A stretch of DNA of 64,000 nucleotides, taken from contig NZ_SNXY01000006.1 of NCBI RefSeq assembly GCF_004362745.1, positions 496,001 through 560,000 on the forward strand. Reading direction: 5' to 3'. This DNA is from Oharaeibacter diazotrophicus (GTDB lineage: Bacteria > Pseudomonadota > Alphaproteobacteria > Rhizobiales > Pleomorphomonadaceae). A program made the translations under genes and the position numbers. Under the pieces are notes generated by a model. The model was not told where the DNA came from and ran no database searches. It saw only the letters and a list, made by a program, of their open reading frames with translations. Shown one piece after another: positions 1-64,000 of the stretch (positions within the stretch are counted from its first letter, which is position 1; every line of letters begins with the position of its first letter).

Positions 1-917
1 TCGCTCATGCCGAGCGCCTCGTAGAGCGGCCGGCCGGTGCGCGCCGTCCACTCGGCATGGAGCGACGCCTTCAGCGCCTCGCCGGCGGTGAGCCCGTGGC
101 GCAGGGTCTGAAACCGATGCGGCCCGATGTCGCCGTACTTGAGGATCCGTCGATAGAGCGATGGCACCGCTGCGAAAAGCGTCGCGTCGACCGCTTCGAG
201 GAGGTCGGGCCAGAGCGCGGGCGGGCGCTCGCCGTCGGCGAGGTGGACGATGGCGGTGGCGCCGCGGGTCCAGGGATCCATCAGGCCGGCGCCGAGCGTG
301 TAGGTCCAGTTGAACGCGCCGGCGTGGAACAGCCGGTCGGTCTCGGCGAGGCCGTACCAGCCCTCCAGCATCGGCGCCCGGCCGAGCACGACGCGCTGGG
401 CGTGGACGACGCCCTTCGGCCGGCCGGAGGTGCCGGAGGTGTAGACCTGGAAGGCCGGGTCCTCGGCGTCGGTGTCGGCGAAGTCGGCGCGCGGGCCGGC
501 GGCGAGCCGCTCCAGCGCCGCACCGGCCACCACGATCACCCCCTGCCGCGCCGCCGGCACGGGGCCGGAGCCGTCGGCGAGCACGAGGCGGGCGCCGCTG
601 TCGGCGAGGATGGTCTCGACCTCTGCGGCGGTGAGCTGCACCGAGGTCGGGATCGGCACGAGGCCGGCGGCGATCGCGCCGAAGAACAGCATGGGGAACA
701 ACGGCGTGCTGCCGACGCGCAGCAGCACGCGGCTGCCGCGCGGCAGGCCGTAGGCCGCCAGCGCTCCGGAGGTCCCGGCCACCGCGGCGGCGACGTCCGC
801 GTAGGTCCAGCGCTCGAGGATGCGCCCGTCGGGGCCGCCGGCGACGATCAGGGCCGGATGGCCGGCCCGTTCGGCGGCACGGGCGAGGACGTGGGCGGCG
901 AGATTGAAGCGGGCCAT
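1..917 (-). CDS. AMP-dependent acyl-CoA synthetase/ligase, C-terminus cut by window edge
   Basis: Begins at the ATG complementary to 915-917 and runs off the left edge, so about 305 N-terminal residues are visible. The family activates a carboxylic acid with ATP to an acyl-adenylate and transfers it to CoA. The AMP-binding P-loop YTSGTSGRPKG is at about residues 159-169, followed by the expected GVVHAQR stretch. The cut lies in the region where the ALGMSE segment begins, so the adenine-binding and C-terminal lid domains are missing here only because of the window boundary. Length and start fit benzoate/2-aminobenzoate or short-chain acyl-CoA ligases. The substrate cannot be read from this part. 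Confidence 0.85.
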   Translation of the reverse strand, partial: MARFNLAAHVLARAAERAGHPALIVAGGPDGRILERWTYADVAAAVAGTSGALAAYGLPRGSRVLLRVGSTPLFPMLFFGAIAAGLVPIPTSVQLTAAEVETILADSGARLVLADGSGPVPAARQGVIVVAGAALERLAAGPRADFADTDAEDPAFQVYTSGTSGRPKGVVHAQRVVLGRAPMLEGWYGLAETDRLFHAGAFNWTYTLGAGLMDPWTRGATAIVHLADGERPPALWPDLLEAVDATLFAAVPSLYRRILKYGDIGPHRFQTLRHGLTAGEALKASLHAEWTARTGRPLYEALGMS

Positions 918-1092
918 CGGCGGGATCCTCCGGTCGCCCCGGGTGTGACCGATGGGAGCGCCCGACGGCAAGACGCCATTGGTCGCGCGGGAACAAACGC
1001 GGCCGCGCCCTCGTTCCAGCAATGGCGCTCGGCGGCGAAAGCCCGCGCGCCGGTGGTTCCCGGGGGAACCCGCGACGAGGGGAATGCGGACG

Positions 1093-1266
1093 ATGCTGAA
1101 GTGGGCGCTGATCTTCCTGGTGATCTCCATCGTGGCCGGCGTATTCGGCTTCACCGGTGTCTCGGCCGTGGCCGGGCGGATCGCGCGACTGCTGTTCGCG
1201 CTGTTCCTGGCGATCTTCCTGGTGCTCCTGGTGCTGGCACTGATGGCCGGCGAGGCGTTGTTCTGA
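1093..1266 (+). CDS. DUF1328 (YtjA-type) small membrane protein
   Basis: A 57-residue protein made almost entirely of two hydrophobic helices, starting [16 protein letters not shown], which matches the DUF1328/YtjA family of small inner-membrane proteins of unknown function. I chose the ATG at 1093 because GAGGGG lies 8-9 nt upstream. The in-frame ATG at 1084 has that Shine-Dalgarno almost abutting it, and the still earlier start gives an arginine-rich leader absent from the family. These proteins are often linked to general stress regulons in alphaproteobacteria, but nothing in the sequence shows that here. Confidence 0.85.
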
Positions 1267-1399
1267 CGGCCGCCCGCGGCGCCGGCGTGTCGGCGCCATG
1301 CCCCGCTTGGGGCTGTATCGTTCAACCCCCTTCGTAGTATTGCTGAGCGGGGGACGATTCGGGTGGACTGGCGCCGCCGTTGTCGGATGTATTCGGGGC

Positions 1400-1585
1400 A
1401 TGGACGGGCTGACGGAATCGGAGCGGAGGGCGCTCGCCTACATCGCCGAGGAGATGGCCGGGCTGGTGTTCGAGGAGGAGATCCTCGACCGGCTCGAGAG
1501 CCTCGGCCTCGCCGTGCGGGCGTCCGACGACTGGTCCCTCACCGAGCGCGGCCTCGCCGTGCTCGCGGCCGCCGCCGCGTCGTGA
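1400..1585 (+). CDS. Small hypothetical protein
   Basis: A 61-residue acidic, helical protein starting MDGLTESERRALAYIAEEM and containing WSLTERGLAVL, which resembles the end of a winged-helix fold. No family is recognised. The ribosome-binding site is weak (only a GGGG just before the ATG). It stops 10 nt before the convergent stop of the cdsA-like gene. Codon third positions are strongly G/C, as in neighbouring genes, which favours real coding; the call remains uncertain because of its size. Confidence 0.5.
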   Translation: MDGLTESERRALAYIAEEMAGLVFEEEILDRLESLGLAVRASDDWSLTERGLAVLAAAAAS

Positions 1586-1595
1586 CGGCGCGGGG

Positions 1596-2540
1596 TCACA
1601 CCGTCCACCAGTAGCGGACGAGGTGGAAGAAGATCGGCGCGGCGAACACGACACTGTCGAGCCGGTCGAGCATGCCGCCGTGGCCCTCGATCATCCGGCC
1701 CCAGTCCTTGACGCCGCGGTCGCGCTTGATCGCCGACATCACGAGGCCGCCGAAGAAGCCCATGGCGCAGACCACCAGCGCCATCGCCGCGGCGTGGAGC
1801 GGCGCGAAGGGCGTGATCCACCACAGCGCCGTGCCGATCGCCACCGCACCGGCGACGCCGCCGACGAGGCCCTCCCACGTCTTCGACGGCGACAGCGACG
1901 GCGCCACCTTGCGCCGGCCGAACAGCTTGCCGGAGACGTATTGCAGCACGTCGGACGACTGCACCACCAGCACCAGCCAGGCGATCAGCATCAGGCCGCG
2001 GCCCTCGTAGCCGGGGATGTCGAGGGTGACGAGCGCCGGCACGTGGCCGACGCAGAACACCGCCACCATCACGCCCCACTGCATCTCGGCGACGCGCTCC
2101 ATGAAGCGGGTGGTGTCGCCGGACAGCGCCACGACGATCGGCAGCAGGAGGAAGACGTAGACCGGCACGAAGATCGAATAGAGCCCGTACCAGTCGATCC
2201 AGATCAGCCAGTATTGCACCGGCAGCACGACGAAGAAGGCGGCGGCGAGGGCGCGGTGGTCGCCGCGGCGGGTGTCGGTGAGGGTCAGGAACTCGCGCAG
2301 CGCCGCGAAGGAGGCGAAGGCGAACAACAGGATCACCCCGGCGCGGCCGAACAGGAAGGCGACGGCGAGCAGGCCGACCATCACCCACCACGCGTTGATG
2401 CGGGCGACGAGGTTCTCGATCGTCGGGCTCGGCCTGTCGCCGGCGCGGCGGGCGAGCACGGCGGCGACCGTGGAGGCGATCGCGAGCAGGCCGGCGAGGC
2501 CGGCGAACAGCGCGACCACCTCGCGCGTGGCGGACGTCAT
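1596..2540 (-). CDS. Phosphatidate cytidylyltransferase-like (CdsA/YnbB family)
   Basis: A 314-residue multi-pass membrane protein. The CDP-diglyceride synthase signature is present: SPSKTWEG at 217-224, SAIKRDRGVKDWG at 269-281, then HGG (287-289) and LDRLD (291-295). The family makes CDP-diacylglycerol from phosphatidate and CTP. Its closest architecture is E. coli YnbB rather than the housekeeping CdsA, and it lies downstream of a YnbA-like gene as in the ynb locus. The ATG overlaps the TGA of the acyltransferase gene by 4 nt (ATGA), so the three genes are almost certainly one operon. The actual lipid product is unknown. Confidence 0.88.
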   Translation of the reverse strand: MTSATREVVALFAGLAGLLAIASTVAAVLARRAGDRPSPTIENLVARINAWWVMVGLLAVAFLFGRAGVILLFAFASFAALREFLTLTDTRRGDHRALAAAFFVVLPVQYWLIWIDWYGLYSIFVPVYVFLLLPIVVALSGDTTRFMERVAEMQWGVMVAVFCVGHVPALVTLDIPGYEGRGLMLIAWLVLVVQSSDVLQYVSGKLFGRRKVAPSLSPSKTWEGLVGGVAGAVAIGTALWWITPFAPLHAAAMALVVCAMGFFGGLVMSAIKRDRGVKDWGRMIEGHGGMLDRLDSVVFAAPIFFHLVRYWWTV

Positions 2541-3175
2541 CGGTCGGTCTCCCGGGCGCGGAGGGCGACGAGCGCGGCGCGGGCGCGCTCGAGGAAGGCG
2601 TGGCGGTCCTCGCCGTCGGCGGGTGCGATCGGCTTGCCGAAGGTGACGGTGCAGAGGAGCGGCACCGGCAGCAGCGCGCCCTTCGGCAGCACGCGGTTGA
2701 GGTTCTCGATCCAGACCGGCACCAGCTCGACCTCGGGCCGCGCCGTCGCGACGTGCCAGAGCCCGGCCTTGAACGGCAGCAGCGGCGCGTCGGTCAGGTT
2801 GCGGGTGCCCTCGGGGAACAGGATCAGCGAGGCGCCGCCGTCGATCGCCGCGATCATGTCGGCGACCGGATCGCCGCGGCGGCGGGCCGGGTCGCGCTCG
2901 ATCAGCACGGCGTCGAAGACGTCGCGGCCGAGGAAGCGGCGGACGGCGTCGCGGTCCCAGTAGTCGGCGCCGGCGACCGGGCGGGTGCGCCGGCGCAACG
3001 CGGCGGGGATCACCGACCACACCAGCACGAAGTCGCCGTGGCTGGCGTGGTTGGCGAAGTAGATCCGTGGCCGGGCCGACGGCAGGCAGCCGCGCCAGTC
3101 GCCGCGGACGCCCGTGACGACCCGCGCGAAGGCGGTGACCACCGCCCCCGCGAGGCGGGCGACGGGGCCCTTCAC
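2537..3175 (-). CDS. 1-acyl-sn-glycerol-3-phosphate acyltransferase (PlsC family)
   Basis: A 212-residue lysophosphatidate-type acyltransferase. The catalytic HX4D motif is NHASHGD (His43, Asp48) and the substrate-binding PEGTRN motif is at 121-126. I chose a GTG start at 3175 because it overlaps the TGA of the upstream ynbA-like gene (GTGA) and gives a normal family length; an ATG start at 3262 would add an unlike arginine-rich extension that lies inside the preceding gene. It is sandwiched between a CDP-alcohol phosphatidyltransferase and a CDP-diacylglycerol synthase, which suggests a dedicated phospholipid pathway: acylation, CDP activation, head-group transfer. Confidence 0.87.
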   Translation of the reverse strand: MKGPVARLAGAVVTAFARVVTGVRGDWRGCLPSARPRIYFANHASHGDFVLVWSVIPAALRRRTRPVAGADYWDRDAVRRFLGRDVFDAVLIERDPARRRGDPVADMIAAIDGGASLILFPEGTRNLTDAPLLPFKAGLWHVATARPEVELVPVWIENLNRVLPKGALLPVPLLCTVTFGKPIAPADGEDRHAFLERARAALVALRARETDR

Positions 3176-3783
3176 GACGACCTCGCGGGCGCGGCGAGCC
3201 CGGCGCGGACGCGGTTGACCGTCGTGACCACGGACAGCACGGCCATCGCCGGCATCGCCCACCAGATCCAGTCCGGCTGCGGCAGGCCGAGCCCGACCCA
3301 GGCGGCGAGCGCGCCGAAGGCGAGGGCGCGGTCGCTCTTGCCGAACGGGCCGTCGTAGCGTCGGGCGGTGCCGACCATCGGCGCCATCACGCCGGCATAT
3401 TCGGAGACGAGGGCCGAGACCACGGCCACCGCCACCGGCAGGGCGCCGAAGCCGGGCAGCACGGCGAAGGGCAGGGCGAGGGCGGCGTCGGCGACGACGT
3501 CGCAGAGCTCGTTGAGATAGGCGCCGAGGCGGCTCTGCTGGCCGAATTCGCGGGCGAGCATGCCGTCGACGGCGTTGAGCGCCATCCGCACGAACAGCCA
3601 GACCGGCACGGCGAGGAAGGCGGCGGCCGGCAGCGGCGCGGCGGCGAGGGCGACGCCGAGGGCGAGCGAGCCGGCGCAGGCGGCGAGCGTGATCTGGTTG
3701 GCGGTGACGCCGGCGGCGGCGAGGCGCCGGACCAGCGGACGCAGCAGCGCCTGGAAGCGCGGCTTCAGCGAGTAGAGGGTCAA
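3172..3783 (-). CDS. CDP-alcohol phosphatidyltransferase (YnbA-like)
   Basis: About 203 residues with five to six membrane helices. The CDP-alcohol motif is visible as D73-G74...A77-R78...G87...N91...D95. The third acidic position is Asn instead of the canonical Asp, which is also my recollection of E. coli YnbA (LNETGD). The start MTLYSLKPRFQALLRPLVRR matches YnbA closely and is read from a TTG at 3783; an ATG at 3870 would add 29 unlike residues. First gene of the three-gene operon with plsC-like and ynbB-like genes. The head-group substrate is unknown. Confidence 0.82.
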   Translation of the reverse strand: MTLYSLKPRFQALLRPLVRRLAAAGVTANQITLAACAGSLALGVALAAAPLPAAAFLAVPVWLFVRMALNAVDGMLAREFGQQSRLGAYLNELCDVVADAALALPFAVLPGFGALPVAVAVVSALVSEYAGVMAPMVGTARRYDGPFGKSDRALAFGALAAWVGLGLPQPDWIWWAMPAMAVLSVVTTVNRVRAGLAAPARSS

Positions 3784-3921
3784 GGAGAGGTCCCGTCCCG
3801 TCGGTGGCCGGCGCGGGGAGGGCCTCCCCGCGGCGTCGCCAGGATCGACGGAGACCGGCGGCGAACGCAACCGCCGTTACGGGACGGTCCGGCGCGGGAT
3901 CCGCGGCCGGGATCGCCCGCG

Positions 3922-4053
3922 TCAGTGCGCGGCGACGGGCGCCGCGTAGCCGCCGGCGACCTGCGCCTCGGCCGAATCGATCTGTCCGTAGGAGGCGATG
4001 GCGAAGGCGAACCAGGACAGGACCAGGGCGGAGAACACGGCGACGCGGGTCAT
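3922..4053 (-). CDS. Small predicted exported or membrane-anchored protein
   Basis: A 43-residue protein starting MTRVAVFSALVLSWFAFAIAS: one basic residue, a hydrophobic stretch of about 16 residues, then a short polar tail. It could be a cleaved secretion signal with a tiny mature peptide or a single-pass membrane protein. GGAG lies 7 nt before the ATG. It shares no recognisable domain. It precedes the lipid operon on the same strand but 138 nt away, so it may be separately transcribed. Confidence 0.5.
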   Translation of the reverse strand: MTRVAVFSALVLSWFAFAIASYGQIDSAEAQVAGGYAAPVAAH

Positions 4054-4273
4054 TTCAGGCTCCGGAGGAACGCGGCACGGAAGGCTTCCCGCAGGCGGAC
4101 GCCGGCGGGGGAACGGGGATCGTTCGGAAACGCGAGGATGCGAGGAAAGGTGGTCGTCTCCCGATCGCCGCACGCGACGGCGATCGATCGACTTTCTACA
4201 CGATCGTTCACGCCGCGTAATCCCTGACGAGGGCAAACGCGCATGGCCCCCGTTTGGTTTTCGGCGGGTGTGA

Positions 4274-5215
4274 TCAGTTCGCCGCACGCACCCTTTCGCG
4301 ATGGGCGGTGTAGAGCCCGCTCGCCGCGATGACGGCGATGCCGGCGATCGTCCAGGCGGTCGGCAGGATGCCGAACACCAGGTAGGAGAACAGGCAGGCG
4401 GTCGGCAGCTGCGTGTAGGAGAAGGGCGCGATCAGCGAGGCCGGCGCGCGCCGGTAGCCGAGCACGACGCAGACGTGACCGAGGGTCGAGAACAGGCCGC
4501 TCGCCAGGATGGCCGGCAGGTCGTCCAGGCTCGGCGTCACCCAGACGAAGGGCATCGCCACCGAGAGCACCAGCAGCCCGACTACCGACGACCACACCAG
4601 CGTGGTTTCCGGCGCATCGGCCGGCATCTTGCGCGTCAGCACGGTGCCGAAGGCACCGACCGCCGCCGACAGGATCGGCAGCAGCGCGGCGAATTGGAAC
4701 GCGTCCGAGCCCGGCCGCACGATCAGCATCACCCCGCAGAAGCCGACCAGCCCGGCCATCCAGCGCCGCATCCCCACCGTCTCGCCGAGCAGCGGGATCG
4801 ACAGCGCCGTCACGAACAGCGGCGACAGGAAGGCGATCGCGGTGTTCTCCGCCACCGGCAGGCTGCCCAGCCCGACGATGAACAGCGCTCCGGCCCCCGC
4901 CAGCGCCGCCCCGCGCGTCACCTGCAGCCCGCGCGCCCGCGCCACCAGCCCGGTCGGGCCGCGGGTGACCAGCACCAGCGGCACCATCAGCGAGGCGAAC
5001 AGCAGGAAGCGCAGGAAGGTGATCTCGATGCCGTGCAGCGTGTCCGCCAGCGTCTTCGCCGCGATGTCGCCGGCGCAGAAGAACACGGTGGAGGCGACGA
5101 TGAACGCGATCGCCGGCAGCGTTCCGGTGGGAACGGCCGGCGCGGCGAGGCGCGGAACGGACGGCAGAACGGGGGCGACGTCGGCCGTGGCGGCGGCCGC
5201 GGAGGGAGGGCTCAT
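4274..5215 (-). CDS. DMT-superfamily (EamA) transporter
   Basis: A 313-residue inner-membrane protein with about ten hydrophobic helices in two repeated EamA halves (first half with SLPVAENTAIAFLSPLFV, second with YRRAPASLIAPFSY), after a 30-residue Ala/Pro-rich N-terminal tail. Such proteins export or import small metabolites; the substrate cannot be read from the sequence. The gene stands alone. A LacI-like palindrome lies 18-31 nt upstream of its start, which may regulate it. Confidence 0.85.
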   Translation of the reverse strand: MSPPSAAAATADVAPVLPSVPRLAAPAVPTGTLPAIAFIVASTVFFCAGDIAAKTLADTLHGIEITFLRFLLFASLMVPLVLVTRGPTGLVARARGLQVTRGAALAGAGALFIVGLGSLPVAENTAIAFLSPLFVTALSIPLLGETVGMRRWMAGLVGFCGVMLIVRPGSDAFQFAALLPILSAAVGAFGTVLTRKMPADAPETTLVWSSVVGLLVLSVAMPFVWVTPSLDDLPAILASGLFSTLGHVCVVLGYRRAPASLIAPFSYTQLPTACLFSYLVFGILPTAWTIAGIAVIAASGLYTAHRERVRAAN

Positions 5216-5232
5216 GGCGGGGAGACCGTGAC

Positions 5233-5246
5233 TTGAAACGCTTCAA
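5233..5246. promoter_or_regulatory. Palindrome resembling a LacI-family operator
   Basis: TTGAAACGCTTCAA has 5-nt perfect arms around a central CG, the hallmark of LacI/GalR-type operators. It lies 18 nt upstream of the DMT transporter ATG on the minus strand, a position where a repressor would block transcription or translation start. No LacI-family gene is in the window. The match is by eye only. Confidence 0.35.
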
Positions 5247-5556
5247 TCTTGTACGCCGATCCGTGGCGGATCCAAGGCCGAATCGCTCCGGCGAACCGCC
5301 CCCCAGTCATGCGCGGTCGGCATGACACTTTACGGATCCTGCCAACCCTTTGTTTACGGTCGGTTACGGCAGCGCGGGCGGAACGGTCGCGGCCTGCGTC
5401 GGTCTGGTCCGACAATCGGCGCAATTGCGCCTAAGATGCAGGCAGTCCGCCGCCGCGCCGGGCAGTTCCGGCGAGGGGGCGGGAAACGTCGGGGCGGCCC
5501 GCGTGTTGGACACGCGGAGGCTTCCGCTTCCGCCATCCTCGTGCCCGGAGAACACC
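5247..5556. other. Intergenic region without recognised gene
   Basis: About 310 nt between the divergent DMT transporter and the proline-rich protein. It includes a somewhat AT-richer stretch around 5318-5370 (CTTTACGGATCC, CCTTTGTTTACGG) that could hold a promoter for the rightward gene. No conserved coding frame or strong hairpin was seen. Confidence 0.5.
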
Positions 5557-5886
5557 ATGGCCCAGGACAGAATGCCGCCGTCGGGCGGTTCACGCCCCAC
5601 GACGTGGATCCTCCTGCTGGTCGCGATCCTGATCGTGATCGCGCTCGTCTACCTGTTCGGCTACCAGCGCGGCGGGCCGCCGAATCCGCCGCCGCCGCCG
5701 GCTCCGACCACCACCGCGCCGCCGCCGGCCGCGACGACGCCTCCGCCCCCGCCGGCCGCCACCGAACCGGCGCCGCCGCCGGCCCCGGCCGCTCCGGCTC
5801 CGGCGACCCCCGCTCCGACCGAGCCGGCGCCCGCGACGCCGCCCGCCGGCGGCACCGGCACGACCCCGGGTACCACCACGCCCTGA
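5557..5886 (+). CDS. Membrane-anchored proline/alanine/threonine-rich protein
   Basis: A 109-residue protein: a short polar N-terminus, one membrane helix (WILLLVAILIVIALVYLF, about residues 15-32), then a low-complexity Pro/Ala/Thr tail of some 70 residues with poly-proline runs ending at the C-terminus. The topology suggests an inner-membrane anchor with a periplasmic or cytoplasmic extended linker. CGGAG lies 6 nt before the ATG at 5557. No catalytic domain is present. Low-complexity tails like this evolve fast, so homology cannot be judged. Confidence 0.7.
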   Translation: MAQDRMPPSGGSRPTTWILLLVAILIVIALVYLFGYQRGGPPNPPPPPAPTTTAPPPAATTPPPPPAATEPAPPPAPAAPAPATPAPTEPAPATPPAGGTGTTPGTTTP

Positions 5887-5899
5887 CGCCCGCCGCCGA

Positions 5900-5934
5900 C
5901 CGTGCCGGATCCGCCGCCCGCGGATCCGGCACGG
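5900..5934. terminator. Strong 15-bp hairpin after the proline-rich gene
   Basis: Perfect inverted repeat: 5900-5914 (CCGTGCCGGATCCGC) pairs with 5920-5934 around a 5-nt loop. It starts 14 nt after the stop codon. There is no T-run behind it, so it may be a factor-dependent terminator or a 3' RNA stabiliser. Confidence 0.5.
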
Positions 5935-6086
5935 TCCTCGCATGGCGACGGCGCCGGGCGGATTTTTCACGTGTGGCGCCGGAACAATTCCGCGCCAGGA
6001 ACGTTGATCCAGGTTTGTCCGAGGATTGATGCGCCGACGTCGCGCTGTCATCCTCGCCCGGAGGACGGATTCCGGGCGAGGTCGGC

Positions 6087-6749
6087 ATGGGCGTGTCGTT
6101 GGATGAGGGTCGTACACGGCTTCCCGCCGTCCTGCGTCGTCTCGGCGCCATCGTCCTCGTCGCCGGGCTCGGCTGCGCCACCGCGGAGGCGCCGGCGGCC
6201 GGCACGCCCGGCATCGTCGAGGGCGACAGTCTCGCCGACGGCGCCGCGGCACGGCCGATGCCTGCGTGGACCGCCTTCTGCCGGATCGACCCCGCCTCCT
6301 GCCGCGTCGATCCGAGCCAGCCGCGGTTGGTGGCGCTGACCGATCGGGTGCTGGAGACGATCCGCGCCGTCAACACAGCGGTCAACGCCCGCATCGTCGC
6401 CGTCACCGACCAGGACCACTGGGGCGTATCCGACCGCTGGGATTATCCCCGCGACGGCCGCGGGGACTGCGAGGACATCCAGATCGAGAAGCGCCGCGAA
6501 CTCGCCGCCTCCGGCCTGCCGGAGCGGGCGATGCGGATGGCCATGGTGATCAACCCGGAGGGCGAGGGCCACGCCGTCCTGCTGGTGCGCACCGACGCCG
6601 GCGACCTCGTGCTCGACAACCGCGTCGACGCCGTGCTGCCGTGGTACCGCACCGGCTACACCTGGGTGAAGCGCGAGGGCGACGGCGGCCGCGACTGGGT
6701 CTCCCTCGGCGGCGTCCGCGCCCCGGTCGAGACCGCCGCCGGCCCGTGA
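6087..6749 (+). CDS. Transglutaminase-like cysteine peptidase (BTLCP/DUF920)
   Basis: A 220-residue predicted exported protein with an N-terminal hydrophobic segment (about 19-33). The bacterial transglutaminase-like cysteine proteinase triad can be placed as Cys128 in GRGDCED, His162 in GEGHAVLL and Asp177 in LVLDN. The family (LapG-like) cuts surface proteins in the periplasm; LapG trims a biofilm adhesin under c-di-GMP control. No adhesin or LapD-like receptor lies nearby, so the substrate is unknown. It stands alone between a hairpin and a convergent gene. Confidence 0.85.
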   Translation: MGVSLDEGRTRLPAVLRRLGAIVLVAGLGCATAEAPAAGTPGIVEGDSLADGAAARPMPAWTAFCRIDPASCRVDPSQPRLVALTDRVLETIRAVNTAVNARIVAVTDQDHWGVSDRWDYPRDGRGDCEDIQIEKRRELAASGLPERAMRMAMVINPEGEGHAVLLVRTDAGDLVLDNRVDAVLPWYRTGYTWVKREGDGGRDWVSLGGVRAPVETAAGP

Positions 6750-6770
6750 GGGCAGAGGGTCGCCGTGGCG

Positions 6771-6789
6771 GATCCGGCGACGCCGGATC
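6771..6789. terminator. Short hairpin between convergent genes
   Basis: GATCCGGC (6771-6778) pairs with GCCGGATC (6782-6789) over a 3-nt loop, exactly between two convergent stop codons (6749 and 6796). It could end transcription from both sides, although no T-run follows. Confidence 0.4.
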
Positions 6790-6795
6790 GCGTCC

Positions 6796-7338
6796 TCACT
6801 TGATCCGGCAGGCGGTGACCGAGGTGACCTTGGTGGCGTAGCGCACCGCCGGATAGCCGTCGAAGAAGTCCGGGATCACGAAGGTGCCGGTGGCGCCGGG
6901 CGGGATCACCCCGACGGCCTCGAGATCGACGTCGATCAGGTTCATGTCCTGGGTGCGCACGGTGATGCCGGTCAGCACCCGGTCCGGGAAGACGTTGCGC
7001 ACGTCCCACAGGAACACGTTGAACTGCGACTGCCACGACGCGTTGGCCGCGCGCAGGGCCCGGAAGTCTGCCTTGTCGAGCGGGGCCCGCTCGCAGGACG
7101 CGTAGGCGGCGTAGCTGCCGTCGGCGCGCATGGCGTCGAGCGTGGCGGCGTCGCAGCGGTCGCGGCAGGCCTTCACGTGGTCGGCGAAGGGGAAGTAGTC
7201 GTCCGACGTCGGCGCATAGGGTTTCATGCAGCTCGAGAAGCACGCGGCCACCGGAGCGGCGGCCCACGCGGGCGACGGGACCAGGGCGAGGACGCCGACC
7301 GCGACGGCCACCGGGATCTGGAACACGCGCAGAACCAT
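6796..7338 (-). CDS. Conserved hypothetical secreted protein
   Basis: A 180-residue protein with a clear signal peptide (MVLRVFQIPVAVAVGVLALV...PAWA, cleavage near residue 26). The mature part has several cysteines (CFSSCMKPY, CRDRC, CERAP, TACRIK) likely to form disulfides in the periplasm. GGAGGAG lies 7 nt before the ATG at 7338, which decides the start over longer frames. The C-terminal part (VLTGITVRTQDMNLIDVDLEAV onward) is beta-rich. No family recognised. Confidence 0.7.
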   Translation of the reverse strand: MVLRVFQIPVAVAVGVLALVPSPAWAAAPVAACFSSCMKPYAPTSDDYFPFADHVKACRDRCDAATLDAMRADGSYAAYASCERAPLDKADFRALRAANASWQSQFNVFLWDVRNVFPDRVLTGITVRTQDMNLIDVDLEAVGVIPPGATGTFVIPDFFDGYPAVRYATKVTSVTACRIK

Positions 7339-7520
7339 CGTCTTTCTCCTCCACCGGCACGCGACGTCGCGCGCCCGCACGCTCGCGGGCCGGCACCTCC
7401 CCGCGCCGCCTTTCGCCAGAGATACGCGGGGAGGGGGCGGGCGGTTTCGTCGCCACGCACCACCTGCTGGAACGGCCTCGGGCCGGCGGATGCGTCGCCG
7501 CTCCGCCGGCCCGAGCCCGT

Positions 7521-7779
7521 CGACCCTCCCCACGAGCGGTAGGGTATGCGTATCAAGGACGCCGGCCGCGACTTTCTACCCTCCCCCTTGCGGGGAGGGT
7601 CGGCCCGCAGGGCCGGGGTGGGGTGGCGTCCACGGGCTCGACAGCGGTTGGGGCGTCGCGGCGATGGAAGCGAACCCCAACCCCGCCGGCCTCCGGCCGT
7701 CGACCCTCCCCGCAAGGGGGAGGGTAGGCGTTCCACCGTCGCCGGCCGCGCTTCTACCCTCCCCCTCGTGGGGGTGAGG
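7521..7779. repeat. Cluster of four REP/REPIN-like palindromes
   Basis: Four related C-rich/G-rich palindromes alternate in orientation: 7521-7546, 7576-7602, 7701-7727 and 7754-7779. The second and third are exact 27-nt reverse complements of each other. A 10-nt direct repeat GCCGGCCGCG precedes the second and fourth (7561 and 7741). The block fills the gap between the secreted-protein gene and glyS and contains no credible coding frame. Related C-rich palindromes recur near 43.5, 44.8 and 56.1 kb. Confidence 0.75.
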
Positions 7780-7906
7780 CGAAGCCGAACGCCGAGGAGG
7801 CCCTTGACTCCGAGGCAGGCAGGTCAACGCAGGCCGCCGCGGGTCGTGGCGTGTCGCCGGCCGCGCTCTTCCGGCCCGGCGCCGCGGGCGCCGGGCGTTC
7901 GACGCT

Positions 7907-7957
7907 CGAAACGCTCCACTGGAGCGTTTCGTCCGGACCGGCCGCGCCGGTCCGGAC
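7907..7957 (-). terminator. Double hairpin downstream of glyS
   Basis: Two back-to-back inverted repeats: 7907-7918 with 7920-7931 (CGAAACGCTCCA arm) and 7931-7942 with 7946-7957 (GTCCGGACCGGC arm). They lie directly after the glyS stop on the minus strand and probably end or protect the transcript. They lack a T-run, so the intrinsic-terminator reading is uncertain. Confidence 0.5.
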
Positions 7958-7963
7958 CGCGTC

Positions 7964-10003
7964 TCACCCCTCGATGCGCGAGAAGTCGGCCACCGCGTGG
8001 CAGGCGTCGCGGATGGCGCCGAGGAGGGCGAGGCGGTTGGCGCGGACGGCCTCGTCGGGGTCGTTGACCAGCACCGCCTCGAAGAAGGCGTCGACCGGGC
8101 CGCGCAGGCCGGCGAGGGCGCGCATCGCCGCCTCGAAGTCCTCGCGGCCGACGGCGGCGCGCGCGGTGGCGGCGGCGATCTCGACCGCCTCGAACAGCGC
8201 GGTCTCCTCGGGAAGCACGAAGCGCGCCGGGTCGATCGCGGCGGCGACCGCGGTGCCCTTCTTCTCCTCGGCCTTGAGGATGTTGGCGGCGCGGCGGTAG
8301 CCGCCGAGCAGGTTGCGGCCGTCCTCCGAGGCGAGCAGCGCGCCGAGCGCCTCGACCCGCCGCACCACCATCAGCAGGTCGTCCTGGCCGCCGAGCGCGA
8401 ACACCGCGTCGACGAGGTCGTGGCGCGCGCCCTGCTCGCGGAGCTGGACCTTGAGCCGGTCGGCGAAGAAGGCGAGGAGGTCCGGCATGCCGCCGGCGAG
8501 CGGCGTCAGCTTCACCCGCAGTCCGTTGTCGAGCACGATGCGGATCACGCCCAGCGCGGCGCGGCGGAGCGCGAACGGGTCCTTGCTGCCCGTCGGCTTC
8601 TCGTCGATCGCCCAGAAGCCGGTGAGCATGTCGAGCTTGTCGGCGAGGGCGACGGCGATCGAGACCGGCGCGGCCGGCACGCGGTCGGACGGGCCCTGCG
8701 GCTTGTAGTGCTCCTCGATCGCCGCGGCGACGGCGGGATCCTCGCCGTGGCGGGTGGCGTAGTAGCGGCCCATCAGGCCCTGCAGCTCGGGGAACTCGCC
8801 GACCATGCCGGAGACGAGGTCGGCCTTGGCGAGCCGGGCGGCACGTTCGGCGAGATCCGGATCGGCACCGACCAGCGGCGCGATCGTCCGCGCCAGCGCC
8901 GCGATGCGGCCGACGCGCTCGCCTTGCGTTCCCAGCTTCTCGTGGAAGGTGATGGCATCGAGCTTCGGCAGCCGGTCCTCGAGGCGGATCGCGAGATCGC
9001 CTTCCCAGAAGAACTTGGCGTCCGACAGCCGGGCCCGGATGACGCGCTCGTTGCCGCCGACGATGGTGGCGCCGCCGTCCTTCGCCGCCATGTTGGCGGT
9101 CAGCAGGAAGCGGTTGGCGAGGCGGCCTGTGGCCGGGTCGCGCAGCACGAAGCACTTCTGGTTGGCGCGGATGGTGGCGCGGATCACCTCGTCCGGCACG
9201 TCGAGGAAGGCCGGGTCGAAGGCGCCCATCAGCACCACCGGCCACTCGACGAGGCCGGCGACCTCGGCGAGCAGGCCCTCGTCCTCGACCAGTTCGAGGC
9301 CGGAGGCGAAGGCGAGGTCGCGGGCGTCGTGCAGGATGATGTCGCGCCGGCGGGCCGGGTCGAGCACCACCTTGGCCTTCTCCAGCGCCTGGACGTAATC
9401 GTCGAAGCGCTTCACCTTGATCGCGGCCGGGGCGAGGAAGCGGTGGCCGTGGGTGACGTTGCCCGAGCGCACGCCCTCGACCTCGAAGTCGACCACCTCG
9501 GGCTCCTCGGTCTCGGGGCCGAAGGTGCAGACGATGCCGTGCAGCGGGCGGACCCAGCGCATGGTGCCGGCACCCCAGCGCATCGACTTCGGCCACGGGA
9601 AGCCGCGGATCACCTGCGTCACCACCTCGGCGACGATCGCCTCGGCGACCCGGCCCGGCTTGACCACGTCGGCGACCAGAAAGTCGCCCTTCTTCGGGTC
9701 GGAGACGACGCGGGCGTCGGCGCGCGAGGCGAGCCCCGCGCTCTTCAGGAAGCCGGCGACGGCGGCGTCGGGCGCGTCGACGCGCGGGCCTTTGCGCTCT
9801 TCGCGGAGGTCCGGCGAGCGGGCGGTGAGACCGTGGACCGTGAGCGCGAGCCGGCGCGGCGTCGCGAAGGCCTTGGCGCCCTCGTAGGTCAGGCCGGCCT
9901 CGACCAGACCGCCCGTGACCAGCGCCCGGAGGTCGTCGGCCGCCTTGGCCTGCATGCGGGCGGGGATCTCTTCGGAGAAGAGTTCGAGGAGGAGGTCGGG
10001 CAT
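7964..10003 (-). CDS. glyS: Glycyl-tRNA synthetase beta subunit
   Basis: A 679-residue protein beginning [18 protein letters not shown], the diagnostic N-terminus of the beta subunit of the tetrameric (alpha2beta2) glycyl-tRNA synthetase. The beta chain carries the HD-like and anticodon-binding parts, needed with GlyQ to charge tRNA-Gly in the cytoplasm. Length is normal for the family. The alpha subunit gene glyQ, usually just upstream in the same operon, is not found: the region upstream of the start (10004-10163) is only a short gap before the divergent mgtE. Confidence 0.96.
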
Positions 10004-10163
10004 CTCGCAGCGGGTCCCTGGGGGAAAAAGCCGTCGAGGGTCTAGCCGGTCGGGGCGGAAATGTCACGGGGGCCGGTCGCCTCGCGCGCGAGGGCCCTTT
10101 CTTCCGTCACGCGGCGTCGGTACTGCTGCGGATGGCGGGGCGCGATCCGGTGGGAGGGGCGAG

Positions 10164-11573
10164 ATGACCGAGGACGGACACGCGGCCCCGGCCGACGACG
10201 ACGTCGCCGCAATTCCCCTCCGCGACGACGAGGGCGACCTCAACCCCGCCTTCGTCGAGATGCTGGAGGCCGCCGTCGAGGCGGCCGACCGCGACCGCGT
10301 CCGCGCGCTCGCCGGCGATCTCCACGAGGCCGACGTCGGCGACCTCCTCGACGCGCTGGCGCCGGACCTGCGCACGCCGCTGGTCGAACTCCTCGGCGAC
10401 GACTTCGACTTCACCGCCCTGACCGAGGTCGACGAGACCGTCCGCGTCCAGATCATCGAGGAACTGCCGACGGCCACGGTCGTCGAGGGCCTCCGCGACA
10501 TGGAGAGCGACGACGCGGTCTACCTGCTCGAGGACCTCGACGAGGCCGACAAGGCCGAGATCCTCGCCGGCCTGCCGTTCCCGGACCGGATCGCGCTGCA
10601 GCGCAGCCTCGACTATCCGGAGGAGACCGCGGGACGGCGGATGCAGACGGACTTCATCGCCGTCCCGCCGTTCTGGACCGTCGGCCAGACCATCGACTAC
10701 CTGCGCGACCACGACGACCTGCCGGAGGAGTTCTACGAGATCTTCGTGATCGACCCCGGCTTCCGCCTGCTCGGCTCGGTGCCGCTGAACCGGCTGCTCA
10801 GGGCGCGCCGGACGACGCGGATCGACGGCGTCATGGCCGAGACGCGCCACCTCGTCCGCGCCACCGACGACCAGGAGGAGGTCGCCCGCCAGTTCGAGCG
10901 CTACAACCTCGTCTCCGCCGCCGTCACCGACGACGCCGACCGGCTCGTCGGCGTCATCACCGTCGACGACATCGTCGACGTCATCCAGGCCGAGGCGGAG
11001 GAGGACATCCGCGCCATGGCCGGCGTCGGCGACGAGGAGATCTCCGACAGCGTGGTCTACACGGTGAAGACGCGCTCGGTCTGGCTGCTGGTCAACCTCG
11101 CCACCGCCTTCCTGGCCTCCTCGGTGATCGGCCTGTTCGAGGCCTCGATCGAGAAGCTGGTGGCGCTCGCCGTGCTGATGCCCATCGTCGCGTCCATGGG
11201 CGGCAACGCCGGCACCCAGACCATGACGGTCGCCGTGCGCGCCCTCGCCACCCGCGAGCTCGACGCCAACAACGCCGGCCGCCTCGCGCTGCGCGAGATC
11301 GCGGTCGGCCTCGTCAACGGCGTCGGCTTCGCGATCCTGGTGGGCGGCATCGCCGGGCTCTGGTTTCGCGACCCGACTCTCGGCATGGTGTTCGGCGCCG
11401 CCATGATCGTCAACATGTTGGCCGCGGCCGCCGCCGGCATCGCGATCCCGCTCACGCTCGACCGGTTCGACGTCGATCCGGCCGTGGCGTCCGGCGTGTT
11501 CGTGACCACGGTGACGGACTGCGTCGGCTTCCTCGCGTTCCTCGGGCTCGCCACATGGATCCTCGTCAGCTGA
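10164..11573 (+). CDS. mgtE: Magnesium transporter MgtE
   Basis: A 469-residue protein with the MgtE order: acidic N-terminal superhelical domain (about 30-150), two CBS motifs (about 155-280, with LVGVITVDDIVDV), a connecting helix and five C-terminal membrane helices containing ASMGGNAGTQTMTVAVRALAT, the pore signature. It is a Mg2+ channel gated by cytoplasmic Mg2+. GGGAGGGG precedes the ATG at 10164, which I prefer over longer in-frame starts. Its 3' end overlaps the lysozyme gene by 19 nt. Confidence 0.95.
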   Translation: MTEDGHAAPADDDVAAIPLRDDEGDLNPAFVEMLEAAVEAADRDRVRALAGDLHEADVGDLLDALAPDLRTPLVELLGDDFDFTALTEVDETVRVQIIEELPTATVVEGLRDMESDDAVYLLEDLDEADKAEILAGLPFPDRIALQRSLDYPEETAGRRMQTDFIAVPPFWTVGQTIDYLRDHDDLPEEFYEIFVIDPGFRLLGSVPLNRLLRARRTTRIDGVMAETRHLVRATDDQEEVARQFERYNLVSAAVTDDADRLVGVITVDDIVDVIQAEAEEDIRAMAGVGDEEISDSVVYTVKTRSVWLLVNLATAFLASSVIGLFEASIEKLVALAVLMPIVASMGGNAGTQTMTVAVRALATRELDANNAGRLALREIAVGLVNGVGFAILVGGIAGLWFRDPTLGMVFGAAMIVNMLAAAAAGIAIPLTLDRFDVDPAVASGVFVTTVTDCVGFLAFLGLATWILVS

Positions 11574-12400
11574 AGCCGCGCCGCCCGTCCGCCGAGCGGC
11601 GCCCCGCCGGCAAGGGCCGCACCGGCAAGGGTCGGAAGAGGGCGCCGGCGCGGCCGTCCCGGCTGGCGCGGGCGGTCCGCGCGACGGCGATCGCGGCGGC
11701 CGGGTTCGTCACCTTCGCCGCCTGCGCGGTGATCGAGATCGCGCCCGAGGTGGCCGGGGTCTACCCGGTGCGCGGCATCGACGTGTCCTATTTCCAGGGC
11801 GACATCGACTGGCCGACGGTGTCGCAGGCCGGCACCCTGTTCGCCTGGATCAAGGCCACCGAGGGCGGCGACCGCTTCGACCCGATGTTCGATCGCAACT
11901 TCGCCGCCGCCGCCTCCGCCGGCGTGCAGCGCGGCGCCTACCACTTCTACTATTTCTGCCGGCCGGTGGAGGATCAGGTCGCCTGGTTCATCCGCAACGT
12001 ACCGGTCGATCCGACCGCCCTGCCGCCGGCGCTCGACATGGAGTGGAACCCGCTGTCGCCGACCTGCCGCAAGCGCCCGCCGCGCGAGGAGGTGCTCGCC
12101 GACATGCGGACGTGGCTGACCGCGATCGAGGCGCACTACGGCAAGCGGCCGGTGATCTACACGACGGTCGACTTCCACCGCGACCGGCTCGAGGGCGCCT
12201 TCCCGGACTACCACATCTGGGTCCGTTCGGTCGCCGGACACCCCTCCCTGCGGTACGGCGAGCGCAAATGGCACTTCTGGCAGCACACCGCGACGGGTAG
12301 GGTCGCGGGCGTCCGCGGCGACGTCGACCAGAACGTCTTCTACGGCACGCCGGACCAGTGGAAGAGCTTCCTCACCGGCGAACTCGACCCGAACGCCTGA
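11555..12400 (+). CDS. GH25-family lysozyme (muramidase), membrane-anchored or exported
   Basis: A 281-residue protein: a basic N-terminal tail of about 40 residues, a hydrophobic segment (ATAIAAAGFVTFAACAVI) that can serve as anchor or signal, then a GH25 domain. The family landmarks are GIDVSYFQGDIDW, IKATEGG, AYHFYYF, the catalytic LDMEW and WHFWQHT. It should cleave the N-acetylmuramic acid-GlcNAc bond of peptidoglycan from the periplasmic side. The ATG at 11555 lies inside the end of mgtE, in another frame. An LprI-like gene follows 29 nt downstream, so the two are probably co-transcribed. Confidence 0.88.
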   Translation: MDPRQLKPRRPSAERRPAGKGRTGKGRKRAPARPSRLARAVRATAIAAAGFVTFAACAVIEIAPEVAGVYPVRGIDVSYFQGDIDWPTVSQAGTLFAWIKATEGGDRFDPMFDRNFAAAASAGVQRGAYHFYYFCRPVEDQVAWFIRNVPVDPTALPPALDMEWNPLSPTCRKRPPREEVLADMRTWLTAIEAHYGKRPVIYTTVDFHRDRLEGAFPDYHIWVRSVAGHPSLRYGERKWHFWQHTATGRVAGVRGDVDQNVFYGTPDQWKSFLTGELDPNA

Positions 12401-12429
12401 TCGCCCCGTCCCGAGCCCGAGGTCACCCG

Positions 12430-12927
12430 ATGTCCCGCCTCCGCCTGCTGCCGCTCGTAGCGGCGACGCTGTTCGCCTCCGCCGCGCCGGTCTTCGCCGA
12501 GGACGATCCGGCGGTGCCGACCGAGACCGACCGGCAGATGATCGACATGTGCCTCGACGAGAAGAAGCAGAACGGCGAGGTCGCCGAGGTCTGTGTCGGC
12601 CTCGTCGCCGAGCCCTGCCTCGCCGAGCCGGACAATCAGTCGACCCCGATGATGGGCGCCTGCCTCGACAAGGAGGCCACCATCTGGGACGACAATCTCA
12701 ACGCGTGGTACAAGCAGCTCGTCGGCAAGCTCGAGGACGATCAGGTCACCGCGCTGAAGGAGAGCCAGCGCGCTTGGATCGCCATGCGCGATTCCACCTG
12801 CGCCTTCCAGGCCTCGCTCTGGGGCGGCGGCACCGGCGCCGGCCCGGCCGCCATCGAGTGCTTCATGCGCGAGACCGGCCACCGCGCGCTGTTCCTGCGG
12901 GCGCAGCTCGAGTTCGTCTCGGGCTGA
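12430..12927 (+). CDS. LprI/DUF1311-family secreted protein (lysozyme-inhibitor-like)
   Basis: A 165-residue protein with a signal peptide ([23 protein letters not shown]). The mature part carries the DUF1311 pattern: helix-rich, WYKQLVGKL, then [20 protein letters not shown] and a later Cys. The M. tuberculosis LprI member binds and inhibits lysozyme. Position directly after a GH25 lysozyme suggests it could restrain that enzyme, but the family is broad and this is inference from context. GAGG lies 7 nt before the ATG. Confidence 0.8.
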
Positions 12928-13099
12928 CATCGGGCGAGGGGGCTGCCGGGCGCGGTCGGCTCTTCTCGCCACCGGCCGTTCACCTTGGCCCGGTGCGGCG
13001 GGGCTGGCCGGGTTGCCGGGGGCGACTTACATGCGTAAGCATGGTGCGGAGGATCGCGCGCGAGCTCCGGCGCCGAATCAGTTCGAGAAGAAGGTTCCC

Positions 13100-13723
13100 A
13101 TGATCTCCAAGGATCAGGCATTCGCCCGCCTCGACGACGAGGAGGAGAAGGACGAGAAGGCCAAGGACGCCGCGCCGGCGCCGCAGGTCGACAAGTATCT
13201 CTTCAAGTCGCGCACGGTGCTGATCACCGGTCAGGTTTCGCAGGAGCTCGCCCGCGACGTCACCGCCCGCCTGCTCGCCCTCTCGGAGGCGAGCGCCACC
13301 GACCCGATCACCGTGATCGTGTCCTCGCCGGGCGGCCACGTCGAATCCGGCGACATGATCCACGACATGATCCGCTTCGTGCCGGCCCCGGTGAACATCA
13401 TCGGCACGGGCTGGGTGGCGAGCGCGGGGGCGCTGATCTACGTCTCGGTGCCGCGCGAGCGTCGCTTCTGCACCCCGAACACCCGCTTCCTGCTGCATCA
13501 ACCGTCGGGCGGCGCCGGCGGCATGGCCACCGACATCGAGATCCAGGCCCGCGAGATCATCAAGATGCGCGACCGCCTGAACAAGATCTTCTCGGTCGCC
13601 ACCGGCCAGCCGATCGAGCGGATCGAGAAGGACACCGACCGCGACTACTGGATGAGCGCGGCCGAGGCGATCGACTACGGCCTCGTCGGCCGCATCGTCG
13701 GCACCGCGGACGAGGTCGCCTGA
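13100..13723 (+). CDS. ClpP-family protease subunit (stand-alone paralogue)
   Basis: A 207-residue ClpP-fold serine protease. The catalytic triad fits Ser109 ([11 protein letters not shown]), His133 ([10 protein letters not shown]) and Asp182 (DTDRDYWMS), with the same spacing as E. coli ClpP. The N-terminal 30 residues are charged ([13 protein letters not shown]) and unlike the usual ClpP propeptide. [10 protein letters not shown] builds the oxyanion region. No ClpX, ClpA or tig gene is adjacent, so this is probably a second ClpP rather than the housekeeping clpP-clpX pair. AGAAGAAGG lies upstream of the ATG at 13100. Confidence 0.88.
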
Positions 13724-13733
13724 CGCATCCCGC

Positions 13734-13764
13734 ACGGGGCACCGGCACGGCGCCGGCGCCCCGT
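13734..13764 (+). terminator. Hairpin after the clpP paralogue
   Basis: ACGGGGC (13734-13740) pairs with GCCCCGT (13758-13764), with further G/C pairing in the loop. It sits 10 nt after the stop. There is no T-run behind it. Confidence 0.4.
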
Positions 13765-13803
13765 CGCCACGGCGCGACGACGCAATTTCACGAGGGGCGC
13801 GTG

Positions 13804-14148
13804 ATGATCCGATTCCGTTGTGTCCTGGCGGCGTCGGTCGTGGCCGTCCTGTCGGCCGCGCCGGCCTTCGCGATCGCGCCGAGCCCATACGACATGACCT
13901 ACCGCATCCGCGGCGGCGGCGAGACCGCGCTGCTCGCCGACATGAAGGAGGGTGCCGGCCGCGTCGGCACGATCCCCGCCGGCGCCGAGGGCATCGTGCT
14001 GCGCTGGTGCCGCAGCGAGATCCCCTTCGGCGCCTGGCAGTTCGGCAGCCGCAAGGAGCAGCTGAAGCTGCTCGACGCGCGCTGGTGCGAGGTTTCCTAC
14101 AAGGGCAAGGTCGGCGACGTCCCCGGTTCGGCGCTCGAACCGGAATGA
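13804..14148 (+). CDS. Small secreted SH3-like hypothetical protein
   Basis: A 114-residue protein with a signal peptide (MIRFRCVLAASVVAVLSAAPAFA). The mature part is beta-rich with VGTIPAGAEGIVLRWC and WCEVSYKGKVG, resembling bacterial SH3 domains, and has two cysteines that could pair. GAGGGG lies upstream. Function is unknown. It ends 33 nt before the ydcF-like gene on the same strand, so they may be co-transcribed. Confidence 0.7.
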   Translation: MIRFRCVLAASVVAVLSAAPAFAIAPSPYDMTYRIRGGGETALLADMKEGAGRVGTIPAGAEGIVLRWCRSEIPFGAWQFGSRKEQLKLLDARWCEVSYKGKVGDVPGSALEPE

Positions 14149-14181
14149 GCCGGTCAGGGCTGTGAGGGGGCGGGGACGGCC

Positions 14182-14976
14182 GTGTTCTACCTGCTCTCCA
14201 AGCTCGCGTTCCTGGCCGTCCGCCCGTCGAACGCGGTCATCCTGGCGATGCTGATCGGGCTGGTCGCCCGCGGCACGCGCTTCCGCAAGTTCGGCACCCG
14301 GCTCGGTCTGTTCGGCCTGTTCGCGCTCGTCGTGTTCGCCTGGACCGGCGCGGGCGACGTGCTGATCAATCCGCTCGAGCGCCGCTTCCCGTTTCCCGAG
14401 CTCGGCGACACCCCGCCGACCGGCATCATCGTTCTCGGCGGCGTGCTCGACCCCTGGTCGACCCGGATGCACCACACCCCGCAGACCATCGACGGCGCCG
14501 AGCGGATCGCCGCCGGCATCGACCTCGCGCGCCGCTATCCGAGCGCACGGTTGGTCTATTCCGGCGGCACCGCCGACGCCCCGCCCGCGCTCGAGCCCGA
14601 GGCCGACATCGTCGGGCGCATGTTCGCCGAGGCCGGCATCGCGCCGGACCGCGTCGTGCTCGAGAAGCGCTCGCTCAACACCCGAGAGAACGCGCTGTTC
14701 TCCTACGATCTCGTCGGCCCGCGCTCCGGCGAGCGCTGGATCGTCGTCACATCCGCCTTCCACATGCCCCGGGCGATCGGATGCCTGCGCGCGGCCGGTT
14801 GGACCGGCCTCGTCGCCTACCCGGTCGACTATCGCGGCGATCCCCTGCCGGACATCGTCGACCTGAAGTCGGCGAGCGAGTCGCTGCTGCGCACCGACCT
14901 CGCGGTCAAGGAGTGGATCGGGCTGGTCGTCTACCGCTTCGGCGGCTTCACCGACGCACTGTTCCCGGCGCCCTGA
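14182..14976 (+). CDS. YdcF/ElyC-type DUF218 membrane protein
   Basis: A 264-residue protein read from a GTG. Two membrane helices (about 2-24 and 38-56) are followed by a DUF218 domain with GIIVLGG, YSGG, EKRSLNTRENALFSY and VTSAFHMPRA. The family includes ElyC and SanA, linked to envelope integrity and polyprenyl-lipid use. The domain should face the periplasm. No neighbouring envelope gene specifies its role. Confidence 0.88.
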   Translation: MFYLLSKLAFLAVRPSNAVILAMLIGLVARGTRFRKFGTRLGLFGLFALVVFAWTGAGDVLINPLERRFPFPELGDTPPTGIIVLGGVLDPWSTRMHHTPQTIDGAERIAAGIDLARRYPSARLVYSGGTADAPPALEPEADIVGRMFAEAGIAPDRVVLEKRSLNTRENALFSYDLVGPRSGERWIVVTSAFHMPRAIGCLRAAGWTGLVAYPVDYRGDPLPDIVDLKSASESLLRTDLAVKEWIGLVVYRFGGFTDALFPAP

Positions 14977-15001
14977 AGCCGCGCTTTACCGGTGAGGATG
15001 A

Positions 15002-15379
15002 TCAATCCTCGTCGTCGTCGAAATCGAAGTCGTCGAGGTCGTCGTCCTCGTCGGTCGGGGCCGGGGCGGCCGCGCGCGGCTCGAACACCGGCGGCGCCTC
15101 GCCCTCGGCGAGCGCACGGAAGCGCCAGAGGCCGCGCAGCGTCTCGGGATCGGTCGGCTTGCCCTTGCGCAGCACGACGATCTCGCCGGCGGCGGCGAGG
15201 CGCTTGGCCTCCTCCTTGATCGGCTTCATCAGCCGGCGCCAGATCTTCTCGTCGTGGCCGGCGATGGCGACGGCGACCTCCATCGGGTCGACGTTGCGGC
15301 CCGGGCCGCGTTCGGCGGCGAGGGACGTCATGCGGGCGCGGATCTCCGCCGCCTTCACGCGGCGCGGGTCGATGGTCAA
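15002..15379 (-). CDS. DUF3253 protein with acidic tail
   Basis: A 125-residue protein whose first 85 residues match DUF3253, a small winged-helix family (RMTSLAAERGPGRNVDPMEVAVAI, WRRLMKPIKEEAKRL, GEIVVLRKGKP). The C-terminus is a strongly acidic tail (about 15 Asp/Glu of the last 20). The start is taken as TTG at 15379, overlapping the stop of the DUF599 gene as TTGA; an ATG 15 codons later would cut the first helix. Co-transcribed with DUF599. Function unknown, possibly nucleic-acid binding. Confidence 0.78.
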   Translation of the reverse strand: MTIDPRRVKAAEIRARMTSLAAERGPGRNVDPMEVAVAIAGHDEKIWRRLMKPIKEEAKRLAAAGEIVVLRKGKPTDPETLRGLWRFRALAEGEAPPVFEPRAAAPAPTDEDDDLDDFDFDDDED

Positions 15380-16083
15380 GACAGGGCTCCGTAGAGCGCG
15401 TTGCGCGACTTCGAGAAGAACTGCCGGCGGACGAGGACGATCAGCACCAGGGTCGCCGACACCGTCAGGGCGTAGGGGCCGAAGTACCAGCCGAGAAAGC
15501 CGACCGACATGAAGAAGGCGCGCAGACCGCGGTTGAAGTGGGTGCCGGCGTACTGCACCAGACGGGTCGCGCGCAAGATGGCGGCCTCCATCTCCGGGGT
15601 GCCGGCATGGTCGCGGCCGGGAACGGCGCCGACCAGGATCGAGGCGTAGTTGAACAGCCGGTAGGCCCAGCCGAACTTGAAGAACGCATAGGCGTAGATC
15701 GACCCGAGGCACAGCGTCTTGACCTCGTAGGCGCCGCGGACGGAGGCCATTTCGAACGGCAGGTCGGCGACGATCGCGAGCACCTTGTCGGAAGCGTTGA
15801 GCAGCGCGAAGCAGCCGCCGAGCGCCAGCAGCGAGGTCGAGGCGAAGAAGGCGGTGCCGTTCTGCAGGCCCTGCATGATCGAGGTGTCGATCATCCGGAG
15901 GTCGCGCTTGCTCATCTGCCGGATCCAATCCTCCCGCGCCCGCGTCATGGCGTGGTTCAGCGACCGCCCGGCCCAGGGGCTGCTCTCGGCGAGCCAGGAC
16001 TGGATCAGCCACGCGAACAGGAACCACGACGCGGCGAGAATGTCGGCGAGGGCGAACAGGGCGGCCTCCGGAGGCGAACGCAC
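15376..16083 (-). CDS. DUF599 inner-membrane protein
   Basis: A 235-residue protein with four membrane helices, matching DUF599 (FLFAWLIQSWL near the start, DTSIMQGLQNGTAFFASTSLL in the middle, THFNRGLRAFFMSVGFLGWYF later). Function of the family is unknown. Start is a GTG at 16083. The stop overlaps the start of the DUF3253 gene, so the pair forms an operon. The 500-nt region upstream holds two strong hairpins and no gene. Confidence 0.85.
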   Translation of the reverse strand: MRSPPEAALFALADILAASWFLFAWLIQSWLAESSPWAGRSLNHAMTRAREDWIRQMSKRDLRMIDTSIMQGLQNGTAFFASTSLLALGGCFALLNASDKVLAIVADLPFEMASVRGAYEVKTLCLGSIYAYAFFKFGWAYRLFNYASILVGAVPGRDHAGTPEMEAAILRATRLVQYAGTHFNRGLRAFFMSVGFLGWYFGPYALTVSATLVLIVLVRRQFFSKSRNALYGALS

Positions 16084-16590
16084 GGGAAGTGATCGTGCCG
16101 TCCGAGTCCGCCGCGATCAAGGCGTCGCCGTCGATTCGACGCCGGCCGCACGAAAGAAGGCCCGGCACCGCTGCGAGACGGGCCGGGCCTTGAAAGTCAG
16201 GGCCTTGGAGGATCAGGACAAAGGTCCTCGCCCTCATGAACGTCCGACCGGCCGGAAGGTTCCCGATTCTCGACGAGGCGAGGCCAGCCCCGAAACGACG
16301 AGGGCCCGGTTCCGTTCGGAACAGGGCCCTCGGGGGAGCGTCGGCGAGGGGGAGGGGGATCGACTCAGAATCATGGCGGTCGTACGGGTAGTGCCTTTCG
16401 CGCCACAAAGGGGAGTTGCGTCGATCAATCGCCGGGCTCAGGATATCGTCGTCAGCATACCTGCGATCCGTCCGAGCACTATCGTGAAGACTCGCCAAGT
16501 AGTCTGCCAGAACCTCGCGGAATCGCGTCCTCTCGCCGACGGAGGAGCAAGGTATGGGCGAGGTTGTAACGACGTAGGATTCCTGGAGCA
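16084..16590. other. Gene-free region with two strong hairpins
   Basis: Hairpin 1: 16157-16166 (AAGGCCCGGC) with 16182-16191. Hairpin 2: 16300-16307 (GAGGGCCC) with 16324-16331, plus an inner 6-bp stem (16309-16314 with 16317-16322). Neither has a clear T-run on either strand. They lie in the probable 5' leader of the DUF599-DUF3253 operon and could act as RNA structures. The right end (from about 16430) drifts to lower GC and leads into a foreign-looking islet. Confidence 0.5.
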
Positions 16591-16809
16591 ATGACCGCGA
16601 AGTTTACGATTGTCCTCGCCAGCATCCCCGATCAAGAAAATGTTGTTGCGGAGATTTGGTGGGGGGATTCGATGTTTGCCGAGCTCCATCGTGGCCAGCG
16701 CGGCGAGGTCATGATCGAGATATTCACCGCGTCATCTCGTGACACGTGGCAATTTGAGTATACTGAAATGTTGAATGTAATTGATGAAGCCAAGCGCAAA
16801 TTGTATTAG
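16591..16809 (+). CDS. Small hypothetical protein in low-GC islet
   Basis: A 72-residue protein (MTAKFTIVLASIPDQENVVA...) with the pattern VVAEIWWGDSMFAELHRG, an EVMIEIF strand and a C-terminal helix ending IDEAKRKLY. This beta-then-helix layout reminds me of small stand-alone immunity-like proteins, but I cannot name a family. The codons are visibly AT-richer than the surroundings (for example the last 20 codons). A Shine-Dalgarno GGAG sits unusually close to the ATG. A DUF2750 gene follows 38 nt downstream. Confidence 0.6.
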   Translation: MTAKFTIVLASIPDQENVVAEIWWGDSMFAELHRGQRGEVMIEIFTASSRDTWQFEYTEMLNVIDEAKRKLY

Positions 16810-16847
16810 TATTTTACATATTTGATCACGGAGATGAGGGAGTCCTC

Positions 16848-17231
16848 ATGATCGTCGACCAAAGACAGATGCAGGCTGTGCTTGCGCTTCCGGGTGACAG
16901 GCGATTCCTACACTTTGTAAAAGTGGTTGCCGATCGTCAGGAGGCCTGGGGCTTGTATCAGGATGGCTGGGCACTCGCGGCTACCGATGACGGAGTGCCG
17001 GTATTCCCGTTGTGGCCCGCGAGAGAGTATGCGGAGGCTTGTGCAGTCGGCGCGTGGGTCGACTATTCACCGCGCGGAATAAAACTCGACGACATTACGA
17101 CTCAACTATTGCCGCGATTGAACGAAGATGGGGTATTGCCGGGTATATTTATGACGACAAAAGATAAAGCCCTTACGCCGACTATCGGAGAGCTTTTGGA
17201 ATCAATTGAGGCGGAACTGAAAAAGTACTAG
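16848..17231 (+). CDS. DUF2750 domain protein
   Basis: A 127-residue protein matching DUF2750: RRFLHFVKVVADRQEAWGLY, DGWALAATDDGVPVFPLWPA and REYAEACA. The family is of unknown function and is found as scattered single genes across Proteobacteria, often near mobile or toxin/immunity regions. Base composition is clearly lower in GC than in flanking genes, suggesting recent transfer together with the preceding small gene. The last residues are ELKKY. Confidence 0.8.
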   Translation: MIVDQRQMQAVLALPGDRRFLHFVKVVADRQEAWGLYQDGWALAATDDGVPVFPLWPAREYAEACAVGAWVDYSPRGIKLDDITTQLLPRLNEDGVLPGIFMTTKDKALTPTIGELLESIEAELKKY

Positions 17232-17405
17232 CATCAATGCAAAATACTCAACTTCGAGGCTTCATTGTTCTGCGGTGGGGCTTTGCTGTGCCCTCGCGCG
17301 CAGGTCTGTTGGTCGAAGTGGTCGCCGGACCGCGCACGCGCGCCGATAAAATGAGACCCTTCGCGGCGATCGCTTCAGCGATCGACCCGCCGGGGCGCCG
17401 GCGGC

Positions 17406-17699
17406 TCAGTTGCGGGCGGGGAGGGCGTAGAGATTGGAGAAGCCGGCGTCGAGGTTGGCGTCCTCGAGGGTCAGCGTCGGCGCGCTCGCGCGGTCGGCGG
17501 CGATCAGGTCGCCCTTCTCGACGACGTCGCCGGCCGGGGCGCGGTCCACAGCGTAGGCGGCGCCGACCAGGGCGAAACCGATCGAAACGGCGCAGGCCAT
17601 CGTCACCAGCGCCATCGAGGCGCGCGGACGCAGGGAGCCACGGTCCGAGGCGGGGGCCGGCAGCAGGTCGGTGTCTTCGTCTTCCTGGAAGAGGCTCAT
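17406..17699 (-). CDS. Small single-pass membrane hypothetical protein
   Basis: A 97-residue protein with a cytoplasmic acidic N-terminus (MSLFQEDEDTDLLPAPASDR), one membrane helix (about 30-51, MALVTMACAVSIGFALVGAAYA) and a 45-residue periplasmic tail. AAGGGGG lies 6 nt before this ATG, which I prefer to two upstream in-frame starts. No family recognised. Another small exported protein lies upstream on the same strand. Confidence 0.6.
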   Translation of the reverse strand: MSLFQEDEDTDLLPAPASDRGSLRPRASMALVTMACAVSIGFALVGAAYAVDRAPAGDVVEKGDLIAADRASAPTLTLEDANLDAGFSNLYALPARN

Positions 17700-17845
17700 G
17701 TCGGCCCCCTTCTTGGCTGGTTTCGAGAAGACCATAGTCGTTTCCCCGTACACGTCCCAATCACGGGTGCGCGACGACGCTTCACCATGTCAACGTCGCA
17801 GCGCGGCCCTTGTTCCACCCTATGGTTACGGGACGACGGGAATCG

Positions 17846-18106
17846 TCAGTTGGCGACCTGCTCGACCACGGTCAGCCCGGGCATGACCATGTAGGCCTCG
17901 GTCACGGTGTGCGGCAGCGCCACACCCGCGCACACGTCGGTCGCGGCGCCGGCGTCGCCGCGGCAGTCGGCCACCGAGGCGGCGCGGTCGTCCTTGGAGA
18001 TCGGCGCGAAGTCGTACTCGGCGGCGCCGAGGTTCGTAAGGGCCACCGCGGCGACACCCGCCGCAATCGCCACGCGGACAAGTCCGCGTATCGCCGTCTT
18101 CGCCAT
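17846..18106 (-). CDS. Small secreted hypothetical protein
   Basis: An 86-residue protein with a signal peptide (MAKTAIRGLVRVAIAAGVAAVALTNLGAA) and a mature part of about 57 residues with two cysteines (ADCRGDAG, DVCAGVALP) likely to form a disulfide. GGAGG lies 8 nt before the ATG. No family recognised. It runs leftward, divergent from coaD. Confidence 0.65.
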   Translation of the reverse strand: MAKTAIRGLVRVAIAAGVAAVALTNLGAAEYDFAPISKDDRAASVADCRGDAGAATDVCAGVALPHTVTEAYMVMPGLTVVEQVAN

Positions 18107-18300
18107 CGTCTCGACCTCCGGGGGTTACTGGAACGCTCCCCACGAGACGACTTTCGGTCCGCTCGGTTATCGGATCCTGAATCGAATGTCGGGCAATCCG
18201 GTGAGGTTTGCGTAGGGTTTACGATCGGTTGACGACCTGTTGCCGAACGGTTGCGCGCCCTTGTTGCCACGTCGCGCCGATGCGGCTAATCCTTCCGGCC

Positions 18301-18801
18301 ATGACGACCGCGCTCTATTCCGGCTCCTTCGACCCGGCCACCTTCGGCCATCTCGACGTCGTGCGCCGCGCCGCCCGGCTGTTCGACCGGCTGGTGATCG
18401 CGGTCGGCGCCCACCATTCCAAGTCCGCGGTGTTCACCCCCGAGGAGCGCGTCGAGATGCTGCGCGCGCTCGTGGCCCCGATCGCCGCCGAGACCGGCCG
18501 CACCATCGAGGTCGCGACCTTCGACGGGCTCGTCGTCGACGCCGCCCGCGCCGCCGGCGCGGGTGCGATCGTGCGCGGCCTCAGGAGCGTCACCGACTTC
18601 GACTACGAGGTCCAGATGGGTGGCATGAACGGCGCGATGGCGCCGGAAATCGACGTGGTCTACCTCGCCGCCGCCGCGGACGTGCGCCATATCGCCTCCA
18701 GCCTCGTCCGCCAGATCGCCGCGCTCGGCGGACCGGTCGAGGCCTTCGTCCCGGCCCTGGTGGCCGAGCGCCTCGTGGACCGTTACCGGACGCCGCGCTG
18801 A
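18301..18801 (+). CDS. coaD: Phosphopantetheine adenylyltransferase
   Basis: A 166-residue enzyme that transfers AMP from ATP to 4'-phosphopantetheine, the fourth step of coenzyme A synthesis. It starts MTTALYSGSFDPATFGHLD with the nucleotidyltransferase TxGH motif (TFGH), then GLRSVTDFDYEVQM and the ISSSLVR-like IASSLVRQIAALGG. Length is normal. It is followed at 31 nt by a periplasmic cyclophilin, an arrangement common in alphaproteobacteria together with a second cyclophilin and queA. Confidence 0.96.
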   Translation: MTTALYSGSFDPATFGHLDVVRRAARLFDRLVIAVGAHHSKSAVFTPEERVEMLRALVAPIAAETGRTIEVATFDGLVVDAARAAGAGAIVRGLRSVTDFDYEVQMGGMNGAMAPEIDVVYLAAAADVRHIASSLVRQIAALGGPVEAFVPALVAERLVDRYRTPR

Positions 18802-18832
18802 TCGGCGCCGGCGCCAGACTGGGAGGAACGCC

Positions 18833-19351
18833 TTGCTAAAGACCCTCGCCGCGGCCCTGGCCGCCCTGTTCCTGATGGCCGTGGCGCCCGTGGCCGCCTC
18901 GGCCGCGGACACGCTGGTGATGGAGACCACCAAGGGCCGCGTCGTCATCAAGCTCCGGCCGGACCTCGCGCCCAAGCACGTGGCGCAGATCGAGAAGCTG
19001 GTGTCGCAGAAGTTCTACGACGGCATCGTCTTCCACCGCGTCATCGAGGGCTTCATGGCCCAGACCGGCGATCCCACCGGCACCGGTGCCGGCGGCTCGG
19101 ACCTGCCGGACATCCCGGCCGAGTTCTCGCGCGCCCACTTCGCCCGCGGCACCGTCGGAATGGCCCGCGCCCAGGACCCGGACAGCGCCAACTCGCAGTT
19201 CTTCATCATGTTCGCCGACGGCGGCTTCCTCGACGGCCAGTACACCGTGTGGGGCGAGGTCGTCGAAGGTATGGAGACCGTGGACAAGATCGAGCGCGGC
19301 GAGCCGCCGGCGAACCCGGACAAGATCGTCTCGATGCGCCTCGGCCAGTGA
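18833..19351 (+). CDS. Periplasmic cyclophilin-type peptidyl-prolyl isomerase
   Basis: A 172-residue protein with a signal peptide (MLKTLAAALAALFLMAVAPVAASA) and a cyclophilin domain: KFYDGIVFHRVIEGFMAQTGDP, SANSQFFIMF, and YTVWGEVVEGM. It catalyses cis-trans isomerisation of Xaa-Pro bonds in the periplasm. Start is TTG at 18833 with GGGAGGA 6 nt upstream. It is strongly similar to the next gene, so the two are a tandem duplication in which one copy kept or gained a signal peptide. Confidence 0.93.
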   Translation: MLKTLAAALAALFLMAVAPVAASAADTLVMETTKGRVVIKLRPDLAPKHVAQIEKLVSQKFYDGIVFHRVIEGFMAQTGDPTGTGAGGSDLPDIPAEFSRAHFARGTVGMARAQDPDSANSQFFIMFADGGFLDGQYTVWGEVVEGMETVDKIERGEPPANPDKIVSMRLGQ

Positions 19352-19395
19352 CGGCCGCGGGCACGAACGAAACCGACTTGAGAAGGAGGGCCGTC

Positions 19396-19875
19396 ATGGC
19401 CGACATCAAGGATCCCGAGAACACCCTGGTCATGGAGACGACCAAGGGCCGCGTCGTCATCGAGATGCGGCCCGACCTCGCCCCGGGCCACGTCGACCAC
19501 ATCAAGAAGCTCGCCCGCGAGGGCTTCTACGACGGCATCGTGTTCCACCGCGTGATCGAGGGCTTCATGGCCCAGACCGGCTGCCCGCACGGCACCGGCA
19601 CCGGCGGCTCGAAGTACCCGAACCTCAAGGCCGAGTTCAACGCCGAGCCGCACGTGCGCGGCACGGCCTCGATGGCCCGCGCGCAGAACCCGAACAGCGC
19701 CAACTCGCAGTTCTTCATCTGCTTCGACGACGCCCGCTTCCTCGACCGCCAGTACACGGTCTGGGGCAAGGTGATCGAGGGCATGGACAACGTCGACAAG
19801 ATCAAGCGCGGCGAGCCCGTGCGCGATCCCGACAAGATCGTGTCGATGAAGGTCGCGGCCGACATCCCGGCCTGA
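19396..19875 (+). CDS. ppiB: Cytoplasmic cyclophilin-type peptidyl-prolyl isomerase
   Basis: A 159-residue cyclophilin without signal peptide. It shares long stretches with the preceding gene (for example YDGIVFHRVIEGFMAQTG and SANSQFFI) and has the active-site features FHRVI, MAQTG and SQFFI. It acts in cytoplasmic protein folding. AGAAGGAGGG precedes the ATG at 19396 with ideal spacing. A terminator-like hairpin follows, separating it from queA. Confidence 0.94.
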   Translation: MADIKDPENTLVMETTKGRVVIEMRPDLAPGHVDHIKKLAREGFYDGIVFHRVIEGFMAQTGCPHGTGTGGSKYPNLKAEFNAEPHVRGTASMARAQNPNSANSQFFICFDDARFLDRQYTVWGKVIEGMDNVDKIKRGEPVRDPDKIVSMKVAADIPA

Positions 19876-19900
19876 CCCTTCGCACATCCGATCCCGTCGG

Positions 19901-19939
19901 ACGGGGCGGCGGCGGACCGGACGGTCGCCGCCGCCCCGT
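19901..19939 (+). terminator. Terminator-like hairpin after ppiB
   Basis: ACGGGGCGGCGGCG (19901-19914) pairs with 19926-19939 in a 14-bp stem, followed by TCCGTTT. The T-run is short but the position between ppiB and queA fits an intrinsic terminator. Confidence 0.6.
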
Positions 19940-19995
19940 TCCGTTTCCGCCCGGCGGCGTTGCCAAGGCGCCCGGGCCCGCGCTACTCGTCGGCC

Positions 19996-21108
19996 ATGGA
20001 CGTCTCCCTCTTCGACTTCGACCTGCCGCCCGAATCGATCGCGCTGCGCCCGGCTTCGCCGCGGGATTCCGCACGGCTGCTGCTGGTGCCGCCGGACGGC
20101 GGCTTCGTCGACCACGTCGTCCGCGACCTGCCGGACCTGCTCGGCCCGGGCGACGTGCTCGTCTTCAACGACACCAAGGTGATCCCGGCCCAGCTCGCGG
20201 GCCTGCGCCTGCGCGAGGGCGCCGCCCCCGTGGCGATCTCGGCGACGCTGCACATGCGCGTCGGGCCCGACCGCTGGAAGGCCTTCGTCAAGGGCGCGCG
20301 CAAGCTCGCGGTCGGCGACCGCGTCGCCTTCGGCGCACAGGCGGGCGAGGGCGGCGCGCCGGCCTGCCTCGCCGGCGCGCTCGACGCCACCGTCGCCGAG
20401 CGCGGCGAGGACGGCGAGACCACCTTCGCCTTCGACCTCTCCGGCCCCGACCTCGACACCGCGATCGCCACGGTCGGTCACATCCCGCTGCCGCCCTACA
20501 TCGCTGCCCGCCGTCCCGAGGACGCCCGCGACAGGGCCGACTACCAGACCGTCTACGCCCGCGAAGAGGGCGCGGTCGCGGCCCCGACCGCGGGCCTGCA
20601 CTTCACGCCGGAACTGATGGCGCGGCTCGACGCCCGCGGCGTCGAGCGCCGGTTCGTCACGCTCCACGTCGGCGCCGGCACCTTCCTGCCGGTCAAGGCG
20701 GAGGACACCGCCGACCACCGCATGCACGCCGAGATCGGCCACGTCGACGCCGAAACCGCAGCGGCGCTGAACGCGGCGCGGGCCCGCGGCGGCCGGGTGA
20801 TCGCGGTCGGCACCACCTCGCTGCGGCTGCTCGAAAGCGCGGCGGACGCCGACGGCACGATTCGCCCCTTTGCCGCCGCGACCGAGATCTTCATCACGCC
20901 CGGCTATCGGTTCCGGGCGGTCGACGGCCTCGTCACCAATTTCCACCTGCCGCGCTCGACGCTGTTCATGCTGGTGTCGGCCTTCGCGGGGCTGGAGCGG
21001 ATGCGCGCGGCCTACGCCCACGCCATCGCGACGGGCTACCGCTTCTATTCCTACGGCGACGGCTCGCTTCTGCTGCCGGGCCGGCAAGGTCGAACGCCGG
21101 ACGAATGA
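19996..21108 (+). CDS. queA: S-adenosylmethionine:tRNA ribosyltransferase-isomerase
   Basis: A 370-residue enzyme that transfers and rearranges the ribosyl part of SAM onto preQ1-modified tRNA to give epoxyqueuosine. Diagnostic stretches: [19 protein letters not shown] at the start, [41 protein letters not shown]-like [22 protein letters not shown] and [17 protein letters not shown]. Length is normal. Its pathway partner tgt is on the same strand 2.6 kb downstream, separated by two glycan-type genes. Confidence 0.97.
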
Positions 21109-21277
21109 ATATTGTGCGCCGGTGACGCGGCGGACTTTCTTCGTTCATGTCGGACAAGGAAGTATAGCAGGGTCGCACCACGTGACCGGGCCGATCCTTG
21201 TCGTCTCCGAACCGGGCGGATATAGAGCGCGTTGGAAACCTGCCGCGCGAGGCCCGGAGCGGACGAGGAGCGATCGA

Positions 21278-22714
21278 ATGCGTGTTGCCGTACTCACGAT
21301 GCAGAAGGACGAGGGGCGGCTACTGGAGAGCTGGATCGCCTATCACGGCCAGCTGTTCGGTACCGACGGCCTTCACATCGTCGACAACGGCTCGACCGAC
21401 CCCTACACCCTCGACGTCCTCGGCAACGCCGCGCGCGCCGGCGCCAAGATCTTCCACAATCCGAGCCCGCGCGACTTCGAGCGCAAGGGCGAGATCATCA
21501 GCCGGATCATCGCCGAACGCTGCCGTCGGTTCGACATCTGCTTTCCGCTCGACGCCGACGAGTTCCTGGTCCGCTTCGACGACCGCCAGCCGACCTCGGA
21601 CAAGGCCGCGATCGAGGCCGAGCTGCAGGAGTTCCTCGACAGCGGCAAGCAGGTATCGCGCCTCCTGGCGGCGATCTGGAACGAGCCGGGCTCGACGTTC
21701 GGCCACCACGCCCACCAGTACAAGGTCGGCCTGCGCTCGGACTTTCCGGTCAAGCTCGACCTCGGCCTCCACCTCTACGACCACGCCAACCGCCGCGACC
21801 TCGTCGACGCCGAACTGATCCACCGCGGCCGGCTCGGCATCATGCACTTCCACAACCGCCCCTTTGCCGACACGCTCGGGCGGGCGCGGTTGAAGCTGGC
21901 GCAGCGCGTTCGCGACTTCGAGCCGGCGACGCTGCGCGACTACAACGGCGCCGGCGGCCATCTCATCAAGTATTTCTTCATGACGCCGCAGGAGTACTAC
22001 GCCCAGTTCTCCAAGCACGAGGTCGACCTCGCGCCGCTGTTCGCGCCCTACGGTCTCGAAGTTCCGTTCTCCCGCCTGCCGGACGAAGACGCCTCGACGT
22101 TGAGCGCCGCGATCGCGGCCAAGCCGAAGGCCAAGGGGAAGCCCGCGCCGAACACCGCCCCGGGCCTGACCGCGGCCGAACTGGAGCTGTTCCTGTCGGC
22201 CCTCAGGGTCGCGACCAACGTGCTCGAGTTCGGCATGGGCGGCAAGACCATCCTCGCCCGCGGCGTCGTCCGCGGCAGCCTGGTCGCCGCCCATTCGGAT
22301 CCCGCCATGATCGAGAAGGTGCGCGGCGAGATCGGGGCCGGTCCGGGGAGCTTCGAACTGCTGCACGCCGACATCGGTCCGGTCGGCGCCTGGGGGTTTC
22401 CGACCAGCAAGCAGCAGAACCACCTCGACAACTATCACCTCGGCCTCGCGAACCGGATCACGCCCGACGTCGACTTCTTCCTGATCGATGGTCGGTTCCG
22501 TGTCGCCTGTGCGGCGATGGTCGCCGGCGCCATGGCGGCCGACGCCGTGGTCGCGATCCACAACTACCGGCCCCGCCCGCACTACCACGTCGTCGAGACG
22601 GTGCTGCGGCCGATCGCCGAGACCGGCGAGCTGACGCTGTTCGTGCGCCGGCGCGACGTCGACGCCGACACGATCGCCGCGCTGTTCGCCGACCACCGCG
22701 CCGATCCGCGCTGA
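21278..22714 (+). CDS. Glycosyltransferase fused to a methyltransferase-like domain
   Basis: A 478-residue protein in two parts. Residues 1 to about 250 are a GT-A glycosyltransferase of the Glyco_tranf_2_4 type: VLTMQKDEGRLLESWIAYH, HIVDNGSTD and a DXD metal site in FPLDADEFL (92-94). A low-complexity linker (about 275-297, Lys/Pro/Ala) leads to a Rossmann-like domain with VLEFGMGG (315-322) and FFLIDGRFRVACA (400-412), similar to SAM-dependent methyltransferase folds. GAGGAG precedes the ATG. It sits between queA and tgt, next to a sulfotransferase, which suggests a surface-glycan modification pair. Donor and acceptor are unknown. Confidence 0.8.
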   Translation: MRVAVLTMQKDEGRLLESWIAYHGQLFGTDGLHIVDNGSTDPYTLDVLGNAARAGAKIFHNPSPRDFERKGEIISRIIAERCRRFDICFPLDADEFLVRFDDRQPTSDKAAIEAELQEFLDSGKQVSRLLAAIWNEPGSTFGHHAHQYKVGLRSDFPVKLDLGLHLYDHANRRDLVDAELIHRGRLGIMHFHNRPFADTLGRARLKLAQRVRDFEPATLRDYNGAGGHLIKYFFMTPQEYYAQFSKHEVDLAPLFAPYGLEVPFSRLPDEDASTLSAAIAAKPKAKGKPAPNTAPGLTAAELELFLSALRVATNVLEFGMGGKTILARGVVRGSLVAAHSDPAMIEKVRGEIGAGPGSFELLHADIGPVGAWGFPTSKQQNHLDNYHLGLANRITPDVDFFLIDGRFRVACAAMVAGAMAADAVVAIHNYRPRPHYHVVETVLRPIAETGELTLFVRRRDVDADTIAALFADHRADPR

Positions 22715-23049
22715 CGGAACGGCGCCTCGCGGATCGCCATCTCGCCGCAAACCCCGGACGCGTTCCGGCGCCCGCGTTCGCGCGGCCGCCGAACCGGCGC
22801 CGGCCGTGCCGCCACGTCGCCGAGACCATGCCGCGGCCCACCGGCGAGCCGACGCCGACGCGCGCCGATGGCATGCCCACCGGTCATTGCCGACCCGTGT
22901 CGGGGAATGGAATTGCGTTTCGGCGGGGTGTTCGCGCGGCCAGGGCGAAAGCATCTCCATTTTGAGGTTCCCTGACCTTCGCGACTGCGATATTCCTTCG
23001 CGCACGGTTTCGAGGCGAGTTCATTCCCGCGAACAGAAAGGATTTGGCA
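22715..23049. other. Intergenic region without recognised gene
   Basis: About 335 nt between the glycosyltransferase fusion and the sulfotransferase. The right part (about 22910-23049) is somewhat AT-richer and contains GCATCTCCATTTTGAGG and GATATTCC, which could hold the sulfotransferase promoter. No conserved frame or strong hairpin was seen. Confidence 0.45.
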
Positions 23050-23733
23050 ATGAAGGCTTTCGTCGTCGGTTTTCCGAAGTCGGGCACCACGAGCATCGAC
23101 AAGGCGCTCGCGGCTTCCGGCATGCGGTCGGCTCACTGGAAGACGACGAAGGGTTACGTCGGTCAGATCATCTACCGCAATCTCTTCGCGGGCATCGATC
23201 CGCTCGCGGGTCTCGAGAACTTCGCCGCGATCACGCAGGCCGACGTCTGCCTGCCCAAGGAAAAGCTCAACTTCTGGCCGAACCTGGACTTCGCGGTGCT
23301 GCGTCAGATCCGCCGCTACCATCCGGAATGCGTGTTCATCCTGAACTACCGCGAGCCGCGTCTGACCGCCGACAGCATCCGTCGCTGGGGCGATCTGCGC
23401 CAGCGCATCAAGCAGTCGGACATCCCGGGCCTGCCGGCCGGCTACGGCGGCAACGACGAGCAGCTGATCACCTGGATCGAGAACCACTTCGCCGCCGTCC
23501 GCCACTTCTTCAAGGACGATCCGAAGTTCCTGGAACTCGACATCGCCGCGGCGGATGCGCCATACAAGCTCGGTGACGCCCTCGGCGTGGAGCTGAAGTG
23601 GTGGGGCAAGGCGAACATCAACCAGGTCAAGCCGATCGACGGCGGGCCGGCGATGGGCACCGGCGCGGTGGCGGCGGCGACGGGGGTCGAGACCTTCGAG
23701 CTGAAGCCGCGGTCGGCGGCACCGGCGGCGTGA
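23050..23733 (+). CDS. PAPS-dependent sulfotransferase-like protein
   Basis: A 227-residue protein with the 5'-phosphosulfate loop [11 protein letters not shown] (7-17) at the very N-terminus and a 3'-phosphate motif of the form R-x7-S in [11 protein letters not shown]. These mark the P-loop sulfotransferase fold, which moves sulfate from PAPS to a sugar, lipid or protein. AAAGGA lies 7 nt before the ATG at 23050. The last 30 residues are Ala/Pro-rich. Next to a glycosyltransferase fusion, it may sulfate the same glycan; the target is not known. Confidence 0.82.
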
Positions 23734-23767
23734 CGGGCGCGCTCGGCCGACCACGGACGGGATCTCG

Positions 23768-24940
23768 ATGACCGAAGACACGACCGGGGCGGACGGCGGG
23801 GAATCCGCCGCCCGTCCGTTCTCGTTCCGCCTGCTCGCCACCGACGGCACCGCCCGCCGCGGCGAGATCACGACGCCGCACGGCGTGGTGCGCACCCCGG
23901 CCTTCATGCCGGTCGGCACGCAGGGCACCGTCAAGGCGATGTTCATGGACGACGTCCGCGCCACCGGCGCCGACGTCGTGCTCGGCAACACCTACCACCT
24001 GATGCTGCGCCCGGGCGCCGAGCGGGTCGCCGCCCTCGGCGGCCTGCACCGCTTCGCCAACTGGCCGCACACGATCCTGACCGACTCCGGCGGCTTCCAG
24101 GTGATGTCGCTCGCCCAGCTCCGCAAGCTCGACGAGACCGGCGTCACCTTCCAGAGCCACATCGACGGCCGCCGCTACGAGCTGACGCCGGAGCGCTCGA
24201 TCGAGATCCAGGGCCTGCTCGGCTCCGACATCCAGATGCAGCTCGACGAATGCGTCCGCCTGCCGGCGCCGCCGGCCGAGGTCGAGCGTGGCATGCGGCT
24301 GTCGCTGCGCTGGGCCGACCGGTCGCGCCGCGCCTTCGAGGCGATGGGCGGGCCGGGCAAGGGGCAGGGGCTCTATGGCATCGTCCAGGGCGGCGACGTG
24401 CCGGCGCTGCGCGCCGAGAGCGCGCGGGCGCTCGCCGCGATGCCGTTCGAGGGCTATTCGGTCGGTGGCCTCGCGGTCGGCGAACCGCAGGCGGTCATGC
24501 TGGCGATGATCGAGGTGGTCGAGCCGCTGCTGCCCGTGGACAAGCCGCGCTACCTGATGGGCGTCGGCACCCCCGACGACATCCTCGAGAGCGTCGCCCG
24601 CGGCATCGACCAGTTCGACTGCGTGATGCCGACCCGCGCCGGCCGCCACGGCCTCGCCTACACCCGTTTCGGCAAGCTCAACTTCCGCAACGCCCGCCAC
24701 GCCGACGATCCCCGGCCGATCGATCCCGAATCGTCCTGCCCGGCGGCGCGCGACTACAGCCGCGCCTATCTGCACCACCTCGTGCGCACCGGCGAGGCGC
24801 TCGGCGCCATGTTGCTGACCTGGGTCAACGTCGACTACTACCAGCGCCTGATGCAGGGCGCGCGCGACGCCATCGAGGCCGGCCGCTACGCCGACTACGT
24901 CGCCGAGACCAAGGACGGTTGGCGGCGCGGCGAGGGCTGA
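23768..24940 (+). CDS. tgt: Queuine tRNA-ribosyltransferase, zinc site mostly lost
   Basis: A 390-residue enzyme that swaps guanine-34 for preQ1 in GUN tRNAs. The catalytic core is intact: [48 protein letters not shown] and [13 protein letters not shown] with the nucleophilic Asp. The structural zinc site is not: where E. coli has CDCYTC the sequence reads SSCPAA (near 24735-24752), and the later His of TIHNL is Val in TWVNV (near 24826). So only one of four ligands remains. It follows the sulfotransferase by 34 nt and shares the strand with queA. Confidence 0.96.
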
Positions 24941-24946
24941 CGCGCG

Positions 24947-25354
24947 TCAGGCCGCCGTGCCGGCGGCCTTGACCAGCTTGCAGCCGGCGATCCGCAGGCT
25001 GCCGTCGGGCTGGGTCTCGAGAAGGTAGAGCGCGGTGTAGCCGTCGCCGTCGGGGCCGACGACGAAGACTTCCTGGGCGAAGCCGCCCGGCACCGCCTGG
25101 AAGCGTCCGAAGGTGACCGACTTCGGCCGGTAGACCGGAGCGTATCCGCTCTTGACCATGCCCATGAAGACGTCGGCGCTCGGAAAGATCTCGCGCAGCC
25201 GCGGCGTCGCCAGCGACCATGCCGCGGCGCCGTCGTCGCTGCGGAAGGCGGAGATCTGGCGGTCGATCACCGCCCGGACGTCCGCCGCCTCGTCGGCGAG
25301 GACCGGGGAGGCGAGGATCGTCAGCACCGTCGCGGCCGCGAGCAATGTCCGCAT
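24947..25354 (-). CDS. DUF4864 secreted protein
   Basis: A 135-residue protein with a signal peptide (MRTLLAAATVLTILASPVLA) and a DUF4864 domain (DVRAVIDRQISAFRSDDGAAAWSLA, IFPSADVFMGMVKSGYAPVYRP), a small NTF2-like fold of unknown function. GGAGG lies 5 nt before this ATG, so I reject the longer start at 25423. It converges on tgt with only 6 nt between the stops. Confidence 0.88.
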   Translation of the reverse strand: MRTLLAAATVLTILASPVLADEAADVRAVIDRQISAFRSDDGAAAWSLATPRLREIFPSADVFMGMVKSGYAPVYRPKSVTFGRFQAVPGGFAQEVFVVGPDGDGYTALYLLETQPDGSLRIAGCKLVKAAGTAA

Positions 25355-25510
25355 GCTTCCCTCCGGGAGGCGGAGGCGCCGGGCGCCCCCTGGTGAATCG
25401 CCGATGCATGAAAAGGCTAGCATCGCCGCGCCGCCTGGAAAGGGGCGGATCGGCGACGACGGCGGCTTTCATGAAAATGTGATCGGTAGCAGGCGAATCG
25501 GGCGGGGGGA

Positions 25511-26011
25511 TCAGAGCCGGCGCAGGTCCTCGGCGCGTTCGGCGACGTTAAGGCGGTCGACGAAGCCCTGCAGGATGAAGGTGGCGGCGAGCTTGTCGAC
25601 CACCTCGCCGCGGCGTCGGCGCGAGGTGTCGGCCTCGATCAGCGTGCGGGTGACCGCGGCGGTGGAGAGCCGTTCGTCCCAGTAGAACACCGGCAGCGGC
25701 GTCAGCGGCGCGAGGTTGCGCACGAAGGCGCGGGTCGACTGGCAGCGCGGCCCCTCGCTGCCGTCCATGTTGACGGGCAGCCCGATCACCAGGCCGCCGA
25801 CCTCGTGGCGGGCGGCGATCGCCAGCAGCTTCTCGGCGTCCTTGCCGAACTTGACGCGGGCGATCGTCTCGAGCGGCGAGGCGATCCGGCGGCCGACGTC
25901 GGAGAGCGCGAGGCCGATGGTCTTGGTGCCGAGATCGAGGCCGAGCAGGCGGGTGCCGGCGGGCAGGGCGGCGACGAAGGCGATCGGATCGGCGGACGGG
26001 GACGTGGTCAT
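25511..26011 (-). CDS. ruvX: Putative pre-16S rRNA nuclease / Holliday junction resolvase-like (YqgF)
   Basis: A 166-residue RNase H-fold nuclease. Motifs: [18 protein letters not shown] with the first catalytic Asp, [22 protein letters not shown] with the second acidic pair, and [12 protein letters not shown]. YqgF is known to process the 5' end of 16S rRNA precursors. ATG at 26011 is chosen; a GTG two codons earlier is also possible. A small unknown gene lies upstream on the same strand. Confidence 0.93.
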
Positions 26012-26042
26012 CGTCACCGCGTAGCACGCGGCGGCCGGCCGG

Positions 26043-26444
26043 TCACGCGGCGGCGTCGTCCCGGTCGGCGGGCTCGGACTCGGGCGGGATCAGCCGGCGC
26101 TCGAGGCTGGAGAGCAGGCGCGACGCAGCGGCTGGATCGGCGGCGGCGAGCGCCCCGAAAGCCTCCTCGGCGCGGTCCTCGAGGCTGCGGGCGTGGTGGG
26201 CCTTGATGGTCTCGACCCGGGTCACGATCGAGCGCAGGCGCTCGACCCCCGCACCCTGGCGCTCGTCGGCGATCTCGAGCACGGCCTCTGCGAGAATGCC
26301 GAGTTGCTTGCCGAAGCTCGCGACCTCCGCCACCACCTGCGCCTCGACCGTGCGGTCGCCGGCGTAGGTCTCGTCGGCGCGCGGGCGCGGCTCGTCCGGG
26401 GTGGTTCCGAGCAGGCCGAGCCAGGGGAAGGGCAGTCCGATCAT
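26043..26444 (-). CDS. Hypothetical cytoplasmic helical protein
   Basis: A 133-residue, mainly helical, acidic protein starting [19 protein letters not shown], with a long helix region ([24 protein letters not shown]) and an acidic tail (DRDDAAA). No family recognised. It precedes ruvX by 31 nt and is likely in the same transcript. The start is the ATG at 26444; a longer frame to 26537 has no similarity in its extra part that I can judge. Confidence 0.6.
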
Positions 26445-26641
26445 GGCGTCGCTCTTGTGCGTTGCAGCAAGACTAGCCCGAAACGGCACGCCGGCGAAAG
26501 GGTTCAGTTGACCTGCACGGCATCGAAAGCCCGGCAATTCGCCGCAGCGGGCGAGCGGTTTTCCCTTTTCCCGCGCCGCGGGATCCCTAGATTGACCGGC
26601 GCGGGTGGACGAGGCGCCCGCGACAGCGCGGGAGACGAGAC

Positions 26642-27340
26642 GTGAAGATCACCTGGTACGGACACTCGGCGTTCCGGATCGACTACGCCGACGCGGTCGT
26701 CCTGATCGACCCCTTCCTCAGCCACAATCCCTCCTTCGCCGGCAAGGTCGAGGACGTGACGGCGGGCGCGACCCACGTGGTGCTGACCCACGGCCACGGC
26801 GACCACCTCGGCGACACCGCGCCGATCGCCGAGAGGACCGGCGCCGTCGTCGTCGCCAACGCCGACATCTGCGGCTATCTCGGCGGTCTCGGACTGTCGC
26901 GCTTCGAGCCGATGAACACCGGCGGCACCGTGCGGCTCGGCGCCTTCTCGGTGACGATGGTCAACGCGCTGCACTCGTCGGCGACCCAGGTCGGCGGCAT
27001 CTCGCACGCCCTCGGCAACCCCAACGGCGTGATCCTGAAGGCGGCCGGCGAGAAGGTGCTCTACCACATGGGCGACACCGACATCTTCGGCGACATGGCG
27101 CTGATCGACGAACTGCACCGGCCGCGGATCGGCATCGTGCCGATCGGCGACCGCTTCACCATGGGCGGCGAGGTCGCGGCCCACGCCTGCCGGCGCTTCT
27201 TCTCGTTCGAGACGGTGATCCCGTGCCACTACGGCACCTTCCCGCTGCTCGATCCCACCGCCGACGTCTTCGTCGAGGCGATGGGCGACCAGGCGGGCCG
27301 CGTGAAGGTGCTCGCCCCCGGCGGCTCGCTGATGGCCTGA
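26642..27340 (+). CDS. UPF0173 metallo-beta-lactamase-fold hydrolase
   Basis: A 232-residue metal-dependent hydrolase of the UPF0173 type. The metal motif HxHxDH appears as THGHGDHLGD, with a later Asp in MGDTDIFGDM and His in PCHYGTFPLLD. It starts MKITWYGHSAFRID from a GTG at 26642 with GGGAG 7 nt upstream. Physiological substrate unknown. Length and motif order are normal for the family. Confidence 0.92.
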   Translation: MKITWYGHSAFRIDYADAVVLIDPFLSHNPSFAGKVEDVTAGATHVVLTHGHGDHLGDTAPIAERTGAVVVANADICGYLGGLGLSRFEPMNTGGTVRLGAFSVTMVNALHSSATQVGGISHALGNPNGVILKAAGEKVLYHMGDTDIFGDMALIDELHRPRIGIVPIGDRFTMGGEVAAHACRRFFSFETVIPCHYGTFPLLDPTADVFVEAMGDQAGRVKVLAPGGSLMA

Positions 27341-27345
27341 CGCCG

Positions 27346-28236
27346 TCAGCCGCGGCCCCGCTCCGGCGGGGCCGCGCAGACGCGGTTGCGGCCGGTGTGC
27401 TTGGCCTCGTAGAGCGCGGTGTCGGCGCGGCGGTAGAGGTCGCCGGCACTGCCGCCGAAGGCCATCGTGGCGACGCCGAAGCTCGCCGTGCACGAAATGC
27501 GGTGCCCCACGGCATCGATCGCCATGGCTTCGATCTGCTGGCGCAGATGCTCGGCCACCGAGAGCGCACCGTCGAGCGGCAGGTCCGGCAGCATCAGCGC
27601 GAATTCCTCGCCGCCGATGCGGCCGAGGAAGGTGTCCGGCGGGATCTTCAAGCTGCGGATCGCCTTGATGACCGCGTCGCCGCAGGAGTGACCGAACCTG
27701 TCGTTGATGCTCTTGAAGTGGTCGATGTCGAACACGATCAGCGACGTGCAGCCGTCGCGGCCCATCGCGGTGATGGCGCCGTGGGCGCGCTCGCGGAAGG
27801 CGTGGCGGTTCAAGAGGCCCGACAGGCTGTCGATGGTGGCGAGTTCGATCAGCCTGCGCTGCATCTTCAATGTCCGCTCGGCGACGCGCAGGCGCGCGCT
27901 GAGTTCGTTGGCCTTGGGCGGCTTCGACATGAAGTCGTCGGCACCGGCGTCGAGCACGCCGATCAGATGCTGGGCGTCGGCATTGGCGGACATGGCGATC
28001 ACGTAGATCGGCCGACCGGCGTTGGCGAGCAGGCGCAGTTCCCAGCAGAGCTCGGTACCGGAGATCCCGGTCAGCTCGAGGCCGGTGACGACGACCTCGA
28101 CCTCCGGTGTCGCCCGGATGTAGTCGAGCGCCATCTTGCCGTCGGTGAACATCACGACGTCCTCGGCGCGCGGCTCGAGGATCTGTTGGACGTAGAGCAC
28201 TCCCGTGCGGCTTCCGTCCACGACGACGATGTGCAT
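27346..28236 (-). CDS. Diguanylate cyclase-like protein with degenerate receiver domain
   Basis: A 296-residue cytoplasmic protein: receiver-like domain (1-120) then a GGDEF domain (about 150-290). The GGDEF active site is [11 protein letters not shown], an active form, and [18 protein letters not shown] is conserved, so c-di-GMP synthesis is plausible. The receiver lacks the phosphorylated Asp: the strand reads [10 protein letters not shown] with Gly52 in its place, and the acidic pair is reduced to VVVDGS. Lys of SKPP is kept. The upstream inhibitory RxxD is IPPD, so feedback inhibition is probably lost. Start is ATG at 28236. Confidence 0.87.
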
Positions 28237-28460
28237 GGGCCCTCGGGGGATCTCGTTCGACGCTGATTCGGGTGGTGGCGCCACCAGTTGTCCACCATCG
28301 TGTGCACAGATCCTTAGCGCGGCGTTTCCCGGGCCGGCAAGACGGTCAAATGTACCCGTATCCTGCCGTGCGGCCGTGTCGCCTGGACGTTGGCGCGTGG
28401 GGCGCGGCTCTGCTATACGGCCGCGAACATCGCGAATGCAGAGAAGAGGTCGAGAGATCC

Positions 28461-28748
28461 ATGTCCGTCGATACGGCCACCGTCCGCCGCGTCGCCCGCC
28501 TCGCGCGCATCAAGGTGAGCGACGACGAGGCCGAGCGGATGACGCACGAACTCAACTCGATCCTCGGCTTCGTCGAGCAGCTCGGCGAAGTCGACGTCGA
28601 GGGTGTCGAGCCGATGACCTCGGTGGTCTCCATGTCGATGCGCATGCGCGAGGACGTGGTCACCGAGGGGGCGGATCCGGCGCGCGTGCTCGCCAACGCC
28701 CCGGTCTCCGACCAGGACTTCTACACCGTGCCGAAGGTCGTCGAGTGA
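28461..28748 (+). CDS. gatC: Glutamyl-tRNA(Gln)/aspartyl-tRNA(Asn) amidotransferase subunit C
   Basis: A 95-residue protein, [23 protein letters not shown]..., with the GatC helical pattern and the C-terminal [14 protein letters not shown] that docks in GatA. It stabilises the GatCAB amidotransferase that converts Glu-tRNA-Gln (and Asp-tRNA-Asn) to the correctly charged form. It is 67 nt upstream of gatA. gatB is not in the window. Confidence 0.95.
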
Positions 28749-28815
28749 GCGGCGCCCGCCGCCCGCGCCGCCTTCGCCGCCCCTGCCAGACACCTCGCCG
28801 ACGGGACCGGATCTC

Positions 28816-30291
28816 GTGACCGACCTCACCGCCTTCACCCTCGCCGAAGCCCGCGACCGCCTCGCCGCCGGCGACTTCACCGCGCTCGAGCTGACCGAGG
28901 CCTATCTCGCCGCCATCGAGCGCGCGCGCGTCCTCAACGCCTACGTGGTGGAGACGCCGGAGCGCGCCCTCGCCATGGCGAAGGCCTCCGACGCGCGCCG
29001 CGCCGCCGGCACGGTCGGGGCGCTCGAGGGCATCCCGCTCGGCATCAAGGACCTGTTCGCCACCGAGGGCGTCCACACCCAGGCCTGCAGCCACGTGCTC
29101 GACGGCTTCCGGCCGACCTACGAGAGCACCGTCTCGGCCAACCTCTGGGCCGACGGCGCCGTGATGCTCGGCAAGCTCAACATGGACGAGTTCGCCATGG
29201 GCTCGTCGAACGAGACGTCCTACTACGGCCCGGTCGCCAGCCCCTGGCGGCGCGCCGGTTCCAACGCCACGCTGGTGCCGGGCGGCTCGTCGGGCGGCTC
29301 GGCCGCCGCGGTCGCCGCGCGGCTCTGCCTCGGCGCCACCGCCACCGACACCGGCGGCTCGATCCGCCAGCCGGCCGCCTTCACGGGCACCGTCGGCATC
29401 AAGCCGACCTACGGCCGCTGCTCGCGCTGGGGCATCGTCGCCTTCGCGTCCTCGCTGGATCAAGCCGGCCCGATCGCCCGCACCGTCCGCGACGCCGCGA
29501 TCCTCCTCCGCTCGATGGCCTCGGTGGACCCCAAGGACACCACCTCGGTCGACCGGCCGGTGCCCGACTACGAGGCGGCCGTCGGCAAGGGCGTCCGCGG
29601 CCTGAAGATCGGCATTCCCCGCGAATACCGCCTCGACGGCATGCCCGCCGAGATCGACGCGCTGTGGGAACGCGGCATCGCCATCCTGCGCGAGGCCGGC
29701 GCCGAGATCGTCGACATCTCGCTGCCGCACACGAAATACGCCCTGCCGGCCTACTACATCGTCGCGCCGGCCGAGGCCTCGTCGAACCTCGCCCGCTACG
29801 ACGGCGTGCGCTACGGCCTGCGCGTGCCCGGCGACGACATCGTTGACATGTACGAGAAGAGCCGGGCCGCCGGCTTCGGCGCCGAGGTCAAGCGCCGCAT
29901 CCTGATCGGCACCTACGTGCTCTCGGCCGGCTATTACGACGCCTACTACCTGCGCGCCCAGAAGGTGCGCACCCTGATCAAGCGCGACTTCGAACTCGCC
30001 TACGCGAATGGCGTCGACGCCATCCTGACGCCGGCGACGCCGTCCGCGGCCTTCGGCCAGGGCGAGAAGGGCGGCGGCGATCCGGTGGAGATGTATCTCA
30101 ACGACGTCTTCACCGTGACGGTGAACATGGCCGGCCTGCCCGGCCTCGCGGTCCCCGCCGGCACCTCGTCCGAGGGCCTGCCGCTCGGCCTCCAGCTGAT
30201 CGGCCGCCCGTTCGACGAGGAGACGCTGTTCACCATCGGCCGGGTGATCGAGGAAGCCGCCGGCACGCCGTCGCCGACGCCGTGGTGGTGA
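28816..30291 (+). CDS. gatA: Glutamyl-tRNA(Gln)/aspartyl-tRNA(Asn) amidotransferase subunit A
   Basis: A 491-residue amidase-signature enzyme that releases ammonia from glutamine for GatB. The Ser-cisSer-Lys triad is Lys78 (PLGIKDLF), Ser158 (GGSSGGS) and Ser182 ([10 protein letters not shown]). Other landmarks: [14 protein letters not shown] and TPATPS. Start is GTG at 28816, giving normal length. A 238-nt gap with a large dyad follows before the hydrogenase genes. Confidence 0.97.
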
Positions 30292-30337
30292 GGGGCGGGC
30301 GAGCTCGGATTCTCGCGCCAAGTGTTTGATTGCAAAG

Positions 30338-30384
30338 GATTTGCCACGATCGGTGCCCCATCCGGGACCCGATGGTGGCAAATC
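30338..30384. repeat. Large inverted repeat upstream of the hydrogenase genes
   Basis: GATTTGCCAC (30338-30347) pairs with GTGGCAAATC (30375-30384), and the inner ATCGG (30349-30353) pairs with CCGAT (30369-30373): 15 of 16 positions match across a 15-nt loop. It lies 47 nt after the gatA stop and 146 nt before the hupU-like start. It may be a regulator's dyad or an RNA hairpin. On the minus strand TGGCAAATCCTTTGCA (30346-30331) also fits a sigma-54 promoter spacing, but it would read into gatA. Confidence 0.6.
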
Positions 30385-30529
30385 GAATGACATCAATGCC
30401 TTGGGCGGTTTCGATTTGCGCCGGAAACGATTGGGCGCGTCCCGGCCCCCGCCGATCGGCGCGTATGACAGCGGTCGCGGCGGCTGCTAGGCTCCGTGTC
30501 CGTTGAATCCCCGACGCGGCGTGCCCGAG

Positions 30530-31528
30530 ATGACCCGTTCGACACTCCTCTGGCTCCAGGCCGGCAGTTGCGGCGGCTGCACCATGGCGGTGCTGGAGGA
30601 GGGCGCGCGCGGATGGTTCCGGGCGCTCGACGACGCCGGCATCGATCTTCTCTGGCACCCTTCCGCGAGCCTCGAGACCGGCGCCGAGGTGCGCGACATC
30701 CTCGTCGCGGTCGAGGACGGCGCGCGGCCGCTCGACATCCTCTGCGTCGAGGGCTCGATCCTGTGCGGGCCGAACGGCACCGGCCGCTTCAACCGGCTCG
30801 CCGGCACCGAACGCACCATGATGGACTGGGTGCGGGCGCTGGCACCGCGGGCGGGCGTGACCGTGGCGGTCGGCAGTTGTGCGGCCTTCGGCGGGATCCC
30901 GGCCGCGGGGCCGGACCCGACCGACGCCCGCGGCTTGGTCTTCACCAAGGAGACCCCCGGCGGCGTGCTCGGCGCCGGCTACCGCTCGCGCCTTGGCCTG
31001 CCGGTGGTGTCGGTGGCCGGTTGCGCGCCGCATCCGGGCTGGATCATGGAGACGCTGGCCGCGCTCGCCGCCGGCGACCTCTCCGCCCGCGACCTCGACG
31101 CCTTCGGCCGGCCGCGCTTCTACGCCGACCACCTCGCCCACCACGGCTGCAGCCGCAACGAGTTCTACGAGTTCAAGGCCAGCGCCGAGCGGCCGTCCGA
31201 CCGCGGCTGCCTGATGGAGCACCTCGGCTGCAAGGCGACCCAGGCGGTCGGCGACTGCAACCAGCGCGCCTGGAACGGCGGCGGCAGCTGTACCGACGCC
31301 GGCTACGCCTGCGTCGCCTGCACCGCGCCGGCCTTCGAGGACATCCGCGGCTATCTGGCGACGCCGAAGGTGGCCGGCATCCCGGTCGGCCTGCCGCTCG
31401 ACATGCCGAAGGCGTGGTTCGTGGCGCTCGCGGCGTTGTCGAAGTCGGCGACGCCGCGCCGGGTGCGCGACAACGCCCGCGCCGACCGGGTCGTGGTGCC
31501 GCCGGGCCGCGGCGAGGGCGGTCGATGA
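30530..31528 (+). CDS. hupU: Regulatory [NiFe] hydrogenase small subunit (H2 sensor, HupU/HoxB type)
   Basis: A 332-residue iron-sulfur subunit. The proximal cluster motif is at the N-terminus (AGSCGGCT, Cys14 and Cys17), then VGSCAAFGG and VAGCAPHPGW, with further cluster cysteines in HHGCSRNEFYEF, GCLMEHLGCK and the CTDAGYACVAC region. There is no twin-arginine signal peptide, which is typical of the cytoplasmic H2-sensing group (HupU/HoxB) and unlike exported uptake enzymes. Start is the ATG at 30530; a TTG nine codons earlier is possible. The stop overlaps the large subunit start (ATGA). Confidence 0.88.
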   Translation: MTRSTLLWLQAGSCGGCTMAVLEEGARGWFRALDDAGIDLLWHPSASLETGAEVRDILVAVEDGARPLDILCVEGSILCGPNGTGRFNRLAGTERTMMDWVRALAPRAGVTVAVGSCAAFGGIPAAGPDPTDARGLVFTKETPGGVLGAGYRSRLGLPVVSVAGCAPHPGWIMETLAALAAGDLSARDLDAFGRPRFYADHLAHHGCSRNEFYEFKASAERPSDRGCLMEHLGCKATQAVGDCNQRAWNGGGSCTDAGYACVACTAPAFEDIRGYLATPKVAGIPVGLPLDMPKAWFVALAALSKSATPRRVRDNARADRVVVPPGRGEGGR

Positions 31529-32970
31529 CGCGTCTGGTGGTCGGGCCGTTCAACCGCGTCGAGGGCGACCTCGAAGTGACGCTCGACGTCGAGGACGGCG
31601 TCGTCGCCTCGGCCCGGGTGTCGACGCCGCTCTACCGCGGCTTCGAGCAGATCCTCGTCGGCCGTCCCGCCGGCGACGCGCTGGTGATCGCGCCGAGGAT
31701 CTGCGGGATCTGCTCGGTGTCGCAGTCGATGGCGGCGGTGGCGGCGCTCCGGGCGCTCGGCGGCGTCGAGCCGGAGTCGAACGGGGTGCTGGCCGCCAAC
31801 CTCGCCCACGCGGCGGAGAACATCGCCGACCATCTGACCCATTTCGCCGTGTTCTTCATGCCGGACTTCACCCGGCCGGTCTACGCGGGCCGATCCTGGT
31901 ACGAGGCGGCCGCGACGCGCTACGCGGCGGTGTCGGGCACGGCGGCCGAGGAGTTCCTGCCGGCGCGGGCCCGGCTCCTCCAGATCATGGGCCTCGTCGC
32001 CGGCAAGTGGCCGCACAGCCTCGCCTTCCAGCCCGGCGGCACCACGCGCACGCTCGACCTCGGCGCGCGGATGCGGCTCCGGGCGATCCTGCGCGACCTC
32101 CGCGGCTTCTTCGAGCGCACCGTGATCGGCACCGGCCTCGACGCCTTTCTCGCGATCGCGACGCCGGACGCGCTCGCCGCCTACGCCGAGGCCGGACGCG
32201 GCGATCTGCCGGCCTTCCTGCGCATCGCCGCCGACGTCGGCCTCGACCGGCTCGGGCCGGGACCGGGGCCGCTGGCGAGCTTCGGCGCCTATCACGGCGA
32301 CGGCGGCCCGCTGTTCGCCGCCGGCTCGTTCGACGCGGCGACCGGCTTCGCACCGCTCGATCCCGACCGCATCGCCGAGGACGTCACCCACGCCTCGATG
32401 CGCGGCGCCGGCGCGGTCCACCCGGCCCGCGGCGACACCGTGCCGGACGTCGACAAGGCCGACGGCTATTCCTTCGCCAAGGCGCCGCGGCTCGGCGGCC
32501 GGCCGGCCGAGGTCGGCGCGCTCGCCCGGCAGGCGGTCGACGGCCAGCCGCTGATCCGGGCGCTGCTCGCCCGGGACGGCGGCTCGCGGGTGACGACGCG
32601 CATCCTCGCCCGCATGGTCGAGATCGCGAGGCTCCTGCCGGCGATGGAGGGCTGGGTGTCTTCGCTCGATCCGTCGGCGCCGTTCTGCGCCGACGGCCGG
32701 TTGCCGACCGACGGCGTCGGCGAGGGGCTGGTGGAGGCGGCGCGCGGCGCGCTCGGCCACTGGATCGCGGTCCGCGGCGGCAAGCTCTCGCACTACCAGA
32801 TCGTGGCGCCGACGACCTGGAACTTCTCCCCGCGCGACGCCGCCGGCGTGCCCGGCCCGCTCGAAGGCGCGCTGGAAGGCACCGTCGTCGGCGCCGAGGG
32901 CGCCGGCTCGGTGGCGGTGCAGCACGTGGTGCGCTCGTTCGACCCCTGCATGGTCTGCACCGCGCACTGA
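31525..32970 (+). CDS. hupV: Regulatory [NiFe] hydrogenase large subunit (H2 sensor, HupV/HoxC type)
   Basis: A 481-residue nickel subunit. Nickel ligands are Cys60 and Cys63 (PRICGICSVSQS) and Cys475 and Cys478 (DPCMVCTAH). The protein ends exactly at that His: there is no C-terminal peptide for protease maturation, a hallmark of HupV/HoxC sensors. In known systems HupUV reports H2 to a histidine kinase (HupT/HoxJ) and regulator (HupR/HoxA). None of these, and no hyp or uptake hydrogenase genes, occur in this window. Translationally coupled to the small subunit. Confidence 0.88.
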   Translation: MTRLVVGPFNRVEGDLEVTLDVEDGVVASARVSTPLYRGFEQILVGRPAGDALVIAPRICGICSVSQSMAAVAALRALGGVEPESNGVLAANLAHAAENIADHLTHFAVFFMPDFTRPVYAGRSWYEAAATRYAAVSGTAAEEFLPARARLLQIMGLVAGKWPHSLAFQPGGTTRTLDLGARMRLRAILRDLRGFFERTVIGTGLDAFLAIATPDALAAYAEAGRGDLPAFLRIAADVGLDRLGPGPGPLASFGAYHGDGGPLFAAGSFDAATGFAPLDPDRIAEDVTHASMRGAGAVHPARGDTVPDVDKADGYSFAKAPRLGGRPAEVGALARQAVDGQPLIRALLARDGGSRVTTRILARMVEIARLLPAMEGWVSSLDPSAPFCADGRLPTDGVGEGLVEAARGALGHWIAVRGGKLSHYQIVAPTTWNFSPRDAAGVPGPLEGALEGTVVGAEGAGSVAVQHVVRSFDPCMVCTAH

Positions 32971-33018
32971 AGAAGTGCGCGGAACAGGCTGGCAAAGCTC
33001 GATTTTCTCTTCGTGCGG

Positions 33019-34119
33019 TCAGGTCCGCCCGGCGGCCCAGGCGGCGAGGTCGCCGGCCGGCGCGGCGCCGGTGAGGCTGCGGGCAATGCCGTCGCCCATC
33101 AGCGGCGCCAGCTTGAAGCCGTGGCCGGAGCAGGCCGACTGCACCGTGGCGCGGGCGCCGAGGGCGCGGACGTGGAACGCCTCGTCCTCGGTGACGGTGT
33201 AGAAGCAGGCCTTGCGCTCGAGGATGGTGTAGCGGTCGAAGTCGCGGTAGGCGAGGCGGGCCGCCGTCATCAGCCGCGCGACGTCGGCGTCGGTGCCCTC
33301 GCGGTCGCCGTCTGGATCGCCCGAGCGGGAGAACTCGTGGTCGCCGACCTTGAGGCGGGTGCCGGGGCGCGGCGGCAGCGTGTAGGTGCCGCTGTCCTTG
33401 CCGATGTCGATGAACACCGGCGCGTCGGCCCAGGCGCGGGCGAGATCGGTCGGGGGGGCGAGGAAGGCGACGGCCTGACGCGACGGCACGGTGACCGGCG
33501 CGAGATCCGGCACCAGCTTGGTCAGCCAGGCACCGGCGGCGATCACCACGTGGTCGCCGGAGAATTCGCGGCCGTTGACGGTGACGGTGCCGCGCTCGGC
33601 GTCGATCGCCGTCACCTTGTGGCGCGGATGGAAGACGACGCCGCGGTTCGCGAGCGTGCGGACGAGGTCGGTCAGGATGCGGATCGGGAACAGCACGCCG
33701 CCGCCGTCGGTCTCGACGACGCGGGAAAGGCCGGCGGTCTCGAGCATCGGATAGCGCGCGGGCACAGACGCGAGCGGCAGCTCGCGCCAGCCGACGTGGA
33801 GGGCGTCGAGGTCGGCGAGCGAGGCGTTCAGCCAGGGCACGTCCTCGCGCTGGACCACGACCACCGGCATCGGCTCGAAATGGCGGGCGCCGATGTCGCC
33901 GAACAGGGCGTCCCAGACCTGGAACGCCGCCGGCATCAGCCGGGCGTAGCCGTGCATCTCGCCGTAGGCGTGGCGGGTGATGCGGTGCTCGTCGTAGGAG
34001 GTCGCGACCGGGCAGGGCACCGGACCCTGCTCGAACACCTCGACCTGGACGCCGCGGCGGGTGAGCGCCCAGGCGGTGGAGAGGCCGGCGATGCCGGCAC
34101 CGACGACGAGGACCTTCAT
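33019..34119 (-). CDS. Monomeric sarcosine oxidase-like FAD-dependent amine oxidase
   Basis: A 366-residue flavoprotein of the DAO family. The dinucleotide-binding motif VLVVGAGIAGLSTAWAL is at residues 3-19, and KACFYTVTEDEAFHV has the Cys that in monomeric sarcosine oxidase binds FAD covalently (KxCxYTxTxD). SGHGFKLAPLMGD is the C-terminal flavin contact. It should oxidise a secondary amine such as sarcosine or an N-methyl amino acid, making H2O2. The exact substrate is unclear. It converges on the hydrogenase genes. Confidence 0.85.
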   Translation of the reverse strand: MKVLVVGAGIAGLSTAWALTRRGVQVEVFEQGPVPCPVATSYDEHRITRHAYGEMHGYARLMPAAFQVWDALFGDIGARHFEPMPVVVVQREDVPWLNASLADLDALHVGWRELPLASVPARYPMLETAGLSRVVETDGGGVLFPIRILTDLVRTLANRGVVFHPRHKVTAIDAERGTVTVNGREFSGDHVVIAAGAWLTKLVPDLAPVTVPSRQAVAFLAPPTDLARAWADAPVFIDIGKDSGTYTLPPRPGTRLKVGDHEFSRSGDPDGDREGTDADVARLMTAARLAYRDFDRYTILERKACFYTVTEDEAFHVRALGARATVQSACSGHGFKLAPLMGDGIARSLTGAAPAGDLAAWAAGRT

Positions 34120-34301
34120 GGACGACTTCCGGGATGGATGCGGCGGGGCGGCACGGTGGTAGCAACTCCGCCGGAGCTTGTCGACGACGGCGCCGATGCC
34201 CGCCGGGGCGACCGGCAACCATCGGACGCGATTTCCCGCGTCCGGGGATTTCCCGATCCCGAACTTGCGTCTAGCTTCCTCCGGTCCAACCGGAGGGTCC
34301 C

Positions 34302-35774
<1,473 letters not shown>

Positions 35775-35955
35775 GCCGGCTCGACGACGAAGGCCCGGCG
35801 GTCCCCGTGTCCGCCGGGCGGGCCGGCCGGAGGTTTACACCGCGAGGTCCCGACCCTATGTTCCGCCCGCCGCGTCGGACGTCCGCCGCGGCGGGTGGCG
35901 GGGCCCGACGACCCCGGCCGGCCCGAACGTCACCTCAGCGACAAGGATCTCTCCC

Positions 35956-37087
35956 ATGAGAGCCGAGACCGAGGCCATCGTCGACGAGATCAGGCAGGGT
36001 ATGGCCCTGCTGAGGAGGCATCTTTGACTGGGATGCCTCCCAGCAGCGCATGGCCGAGCTGAACGGCTTCGTCGAGGATCCCACCCTCTGGAACGACCCG
36101 GAGCGCGCGCAGAAGATCATGCGCGAGCGCACCGATCTGGAATCGCGCATCAACGGCTACCTGAAGCTCGAGCGCGAGCTCGGTGACAATCTGGAGCTGA
36201 TCGAGCTCGGCGAGATGGAAGGCGACGATACCGTCGTGACCGACGCCGAGGCGATGCTGCGCGAGCTTTCCAAGGAGGTCGTCCACCAGCAGACGGAGTC
36301 GATGCTCTCCGGCGAGGCCGACGGCAACGACGCCTACGTCGAGATCAACTCGGGCGCCGGCGGCACCGAGAGTCAGGACTGGGCGAACATCCTCTTGCGC
36401 ATGTACACCCGCTGGGCGCAGCGCCGCGGCTACAAGGTCGAGGTGCTCGAGATGCACGACGGCGAAGAGGCCGGCATCAAGAGCGCGACCATCCAGATCA
36501 AGGGCCACAACGCCTACGGCTGGCTGAAGACCGAGTCGGGCGTGCACCGCCTCGTGCGCATCTCTCCCTTCGACAGCCAGGCCCGCCGGCACACCTCGTT
36601 CGCCTCGGTCTGGGTCTACCCGGTGGTCGATGACAAGATCGCCATCGAAGTCAACGAGGCCGACGTGCGCATCGACACCTACCGGTCGTCGGGCGCGGGC
36701 GGCCAGCACGTCAACACCACCGATTCGGCCGTGCGCATCACCCATCTGCCGACCGGCATCGCGGTGGCGTGCCAGAACGAGCGCTCGCAGCACAAGAACC
36801 GCGCCACGGCGTGGCAGATGCTGAAAGCCCGCCTCTACGAGGTCGAGCTGAAGAAGCGCGAGGAGAAGGCGATGGCCGACGCCGCCGGCAAGACCGACAT
36901 CGGCTGGGGCCACCAGATCCGCTCCTACGTCCTGCAGCCCTACCAGCTGGTCAAGGACCTCCGGACCGGCGTCGAGAGCACCGCGCCCGGCGACGTCCTC
37001 GACGGCGACCTCGACGGCTTCATGGAGGCGACCCTCGCTCAGCGCGCCTTCGGCAAGCAGCCGCTGGAGATCAAGGACGTCGACTGA
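35956..37087 (+). CDS. prfB: Peptide chain release factor 2, programmed +1 frameshift
   Basis: A 376-residue protein in two frames. The first 23 codons (35956-36024) end at CTT TGA (TGA at 36025-36027); a +1 shift continues as GAC TGG GAT from 36026. The internal Shine-Dalgarno AGGAGG sits just before CAT CTT TGA, as in E. coli. RF2 itself reads UGA, so low RF2 raises frameshifting: autoregulation. The body has SPF (RISPFDSQ, stop-codon reading) and GGQ ([11 protein letters not shown], peptide release). A strong terminator follows. Confidence 0.97.
36016..36028 (+). promoter_or_regulatory. RF2 programmed frameshift signal
   Basis: AGGAGG (internal Shine-Dalgarno), CAT, then the slippery CTT TGA C. 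Spacing and slip site match the known prfB element. Termination at TGA competes with the +1 shift. Confidence 0.95.
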
Positions 37088-37117
37088 CGGTCGCGTTCGC
37101 GGGTCCGAGAAGCGTTC

Positions 37118-37145
37118 GGCCCTCCCGCAAGGGAGGGCCGTTTTG
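37118..37145 (+). terminator. Intrinsic terminator of prfB
   Basis: GGCCCTCCC (37118-37126), loop GCAA, GGGAGGGCC (37131-37139), then GTTTTGC. A textbook intrinsic terminator about 30 nt after the stop. Confidence 0.9.
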
Positions 37146-37213
37146 CATTTGGCGTGGCGGTGTCCTGCCGTTCGGCCCACCGATCCGGATGACGTGTCGA
37201 GACCGTCCCGCCC

Positions 37214-38497
37214 CTACCGCAGGATGGCGCGGATGCGGTCGCCGGCCGAGAGGTAGGTCTCGGGGTTGACGGCGATGCCATTGACGCGGGTCTCGTAGTG
37301 CAGGTGCGGGCCCGTCGAGCGGCCGGTCGAGCCGACCTCGCCGATCACGGTGCCGCGGCGGACCTCCTGGCCGACCTCGACGTCGATCTGCGACAGGTGG
37401 GCGTAGCGGGTGGAAAGGCCGCGGCCGTGGTCGATCTCGACCATGTTGCCGTAGCCGCCGGTCGGGCCGGCGTTGACCACCCGGCCGGGCGCCGTCGCCT
37501 CGACGGCCTTTCCGGAGGGCGAGCGGAAGTCGATGCCGGCGTGGAAGGCGACCGAGCCGAGGAACGGATCGGTGCGCGAGCCGAAGTTCGAGGTGCGGTC
37601 GGCGCCCTCGATCGGCACCACCAGCGGCAGCCGTGCCACCGCCCCGCGGACCTTGCCGAGGGTGTCGAAGGCCTGGGAGGCGTCGGCCATGGCGGACGCC
37701 AGCGCCTCGGCGCTGCCGAGCGGCACGAAGGGCCCGCCGACGGCGTCGAGGGCGTCGGAGGCGTCCGCCTTTGTCGGCGCGGCGACCGCGAGCGTGACGC
37801 CGAGGCGGCCGACGACGCGGATGACCTCGTCGGCGCGCGCCTCGGCGGCGGCGGCGATGGTGCGGACCGTGCGGGCCTGCGCGGCGTCGAGGGCGGCGAT
37901 CTCGGCACCGACGGCGGCGACGTCGACCTTGCCCTCCGAATCGGTCAGCGGCGCGGCGGAGCCGGTGACGATCGGATCGGCCTCGAGGCCACGGAAGGAC
38001 GCGGCGGCCGATGCCTCGGCGCTCGGCGCGTAGCCGAGGGCGGCGGGGGCGGTCGAACCGGCGTCGGCGTGGTCGTCGTCACCGATCAGGCCGGAGGCGC
38101 GCGCCTTCTCGATCAGCTCGGACACCGCGCGCTGGCGGTCGCCGAGGCTGCGCTGGGCCGACAGCAGCCGCTCGACCTTCTCGTCGTAGGCGACCTGGTC
38201 GAGGATCTGCCGGCTGGCGATCTTGTCGATCTCGGCGCGCAGCGAGGCGATGCGGTCCTCGTAGGCCTGCTGGAGATCGGCGTTGCGGGCGAGCACCGTG
38301 TCGATCAGGTCGTCGCGGAAGACGAGATAGGCGGTGGCGCCGAGGAAGGCGACCGAGAGGGCGGCCCCGAGGGTCGCCACCGTCGCCGCCACCCACGGCC
38401 GGACCGTGAAGGTCCGCGTGGCGTCACCGCTGATGAGGACGATGCGGCGGACCGGGGCACGCTTGCGATACCGGTCCTCATCCCTGGCTCTGGCCAT
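37214..38497 (-). CDS. M23 (LytM-type) peptidoglycan endopeptidase or regulator
   Basis: A 427-residue protein: basic cytoplasmic N-terminus, one membrane helix (about 40-62), coiled-coil regions (about 70-125 and 200-250) and a C-terminal M23 domain. Zinc ligands are present: HAGIDF and HLHYE, with GRGLSTRYAHL. The domain probably cuts peptide cross-links in the periplasm or activates an amidase. ATG at 38497 is chosen; a GTG at 38521 is possible. It converges on prfB across the terminator. Confidence 0.9.
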   Translation of the reverse strand: MARARDEDRYRKRAPVRRIVLISGDATRTFTVRPWVAATVATLGAALSVAFLGATAYLVFRDDLIDTVLARNADLQQAYEDRIASLRAEIDKIASRQILDQVAYDEKVERLLSAQRSLGDRQRAVSELIEKARASGLIGDDDHADAGSTAPAALGYAPSAEASAAASFRGLEADPIVTGSAAPLTDSEGKVDVAAVGAEIAALDAAQARTVRTIAAAAEARADEVIRVVGRLGVTLAVAAPTKADASDALDAVGGPFVPLGSAEALASAMADASQAFDTLGKVRGAVARLPLVVPIEGADRTSNFGSRTDPFLGSVAFHAGIDFRSPSGKAVEATAPGRVVNAGPTGGYGNMVEIDHGRGLSTRYAHLSQIDVEVGQEVRRGTVIGEVGSTGRSTGPHLHYETRVNGIAVNPETYLSAGDRIRAILR

Positions 38498-38597
38498 GAT
38501 CCGCGCGACGCTCCCGATCACCCTGAACAGTTCTTGGGCAATTAGGAACCGTTAGGGTTAACGAAGGTTTAGCCGCATCGCGAAGTCTACGCCGCCG

Positions 38598-39452
38598 TCA
38601 GCCGGAAATGCGGGCGAGCGGTTTGTAGAAGCCCGGGGTCAGGCCGGCCTCGGCGCGGGCGCGGTCGTTGAACGGTGGCTTCAGCGCCCCGCGGAAACAG
38701 GTGCGGACCAGGGCGTGGAAGGTCGGTTCCGGGGCGCGGCGCTCGCGGTCGCACAGGAATCGGAACCATTTCGAGCCGAAGGCGACGTGGCGCTTCTCGT
38801 CGCGGTAGATCACGTCGAGGATGGCGGCGGTGTCGTCGTCGCCGTTGCGGCGGAGGTTGTCGGCCATGCCCGGCGTGACGTCGAGGCCGCGCGCCTCCAG
38901 CACCAGGGGAATCACCGCGAGGCGGGCGGTGAGGTCGTGGCCGGTCGATTCGGCCGCCTGCCAGAGGCCGTCGTGGGCCGGCAGGTCGCCGTAGGCGGCG
39001 CCGAGTTCGCCGAGGCGGCGGTCGAGCAGGCGGAAGTGCTTGGCCTCCTCGAGCCCGACCTGGACCCAGTCGTCGAAGAAGGAGCGCGGCACCTCGGCGT
39101 CGACGAAGCGGCCGACGAGGTCCCAGGTGAGGTCGACCGCGTTGAGCTCGATGTGGGCGAGGGCGTGGACCAGCGCGAGCTTGCCGGCTCCGGCCCCGCC
39201 GCCGCGGGTGCGCCGGGGCATCTCGCTCGGCGGCACCAGGATCGGCCGCTCCGGGCGCCCCGGCCGCGCCGGCATCGGCCGGCCGGTCAGGGCGGTGCCG
39301 CGGGCGAGGCGGCGGGCGAACCAGTCGTGCGCGGTGCGGTAGGCGAGGGCGGTCTTGGCCTCGAGGTCGGCGGTGGCGACGATGGCGCGCGCCCGTTCGT
39401 AGAGCGTCGCGCCGTCGGCCTCCGTCGGGCCCGGGTCGTCCACCGCGGTCAC
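38598..39452 (-). CDS. DUF455 ferritin-like protein
   Basis: A 284-residue protein matching DUF455: LALVHALAHIELNAVDLTWD, VGLEEAKHFRLLDRRL and IYRDEKRHVAFG. These E/H helices form a ferritin-like di-iron fold of unknown function. The GTG start at 39452 comes one base after the bcp stop, so bcp and this gene are one operon. A role in oxidation or tRNA modification is possible but not shown. Confidence 0.87.
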   Translation of the reverse strand: MTAVDDPGPTEADGATLYERARAIVATADLEAKTALAYRTAHDWFARRLARGTALTGRPMPARPGRPERPILVPPSEMPRRTRGGGAGAGKLALVHALAHIELNAVDLTWDLVGRFVDAEVPRSFFDDWVQVGLEEAKHFRLLDRRLGELGAAYGDLPAHDGLWQAAESTGHDLTARLAVIPLVLEARGLDVTPGMADNLRRNGDDDTAAILDVIYRDEKRHVAFGSKWFRFLCDRERRAPEPTFHALVRTCFRGALKPPFNDRARAEAGLTPGFYKPLARISG

Positions 39453-39453
39453 C

Positions 39454-39915
39454 TCAGAGCGCCTTGGCGGCGGCGAGCACGGCCTCGGCGTGGCCCGGCA
39501 CCTTCACCTTGTGCCATGCCTTGGCGACCTTGCCGTCGCGCCCGATCAGGAAGGTGGAGCGCTCGACGCCCATGTAGGCGCGGCCGTACATCGACTTCTC
39601 GACCCACACCCCGTAGGCCTCGATCGCCTTGCGCTCCTCGTCGGCGCCGAGGACGACCTTGAGCTCGTGCTTGGCGCGGAATTTCTCGTGGCTCTTGACC
39701 CCGTCGGGCGAGATGCCGATCACCACCGCCCCGATCGCGTCGAATTCGTCGGCCAGACAGGAGAAGCCGATGGCCTCCTTGGTGCAGCCCGAGGTGTCGT
39801 CCTTCGGGTAGAAATAGACCACCACCGGCCGTCCGGCGAAGGCCGAGAGTGCGACGGTGCCGCCACCGTCGGTCGGGAGCGTGAAGTCGGGGGCGACGCT
39901 GCCTTCCGTGATCAT
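39454..39915 (-). CDS. bcp: Thioredoxin-dependent peroxiredoxin (BCP/PrxQ family)
   Basis: A 153-residue peroxiredoxin. The peroxidatic Cys44 is in DTSGCTKEAIG. The resolving Cys five residues later, found in classic BCP, is Ile49 here; another Cys lies at 53. It may therefore act as a 1-Cys or atypical enzyme. GVAPDFTLPTDGGGTVAL-like start VAPDFTLPTDGG, and FLIGRDGKV, are typical. GAAGGA precedes the ATG at 39915; a longer frame to 39972 is rejected. First gene of a two-gene operon with DUF455. Confidence 0.92.
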   Translation of the reverse strand: MITEGSVAPDFTLPTDGGGTVALSAFAGRPVVVYFYPKDDTSGCTKEAIGFSCLADEFDAIGAVVIGISPDGVKSHEKFRAKHELKVVLGADEERKAIEAYGVWVEKSMYGRAYMGVERSTFLIGRDGKVAKAWHKVKVPGHAEAVLAAAKAL

Positions 39916-40102
39916 GGTGTCCTTCGTCTCCTCGGGTGCCCGGGTCGTTCCGGCCGACGTCGCTTGTCGCACCGGCCGGAGGATCTACGCAAGCGAGGCG
40001 CGGGCGGATCCACGGCGCGGTGATGGCGCGGCGGGACGGCGATTGGTAGACTCGCCCATGCCGGATTGCACGGGTGGTTGGACGAGGAACCGGCGAGGCT
40101 GG

Positions 40103-43100
40103 ATGGATTCCGAACACGACGACCTCGCGACCGCGGCCACGCCGGTGTCGCCGCGCCCCCGCCGGCGCGGCCGTCGCCTCGCTTGGACCGTCGTCGCATT
40201 GCTGGCGCTCCTCGTGGTCGGCGCCGGCGTCCTTGTGGCGCGCCTGCTCTCCGGGCCGATCTGGACCTCCGTCGGCACCGGCCGCGTCTCGGCCGAGGTG
40301 GCGGCGCGGCTCGGCCCCGGCGCGACGGCGGCCGTCGGCGTCGTCGGGCTGTCCCTGGACGAGACCTTCGCGCCGGTCGTCCATCTGCGCGACATTCACG
40401 TCGGCGTGCCCGAGTCGGGCACCGTCTCGATCGACACCCTCGAGATCGCCACCGTCTGGGGCGCGCTGACCGGCGGCGAGATTCGGCTGACGTCGATCGA
40501 GGCCGACCACGTGCTCGCCGACGTCACCGGCGGCGGCGGGGGACCGCCGCCGAGCGTGCCCGGCATCCTCGCCGCCCTCGACGGCGTGCTGCAGCAGACC
40601 GGCGTCGCCCACGCCGAGATCGATTCGCTGACGCTGCGCCGCCCCGGCGCCGACGGCGCGCCCGACACCATCCTCGACGCCGTCGCGGTCGACGCCGACG
40701 CCGCCGACGAGAGCGCGGTCACCGCCACGCTCGCCGGTGGCGGCGCCCGCGGCTCCTGGGCGATCACCGCCTCGATCGGCCCCGGCGACGACCGGGTGGC
40801 GCGGCGGATGACGCTGCGCACCCGCGGCCTCGACATCGCCGACGTCCAGGGCATGGCCGGCGACGACGCCCCCGCCTTCGGCGGCCCGGTGTCGCTGACC
40901 GGCACGGTCGGCATCGCCGCCGACGGCGCCGTGCTGGAGGCGCGCGGCGAGGTGGTGTTCGGGCCGGTCGAGCCCGCCGACGGCGGCGAGGCGCTGCTGC
41001 CGAACCAGAGCCGCGTCGGCATCACCTATGACGCCGACACCGGCACCATCGAGGTGGCGCCGTCGACCGTGCGCCTCGAGACCGCCCACGCCCTCGTCGG
41101 CGGCACCGTGCGGCCTCCGACCGCCGCCGACCGGCGTTGGACCTTCCGCCTCGCCGCGCGCGCCAGCGAGGACGACGGCACCAGCGCCGACGCCGTCACC
41201 GCCGGCAGCTACGATCCCGGCCAGCACCTGCTCTCGATCGACGAGTTCTCCGTCACCGGCGAAGGCACCCGCTTCGCCGCGGCGATGCGGCTGTCGCAGA
41301 GCGCGGGCGGCCTCGCCGGTGCCGTCTCCGGCGCCTTCGCCGAGATGCCGGTGGCGACGCTGAAGTCGATCTGGCCGCCGATGGTCGCCAAGGACGCGCG
41401 GCGCTGGGTGGTCGAGAACGTGGTCGCCGGCACGATTTCCGACGCCGCGGTCGACGTCACCGTCACGGCGGACGCGCTCTCGGCGACCGCGCGCACCGAC
41501 GCGCGCGCCACCCTGGACTTCCGCTTCTCCGGCCTCGCCTTCCGCTCCTTCGACGACGGCCCCTTCATCCGCGACGCCGTCGGTACCGGCCGCTACGCCG
41601 ACGACCGCTTCGAGATCGCGCTCGCCAGCGGCGTCGTCGACCTCGAGAACGGCCGGACGATGGCGATCGGTCCGGCCACCTTCACGGTGCCACTCGTTTC
41701 CAAGGACCCGCCCGACGGCGCCGTGCGCGTCCATCTCGAGGGCGACGGCCCGGCGACGCTGGCGCTGTGGAAACGGCTGCCGCTCGGCGACGGCGCCGCG
41801 CTCGACCTCGCCCCGGAGGACGTCGCCGGCCGGGCGGTCGCCGACGTCGACCTGACGCTGCCGCTGGTGCGGGACCTGCGCGCCGACCAGGTCACCTACC
41901 AGGGCCGGATCGCGCTCTCCGATGTCGATCTCGCCAAACCGATCGAGGGCCGGGCGCTCCGCGACGGCCAGCTGACCGTCGACGTCGGCGGCGGCGTCGC
42001 GCGGATCCATGGCAAGGCCATGGTCGACGGCGTTTCCGCCGACATCGACCTCTCCGAACCGCTCGACGCCGGCAAGCCCGGCTCCTCGGTGGTCCGGATG
42101 ACGCTCGACGCCGCGGCGCGGCGCAAGCTCGGCCTGCCGTTCCCGGAGATGGTGTCGGGGGTGGTCGACGTCGCCGTCGAGACCGTGCCGTCGGATGGCG
42201 GCGCGCGCCGCCGCAAGATCTCGGTCGACCTCGCCAAGGCGGCGGTCGACCTGCCGGCCGTCGGCTTCGCCAAGCCGAAGGGCAAGCCGGGGACGCTGGT
42301 GTTCACGCTGGTGGAGGCGCGCGGCGGCACCGAGATCGACGACCTCGCGTTCCGCGCCGGGCCGGCCGCGGTCGAGGGCTCGATCCTGCTCGACGGCGAC
42401 GGCGAGGTGCAGCGCGGCGTGCTCTCGACGCTGCGCTTCGCCGCCGGCGACGATCTCTCGATGAAACTCTCCCGCCGCGACGGCCGGCTCGTCGCCACCG
42501 TGGCCGGGCGTTCCCTCGACGGCCGCGCCCTGATCCGCCGCCAGCTGAAGGCCGGCGACGACGCCGGCGGCGACGAGGGCTCCGGCGGCGGGCCGGACCT
42601 CGACCTCGACGTCTCGATCGACGCCGTCACCGGCTTCGGCGACGAGCGGCTCTCGGGCGTCAACCTCTCCGCCCGCCTCGCCGGCGGCAGCGTCCGGGCG
42701 CTGTCGGTGACCGCCCAGACCGCCGGCGGCGGCGCCACCTCGGCGACGCTGACCCCGTTCGAGGCCGGCCGGCGCATCAGCGTCGAGGTCGGCGAGGTCG
42801 GCCGCGTGCTGCGGTTCCTCGACGTCTACGGCCGGGTCTTCGGCGGCCGCGCCACGGTCACCGGCTCGATCGACGACGCCGGCGTGCTGCGCGCCTCCCT
42901 CGACGGCTCGCGCTGGCGCATCGTCGAGGAACCGGCGCTGGCGCGGCTGTCGACGGCGGCGCAGGACGGCCCGACCGAAGGCTTGTCGACCGCCGACATC
43001 GGCCGCCTCCTCGCCGACATCACCTTCGCCGACGGTCGGCTCGGCATCGAGGACGGCGTCGTGCGTGCCGCCAGCGCCGGCCTGTCGCTGCAGGGCGACG

Positions 43101-43336
43101 TCGACTTCCGCCGCGACGTGCTCAGCCTCGGCGGCACCTACCTGCCGGCGAGCAGCCTCGACAGCCTGATCGGCAAGATCCCGCTCCTCGGCCAGACCGT
43201 CTTCGCCGGCGGCCGCGCCGGTCTCCTCGGCGTCTCCTTCCGCCTCACCGGCCCCCTCGACGACCCGAAACTCGGCGTCAACCCGCTGAGCGTGATCGCG
43301 CCGGGGATATTCAGGAAGCTGTTCGAGTTGAGGTGA
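40103..43336 (+). CDS. Large AsmA/YhdP-like (DUF3971) envelope protein
   Basis: A 1077-residue protein. An N-terminal basic stretch and one membrane helix (about 30-53, LAWTVVALLALLVVGAGVLVARLL) anchor a long beta-rich periplasmic part. The DUF3971 region is in the middle (FAEMPVATLKSIWPPMVAKDARRWVVENV) and the AsmA-like C-terminal region ends with SLDSLIGKIPLLGQTVFAG and a GVSFRLTGPLDDP strand. Such proteins bridge the periplasm and move phospholipids to the outer membrane. ATG at 40103 has GAGG 4 nt upstream; an earlier ATG at 40058 is possible. Confidence 0.88.
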   Translation: MDSEHDDLATAATPVSPRPRRRGRRLAWTVVALLALLVVGAGVLVARLLSGPIWTSVGTGRVSAEVAARLGPGATAAVGVVGLSLDETFAPVVHLRDIHVGVPESGTVSIDTLEIATVWGALTGGEIRLTSIEADHVLADVTGGGGGPPPSVPGILAALDGVLQQTGVAHAEIDSLTLRRPGADGAPDTILDAVAVDADAADESAVTATLAGGGARGSWAITASIGPGDDRVARRMTLRTRGLDIADVQGMAGDDAPAFGGPVSLTGTVGIAADGAVLEARGEVVFGPVEPADGGEALLPNQSRVGITYDADTGTIEVAPSTVRLETAHALVGGTVRPPTAADRRWTFRLAARASEDDGTSADAVTAGSYDPGQHLLSIDEFSVTGEGTRFAAAMRLSQSAGGLAGAVSGAFAEMPVATLKSIWPPMVAKDARRWVVENVVAGTISDAAVDVTVTADALSATARTDARATLDFRFSGLAFRSFDDGPFIRDAVGTGRYADDRFEIALASGVVDLENGRTMAIGPATFTVPLVSKDPPDGAVRVHLEGDGPATLALWKRLPLGDGAALDLAPEDVAGRAVADVDLTLPLVRDLRADQVTYQGRIALSDVDLAKPIEGRALRDGQLTVDVGGGVARIHGKAMVDGVSADIDLSEPLDAGKPGSSVVRMTLDAAARRKLGLPFPEMVSGVVDVAVETVPSDGGARRRKISVDLAKAAVDLPAVGFAKPKGKPGTLVFTLVEARGGTEIDDLAFRAGPAAVEGSILLDGDGEVQRGVLSTLRFAAGDDLSMKLSRRDGRLVATVAGRSLDGRALIRRQLKAGDDAGGDEGSGGGPDLDLDVSIDAVTGFGDERLSGVNLSARLAGGSVRALSVTAQTAGGGATSATLTPFEAGRRISVEVGEVGRVLRFLDVYGRVFGGRATVTGSIDDAGVLRASLDGSRWRIVEEPALARLSTAAQDGPTEGLSTADIGRLLADITFADGRLGIEDGVVRAASAGLSLQGDVDFRRDVLSLGGTYLPASSLDSLIGKIPLLGQTVFAGGRAGLLGVSFRLTGPLDDPKLGVNPLSVIAPGIFRKLFELR

Positions 43337-43528
43337 AGGGGACGGTCGGCCGTCGGGCTTCGGCAGTAGGCAGTCGGGCTTCGGCAGTCGGCAGTAGGGC
43401 CTCGCGACGGTGATGCTCGGCGCGACACTCGCGTCCAGGCGCGCGATCGTTCTGCACACGCCCCTCGTCCGGCACGGAACCCCATCGCCCTCGGTTCCCG
43501 CCCGATTGGCACGGAAGCCCGCCGTTCT

Positions 43529-43642
43529 CTCTCCCCCCTCGAGGGGGAGAGTTGGAGAGAGGGGTGAGCGACACGTCCGCCGGTGCGGCGGTGGAGGCCG
43601 CGCACACCCCTCTCCCTGACCCTCCCCCACAAGGGGGGAGGG
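43529..43642. repeat. Two C-rich palindromes in inverted frame
   Basis: 43529-43551 is CTCTCCCCCC...GGGGGAGAG around a CTCGAG centre; 43620-43642 is CCCTCCCCC ... GGGGGGAGGG. Between them GGAGAGAGGGGTG and CACCCCTCTCC are mutually inverted. These match the REP-like type seen at 7.5-7.8 kb. Confidence 0.7.
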
Positions 43643-43690
43643 AACATGTCGAGGGGATGGACGGCGCAGTGCGAGTGCGGGATGCCTTCA

Positions 43691-43914
43691 CTGCCGACTG
43701 CCGACTGCCGACTGCCGACTGCCGACTGCCGACTGCCGACTGCCGACTGCCGACTGCCGACTGCCGACTGCCGACTGCCGACTGCCGACTGCCGACTGCC
43801 GACTGCCGACTGCCGACTGCCGACTGCCGACTGCCGACTGCCGACTGCCGACTGCCGACTGCCGACTGCCGACTGCCGACTGCCGACTGCCGACCGCCGA
43901 CCGCCGACTGCCGA
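43691..43914 (+). repeat. Heptanucleotide tandem array, 32 copies of CTGCCGA
   Basis: 224 nt of exact 7-nt periodicity. 30 copies read CTGCCGA and two near the right end read CCGCCGA (43894-43907). Because 7 is not a multiple of 3, each frame on a strand repeats the same heptapeptide (TADCRLP on plus, SAVGSRQ on minus). It is preceded by CCTTCA, as is the second array. Confidence 0.95.
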
Positions 43915-43993
43915 CTTCACACCGGCTGCAGTAGCCCGCGCGTCCGGCGATCGAGCGGCGGCCCCGTCGCGGAGCCGCCGGCCGAAGATCTGA

Positions 43994-44425
43994 TCAGAAC
44001 AGCTGACCGCGAATGGCCCCTTCGGGGAACTTCGTCGTGTGCAGGTTGACGTAGTACCGCTGCGGGTGCTCGAAGATCTCCTTCACGAGATTGCTGTCGA
44101 CCACCGCGAGGCAACCCGACGCTGCCCCGGGATTGCCCGCGGTCGGCGGCGTCAGGGCGATCGCCACGTCGCCGTTGGCGCCGGCGATGCCCTTGTGGAT
44201 GTGGAGCTCGGTCGGCGTGTCGAGGCCGAAGACCGTCACGCCCCAGCAGATCGTATTGTTGTTCACCTTGGTCAGGGTCGCCGTGCCGTGGCCCTTCACA
44301 CTGCCGGCCAGCCCCACCTGATAGGCGCCGACCATGACCGCGAAGGCGTCGTCGGCAAGGGCCAGGGTCGGCGAAATCAGCAGCAGGACGGTCGCCGCCG
44401 CGGCGGCCTTCAATGTCGAAGTCAT
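43994..44425 (-). CDS. Secreted CHRD-domain protein
   Basis: A 143-residue protein with a signal peptide (MTSTLKAAAAATVLLLISPTLALA) and a CHRD domain: GHGTATLTKV, ICWGVTVFGLDTPTELHIHKG, and YYVNLHTTKFPEGAIRGQLF. The domain is named from chordin; in bacteria it occurs in secreted proteins of unknown role. GAGGGGGG lies 4 nt before the ATG. It is flanked on both sides by heptamer arrays. Confidence 0.9.
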   Translation of the reverse strand: MTSTLKAAAAATVLLLISPTLALADDAFAVMVGAYQVGLAGSVKGHGTATLTKVNNNTICWGVTVFGLDTPTELHIHKGIAGANGDVAIALTPPTAGNPGAASGCLAVVDSNLVKEIFEHPQRYYVNLHTTKFPEGAIRGQLF

Positions 44426-44968
44426 AGTGCCCCCCTCAAAATCAAATCCGGCCGAATGTGACGCGGACGGGCCGTAAACTTTGCGTAGTTTGCGGTGCCG
44501 TCAGGGAGGAATTACGGCGGAAAAGTGTCCGAGATGGAAAGTCGTTCTCGAATTCGTGGTAAGTATGCATGACGCAAGTCGAAGCGAGCCGAATTTGTGC
44601 TTGTTCTGTTTGGATTTCAACCCCGCGACTGGGCGCTTGCAAAGAAATTCAGCGTCGCGCCGTGCATCGCGCTCCAGACGGACGGAGTTCGCGCGTCACT
44701 GCGCCGTCGTGACCTTGCTTCTGACGGGGGGGGAAGCGGCCACGTGCCGGACGACGCGACGTTGGAAGTGTCGCGCACCCCGCTCCCCAACTCTCCCCAC
44801 GAGGAGGAGGGGAGACGCCGAGGAGGTGGACAGCGTAACGCAGCGGAATACCTTCACTGCCGACTGCCGACTGCCGACTGCCGACTGCCGACTGCCGACT
44901 GCCGACTGCCGACTGCCGACTGCCGACTGCCGACTGCCGACCGCCCAAGCCCGACTGCCTTTCCCCCG
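44426..44968. other. Intergenic region with second heptamer array
   Basis: No gene recognised. The left half (44460-44640) is relatively AT-rich. A C-rich palindrome fragment lies at about 44778-44818 and the array at 44857-44940. The stretch before the array resembles that before the first array (TGGACAGCG/TGGACGGCG, then CCTTCA). Confidence 0.6.
44857..44940 (+). repeat. Heptanucleotide tandem array, 12 copies of CTGCCGA
   Basis: 84 nt of exact CTGCCGA units, followed by a degenerate CCGCCCA and AGCCCGACTGCC. Same unit, orientation and CCTTCA left flank as the 32-copy array 1.2 kb away. It lies 28 nt from the tyrS stop. Confidence 0.95.
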
Positions 44969-46222
44969 TCACACCGGCTTCAGCAGCACGTGCTTCTTGC
45001 GGCCGAGCGAGAGCTTGATCGCGCCGACGTCCGAGAGGTCGGCGAGGCCGAGGACGCGCTTGGGGTCGGTCACGGTCTCGTCGTTGACCTTGAGGCCACC
45101 ACCGTCGACCGAGCGGCGCGCTTCGCCGTTGGAGGCGGCGAGGCCGGCGCGGACGAAGGCGGCGAGGACGCCGAGGCCGGCCTCGAGCTCGGCGCGCGGG
45201 ATCTCCACCGTGGGCAGGTCGGCGGCGAGGGCGCCTTCCTCGAAGGTGCGGCGCGCGGTCTCGGCCGCCGCGTCGGCGGCCTCGCGGCCGTGCAGCATGG
45301 CGGTGACCTCGGTGGCGAGCAGCTTCTTGGCCTCGTTGATCTCGGCACCGCCGAGGGCGGCGAGGCGGGCGACCTCGGTGAGCGGCAGCGTGGTGTAGAG
45401 CTTCAGGAAGCGTTCGACGTCGGCGTCCTCGGTGTTGCGCCAGAACTGCCAGAACTCGTAGGGGCTGGTCAGCTCGGCGTTGAGCCAGACCGCGCCTGCC
45501 GCGGTCTTGCCCATCTTGGCACCGGAGGCGGTGGTGAGCAGCGGCGAGGTCAGCGCGAACAGCTGGGGCGTGCCCATCTTGTGGCCGAGGTCGATGCCGT
45601 TGACGATGTTGCCCCACTGGTCGGAGCCGCCCATCTGCAGCACGCAGCCGGTGCGCCGGGCGAGCTCGACGAAGTCGTAGCCCTGCAGGATCATGTAGTT
45701 GAATTCGAGGAAGGACAGCGACTGCTCGCGGTCGAGCCGGAGCTTGACGCTTTCGAAGGACAGCATCCGGTTGACCGAGAAGTGGCGGCCCACGTCGCGC
45801 AGGAACTCGACGTAGTTGAGCTTCAACAGCCAGTCGGCGTTGTTGATCATCATGGCGTCGGTCGGGCCGTCGCCGTAGGCGAGGTAGCGGGCGAACACCC
45901 GGCGGATGCCGGCCATGTTCTCTTCGATCGCCTCGACCGTCAGCAGCTTGCGCGCCTCGTCCTTGAACGAGGGATCGCCGATCATGGTGGTGCCGCCGCC
46001 CATCAGCGAGATCGGCCGGTGGCCGGTCCGCTGCATCCAGTGCAGCATCATGATCTGGATCAGCGAGCCGACGTGAAGGCTGGTCGCCGTCGCGTCGAAG
46101 CCGATATAGGCCGTGATCGGACCCTTCACGCAGGCGGCGTCGAGACCCTCCGGGTCCGAGATCTGGTGAATGAACCCGCGCTCGTCGAGCGTGCGCAGGA
46201 AGTCCGACTTGAAGGCTCTCAT
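44969..46222 (-). CDS. tyrS: Tyrosyl-tRNA synthetase
   Basis: A 417-residue class I synthetase. The HIGH motif is LHVG (49-52), the KMSKS motif is KMGKT (in [11 protein letters not shown]) and the tyrosine pocket includes [14 protein letters not shown] and [15 protein letters not shown]. The C-terminal S4 domain ends with ...[17 protein letters not shown]. Start is ATG at 46222 ([17 protein letters not shown]), with an Arg-rich upstream frame rejected. Divergent from anmK. Confidence 0.96.
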
Positions 46223-46347
46223 GTCCCCGTTTCCTCGGTGTTTACCACGCCCCGCGCAGGCTCGCGCGGCGGAGCGGCGCTTCCTAGCAGGAAAGCGCCG
46301 CCTTGGCATCCCGTGACGGTACGGTTTCGCGGCGAGGGAGACGGACG

Positions 46348-47496
46348 ATGACGGGTGCCGGTCCGGTCTGGGCGCTCGGCCTGATGAGCGGCACCTCGCT
46401 CGACGGGGTCGACGCCGCGCTGCTCGACACCGACGGCGAGACGATCGCCGGCATCGGCCCCACCCTGTTCAGACCTTACGGGGCTGACGAGCGCGCCGTG
46501 CTCCGCCGCGCCCTCGCCGACGCGCGCGGCCTCGACGACCGCCGCGCCCGTCCGGGCGCGCTGGCCGAGGCCGAGCGGATCGTCACCGACACCCACGCCG
46601 AGGCCGTGCGCGACCTCGTCGCCGCCGCGGCGGAGGCCGGGATCGCGCCACAGGTGGTCGGCTTCCACGGCCAGACCGTGTTCCACGCCCCGGCGCGGCG
46701 GCTGACCGTGCAGATCGGCGACGCCGGCCGGCTCGCGGCCGCCTGCGGTCTGCGGGTCGTCCACGACTTCCGCGCCGCCGACGTCGCGGCAGGCGGGCAG
46801 GGAGCGCCGCTGGTGCCGATCTTCCACCGGGCGCTCGCCGCCCGCGCCGGCCTGTCGCTGCCCGCCGCCGTGCTCAACGTCGGCGGTGTCGCCAACGTCA
46901 CCCTGATCGGCGCCGACGGCAGGCTCGCCGCCTTCGACACCGGCCCCGGCAACGCCCTGATCGACGACGCCGTGCTCGCCGCCACCGGGCGGCCCTACGA
47001 CGACGGCGGTGCGATCGCCGCGTCCGGCCGGGTCGACGGGACGGCGCTGGCGGCCCTCCTCGCCCATCCCTATTTCGCGGCGCCGCCGCCGAAGTCGCTC
47101 GACCGCGACGCCTTCGACGTCGGCCCGGTGGCCGCCCTCCCGTTCGCCGACAAGGTGGCGACGTTGACCGCCTTCACCGCGGCCGCGGTCGCGGCGGGCC
47201 TGCGGCTCGCCGGCGCGCCGGCCGCGACGGTGGTGGTGGTCGGCGGCGGGGCGCGCAACCGGAAGCTGCTCGCCATGCTCGCCGCCCGCACCGGCGCGAC
47301 AGTGGTGCCGGCCGGCGACGCCGGCTTCGACGGCGACTTCGTCGAGGCCCAGGCCTTCGCGCACCTCGCGGTCCGCCGCCTCCGCGGCCTGCCGGCGACC
47401 TTCCCGGGAACGACGGGCGTGCCGGCCCCTACCGTCGGCGGCGACGTGGCGACGCCGGAGGGCGCTCACAGCCCGACGCCGAGCACCAGTCCATAG
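46348..47496 (+). CDS. anmK: Anhydro-N-acetylmuramic acid kinase
   Basis: A 382-residue enzyme that opens and phosphorylates 1,6-anhydro-MurNAc from peptidoglycan turnover to MurNAc-6-phosphate. Motifs: [20 protein letters not shown] (phosphate 1), [33 protein letters not shown] and [15 protein letters not shown] lies 7 nt upstream of the ATG. Its last 31 nt overlap the convergent YeiH-like gene. A C-terminal Pro/Thr tail extends beyond the core. Confidence 0.94.
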
Positions 47497-48503
47497 GCGG
47501 CGAGCGCGAGCAGGGAAAGCGAGAGCGCCGCCGCCGCGACGACGCGCACACCGGCCCGCGCCAGCATCCGGACGTCGACGCCGAGGCCGAGCGCGGCCAT
47601 GGCGAGCACGGTCGCGGTGCGGGCGACGACGTCGATGGGAGCGATCGCGGCGTCCGGCACCAGTCCGGCGGCGCGGCAGGCCGCGGTGGCGGCGAAGCCG
47701 AGCACGAACCAGGGCAGCAGCGGCGGCCGCGACGCGGCGCCGGCCGAGGGCGCGCGGCCGGGGCGGACGAGCGAGAGCGCGAGGCAGACCGGCCCCAGCA
47801 TGGCGACGCGCACCAGCTTCACCACCATGCCGATCTGCACCGCGATCGCTCCGAACGGCGCGGCCGCCGCCGCGACCTGCGGCACCGCGTAGACGGTGAG
47901 GCCGGCGAGGACGCCGAAGCCGGCGCGGTCGAGGCCGACGGCGAGGCCGGCCAGCGGTAGCAGCACCATCACCGCGATGCCGAGCGCGGCGGTGAAGGCG
48001 ATCGAGACGGCGACGTCGTCGGCGTCGGCCGCGATCACCGGCGCCACCGCGGCGATCGCCGAGTTGCCGCAGATGGCGTTGCCGCAGGCGACCAGCAGGG
48101 CCATCCGGGCCGGCAGGCGCAGCAGCCGGCCGATCGCGAAGCCGGCGGCGATCGCCGCCACCACCAGCGCCGCGACGCCGGCGACCAGCGCGGGTCCCGC
48201 CGTCGCCAGGGCGGCCGGGTCGATGGCGGCGCCGAGCAGCGCGACCGCGACCTCGAGCAGACCTCGGCGGGCGAAGCCGACACCGGCTTGCCAGCGTGGG
48301 CCCGGAGCCCAGGCGGTCCGGACGACGGCGCCGCAGAGGATGGCGAGCACCAGCGCCTCGACCCAGGTGCGCCCGAACACGAGCCGCTGCCCGGTCTCGA
48401 CGGCGACGGCCGCCGCGCCGACCGCGGCGCAGAGCGCGAGGCCGGGAGCGAAGTCGCGGAGGGCGGCGAGCGGACGACGGTGGACAAGGGCGGGAACGGG
48501 CAT
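47466..48503 (-). CDS. YeiH-family putative sulfate exporter
   Basis: A 345-residue protein with about ten membrane helices, matching the YeiH/Cons_hypoth698 family: LLVACGNAICGNSAIAAVAPVI, YAVPQVAAAAAPFG and KLVRVAMLGPV. Members are described as putative sulfate or small-acid exporters. A LysR regulator is transcribed divergently 100 nt away, the same arrangement as yeiH-yeiE. The 3' end overlaps anmK by 31 nt. Confidence 0.9.
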   Translation of the reverse strand: MPVPALVHRRPLAALRDFAPGLALCAAVGAAAVAVETGQRLVFGRTWVEALVLAILCGAVVRTAWAPGPRWQAGVGFARRGLLEVAVALLGAAIDPAALATAGPALVAGVAALVVAAIAAGFAIGRLLRLPARMALLVACGNAICGNSAIAAVAPVIAADADDVAVSIAFTAALGIAVMVLLPLAGLAVGLDRAGFGVLAGLTVYAVPQVAAAAAPFGAIAVQIGMVVKLVRVAMLGPVCLALSLVRPGRAPSAGAASRPPLLPWFVLGFAATAACRAAGLVPDAAIAPIDVVARTATVLAMAALGLGVDVRMLARAGVRVVAAAALSLSLLALAAYGLVLGVGL

Positions 48504-48567
48504 GGCGACCTCCGACGCTCGGACCCTAGGGGCGCCCGATCGATCTTTCCAACGCGACGTTCATGTG

Positions 48568-48584
48568 ATTTCAATCGGAAGAAT
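48568..48584. promoter_or_regulatory. LysR-type box between yeiH-like and lysR genes
   Basis: ATT-N11-AAT (ATTTCAATCGGAAGAAT) fits the T-N11-A core of LysR boxes and lies between the divergent genes, 20 nt before the lysR GTG. A looser inverted pair CGATCTTTCC (48541) / GGAAGAATCG (48577) overlaps it. Confidence 0.5.
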
Positions 48585-48603
48585 CGATCGATCGAGGCGC
48601 GCG

Positions 48604-49488
48604 GTGACGCTGGAGCAGCTCAGGATTTTCGTCGCCGTGGCCGAGCGGCAGCACGTCACCGCCGCGGCGCGGGCGCTGGCGATGACGCAGTCGGCGGCGT
48701 CGGCCGCGATCGCGGCGCTCGAGGAGCGCCACGACGTCCGGCTTTTCGACCGGGTCGGGCGGCGCATCGAACTGACCGACTCCGGCCGGCTGTTCCTCGA
48801 CGAGGCCCGCGCCGTGCTGGCGCGCGCGGCGGCGGCCGAACGGGCGCTCGACGATCTCGGCAGCCTGCGTCGCGGGCGCCTCCGCCTCGTCGCCAGCCAG
48901 ACCACGGCGGCCTACTGGCTGCCGCCGGTGCTCGCCGCCTTCCACGACCGCCATCCCGGCGTCGCCGTCGAGGTCGCGATCGGCAACACGCGGCGCGCGG
49001 CCGACCTCGTGCTCGCCGGCGAGGCGGACTTCGGCGTGGTCGAGGGCGTCGTCGACGATCCCGCGCTCGTCGTCCGCCCGCTCGGCCGCGACACGCTGGT
49101 GGTGGTGCAGGCGACGCCGCACCGGGGCGGACCGGTGGACGGGGCGTGGCTGCGGGCGGCGCGCTGGGTCACCCGCGAGCCCGGCTCCGGCACCCGCTCG
49201 GCCTTCGACGCCGCGCTCGGCCGGTTGGGCCTGGCACCGGACGATCTGACGGTGGCGCTGGTGCTGCCCTCCAACGAGGCGGTCCGCACCGCCGTCGAGG
49301 CCGGGGCGGGCGTCGCCGCGCTGTCGTCGCTGGTGGTGGGGCCGGCGCTCGCCGCCGGCACGCTGCACCGGTTGCCGCTCGATCTCGGTCCGCGGCCCTT
49401 CTTCGGCCTCGGCCACCGCGAGCGCTACCGCAGCCGCGCCTGCGACGCGCTGCTGGCGCTGATCGCCGAGCGGGAGGGTGGGGGCTGA
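48604..49488 (+). CDS. LysR-family transcriptional regulator (YeiE-like position)
   Basis: A 294-residue regulator: N-terminal winged helix (LEQLRIFVAVAERQHVTAAARAL, then SAASAAIAALE) and a periplasmic-binding-like effector domain (LRLVASQTTAAYWLPPVLAAFHDRHP onward). It reads from GTG at 48604. Being divergent from the YeiH-like exporter, it most likely controls that gene and itself through the shared intergenic region. The ligand is not known. Confidence 0.92.
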   Translation: MTLEQLRIFVAVAERQHVTAAARALAMTQSAASAAIAALEERHDVRLFDRVGRRIELTDSGRLFLDEARAVLARAAAAERALDDLGSLRRGRLRLVASQTTAAYWLPPVLAAFHDRHPGVAVEVAIGNTRRAADLVLAGEADFGVVEGVVDDPALVVRPLGRDTLVVVQATPHRGGPVDGAWLRAARWVTREPGSGTRSAFDAALGRLGLAPDDLTVALVLPSNEAVRTAVEAGAGVAALSSLVVGPALAAGTLHRLPLDLGPRPFFGLGHRERYRSRACDALLALIAEREGGG

Positions 49489-49495
49489 AAACGCG

Positions 49496-49521
49496 AAAGG
49501 CCGGGCGGAGGCCCGGCCTTT
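49496..49521. terminator. Bidirectional terminator between lysR and hydrolase
   Basis: AAAGGCCGGGC (49496-49506), loop GGAG, GCCCGGCCTTT (49511-49521). A-run on the left and T-run on the right suit both convergent genes. Confidence 0.85.
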
Positions 49522-49551
49522 CGGAGCGGTGTCGTCACGACGACGCGAGCG

Positions 49552-50205
49552 TCACTCGGCGTCGGCCATCGCCAGACGGCGGTCGAGATAGCCGCCGCAG
49601 GTGTCGATCAGCTCGTCCACCTTCTGGTCGAAGAAGTGGTTGGCGCCCTCGATCACCTTCTGGTCGATGACGATGCCCTTCTGGGTCTTCAGCTTGTCGA
49701 CCAGCGCCTGGACGTCCTTGGTCGGGACGACCTTGTCGACGTCGCCGTGGACGATCAGGCCCGACGACGGGCAGGGGGCGAGGAAGGAGAAGTCGTGCAG
49801 GTTGGCCGGCGGCGCGATCGAGATGAAACCCTCGATCTCCGGGCGGCGCATCAGGAGCTGCATGCCGATCCAGGCGCCGAAGGAGAAGCCGGCGACCCAG
49901 CAGGACCGCGCGTCCGGGTGAATGGTCTGCACCCAGTCGAGCGCCGAGGCGGCGTCGGAGAGCTCGCCGGCGCCGTGGTCGAACTGGCCCTGGCTGCGCC
50001 CGACGCCGCGGAAATTGAACCGCAGGACCGCGAAGCCGCGCTCCTTGAACATGTAGAACAACCGGTAGATCACCTGGTTGTTCATCGTGCCGCCGAACTG
50101 CGGGTGCGGATGCAGGATCATCGCGATCGGCGCGTTGCGGCCCTTGGCGGGCTGGAAGCGCCCCTCGATGCGGCCGGCAGGGCCGTTGAAGATCACCTCG
50201 GGCAT
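49552..50205 (-). CDS. Alpha/beta hydrolase (serine aminopeptidase-like)
   Basis: A 217-residue alpha/beta hydrolase. Landmarks: AMILHPHPQFGGTMNNQVIY, FNFRGVGRSQG, nucleophile elbow GFSFGAW with the Ser, LIVHGDVDKVVP with the acid and GANHFF with the His. Proteins of this type act on small esters or lipids. Start is ATG at 50205 (MPEVIFNGPAGRIEG). It is divergent from the suf operon and shares the ICE-box region. Confidence 0.9.
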   Translation of the reverse strand: MPEVIFNGPAGRIEGRFQPAKGRNAPIAMILHPHPQFGGTMNNQVIYRLFYMFKERGFAVLRFNFRGVGRSQGQFDHGAGELSDAASALDWVQTIHPDARSCWVAGFSFGAWIGMQLLMRRPEIEGFISIAPPANLHDFSFLAPCPSSGLIVHGDVDKVVPTKDVQALVDKLKTQKGIVIDQKVIEGANHFFDQKVDELIDTCGGYLDRRLAMADAE

Positions 50206-50302
50206 CGGACCTCTTCGTTTTCCGGGCGTTGATCGGGGGACGGCGGCATACGGTGTAATGCTTAGCCGCCCTTGACGGAGCACCGCCCGAGCCGGTAGTT
50301 TG

Positions 50303-50319
50303 TTTAGAACAATTCGAAA
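50303..50319. promoter_or_regulatory. ICE-like box (Irr site) upstream of the suf operon
   Basis: TTTAGAA-CAA-TTCGAAA matches the iron-control-element pattern TTTAGAA-N3-TTCTAAA with one mismatch. Irr binds such sites in alphaproteobacteria when iron is scarce. It lies 180 nt before the first suf gene and 98 nt before the divergent hydrolase start. The identification is by eye. Confidence 0.6.
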
Positions 50320-50498
50320 CTGAACCCGTCGGGAACGGGTTCGCCGCTCGCGTCTGCACTGGCCTGCCGCCGGGTCCGCCGTCAAGGAAAATCGGTGGTC
50401 CGCGGGCTCGCCCGGGCCGGCATCCGGGCTAAGATGTGGGGTGCGCCGCGCCGATGTCGAGGCCGGCGCCCGTCGCTGCCACCCGCGGAACGGAGCCG

Positions 50499-51674
50499 AT
50501 GGCCGAGGAACGCCTCTACATGGACTGGAACGCCGGCGCACCCGCGCGGCCGTCCGTGCGCGCCCTCGTCGCCGACCTCCTGACGCGGACCGGCAACCCG
50601 TCGTCCGTCCACGCCGAGGGTAGGGCCGCCCGGGCCGCCGTCGAGGCGGCGCGGCGCGAGATCGCGGCGCTGGTCGGCGCGGAGGCCAAGGGCGTAACCT
50701 TCACCTCCGGCGGCACCGAGGCGTCGGTCACCGTGCTCGCGCCGGACTGGACCCTGTTCGGCCGGCCGCACCGCTTCGACCGCCTGCTGGTCTCCGCCGT
50801 CGAGCATCCCTCCGTCGCCCGCGGCGGCCGCTTCCCGGCCGATCGGGTCGAGACGGTGCCCGTGGACGGCGACGGCGTCGTCGACCTCGGCGCGCTCGAC
50901 CGCCGGCTCGGCGAGATCGCGGCCGCGGGCGAGCGGGCGATCGTCTCGGTGATGCTCGCCAACAACGAGACCGGCGCCGTCCAGCCCGTCGCCGAGGTCG
51001 CCCGCGTCGGCCGCGCCCACGGCGCGCTGGTCCACGCGGACGCGGTGCAGGCCGCCGGCCGGATGGCCGTCGACCTAGCGGGCCTCGGCGTCGACGTACT
51101 GACGCTGTCGGCCCACAAGATCGGCGGCATCCAGGGTGCGGGCGCGATCGTGCGCGGGGCGCACGGCTTCGCCTTCCCGCCGCTGCTGACCGGCGGCGGA
51201 CAGGAAGGCTTCGCGCGCGCCGGCACCGAGAGCGTCGCCGCGATCGCCGCCTTCGGGCTCGCCGCCCGCGAGGCGCTCGCCGAGATCGCGGAGATGCCCG
51301 CCGTCGCCGCCCGCCGGGACCGCATCGAGGCGGCGATCCGGGCGGCGGCGCCGTCGGCGGCGATCTTCGCGGCGGGAGCGGCGCGGCTCCCGAACACCAC
51401 GGCCTTCGCGATTCCCGGCCTTCCCGCCGAGACCGCGCTGATCGCCTTCGACCTTGCCGGCATCGCGCTCTCCGCCGGCTCGGCCTGTTCGTCCGGCAAG
51501 GTGCGCCCGAGCGGCGTGCTGACGGCGATGGGCGTGCCGGAGGCCCTCGCCAAGGGCGGCCTGCGCGTCTCGATCGGCCCGACGACCGACGACGCCGACG
51601 TCGACCGTTTCGCCGCGACATTCGCCCGGATCAACGCCGACATGACCAAAAGGCACGGGACGAAGGTCGCCTGA
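50499..51674 (+). CDS. Cysteine desulfurase (NifS/IscS-like, first desulfurase of suf operon)
   Basis: A 391-residue PLP enzyme that takes sulfur from cysteine. Landmarks: [27 protein letters not shown], the PLP lysine in LSAHKIGG and the persulfide Cys in [11 protein letters not shown]. These are of the group I (IscS/NifS) type, unlike the group II SufS later in the operon. Start is ATG at 50499 ([15 protein letters not shown]). It is the promoter-proximal gene, as in other alphaproteobacterial sufS-B-C-D-S clusters. Confidence 0.92.
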
Positions 51675-51733
51675 GTACCTATATGAACGTCTCAATTCCC
51701 ACGGTCCTTGAAACCGCGCGGATGGAGTGGAAG

Positions 51734-53203
<1,470 letters not shown>

Positions 53204-53207
53204 TGCG

Positions 53208-53576
53208 ATGGAAGCGGCCCCCGCGACCGACCACGTCAACCACGGGATCTACGGCTCGGAGGAGGAGGCGCTCCAGGGCCTGATCGATCATCTGGTGGCG
53301 GCGGCGGATCCGGAAGCCATCTGGCTGTTCGGAAGCAGAGCGCAACGCAATCACCGCCCGGACAGCGACTTCGACCTTCTCGTCGTCGCCAAGCCGGGCG
53401 CGCCCTGGGGCAGCGACGACTACGAATTCATCTACAGGGCGACGAGCGGGACGCGCATCGGATGCGACGTCGTGCCCGTCGGCCACGATGACTTCGAAGA
53501 GGCGGCGACACTTCACACGACGTTGGTCTCGATCGTCGTGGACGAGGGTCGGAAGATCTACGAGGCGCGCTCGTGA
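53208..53576 (+). CDS. MNT-type nucleotidyltransferase (possible antitoxin of HEPN/MNT pair)
   Basis: A 122-residue minimal nucleotidyltransferase. The motif GSRAQ (42-46) followed by DSDFD (Asp52, Asp54, Asp56) is the GS...DxD metal and nucleotide site; a third acidic residue lies in GCDVVPVG. In MNT-HEPN pairs this enzyme modifies or binds the HEPN partner. It begins 4 nt after the sufB stop and its stop overlaps the HEPN start as GTGA. Its presence inside the suf operon is unusual. Confidence 0.9.
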   Translation: MEAAPATDHVNHGIYGSEEEALQGLIDHLVAAADPEAIWLFGSRAQRNHRPDSDFDLLVVAKPGAPWGSDDYEFIYRATSGTRIGCDVVPVGHDDFEEAATLHTTLVSIVVDEGRKIYEARS

Positions 53577-53995
53577 CCGCCGACTCCCTTCGTCTGAAGC
53601 GCATCAGGTCGTTCGTGACCCTGGCCGGGCGGGAACTCAGGGCCGCCGAACTCCTGGCCGCGGAGTTGCCCGCCGAGGCGACGTTTCAGGCGCAGCAGTC
53701 GGTCGAGAAGCTGCTTCGTGCCGTCATCGAAGCCGAGGACAAGAGAGCCGGCACCACGCACGACATTCGTCAACTCGCCGATCTGATCGGCTCCCAGCAC
53801 GCACTTCGTCAATCCTTCCTGGCGCTCGAAGATCTGAGTTCCGCGGCGACCCGCTACCGATACCCGTCGGGCTCGGGCGGTCTCGCGGCCCCTCCGACTT
53901 CCGACGAACTCCGGACCACGCTGGCCGCGATCAGGTCGCTCACGATCGACGTGATCCGCTTCCTCGAAACGCGCCAGCTCATCTCGAAAGGCTGA
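53573..53995 (+). CDS. HEPN-domain protein (partner of MNT nucleotidyltransferase)
   Basis: A 140-residue helical protein. HEPN landmarks: LAGRELRAAELLAAE, QAQQSVEKLLRAVIEA and RAGTTHDIRQLADLI. The R-x4-H ribonuclease-type motif is RAGTTH, but the Tyr that follows in HepT-type toxins (RxxxxHxY) is Ile here. It could be an RNase toxin, a helper or an inactive partner. It starts with a GTG overlapping the MNT stop and ends 3 nt before sufC, so it is read on the suf transcript. Confidence 0.87.
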   Translation: MTADSLRLKRIRSFVTLAGRELRAAELLAAELPAEATFQAQQSVEKLLRAVIEAEDKRAGTTHDIRQLADLIGSQHALRQSFLALEDLSSAATRYRYPSGSGGLAAPPTSDELRTTLAAIRSLTIDVIRFLETRQLISKG

Positions 53996-53998
53996 ACC

Positions 53999-54748
53999 AT
54001 GCTCGAAATCCGTAACCTGCACGCCCGCATCGGCGACCGCGAGATCCTGCGCGGCATCGACCTCACCGTGAAGCCCGGCGAGGTGCACGCCATCATGGGG
54101 CCGAACGGCTCCGGCAAGTCGACGCTGTCCTACATCCTCGCCGGCAAGGACGACTACGAGGTCACCGAGGGCGACATCCTGCTCGACGGCGAGTCGATCC
54201 TCGAGATGGAGCCGAACGAGCGCGCCACCGCCGGCCTGTTCCTCGCCTTCCAGTATCCGATCGAGATCCCCGGTGTCGCCTCGATGACCTTCCTGCGCGC
54301 GGCCCTCAACGCCAAGCGCAAGGCCAACGGCGAGGCCGAGATCTCGACGCCGGACTTCATGCGCGTGGTCAAGGAGGCCGCCGGCCGGCTGAACATCTCG
54401 TCCGAGATGCTGAAGCGCCCGGTCAACGTCGGCTTCTCCGGCGGCGAGAAGAAGCGCAACGAGGCGCTGCAGATGGCGCTGCTCCAGCCGAAGATCGCCA
54501 TCCTCGACGAGACCGATTCCGGCCTCGACATCGACGCGCTCAAGGTGGTGGCCGAGGCCGTCAACGCGCTCCGCTCGCCCGACCGTGCCTTCGTGGTGAT
54601 CACCCACTACCAGCGCCTGCTCGACCACATCGTGCCGGACATCGTGCACGTGCTCTCGGCCGGCCGCATCGTGCGCACCGGCGGCCCGGAACTCGCCCAC
54701 GAGCTCGAGAAGAACGGCTACGCGGCCTATGTCCAGGACGCGGCGTGA
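53999..54748 (+). CDS. sufC: Fe-S assembly ATPase SufC
   Basis: A 249-residue ABC-type ATPase. Walker A is GPNGSGKST, the signature FSGGEKKRNE, Walker B IAILDETDSGLD and the switch His in VVITHYQRLL. SufC powers the SufBC2D scaffold. In the usual order sufC follows sufB directly; here two genes lie between. AAAGG lies 7 nt upstream, within the end of the HEPN gene. Confidence 0.97.
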   Translation: MLEIRNLHARIGDREILRGIDLTVKPGEVHAIMGPNGSGKSTLSYILAGKDDYEVTEGDILLDGESILEMEPNERATAGLFLAFQYPIEIPGVASMTFLRAALNAKRKANGEAEISTPDFMRVVKEAAGRLNISSEMLKRPVNVGFSGGEKKRNEALQMALLQPKIAILDETDSGLDIDALKVVAEAVNALRSPDRAFVVITHYQRLLDHIVPDIVHVLSAGRIVRTGGPELAHELEKNGYAAYVQDAA

Positions 54749-54752
54749 GGAC

Positions 54753-56084
54753 ATGAGCGACATGGTCAGCCCCACCCCCCTGCGCACCCCGGCCGAGGAC
54801 GCGCTCCTGAAGCGCTTCCCCGCCGAGAAGGACGCGCTGCCCGGCGCTCCGGCGATCGCCGCCGCCCGCGAGGCCGCGTGGGCCGGCTTCGCCGCCGCCG
54901 GCCTGCCGCACCGCCGCGTCGAGGACTGGAAGTACACGGACCTGCGCGCCAACCTGCGCTCGATCGCCCCGGCCGCCGGCCCGGCCGACCTCGGCCGCGT
55001 CCGCGCGCTCGCGGAGGCGGTGCCGGGCGACGGCGCCCGCCGGATCGTGGTCGCCAACGGGCGCGTGGTCGCCGAGCTCTCCGATCTCGCCGACCTGCCG
55101 GCCGGCGTCACGGTCTCCCCGCTCGCCGACGCGCTCGCCGCCGGCGACGGTGCCGTGCTCGACCTGCTGCCCGAGGCGGCCGACAACGCCGCCGTCCGCC
55201 TCAACACCGCCTTCGCCACCGACGGCGTGGTGATCCGCGTCGCGGACGGCGTGGTGCTCGACCGCCCGTTCGAGATCGCGCACGTGGTCGCCGGCGCGGC
55301 CGCCGTCGCCACCGCGGTGCGCAACGTGGTCGTGGTCGGCGCCGGCGCGAAGGCGACGGTGATCGAGACGGTGGAGGCGACCGCCGCCGCCGCGCACCAG
55401 ACCAACGTGGTGACGGCGCTCGTCGTCGGCGACGACGCCCACGTCGACCACATCCGCCTGCAGATCGAGCCGGTGGAGGCGCTGAGCCTCACCACCGTGT
55501 CGGCGACGATCGGCGCGCGGGCGACGCTGCACACGTTCAACGCCGCGCTCGGCGGCGCCGTGGCGCGCGCGCAGGTCTACGCCCGCTTCGCCGGCAAGGG
55601 CGCCACCGGCGGCTTCCGCGGCATCACCATGCTGTCCGGCCGCCGCCACGGCGACACCACGCTCGTCGTCACCCACGACGCCGAGGCCTGCGAGAGCCGC
55701 GAGCTCTACAAGGCGGTGATCGACGACGAGGCGCGCTCGGTGTTCCAGGGCCGCATCAACGTGCCGGCGCACGCCCAGAAGACCGACGCCCGGATGATGA
55801 CCGCCTCGCTGCTCCTCTCCGAGGGCGCCGAGGCGAACGCCAAGCCCGAGCTCGAGATCTTCGCGGACGACGTCCAGTGCGGCCACGGCGCCACCTGCGG
55901 CGCGCTCGACGACGACCTGCTCTTCTACCTCCTCGCCCGCGGCATCCCGCGCGTCGAGGCGGAGAAGATGCTGATCCTCGCCTTCCTCGGCGAGGCGATC
56001 GACGAGATCGAGAACGAGGCCGTCCACGACGCCCTGATCCACCGGGTCGAGGCGTGGCTGGAACGGCGCACGCAGGGCGCCTGA
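54753..56084 (+). CDS. sufD: Fe-S scaffold subunit SufD
   Basis: A 443-residue partner of SufB. Landmarks: RRVEDWKYTDLRA near the N-terminus, a beta-helix core, and FADDVQCGHGATCGALDDDLLFYLLARGIPR with the conserved Cys and His. ATG at 54753 is 5 nt after the sufC stop; an overlapping earlier ATG at 54729 is possible. It belongs to the SufBCD complex. Confidence 0.95.
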   Translation: MSDMVSPTPLRTPAEDALLKRFPAEKDALPGAPAIAAAREAAWAGFAAAGLPHRRVEDWKYTDLRANLRSIAPAAGPADLGRVRALAEAVPGDGARRIVVANGRVVAELSDLADLPAGVTVSPLADALAAGDGAVLDLLPEAADNAAVRLNTAFATDGVVIRVADGVVLDRPFEIAHVVAGAAAVATAVRNVVVVGAGAKATVIETVEATAAAAHQTNVVTALVVGDDAHVDHIRLQIEPVEALSLTTVSATIGARATLHTFNAALGGAVARAQVYARFAGKGATGGFRGITMLSGRRHGDTTLVVTHDAEACESRELYKAVIDDEARSVFQGRINVPAHAQKTDARMMTASLLLSEGAEANAKPELEIFADDVQCGHGATCGALDDDLLFYLLARGIPRVEAEKMLILAFLGEAIDEIENEAVHDALIHRVEAWLERRTQGA

Positions 56085-56127
56085 ACGTCGAGCTCTTTCC
56101 GGTCGGGGCACGGAGCCCCGACCGCCC

Positions 56128-56160
56128 CGCGGTCGACCCTCCCCACGAGGGGCCGGGTCG
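56128..56160. repeat. REP-like palindrome fragment between sufD and sufS
   Basis: GACCCTCCCCACGAGGGG-type C-rich element, a short member of the family at 7.5-7.8 kb and 43.5 kb. It forms a small hairpin in the 104-nt gap and could tune the downstream message level. Confidence 0.55.
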
Positions 56161-56188
56161 GAGACCGCCCGACCGTCCGGGATCAACG

Positions 56189-57427
56189 ATGAACGGCGAG
56201 ACCCCCCATTCCTACGACGTCGAAGCCGTCCGGCGCGACTTTCCGATCCTGTCGCGGACGGTCTACGGCAAGCCGCTGGTCTATCTCGACAACGGCGCCT
56301 CGGCACAGAAGCCGCGGGCGGTGATCGAGCGGATCACCCGGGCCTACGAGGAGGAATACGCCAACGTCCACCGCGGGCTCCACTTCCTCTCGAACGCGGC
56401 GACGGAAGCCTATGAGGAAGCGCGCGAAATCGTCCGGCGCTTCATCAACGCACCGTCGGTCGACGAGGTGATCTTCACCCGCTCGTCGACCGAGGCGATC
56501 AACCTCGTGGCAGCGTCCTGGGGCGGGGCGAACCTCGAGGAGGGCGACGAGGTGGTGCTCTCGATCCTCGAGCACCATTCCAACATCGTGCCGTGGAACT
56601 TCCACCGCGAGAAGAAGGGCGTGGTGATCAAGTGGGCGCCGATCCTCGAGGACGGCACCTTCGACCTCGAGGCCTTCGAGGCGCTGATCGGCCCGCGCAC
56701 CAAGCTGGTCGCCATCACCCACATGTCGAACGTCACCGGCACGATCGTGCCGATCGCCGACGTGGTGCGGATCGCCCATTCGCGCGGCGTCAAGGTGATG
56801 GTGGACGGCAGCCAGGGCGCCGTGCACCTGCCGGTCGACGTCCGGGCGCTCGGCTGCGACTTCTACGTCTTCACCGGCCACAAGGTCTACGGCCCCACCG
56901 GCATCGGCGTGTTGTGGGCGCGGCGCGAACTGCTCGAGGCGATGCCGCCGTGGCAGGGCGGCGGCGAGATGATCCTCGAGGTCACCGAGGACTTCGTGAC
57001 CTACAACGAGCCGCCGCACCGCTTCGAGGCGGGCACGCCGCCGATCGTGCAGGCGATCGGGCTCGGCGCGGCGCTCGCCTACATGGAGAGCCTCGGCCGC
57101 GAGGCCATCCTCGCCCACGAGGAGGACCTGCGCGACTACGCCATGGCCCGGCTTTCGGAGATGAACTCCATCCGCATCTTCGGCACCACGCGGGAGAAGG
57201 GCGCCATCGTCGCCTTCGAGATGAAGGGCGCGCACGCTCACGATGTCGCGACCATCATCGACCGCTCTGGCGTCGCGGTGCGCGCGGGCACACATTGTGC
57301 GATGCCGTTGCTGTCGCGCTTCGGCGTGACGTCCACCTGCCGCGCGTCCTTCGCGCTCTACAACACGAGGGCCGAGGTCGACGCGCTGGTGGCGGCGCTG
57401 CGCAAGGCCGAGACCATGTTCCGATGA
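56189..57427 (+). CDS. sufS: Cysteine desulfurase SufS
   Basis: A 412-residue PLP enzyme of group II. Landmarks: VYLDNGASAQKP, NVHRGLHFLSNAATEAYE, SILEHHSNIVPW, the PLP lysine in FTGHKVYGPTG and the active Cys in RAGTHCAMPLL. It supplies sulfur to SufBCD; SufE or SufU is absent from the window. The stop overlaps a possible ATG of the sufT-like gene (ATGA). Confidence 0.97.
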   Translation: MNGETPHSYDVEAVRRDFPILSRTVYGKPLVYLDNGASAQKPRAVIERITRAYEEEYANVHRGLHFLSNAATEAYEEAREIVRRFINAPSVDEVIFTRSSTEAINLVAASWGGANLEEGDEVVLSILEHHSNIVPWNFHREKKGVVIKWAPILEDGTFDLEAFEALIGPRTKLVAITHMSNVTGTIVPIADVVRIAHSRGVKVMVDGSQGAVHLPVDVRALGCDFYVFTGHKVYGPTGIGVLWARRELLEAMPPWQGGGEMILEVTEDFVTYNEPPHRFEAGTPPIVQAIGLGAALAYMESLGREAILAHEEDLRDYAMARLSEMNSIRIFGTTREKGAIVAFEMKGAHAHDVATIIDRSGVAVRAGTHCAMPLLSRFGVTSTCRASFALYNTRAEVDALVAALRKAETMFR

Positions 57428-57435
57428 GGTCCGAC

Positions 57436-57819
57436 ATGAACGAGCAGGCGACGACGGCGGAGACGACGCCGAACGCCGCGGCGGTGGCCGGATCGGCCAT
57501 CCCCGCGGACGAACTGGCCCGCGTCACCGACGACATCATCCAGGCCCTGAAGACGGTCTACGACCCGGAGATCCCGGCCGACATCTACGAACTCGGCCTC
57601 GTCTACAAGATCGACATCGACGACGACCGCTTCGTCTCGATCGACATGACGCTGACCGCCCCTGGCTGCCCGGTCGCCGGCGAGATGCCGGGCTGGGTCG
57701 AGAACGCCGTCGGCGCCGTCGCCGGCATCACCGGCGTCAAGGTCTCGATGGTGTTCGATCCGCCGTGGACGCCGGACCGGATGAGCGAAGAAGCGCAGGT
57801 GGCGTTGAATTGGTATTGA
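57436..57819 (+). CDS. SufT-like MIP18/DUF59 Fe-S assembly protein
   Basis: A 127-residue protein with the DUF59 domain: VYDPEIPADIYELGLVYKIDI, MTLTAPGCPVAGEMP with the functional Cys, and VFDPPWTPDRMSEEAQ. The family helps Fe-S protein maturation when demand is high. ATG at 57436 has GAGGT 5 nt upstream; an ATG at 57424 overlapping the sufS stop is possible. It is the usual companion of sufS in alphaproteobacteria. Confidence 0.92.
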   Translation: MNEQATTAETTPNAAAVAGSAIPADELARVTDDIIQALKTVYDPEIPADIYELGLVYKIDIDDDRFVSIDMTLTAPGCPVAGEMPGWVENAVGAVAGITGVKVSMVFDPPWTPDRMSEEAQVALNWY

Positions 57820-57825
57820 TGTGAC

Positions 57826-57918
57826 GGCAGTCGGCAGTCGGGCTTCGGCAGTCGGTTGCCCCAGCGGACGGCGCGGCTGCAACCGCGTCCGACTGCCGAA
57901 GCCCGAAGCCCGACTGCC
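57826..57918. repeat. Inverted heptamer element between sufT-like and sufA-like genes
   Basis: Left arm 57826-57855 contains GGCAGTCGGCAGTCGG and CGGGCTTCGGCAGTCGG; right arm 57889-57918 holds the reverse complement of the last 17 nt. The arms use the same CTGCCGA/TCGGCAG heptamer as the arrays at 43.7 and 44.9 kb. They could form a long hairpin in the suf mRNA. Confidence 0.8.
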
Positions 57919-57940
57919 GCACCCTCCAGGAGTTCCCCAC

Positions 57941-58321
57941 ATGGCCATTGCCAGACGCAAGCTCACCGTGATGTCCGTCACCGAGGCGGCGGCGGAGCGG
58001 GTGCGCGAGATCATCGAGAACGCCGACGAACCCGTGGCGGGCGTCCGGGTCGGCGTCAAGAACGGCGGCTGCGCCGGGATGAGCTACACCATGGACCTCG
58101 CCCGCGAGGCGCCTGCGGGCGACGAGCGGATCGACGAGCACGGCGTCACCGTGTTCGTGGAGCCCAAGGCCGTGCTGTTCCTGCTCGGCACCGAGATGGA
58201 CTTCGAGCGCACCACGCTGAAGACCGGCTTCGTCTTCCGCAATCCGAACCAGGTGAGTGCCTGCGGCTGCGGCGAGAGCGTGTCGCTGAAGCCGGCGGAC
58301 CCCGAGGCGATCGGGGCCTGA
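57941..58321 (+). CDS. sufA: A-type Fe-S carrier (SufA/HesB family)
   Basis: A 126-residue carrier protein with the three conserved cysteines of the A-type family: NGGCAGMSY and SACGCGESV. It receives clusters from the scaffold and passes them to target proteins. CCAGGAG lies 8 nt before the ATG. It ends the suf operon, 121 nt after the sufT-like gene with an inverted repeat between. Confidence 0.94.
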   Translation: MAIARRKLTVMSVTEAAAERVREIIENADEPVAGVRVGVKNGGCAGMSYTMDLAREAPAGDERIDEHGVTVFVEPKAVLFLLGTEMDFERTTLKTGFVFRNPNQVSACGCGESVSLKPADPEAIGA

Positions 58322-58526
58322 TACCGAGCCCGCGAGTTCCGACCCGTGGTCGGAGCACTGCGGGCGAGAAGCGCCCGACCCGGCGCCGGCCGAAAGGCCG
58401 AGACCGGTATGAGACGGGCGGGGCGGCGCGAGCGGCGGGCGGGCGCGAAATGCACCCGCATCCGATGGCCCCGGCGCCGTCATGGAACTGTCACGTGCGG
58501 GGGAATCCGCATAAGGTCGCGGCATC

Positions 58527-59363
58527 ATGTCCGCTGCCGTCCTCCTCGCCGTCATCGTCGCCGCCGCGCTCCACGCCACCTGGAACGCCATCCTCAAGGC
58601 GGCCGCCGACAAGTCGTTCGGCTCGGTGCTGGTGGCGGCGACGGCGTCGGTGATCGCGGCCGTGCTGCTGCCGTTCCTGCCGCAGCCGGCGCCGGAGAGC
58701 TGGCCGTTCATCGCCGCTTCCTGCCTCTGCCAGACCGCCTATTTCACGCTGCTCGCCTTCGCCTACCGCCTCGGCGACATGAGCCAGACCTACCCGCTGA
58801 TGCGCGGCACCGCGCCGCTGATCGTGGCGCTGGCGTCGGGACCGCTGGTCGGCGAGGCGCTGGCGCTCGGCGAATGGATCGGCCTCGCCACCATTTCCGC
58901 CGGGGTGATCGGCCTGTCGCTGATCGGGCGGATGAACGCCTCCGGCCGCGCCACCGTGTTCGCGCTCCTCAACGCGCTCGTCATCGCCGCCTATACCCTG
59001 ATCGACGGCCTCGGCGTGCGCCGGTCCGGCGCGCCGATCGCCTACACGCTGTGGGTCGTGTTGATCCCGGCCTTTCCCTTGGTGGCCTGGGCGCTCTGGC
59101 GCCGTGGCGGCGCCTTCGTCGGCTATGCCCGCCGCAACCTCGGCCTCGGCTTCGTCGGCGGCTTCTCGACCATGACGTCCTACGGGCTGGCGCTGTGGGC
59201 GATGACCCACGCGCCGGTGGCCGTGGTGGCGGCGCTGCGCGAGACGTCGATCATCTTCGCCACCGCCATCTCCGCCTTCGTGCTCAAGGAACGGATCGGC
59301 GCCGGCAAGCTCGCCGTCACCGCGGCGATCGCCATGGGTGCCATCGTGTTGAGATTGGCGTGA
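58527..59363 (+). CDS. DMT-superfamily (EamA) transporter
   Basis: A 278-residue protein with about ten membrane helices in two EamA halves (AALHATWNAILKAAADKS near the start; TAISAFVLKERIGAGKL near the end). A second DMT member of the window, only distantly like the one at 4.3-5.2 kb. Substrate unknown. It stands alone after the suf operon. Confidence 0.87.
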   Translation: MSAAVLLAVIVAAALHATWNAILKAAADKSFGSVLVAATASVIAAVLLPFLPQPAPESWPFIAASCLCQTAYFTLLAFAYRLGDMSQTYPLMRGTAPLIVALASGPLVGEALALGEWIGLATISAGVIGLSLIGRMNASGRATVFALLNALVIAAYTLIDGLGVRRSGAPIAYTLWVVLIPAFPLVAWALWRRGGAFVGYARRNLGLGFVGGFSTMTSYGLALWAMTHAPVAVVAALRETSIIFATAISAFVLKERIGAGKLAVTAAIAMGAIVLRLA

Positions 59364-59460
59364 AACCTTTCGACGTTAAGGTAAAAGCAAGCGTGCGATA
59401 GATAAAATCCGAATTGTTTTGTATCGAACGCTACCGATCACCCCAGTCACGGGAAGCGTC

Positions 59461-61578
59461 ATGCGTTCATACGATCTGGTGGCCGCCGCCGCGGTGCTCG
59501 CCGGCGGCATTTCCGCCGCCCATGCCGACGTCGCGATCCCGCAGACGGCCGACCCGCTGCTCGCCAACCTCGCCATTCCCGCCGACGCCCCGCAGAAGGG
59601 GATGTGGTCGAAGGTGTCGGACTGGCCGCTGATCGGCCTGCACCTCGCGCTGATGCCGAGCGGCGTGGTGATGAGCTACGGCACCCCGCTCGGCAACGGC
59701 GTCCAGGACGGCCGCACCTTCGACATCTGGACGCCCGAGGCGGGCCTCGGCGCCGGATCGCACTACACTTTCCCGAACGCGCAGCAGGTCGACAGCTTCT
59801 GCAGCGCGGCGACCTATCTCACCACCGGCGCGATGCTGATCACCGGCGGCAACACGCCGGCGTCGGGCTATTCGGCGATGGCGAGCACCCGCTTCGACGC
59901 GGCGACGCTGTCGGCGACAAAGCTCGCCGCCGACCTCTCGGCGCCGCGCTGGTACGGCAGCATGATCACGCTCGCCGACGGCCGCGCCCTGGTGGTCGGT
60001 GGCGGCAAGCCCTACGAGGTCGGCGCCTACGGCGATCCCGCCGCCGCCGAGCGCGACGGCAAGGTCTCGACCACGCCCGAGGTCTACACCGAGGGCGCCG
60101 GCTGGAAGCGGCTCGACGGTGCCAAGAGCTCGGACGCCTTCGGCGCCACCAACAACAGGTGGTGGTATCCGCGCCTCTGGGTCGCGCCGGACGGCAAGGT
60201 GTTCGGCATCTCGAGCGACCGCACCTGGAAGCTCGATCCGGCCGGCAACGGCGCGATCTCGCAGGTGCAGACCTTCAAGTCCGGCCCGAGCGAGAGCACC
60301 CGGCCGAACATCGGTCCGACCTCGACCGCCGTGATGTACGCCCCCGGCAAGATCCTCCAGGTCGGCGGCAACGGCCTCGCCAACGGCTACGCCTCGTCGT
60401 CGTCGAAGGCGGCGACGGTGTTCGACATCAACGGCGCCCAGCCGGTCGTGACCGAGACCGCGCCGATGACCAACGCGCGCCAGTGGGCCAACGCCACCGT
60501 GCTGCCGAACGGCACCGTCGCGGTCACCGGCGGCACCCGCTATGCCGACACCGCCGGCGACAATGCCGTCTACGACACCGAAATCTGGTCGCCCGCGACC
60601 GGCCGCTGGACCCTCGGCGCCAAGTCGGCGGTCTACCGCGGCTACCACTCGGCGGTGATCCTGCTGCCGAACGGCGCGCTGCTCTCCACCGGCGGCGGCG
60701 TCCCCGGCCCGGTCAACAACTTCAACGCCGAAATCTACTATCCGCCCTACCTGTTCCGGGCGTCCGGCAACGGCGCAGTGCTGGCGACGCGGCCGACGAT
60801 CACGGCGATGAGCGGGCTGTCGCTCGCCTATGGCGCGGCGTTCACCATCACCTCGCCCGAAGCCGCCAGCGTGACCTCCGGCGTGCTGATCGGCCTGTCG
60901 TCGACCACCCACAGCTTCAACAGCTCGCAGCGGCTGATCCCGCTGTCCGGCTCGCGCAACGGCACCGTGCTCACCACTCGGGCGCCGGCGTCGGCGGCGA
61001 TCGCCCCGCCGGGCTACTACCTGCTCCACATCCTGAACGGTTCGGGCGTGCCGTCCCGCGGCGTGATCGTCTCGATCGGCCTCGCCAACCAGGCCAAGCC
61101 CGGCACCCCGGCGACCACCGTGCCGACCCTGCCGCTCGACGGCGCTTGGCGCTCGCTGGTGCCGACCAACTTCCCGACCTACCGCGTCCGCCACGCGGGC
61201 TATCTCGCCGGCATCTCGGCGATCGGCTCCACCTCGTCGGCGGTCGACAAGCTCGACTCCGCCTTCGCCATCCGCAAGGGCCTCGGCGACGCCGCCTGCT
61301 ACTCCTTCGAGTCGCGCAACTTCCCGGGCTACTTCCTGCGTCACCAGAACTACCGTCTGCGCCTCGATCGCAATCCCGGTGCCGGTGACGCCGGCTATGC
61401 CGCCGACGCCACCTTCTGCGCCCGCCGCGGCATGACCGGCACGGACATCTCGCTCGAGGCGAAGAACTACCCGGGCTATTTCCTGCGCCACCGCAACTAC
61501 GAGGTCTGGCTCGACCGCTTCGACGGCACCCCGGGCTTCAAGGCGGACTCGACCTTCTCGCTGGCGCCGGCCCTTTGA
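59461..61578 (+). CDS. Galactose-oxidase-like copper radical oxidase with AbfB-type C-terminal domain
   Basis: A 705-residue secreted protein: signal peptide (MRSYDLVAAAAVLAGGISAAHA), seven-bladed kelch-like propeller with the copper site, an Ig-like DUF1929 domain (about 440-560) and a C-terminal AbfB-like beta-trefoil (about 565-705, with repeats FPGYFLRHQNY and YPGYFLRHRNY). The radical cofactor residues are Cys114 (DSFCSAA), Tyr165 (RWYGSM), Tyr395 and His396 (RGYHSAV) and His484 (TTHSFNSSQ). It should oxidise a primary alcohol, perhaps on a polysaccharide, to an aldehyde with H2O2. The AbfB domain binds arabinose-type sugars elsewhere. Confidence 0.87.
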   Translation: MRSYDLVAAAAVLAGGISAAHADVAIPQTADPLLANLAIPADAPQKGMWSKVSDWPLIGLHLALMPSGVVMSYGTPLGNGVQDGRTFDIWTPEAGLGAGSHYTFPNAQQVDSFCSAATYLTTGAMLITGGNTPASGYSAMASTRFDAATLSATKLAADLSAPRWYGSMITLADGRALVVGGGKPYEVGAYGDPAAAERDGKVSTTPEVYTEGAGWKRLDGAKSSDAFGATNNRWWYPRLWVAPDGKVFGISSDRTWKLDPAGNGAISQVQTFKSGPSESTRPNIGPTSTAVMYAPGKILQVGGNGLANGYASSSSKAATVFDINGAQPVVTETAPMTNARQWANATVLPNGTVAVTGGTRYADTAGDNAVYDTEIWSPATGRWTLGAKSAVYRGYHSAVILLPNGALLSTGGGVPGPVNNFNAEIYYPPYLFRASGNGAVLATRPTITAMSGLSLAYGAAFTITSPEAASVTSGVLIGLSSTTHSFNSSQRLIPLSGSRNGTVLTTRAPASAAIAPPGYYLLHILNGSGVPSRGVIVSIGLANQAKPGTPATTVPTLPLDGAWRSLVPTNFPTYRVRHAGYLAGISAIGSTSSAVDKLDSAFAIRKGLGDAACYSFESRNFPGYFLRHQNYRLRLDRNPGAGDAGYAADATFCARRGMTGTDISLEAKNYPGYFLRHRNYEVWLDRFDGTPGFKADSTFSLAPAL

Positions 61579-61593
61579 GGGCGGGATGACGAC

Positions 61594-61617
61594 GGCCCCG
61601 GCGTCGCCGCCGGGGCC
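61594..61617 (+). terminator. Terminator-like hairpin after the copper oxidase
   Basis: GGCCCCGGCG (61594-61603) pairs with 61608-61617 over 4 nt; GGCTTTCCC follows. Suits the plus-strand gene. Confidence 0.55.
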
Positions 61618-61637
61618 GGCTTTCCCGGCACGGCACG

Positions 61638-61673
61638 AAAAAAGGGACGTCCGGGCATCCGGGCGTCCCTTTT
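61638..61673 (-). terminator. Intrinsic terminator of rimO
   Basis: AAAAGGGACG (61640-61649) with CGTCCCTTTT (61664-61673); on the minus strand the stem ends in a run of six T. Also a stop for plus-strand readthrough. Confidence 0.88.
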
Positions 61674-61701
61674 CGCATGGCGGGCGCGTCGACCGGGCCG
61701 G

Positions 61702-63054
61702 TCAGGCCACGGTGCCGTGGAGGTCGTAGGCGTCGGCGCGGTCGATCTTGACGGTGACGAACTCGCCGGCGCGGATCGGGCGGCGCGAGGTCAGGTGCAC
61801 GGCGCCGTCGATCTCCGGGGCGTCCCACTGCGAGCGGCCCTTGGCGGCGGTGCCGGCGCTGTCGTCGACCAGAACCTGGATGCGCTTGCCGACGCGGCGC
61901 TGCAGCAGCTTGGCCGAGATCGCCTGCTGGTGCGCCATGAAGCGGTGCCAGCGGCGTTCCTTGACGTCGTCCGGCACCGCCGGAAGACCGAGGTCGTTGG
62001 CGGTGGCGCCGTCGACCGGCTCGTACTTGAAGCAGCCGACCCGTTCCAGCTTCGCCTCGGTCATGAAGGCGAGCAGTTCCTCGAAGTCCGCGTCGGTCTC
62101 GCCGGGGAAGCCGACGATGAAGGTCGAGCGGATCGCGAGGTCGGGACAGATCTCGCGCCACTTGCGGATCCGTTCCAGCGTCTTCTCCTGGTGCGCCGGC
62201 CGGCGCATCGCCTTCAGCACCGACGGCGCGGCGTGCTGGAACGGGATGTCGAGGTAGGGCAGGATCCGTCCGTCGGCCATCAGCGGGATGACGTCGTCGA
62301 CGTGCGGGTAGGGGTAGACGTAGTGCATGCGCACCCACACCCCGAATTCGCCGAGCGCCTCGGACAGGTCGAGGAACTTGGCGCGGACCTCGCGGTCCTT
62401 CCACATGCCGGACTGGTACTTGAGGTCGACGCCGTAGGCCGAAGTGTCCTGGCTGATCACCAGGAGTTCCCGTACGCCGGCCTTTACCAGCCGCTCGGCC
62501 TCGCGCAGTACGTCGACCACCGGTCGCGAGACGAGGTCGCCGCGCAGCTTGGGGATGATGCAGAAGGTGCAGCGATTGTTGCAGCCCTCTGAAATCTTGA
62601 GATAGGCGTAGTGGCGCGGCGTCAGCTTGACGCCTTGCGGCGGCACGAGGTCGACGAAGGGGTCGTGCTTCGGCGGCACCGCCTCGTGCACGGCCGCCAT
62701 CACGCTCTCGTAGGCCTGCGGCCCGGTGATGGCGAGCACGTTCGGGAAGCTCTCGCGGATCTGCTCGGGCTCGGCGCCCATGCAGCCGGTGACGATGACG
62801 CGGCCGTTCTCCTTCATCGCCGTGCCGATCGCCTGCAGGCTCTCGGCCTTGGCGCTGTCGAGGAAGCCGCAGGTGTTGATGATGACGACGTCGGCGCCGT
62901 CGTGCCGGCGGGCGATCTCGTAGCCCTCCGAGCGCAGGTGCGTCACGATCCGCTCGCTGTCGACCAGCGCCTTCGGGCAGCCGAGGCTGACGAAGGAGAT
63001 CTTGGGGGAACGGGCATCGTCGCCGGTGGTCGCGGCGGGGGAGGTGTCGGTCAT
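61702..63054 (-). CDS. rimO: Ribosomal protein S12 methylthiotransferase
   Basis: A 450-residue radical-SAM enzyme that adds a methylthio group to Asp of ribosomal protein S12. The N-terminal MTTase cluster cysteines are Cys26 (LGCPKA), Cys62 (NTCGF) and Cys91 (TGCMGA); the radical-SAM cluster is C158-x3-C162-x2-C165 ([10 protein letters not shown]). A C-terminal TRAM domain closes it. Start is ATG at 63054 ([11 protein letters not shown]). Divergent from pabB. Confidence 0.96.
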
Positions 63055-63278
63055 CGGCGCGGAGATCCGGGAAGCGCGGGCGCTCGCGCCCGCGGAGGTT
63101 CGTCGCGTGCAGATGCCGGGGAAATGCGCCGGGGTCAAGATCGGCGGGCGCAGGTCCGTCCCGCGGGCGCGACGTCGCACGCGGGGGCGATCGCTCGACA
63201 CGGGGGCAGCGCCGCCATAGTTTCCCTGGCGATGCCGGTCGCGGTCAGCGGCCGACCGTCCCGTGCCCCGGTTGAACC

Positions 63279-64000
63279 ATGATCGTCCGCCCCCTCGTCC
63301 TCCGCGATCCCATGGACGCCGTCCGTCGGCTGAAGGGGCTCGCGAACCTGACGTTCCTCGACAGCGCGATGTCGCATCCGACGCTCGGGCGGTTCTCCTT
63401 CGTGGCGGCGGATCCGTTCGGCAGCTTCGTGGTCGACGGTGGCCGGGTGACGTGGAACGGCGCGCCGGTCGACCTGCCGGGCGAGGCCGCCGAGCCGCTC
63501 GGCCGGCGGGCGCTGGCGGCGCTGAAGGCGCGGCTCGCGCTCTACCGCCAGCCGTCCGTGCCGGGCCTGCCGCCGTTCCAGGGCGGCGCGGCGGGCTATC
63601 TCGCCTACGACTTCGGCCGCCTGCTCGAACGTCTGCCCGAGCCCGCGGTCGCGCAAGGGGGCGTGCCGGCGCTGCAGCTCCACTTCTACGACGTCGTTCT
63701 GTCCTGGGACCACCGCGAGAACCGGGTGTGGCTGGTCTCGACCGGCTGGCCCGAGGCCGATCCGGTGCGGCGCGACCTTCGCGCCGCCCGCCGCGCCGAC
63801 GAGGTCGAGGCGCTCCTGGCCGCGCCTCCCTCGGCGGACGAGGGAGCGGCCACGGCCGAACTCTCCTGGCGGTCCAACGTCACCCGCGCCGAATTCGAGG
63901 CGGCGGTGGCACGGACGCGCGAGTACATCCTCGCCGGCGACATCTTCCAGGCCAACATCGCCCAGCGTTTCGCGGCGACGCTGCCGGCGGGCTTCGATCC
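63279..64000 (+). CDS. pabB: Aminodeoxychorismate synthase component I, C-terminus cut by window edge
   Basis: About 240 N-terminal residues visible. The protein begins [41 protein letters not shown] and [16 protein letters not shown] are typical of PabB, and [15 protein letters not shown] begins the chorismate-binding domain. With PabA it makes 4-amino-4-deoxychorismate for folate. The catalytic C-terminal half lies beyond the window. No start alternative was needed. Confidence 0.92.

Follow-up and report, generated by a model that had tools for sequence, protein, structure and literature searches.

The window, as we call the whole stretch of 64,000 nucleotides of Oharaeibacter diazotrophicus that was analysed, carries a suf gene cluster in the order nifS-like desulfurase, sufB, MNT, HEPN, sufC and sufD (Table 1). 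The two genes between sufB and sufC, coding for a minimal nucleotidyltransferase (MNT) and a HEPN protein, are codirectional with the suf genes, and the gaps along sufB/MNT/HEPN/sufC amount to 4, -4 and 3 nt. The original prediction, according to which the sufB-sufC order is broken by an MNT and a HEPN gene, was borne out by the ORFs and by Pfam and NCBIfam matches, and the spacing it gave (4 nt, a GTGA overlap and 3 nt) is exact by the ORF coordinates. Its family assignment likewise holds, with MNT matching PF18765 (E 1e-8) and PF01909 (E 1.7e-7, 32 bits versus a gathering threshold of 21) and HEPN matching PF05168 (E 2.7e-10, 40.9 bits versus 22), above the curated cut-offs. GC3 is 86 for MNT and 81 for HEPN versus 95-99 for nifS, sufB, sufC and sufD of the window.

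Table 1. Features of the suf locus, with ORF positions in the numbering of the window
Feature	Position	Strand	Basis or remark
ICE/Irr-box-like palindrome TTTAGAACAATTCGAAA	50303..50319		upstream of the nifS-sufBCD operon
NifS/IscS-type cysteine desulfurase	50436..51674	+	PF00266; best NCBIfam TIGR03402, under its cut-off; opens the operon, start codon uncertain
sufB	51683..53203	+	SufB NF008773, 908 bits
MNT (minimal nucleotidyltransferase), 122 aa	53208..53576	+	PF18765, PF01909; ATG start
GTGA overlap of MNT stop with HEPN start	53573..53576	+	
HEPN protein, 140 aa	53573..53995	+	PF05168 (HEPN-T); GTG start
sufC	53999..54748	+	SufC TIGR01978, 358 bits; ATG start
sufD, downstream gene	54729..56084	+	assigned by SufB-SufD similarity

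The 64 kb were scanned with the ICE/Irr-box consensus TTTAGAANNNTTCTAAA. The palindrome TTTAGAACAATTCGAAA departs from it by 1 mismatch and is the sole match with 3 or fewer mismatches in the 64 kb, where 0.07 such matches are expected and at least one occurred in 6 of 100 shuffles. An Rfam scan of positions 49500-58000 revealed no RNA element at gathering thresholds.

Recurrence, selection and history of the pair

After removal of duplicates, MNT-HEPN was found between sufB and sufC in 12 Hyphomicrobiales genomes, namely the window, Oryzibacter, G380, L029, L031, L032, L033, L034, L035 (Gellertiella hungarica), L036, L044 and L201. These carriers span at least three family codes (f1, f23 and f42), of which f23 is Rhizobiaceae, since it contains Gellertiella. 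HEPN is intact in 11 of the 12, L201 included, and the expectation that the insert would recur in related genomes with open frames was upheld. A one-off or decayed insert was rejected, given 11 further carriers of which just one has a broken HEPN. Both frames are real genes, as homologous pairs lie at this position in 11 further genomes and close pairs have low dN/dS. The insert is real, recurrent, specific in its place and of a known family. MNT precedes HEPN, overlapping or abutting it, in all 10 carriers measured (window included), with an overlap of 1-35 nt in eight of the nine others and direct abutment in one. In G380 (L005:757-1092) an additional ORF of 111 codons, with no Pfam match, lies between sufB and MNT.

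For loci obtained in genome searches, ~1.5 kb of flanking sequence was inspected in each direction. Among 60 genomes searched, there was one match beyond the window's own, in Oryzibacter oryziterrae (G006; Hyphomicrobiales, Pleomorphomonadaceae at NCBI, with the family code f1 of the window's genome), where the pair sits at sufB-sufC and is followed by a cupin gene. Within f1, 2 of 20 genomes carry the pair. Six matches were obtained from 397 sampled genomes of the order: those of the window, G006 and G380 (E 1.2e-28 or better) are all at sufB-sufC, and the remaining three (E 4e-12 to 4e-4) have no sufB or sufC within 1.5 kb. Among 297 sampled genomes of f23, the 5 matches with E < 1e-59 all lie at suf, and none of the 8 with weaker values (E 4e-24 to 2e-6) does. 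The class sample of 385 genomes had matches in 12, with a suf location in the window only and 7e-31 as the best value of the others. By tblastn with the window HEPN, intact copies at suf reach E 2e-22 or better; for copies of the order outside suf the values are 5e-13 or worse. A first contig scan with a single HEPN sequence gave no matches; the scan of named species with three HEPN sequences returned 48 loci, and all 9 labelled Hyphomicrobiales, Oryzibacter, Rhizobium or Gellertiella have the arrangement sufB-MNT-HEPN-sufC. None of the other 39 contains sufB, and three of them have ABC proteins 27-30% like SufC. The pair is absent from sufB-sufC in the more distant relatives found. A protein search of the window's own genome found no second HEPN of this type, and titles and abstract openings of open-licence papers contained no MNT-HEPN in a suf operon. 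The loci L012 and L030 belong to one genome.

Close MNT-HEPN pairs are under purifying selection, as judged from their codon substitutions. NG86 dN/dS was 0.04-0.09 for MNT and 0.017-0.05 for HEPN across three Rhizobium pairs and 0.13 and 0.065, respectively, for L035/L036, and YN00 gave 0.14 for MNT of L033/L034. Distant pairs have higher values (0.15-0.44 where dS could be estimated, with dS > 1 and near saturation); L029/L031 gave 0.25 and 0.15, and MNT of window/L030 gave 0.44. Identity of MNT versus HEPN was 66 versus 51% and 58 versus 37%, with HEPN the more divergent, and 45 versus 45%, with the opposite tendency in the Rhizobium trio. In L044 (Rhizobium sp. FY34, 5001-5380) HEPN has lost the loop bearing H63 to a deletion that also puts it out of frame, and MNT stays open; such a loss, a single case from a draft genome, would be expected of HEPN as the costly partner.

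Trees were built from 10 of the 12 carriers, with L044 (broken HEPN) and L201 (found later) left out. The tree of SufB (C-terminal 250 residues) and SufC groups the window with Oryzibacter (100/97), whereas the tree of MNT and HEPN pairs the window with G380 (96/93) and joins Oryzibacter to Rhizobiaceae (93/92). AU tests reject window plus Oryzibacter for MNT and HEPN (p = 4.4e-4, and 8.4e-3 without the planctomycete outgroup, whose row is long) and window plus G380 for suf (p = 1.7e-5). A history in which the pair simply descended along with suf in every carrier was rejected on this AU conflict. From the disagreement of the two trees, the pair probably reached the sufB-sufC slot on two or more occasions or was exchanged within it; ancient duplicates lost one after another could also produce such a conflict. 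The five Rhizobiaceae rows cohere in both trees with an identical split into two groups, and the clade common to both covers two Rhizobiaceae genus codes (g205 and g219), which fits vertical descent and long residence in the slot.

Cargo at the sufB-sufC junction and the Irr-like box

The junction survey comprised 139 loci, of which 20 belong to the family of the window (window and Oryzibacter included) and 119 do not. These 119 came from the best ~150 of 388 genomes by sufB score, 129 of which had eligible loci (not of the window's family and not G380); 120 were taken, one at a contig end and the eight lowest-ranked being dropped, and removal of the L166 stretch, which is without sufC, left 119. 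The sufB-sufC gap was at most 160 nt in 80 and at least 300 nt in 38 of the 139 loci, those outside the window's family being from the best ~150 of 388 genomes. Where both junctions were measured (136 loci, same selection), at least 300 nt were present at sufB-sufC in 35 and at sufC-sufD in none, with a Fisher p of 4.7e-12 that is too small because related genomes are not independent. Not every suf junction accepts cargo, as follows from the absence of such spacing at sufC-sufD.

Assigned by similarity to representatives, the 38 cargo loci (those outside the window's family again from the best ~150 of 388 genomes) comprised cupins in 14, a small coiled-coil-like ORF in 6, one GIY-YIG family in 3, glycosyltransferase 9 in 3, MNT-HEPN in 2 (window and Oryzibacter) and 5 unlike any representative; further families were Uma2, DUF559, ABM and a second GIY-YIG type. 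Cargo matching a representative is all on the suf strand, from which the representatives themselves were drawn. By their gene content, the surveyed loci show the sufB-sufC junction to be a general cargo slot.

Cupins are the commonest recognised cargo (L012, L024, L111, L119, L125, L136, L161, L175, L176, L178, L186, L188, L190 and L195). Nuclease-like cargo (GIY-YIG, Uma2, DUF559) lies between sufB and sufC at L133, L141, L148; L146; L136; and L144. An inverted repeat GCCTC..GAGGC was seen in 15 of 16 sufB-sufC gaps of up to 300 nt in the window's family (L010, L011, L013, L015-L023, L025-L027) and in 0 of 85 other short gaps. It mostly reads GCCTCCGCC..GCGTCGAGGC and is placed just before sufC; the first hit of the pattern in L010 falls elsewhere. 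The repeat is missing from the window, Oryzibacter and the cupin carrier L024, and L028 retains it with the paired changes GTCTC..GAGAC. From this distribution, an intergenic hairpin at sufB-sufC seems to have given way to cargo.

Genes at this junction have been reported before. The gene momL of Muricauda olearia lies between sufB and sufC and was reported as co-transcribed with suf, under iron deficiency (PMC5484670); the junction is the same, whereas the cargo described there is an AHL lactonase and a putative ADP-ribosylglycohydrolase rather than MNT-HEPN. An ORF between sufB and sufC was likewise described in Caulobacter, where operon junctions were amplified by RT-PCR (PMC11475020), and RSP_0439 of Rhodobacter sphaeroides is tabled between sufC and sufB with similar ratios (PMC3413700).

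The insert might be a passive hitchhiker, a short codirectional gene tolerated and kept for a while with no suf link and little effect. The diverse cargo of at least 300 nt in 38 of 139 loci (those outside the window's family from the best ~150 of 388 genomes), the patchy presence of the pair and the tree conflict would all be expected of it. We nevertheless regard it as very unlikely, given the low dN/dS in close pairs, the clade shared by both trees across the Rhizobiaceae genus codes g205 and g219 and the sufC-sufD junctions that reach 300 nt in 0 of 136 loci of the same selection.

An Irr-like box with no more than 2 mismatches precedes sufB by ~1.4 kb in all nine other carriers with enough flank, so that it is present in 10 of 10 carriers scanned; the stretches of G380 and L201, the other two of the 12, were too short. 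Single-base shuffles gave a match with 3 or fewer mismatches anywhere in the 10-kb locus in 9 of 200 (L030) and 22 of 200 (L032) cases. By consensus match, the operon lies behind an Irr/ICE-like box, which supports the original prediction of Irr/iron control to that extent. Its further step, from the position in suf to a role linked to iron, is not supported: the same junction holds many unrelated cargo genes, and position alone is therefore no proof that the pair acts in iron metabolism. Growth arrest on iron starvation or phage defence, as proposed there, is a hypothesis that position does not imply.

According to PMC3413700, Irr acts as a repressor under iron depletion in the species investigated. 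On one transcript, an iron signal would move MNT and HEPN together, and since the transcript would be shared, a change at the promoter alone would not shift the ratio of toxin to antidote. For HEPN to be released, MNT activity, ATP or protein turnover would have to change; ATP dependence has been proposed for a Legionella HEPN-MNT pair (PMC11586414).

These data also bear on a Suf-dedicated regulator, by which the pair would tune Fe-S assembly or couple the Fe-S or iron state to growth, a reading we consider unlikely. Dedication to Suf would explain a constant location of close relatives in the suf operon, and all close Hyphomicrobiales relatives found do sit at sufB-sufC; the box in every carrier scanned and the momL precedent of a co-transcribed gene at this junction under iron deficiency (PMC5484670) agree with it as well. 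However, the junction holds many unrelated genes, 18 of 20 family members do without the pair, and the Irr-like box belongs to the operon and not to the insert.

Families and conserved residues of MNT and HEPN

The MNT protein contains a GS-x10-DxD motif (G42, S43, D54, F55, D56) and a third Asp, D87; none of G42, S43, D54, D56 and D87 varies among 17 sequences. Its structural model (mean pLDDT 90.7) has MntA 7bxo as the best PDB match (Foldseek E 1.3e-4), with the MNT 8xeo within the first eight, and also matches 1no5 (HI0073) and ANT enzymes. Among PADLOC models, MNT matches PDC-S09 candidates (best E 1.5e-9, partial) and HEPN none at E <= 1.

In 9 of 10 loci measured, the suf-embedded MNT starts at most 20 nt past the end of sufB, the MNT of G380 following another ORF, and these MNTs have no extra N-terminal segment. 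Six of the seven close non-suf MNT relatives (L037-L040, L211-L213) have ~45-65 additional in-frame N-terminal codons, and L212 is without them. The segment reads TPxITFRV... in L038-L040 and L211 and more loosely in L037 and L213; it counts for about four lineages, since L038-L040 are near-identical. This putative segment has no Pfam match. That it binds DNA would be a guess, and its absence from suf-embedded MNTs is possibly a sign of control handed over to the suf promoter, a pattern that would also suit the Suf-dedicated regulator.

In HEPN, Q41, Q42, E45, K46, H63 (53759-53761) and R96-Y97-P98 (53858-53866) are invariant in 17 of 17 homologues. The R-x4-H motif that the original prediction had seen in RAGTTH did not survive comparison: position 58 is P in 11 homologues, A in 3 and R, L and V in one each, and with R58 in just 1 of 17 an RNase motif of this kind was rejected as chance. 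The absence of the HepT tyrosine, also part of that prediction, stands, as residue 65 (two past H63) is I or L in all 17, never Tyr, and no H follows five past R96. It is explained by the protein belonging to another HEPN family, PF05168, which has in Y97 an invariant tyrosine of its own.

Profile searches with the HEPN sequence find 1ufb, 1wol and 1o3u; in the two alignments inspected, H and RYP correspond. The HEPN model (mean pLDDT 95) gave the top VIA-align Z values with 1ufb (15.1), 4nqf (14.8), 2hsb (14.4), 3o10 (14.1), 1wol (13.1) and 1o3u (12.9), above HepT 6m6w (10.4); helical bundles reach Z ~13 without kinship, and the HEPN-T assignment is carried by the sequence matches. A structure missing from the VIA-align list was not taken as absent. 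Foldseek likewise ranked HEPN-T structures first, the best at E 1.2e-3 and none at E <= 0.001. The window HEPN has its fold in common with the HEPN-T structures TM0613 (1o3u), TT1696 (1ufb), ST0689 (1wol) and AF0298 (2hsb) and the sacsin HEPN (3o10), for which the structure titles give no function.

HEPN-T members that lost the motif H are described in PMC3710099, where a second conserved H upstream may pair with a basic residue; by analogy, H63 and R96 would fit this arrangement. The invariant Q42 and E45 have the spacing of Q44 and E47 of the Legionella HEPN, proposed as a Mg-dependent RNase site (PMC11586414), the likeness being one of spacing alone. HEPN is also possibly an inert ligand binder.

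Comparison with known systems places the window pair, by domains and motifs, among the Class II (PF05168/PF01909) MNT-HEPN pairs of PMC7641770. As described there, Class II likewise combines a PF05168 HEPN, without RX4HXY and with a conserved tyrosine, with a GSX10DXD MNT; 9,583 sequences are counted, more prevalent in archaea and less in bacteria than Class I, and as of 2020 the class had no biochemistry, toxicity and AMPylation included. The passages on Class II in PMC7641770 describe no fixed neighbourhood, whereas the lineage considered here is placed in the Hyphomicrobiales suf operon. With the type VII HepT/MntA systems (Shewanella SO_3166/SO_3165, PMC7641770; Legionella, PMC11586414), as far as these accounts go, the pair has in common the two-gene module and the MNT fold and motif; the Class I HEPN is PF01934/PF08780 as opposed to PF05168 without RX4HXY. 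Membership of HepT/MntA was rejected on the missing RX4HXY and on the score with the MntA_antitoxin model NF047752 (33.9 bits versus a cut-off of 60). The pair may, by analogy, work like HepT/MntA from outside that family.

A different possibility is that of a two-subunit nucleotidyltransferase in which HEPN binds the substrate, as the helical half does in kanamycin nucleotidyltransferase; the pair would then modify a small molecule or another protein and be no toxin. HEPN is without a canonical R-x4-6-H RNase motif, nucleotidyltransferases are among the VIA-align matches of its model (3c18, Z 11.8; ANT 6un8, Z 9.4) and among the structural matches of the MNT model (1no5, ANT), and PMC3710099 describes HEPN as the substrate-binding domain of such enzymes. 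The invariant Q41, Q42, E45, K46, H63, R96 and Y97, on the other hand, fit an active or modified site, although a binding site too, and HEPN diverges more than MNT in several comparisons, if not in all, as toxins may. We hold this enzyme to be doubtful, though worth considering.

A putative antidote and toxin pair on the suf transcript

Our preferred reading, to which we give an even chance, is that of a Class II pair with MNT as antidote and HEPN as toxin-like partner, riding the iron-regulated suf transcript as cargo of the sufB-sufC slot. MNT, encoded first, is predicted to be a competent nucleotidyltransferase. It would most likely AMPylate HEPN at the invariant Y97 or hold HEPN in a complex. 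Unmodified HEPN would bind or cut RNA or nucleotides via H63 and R96 or via Q42 and E45, and would thereby slow growth. In the Hyphomicrobiales lineage, the pair would travel as cargo in the sufB-sufC junction, presumably co-transcribed with suf behind the Irr-like box. Purifying selection appears to maintain it, and it has probably crossed between families into this one slot. What the location offers may be a transcript that is hard for the cell to lose. The patchy presence (2 of 20 genomes in the family and 3 close matches among 397 in the order) also fits dispensable cargo.

A bolder version, which we regard as decidedly unlikely, makes the suf-embedded lineage a dedicated module between Fe-S assembly and growth. 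It would have shed the N-terminal control segment and be expressed from suf/Irr only, and AMPylation of HEPN would read ATP or Fe-S capacity and throttle RNA or translation when assembly fails.

With one defined operon and an iron-control box, the suf-embedded lineage offers a natural setting in which to probe Class II function. That sufB-sufC takes cargo in Hyphomicrobiales and sufC-sufD does not, in the surveyed loci, fits scattered reports such as momL and the Caulobacter ORF, and the cargo slot shows where to seek more genes coupled to Fe-S assembly.
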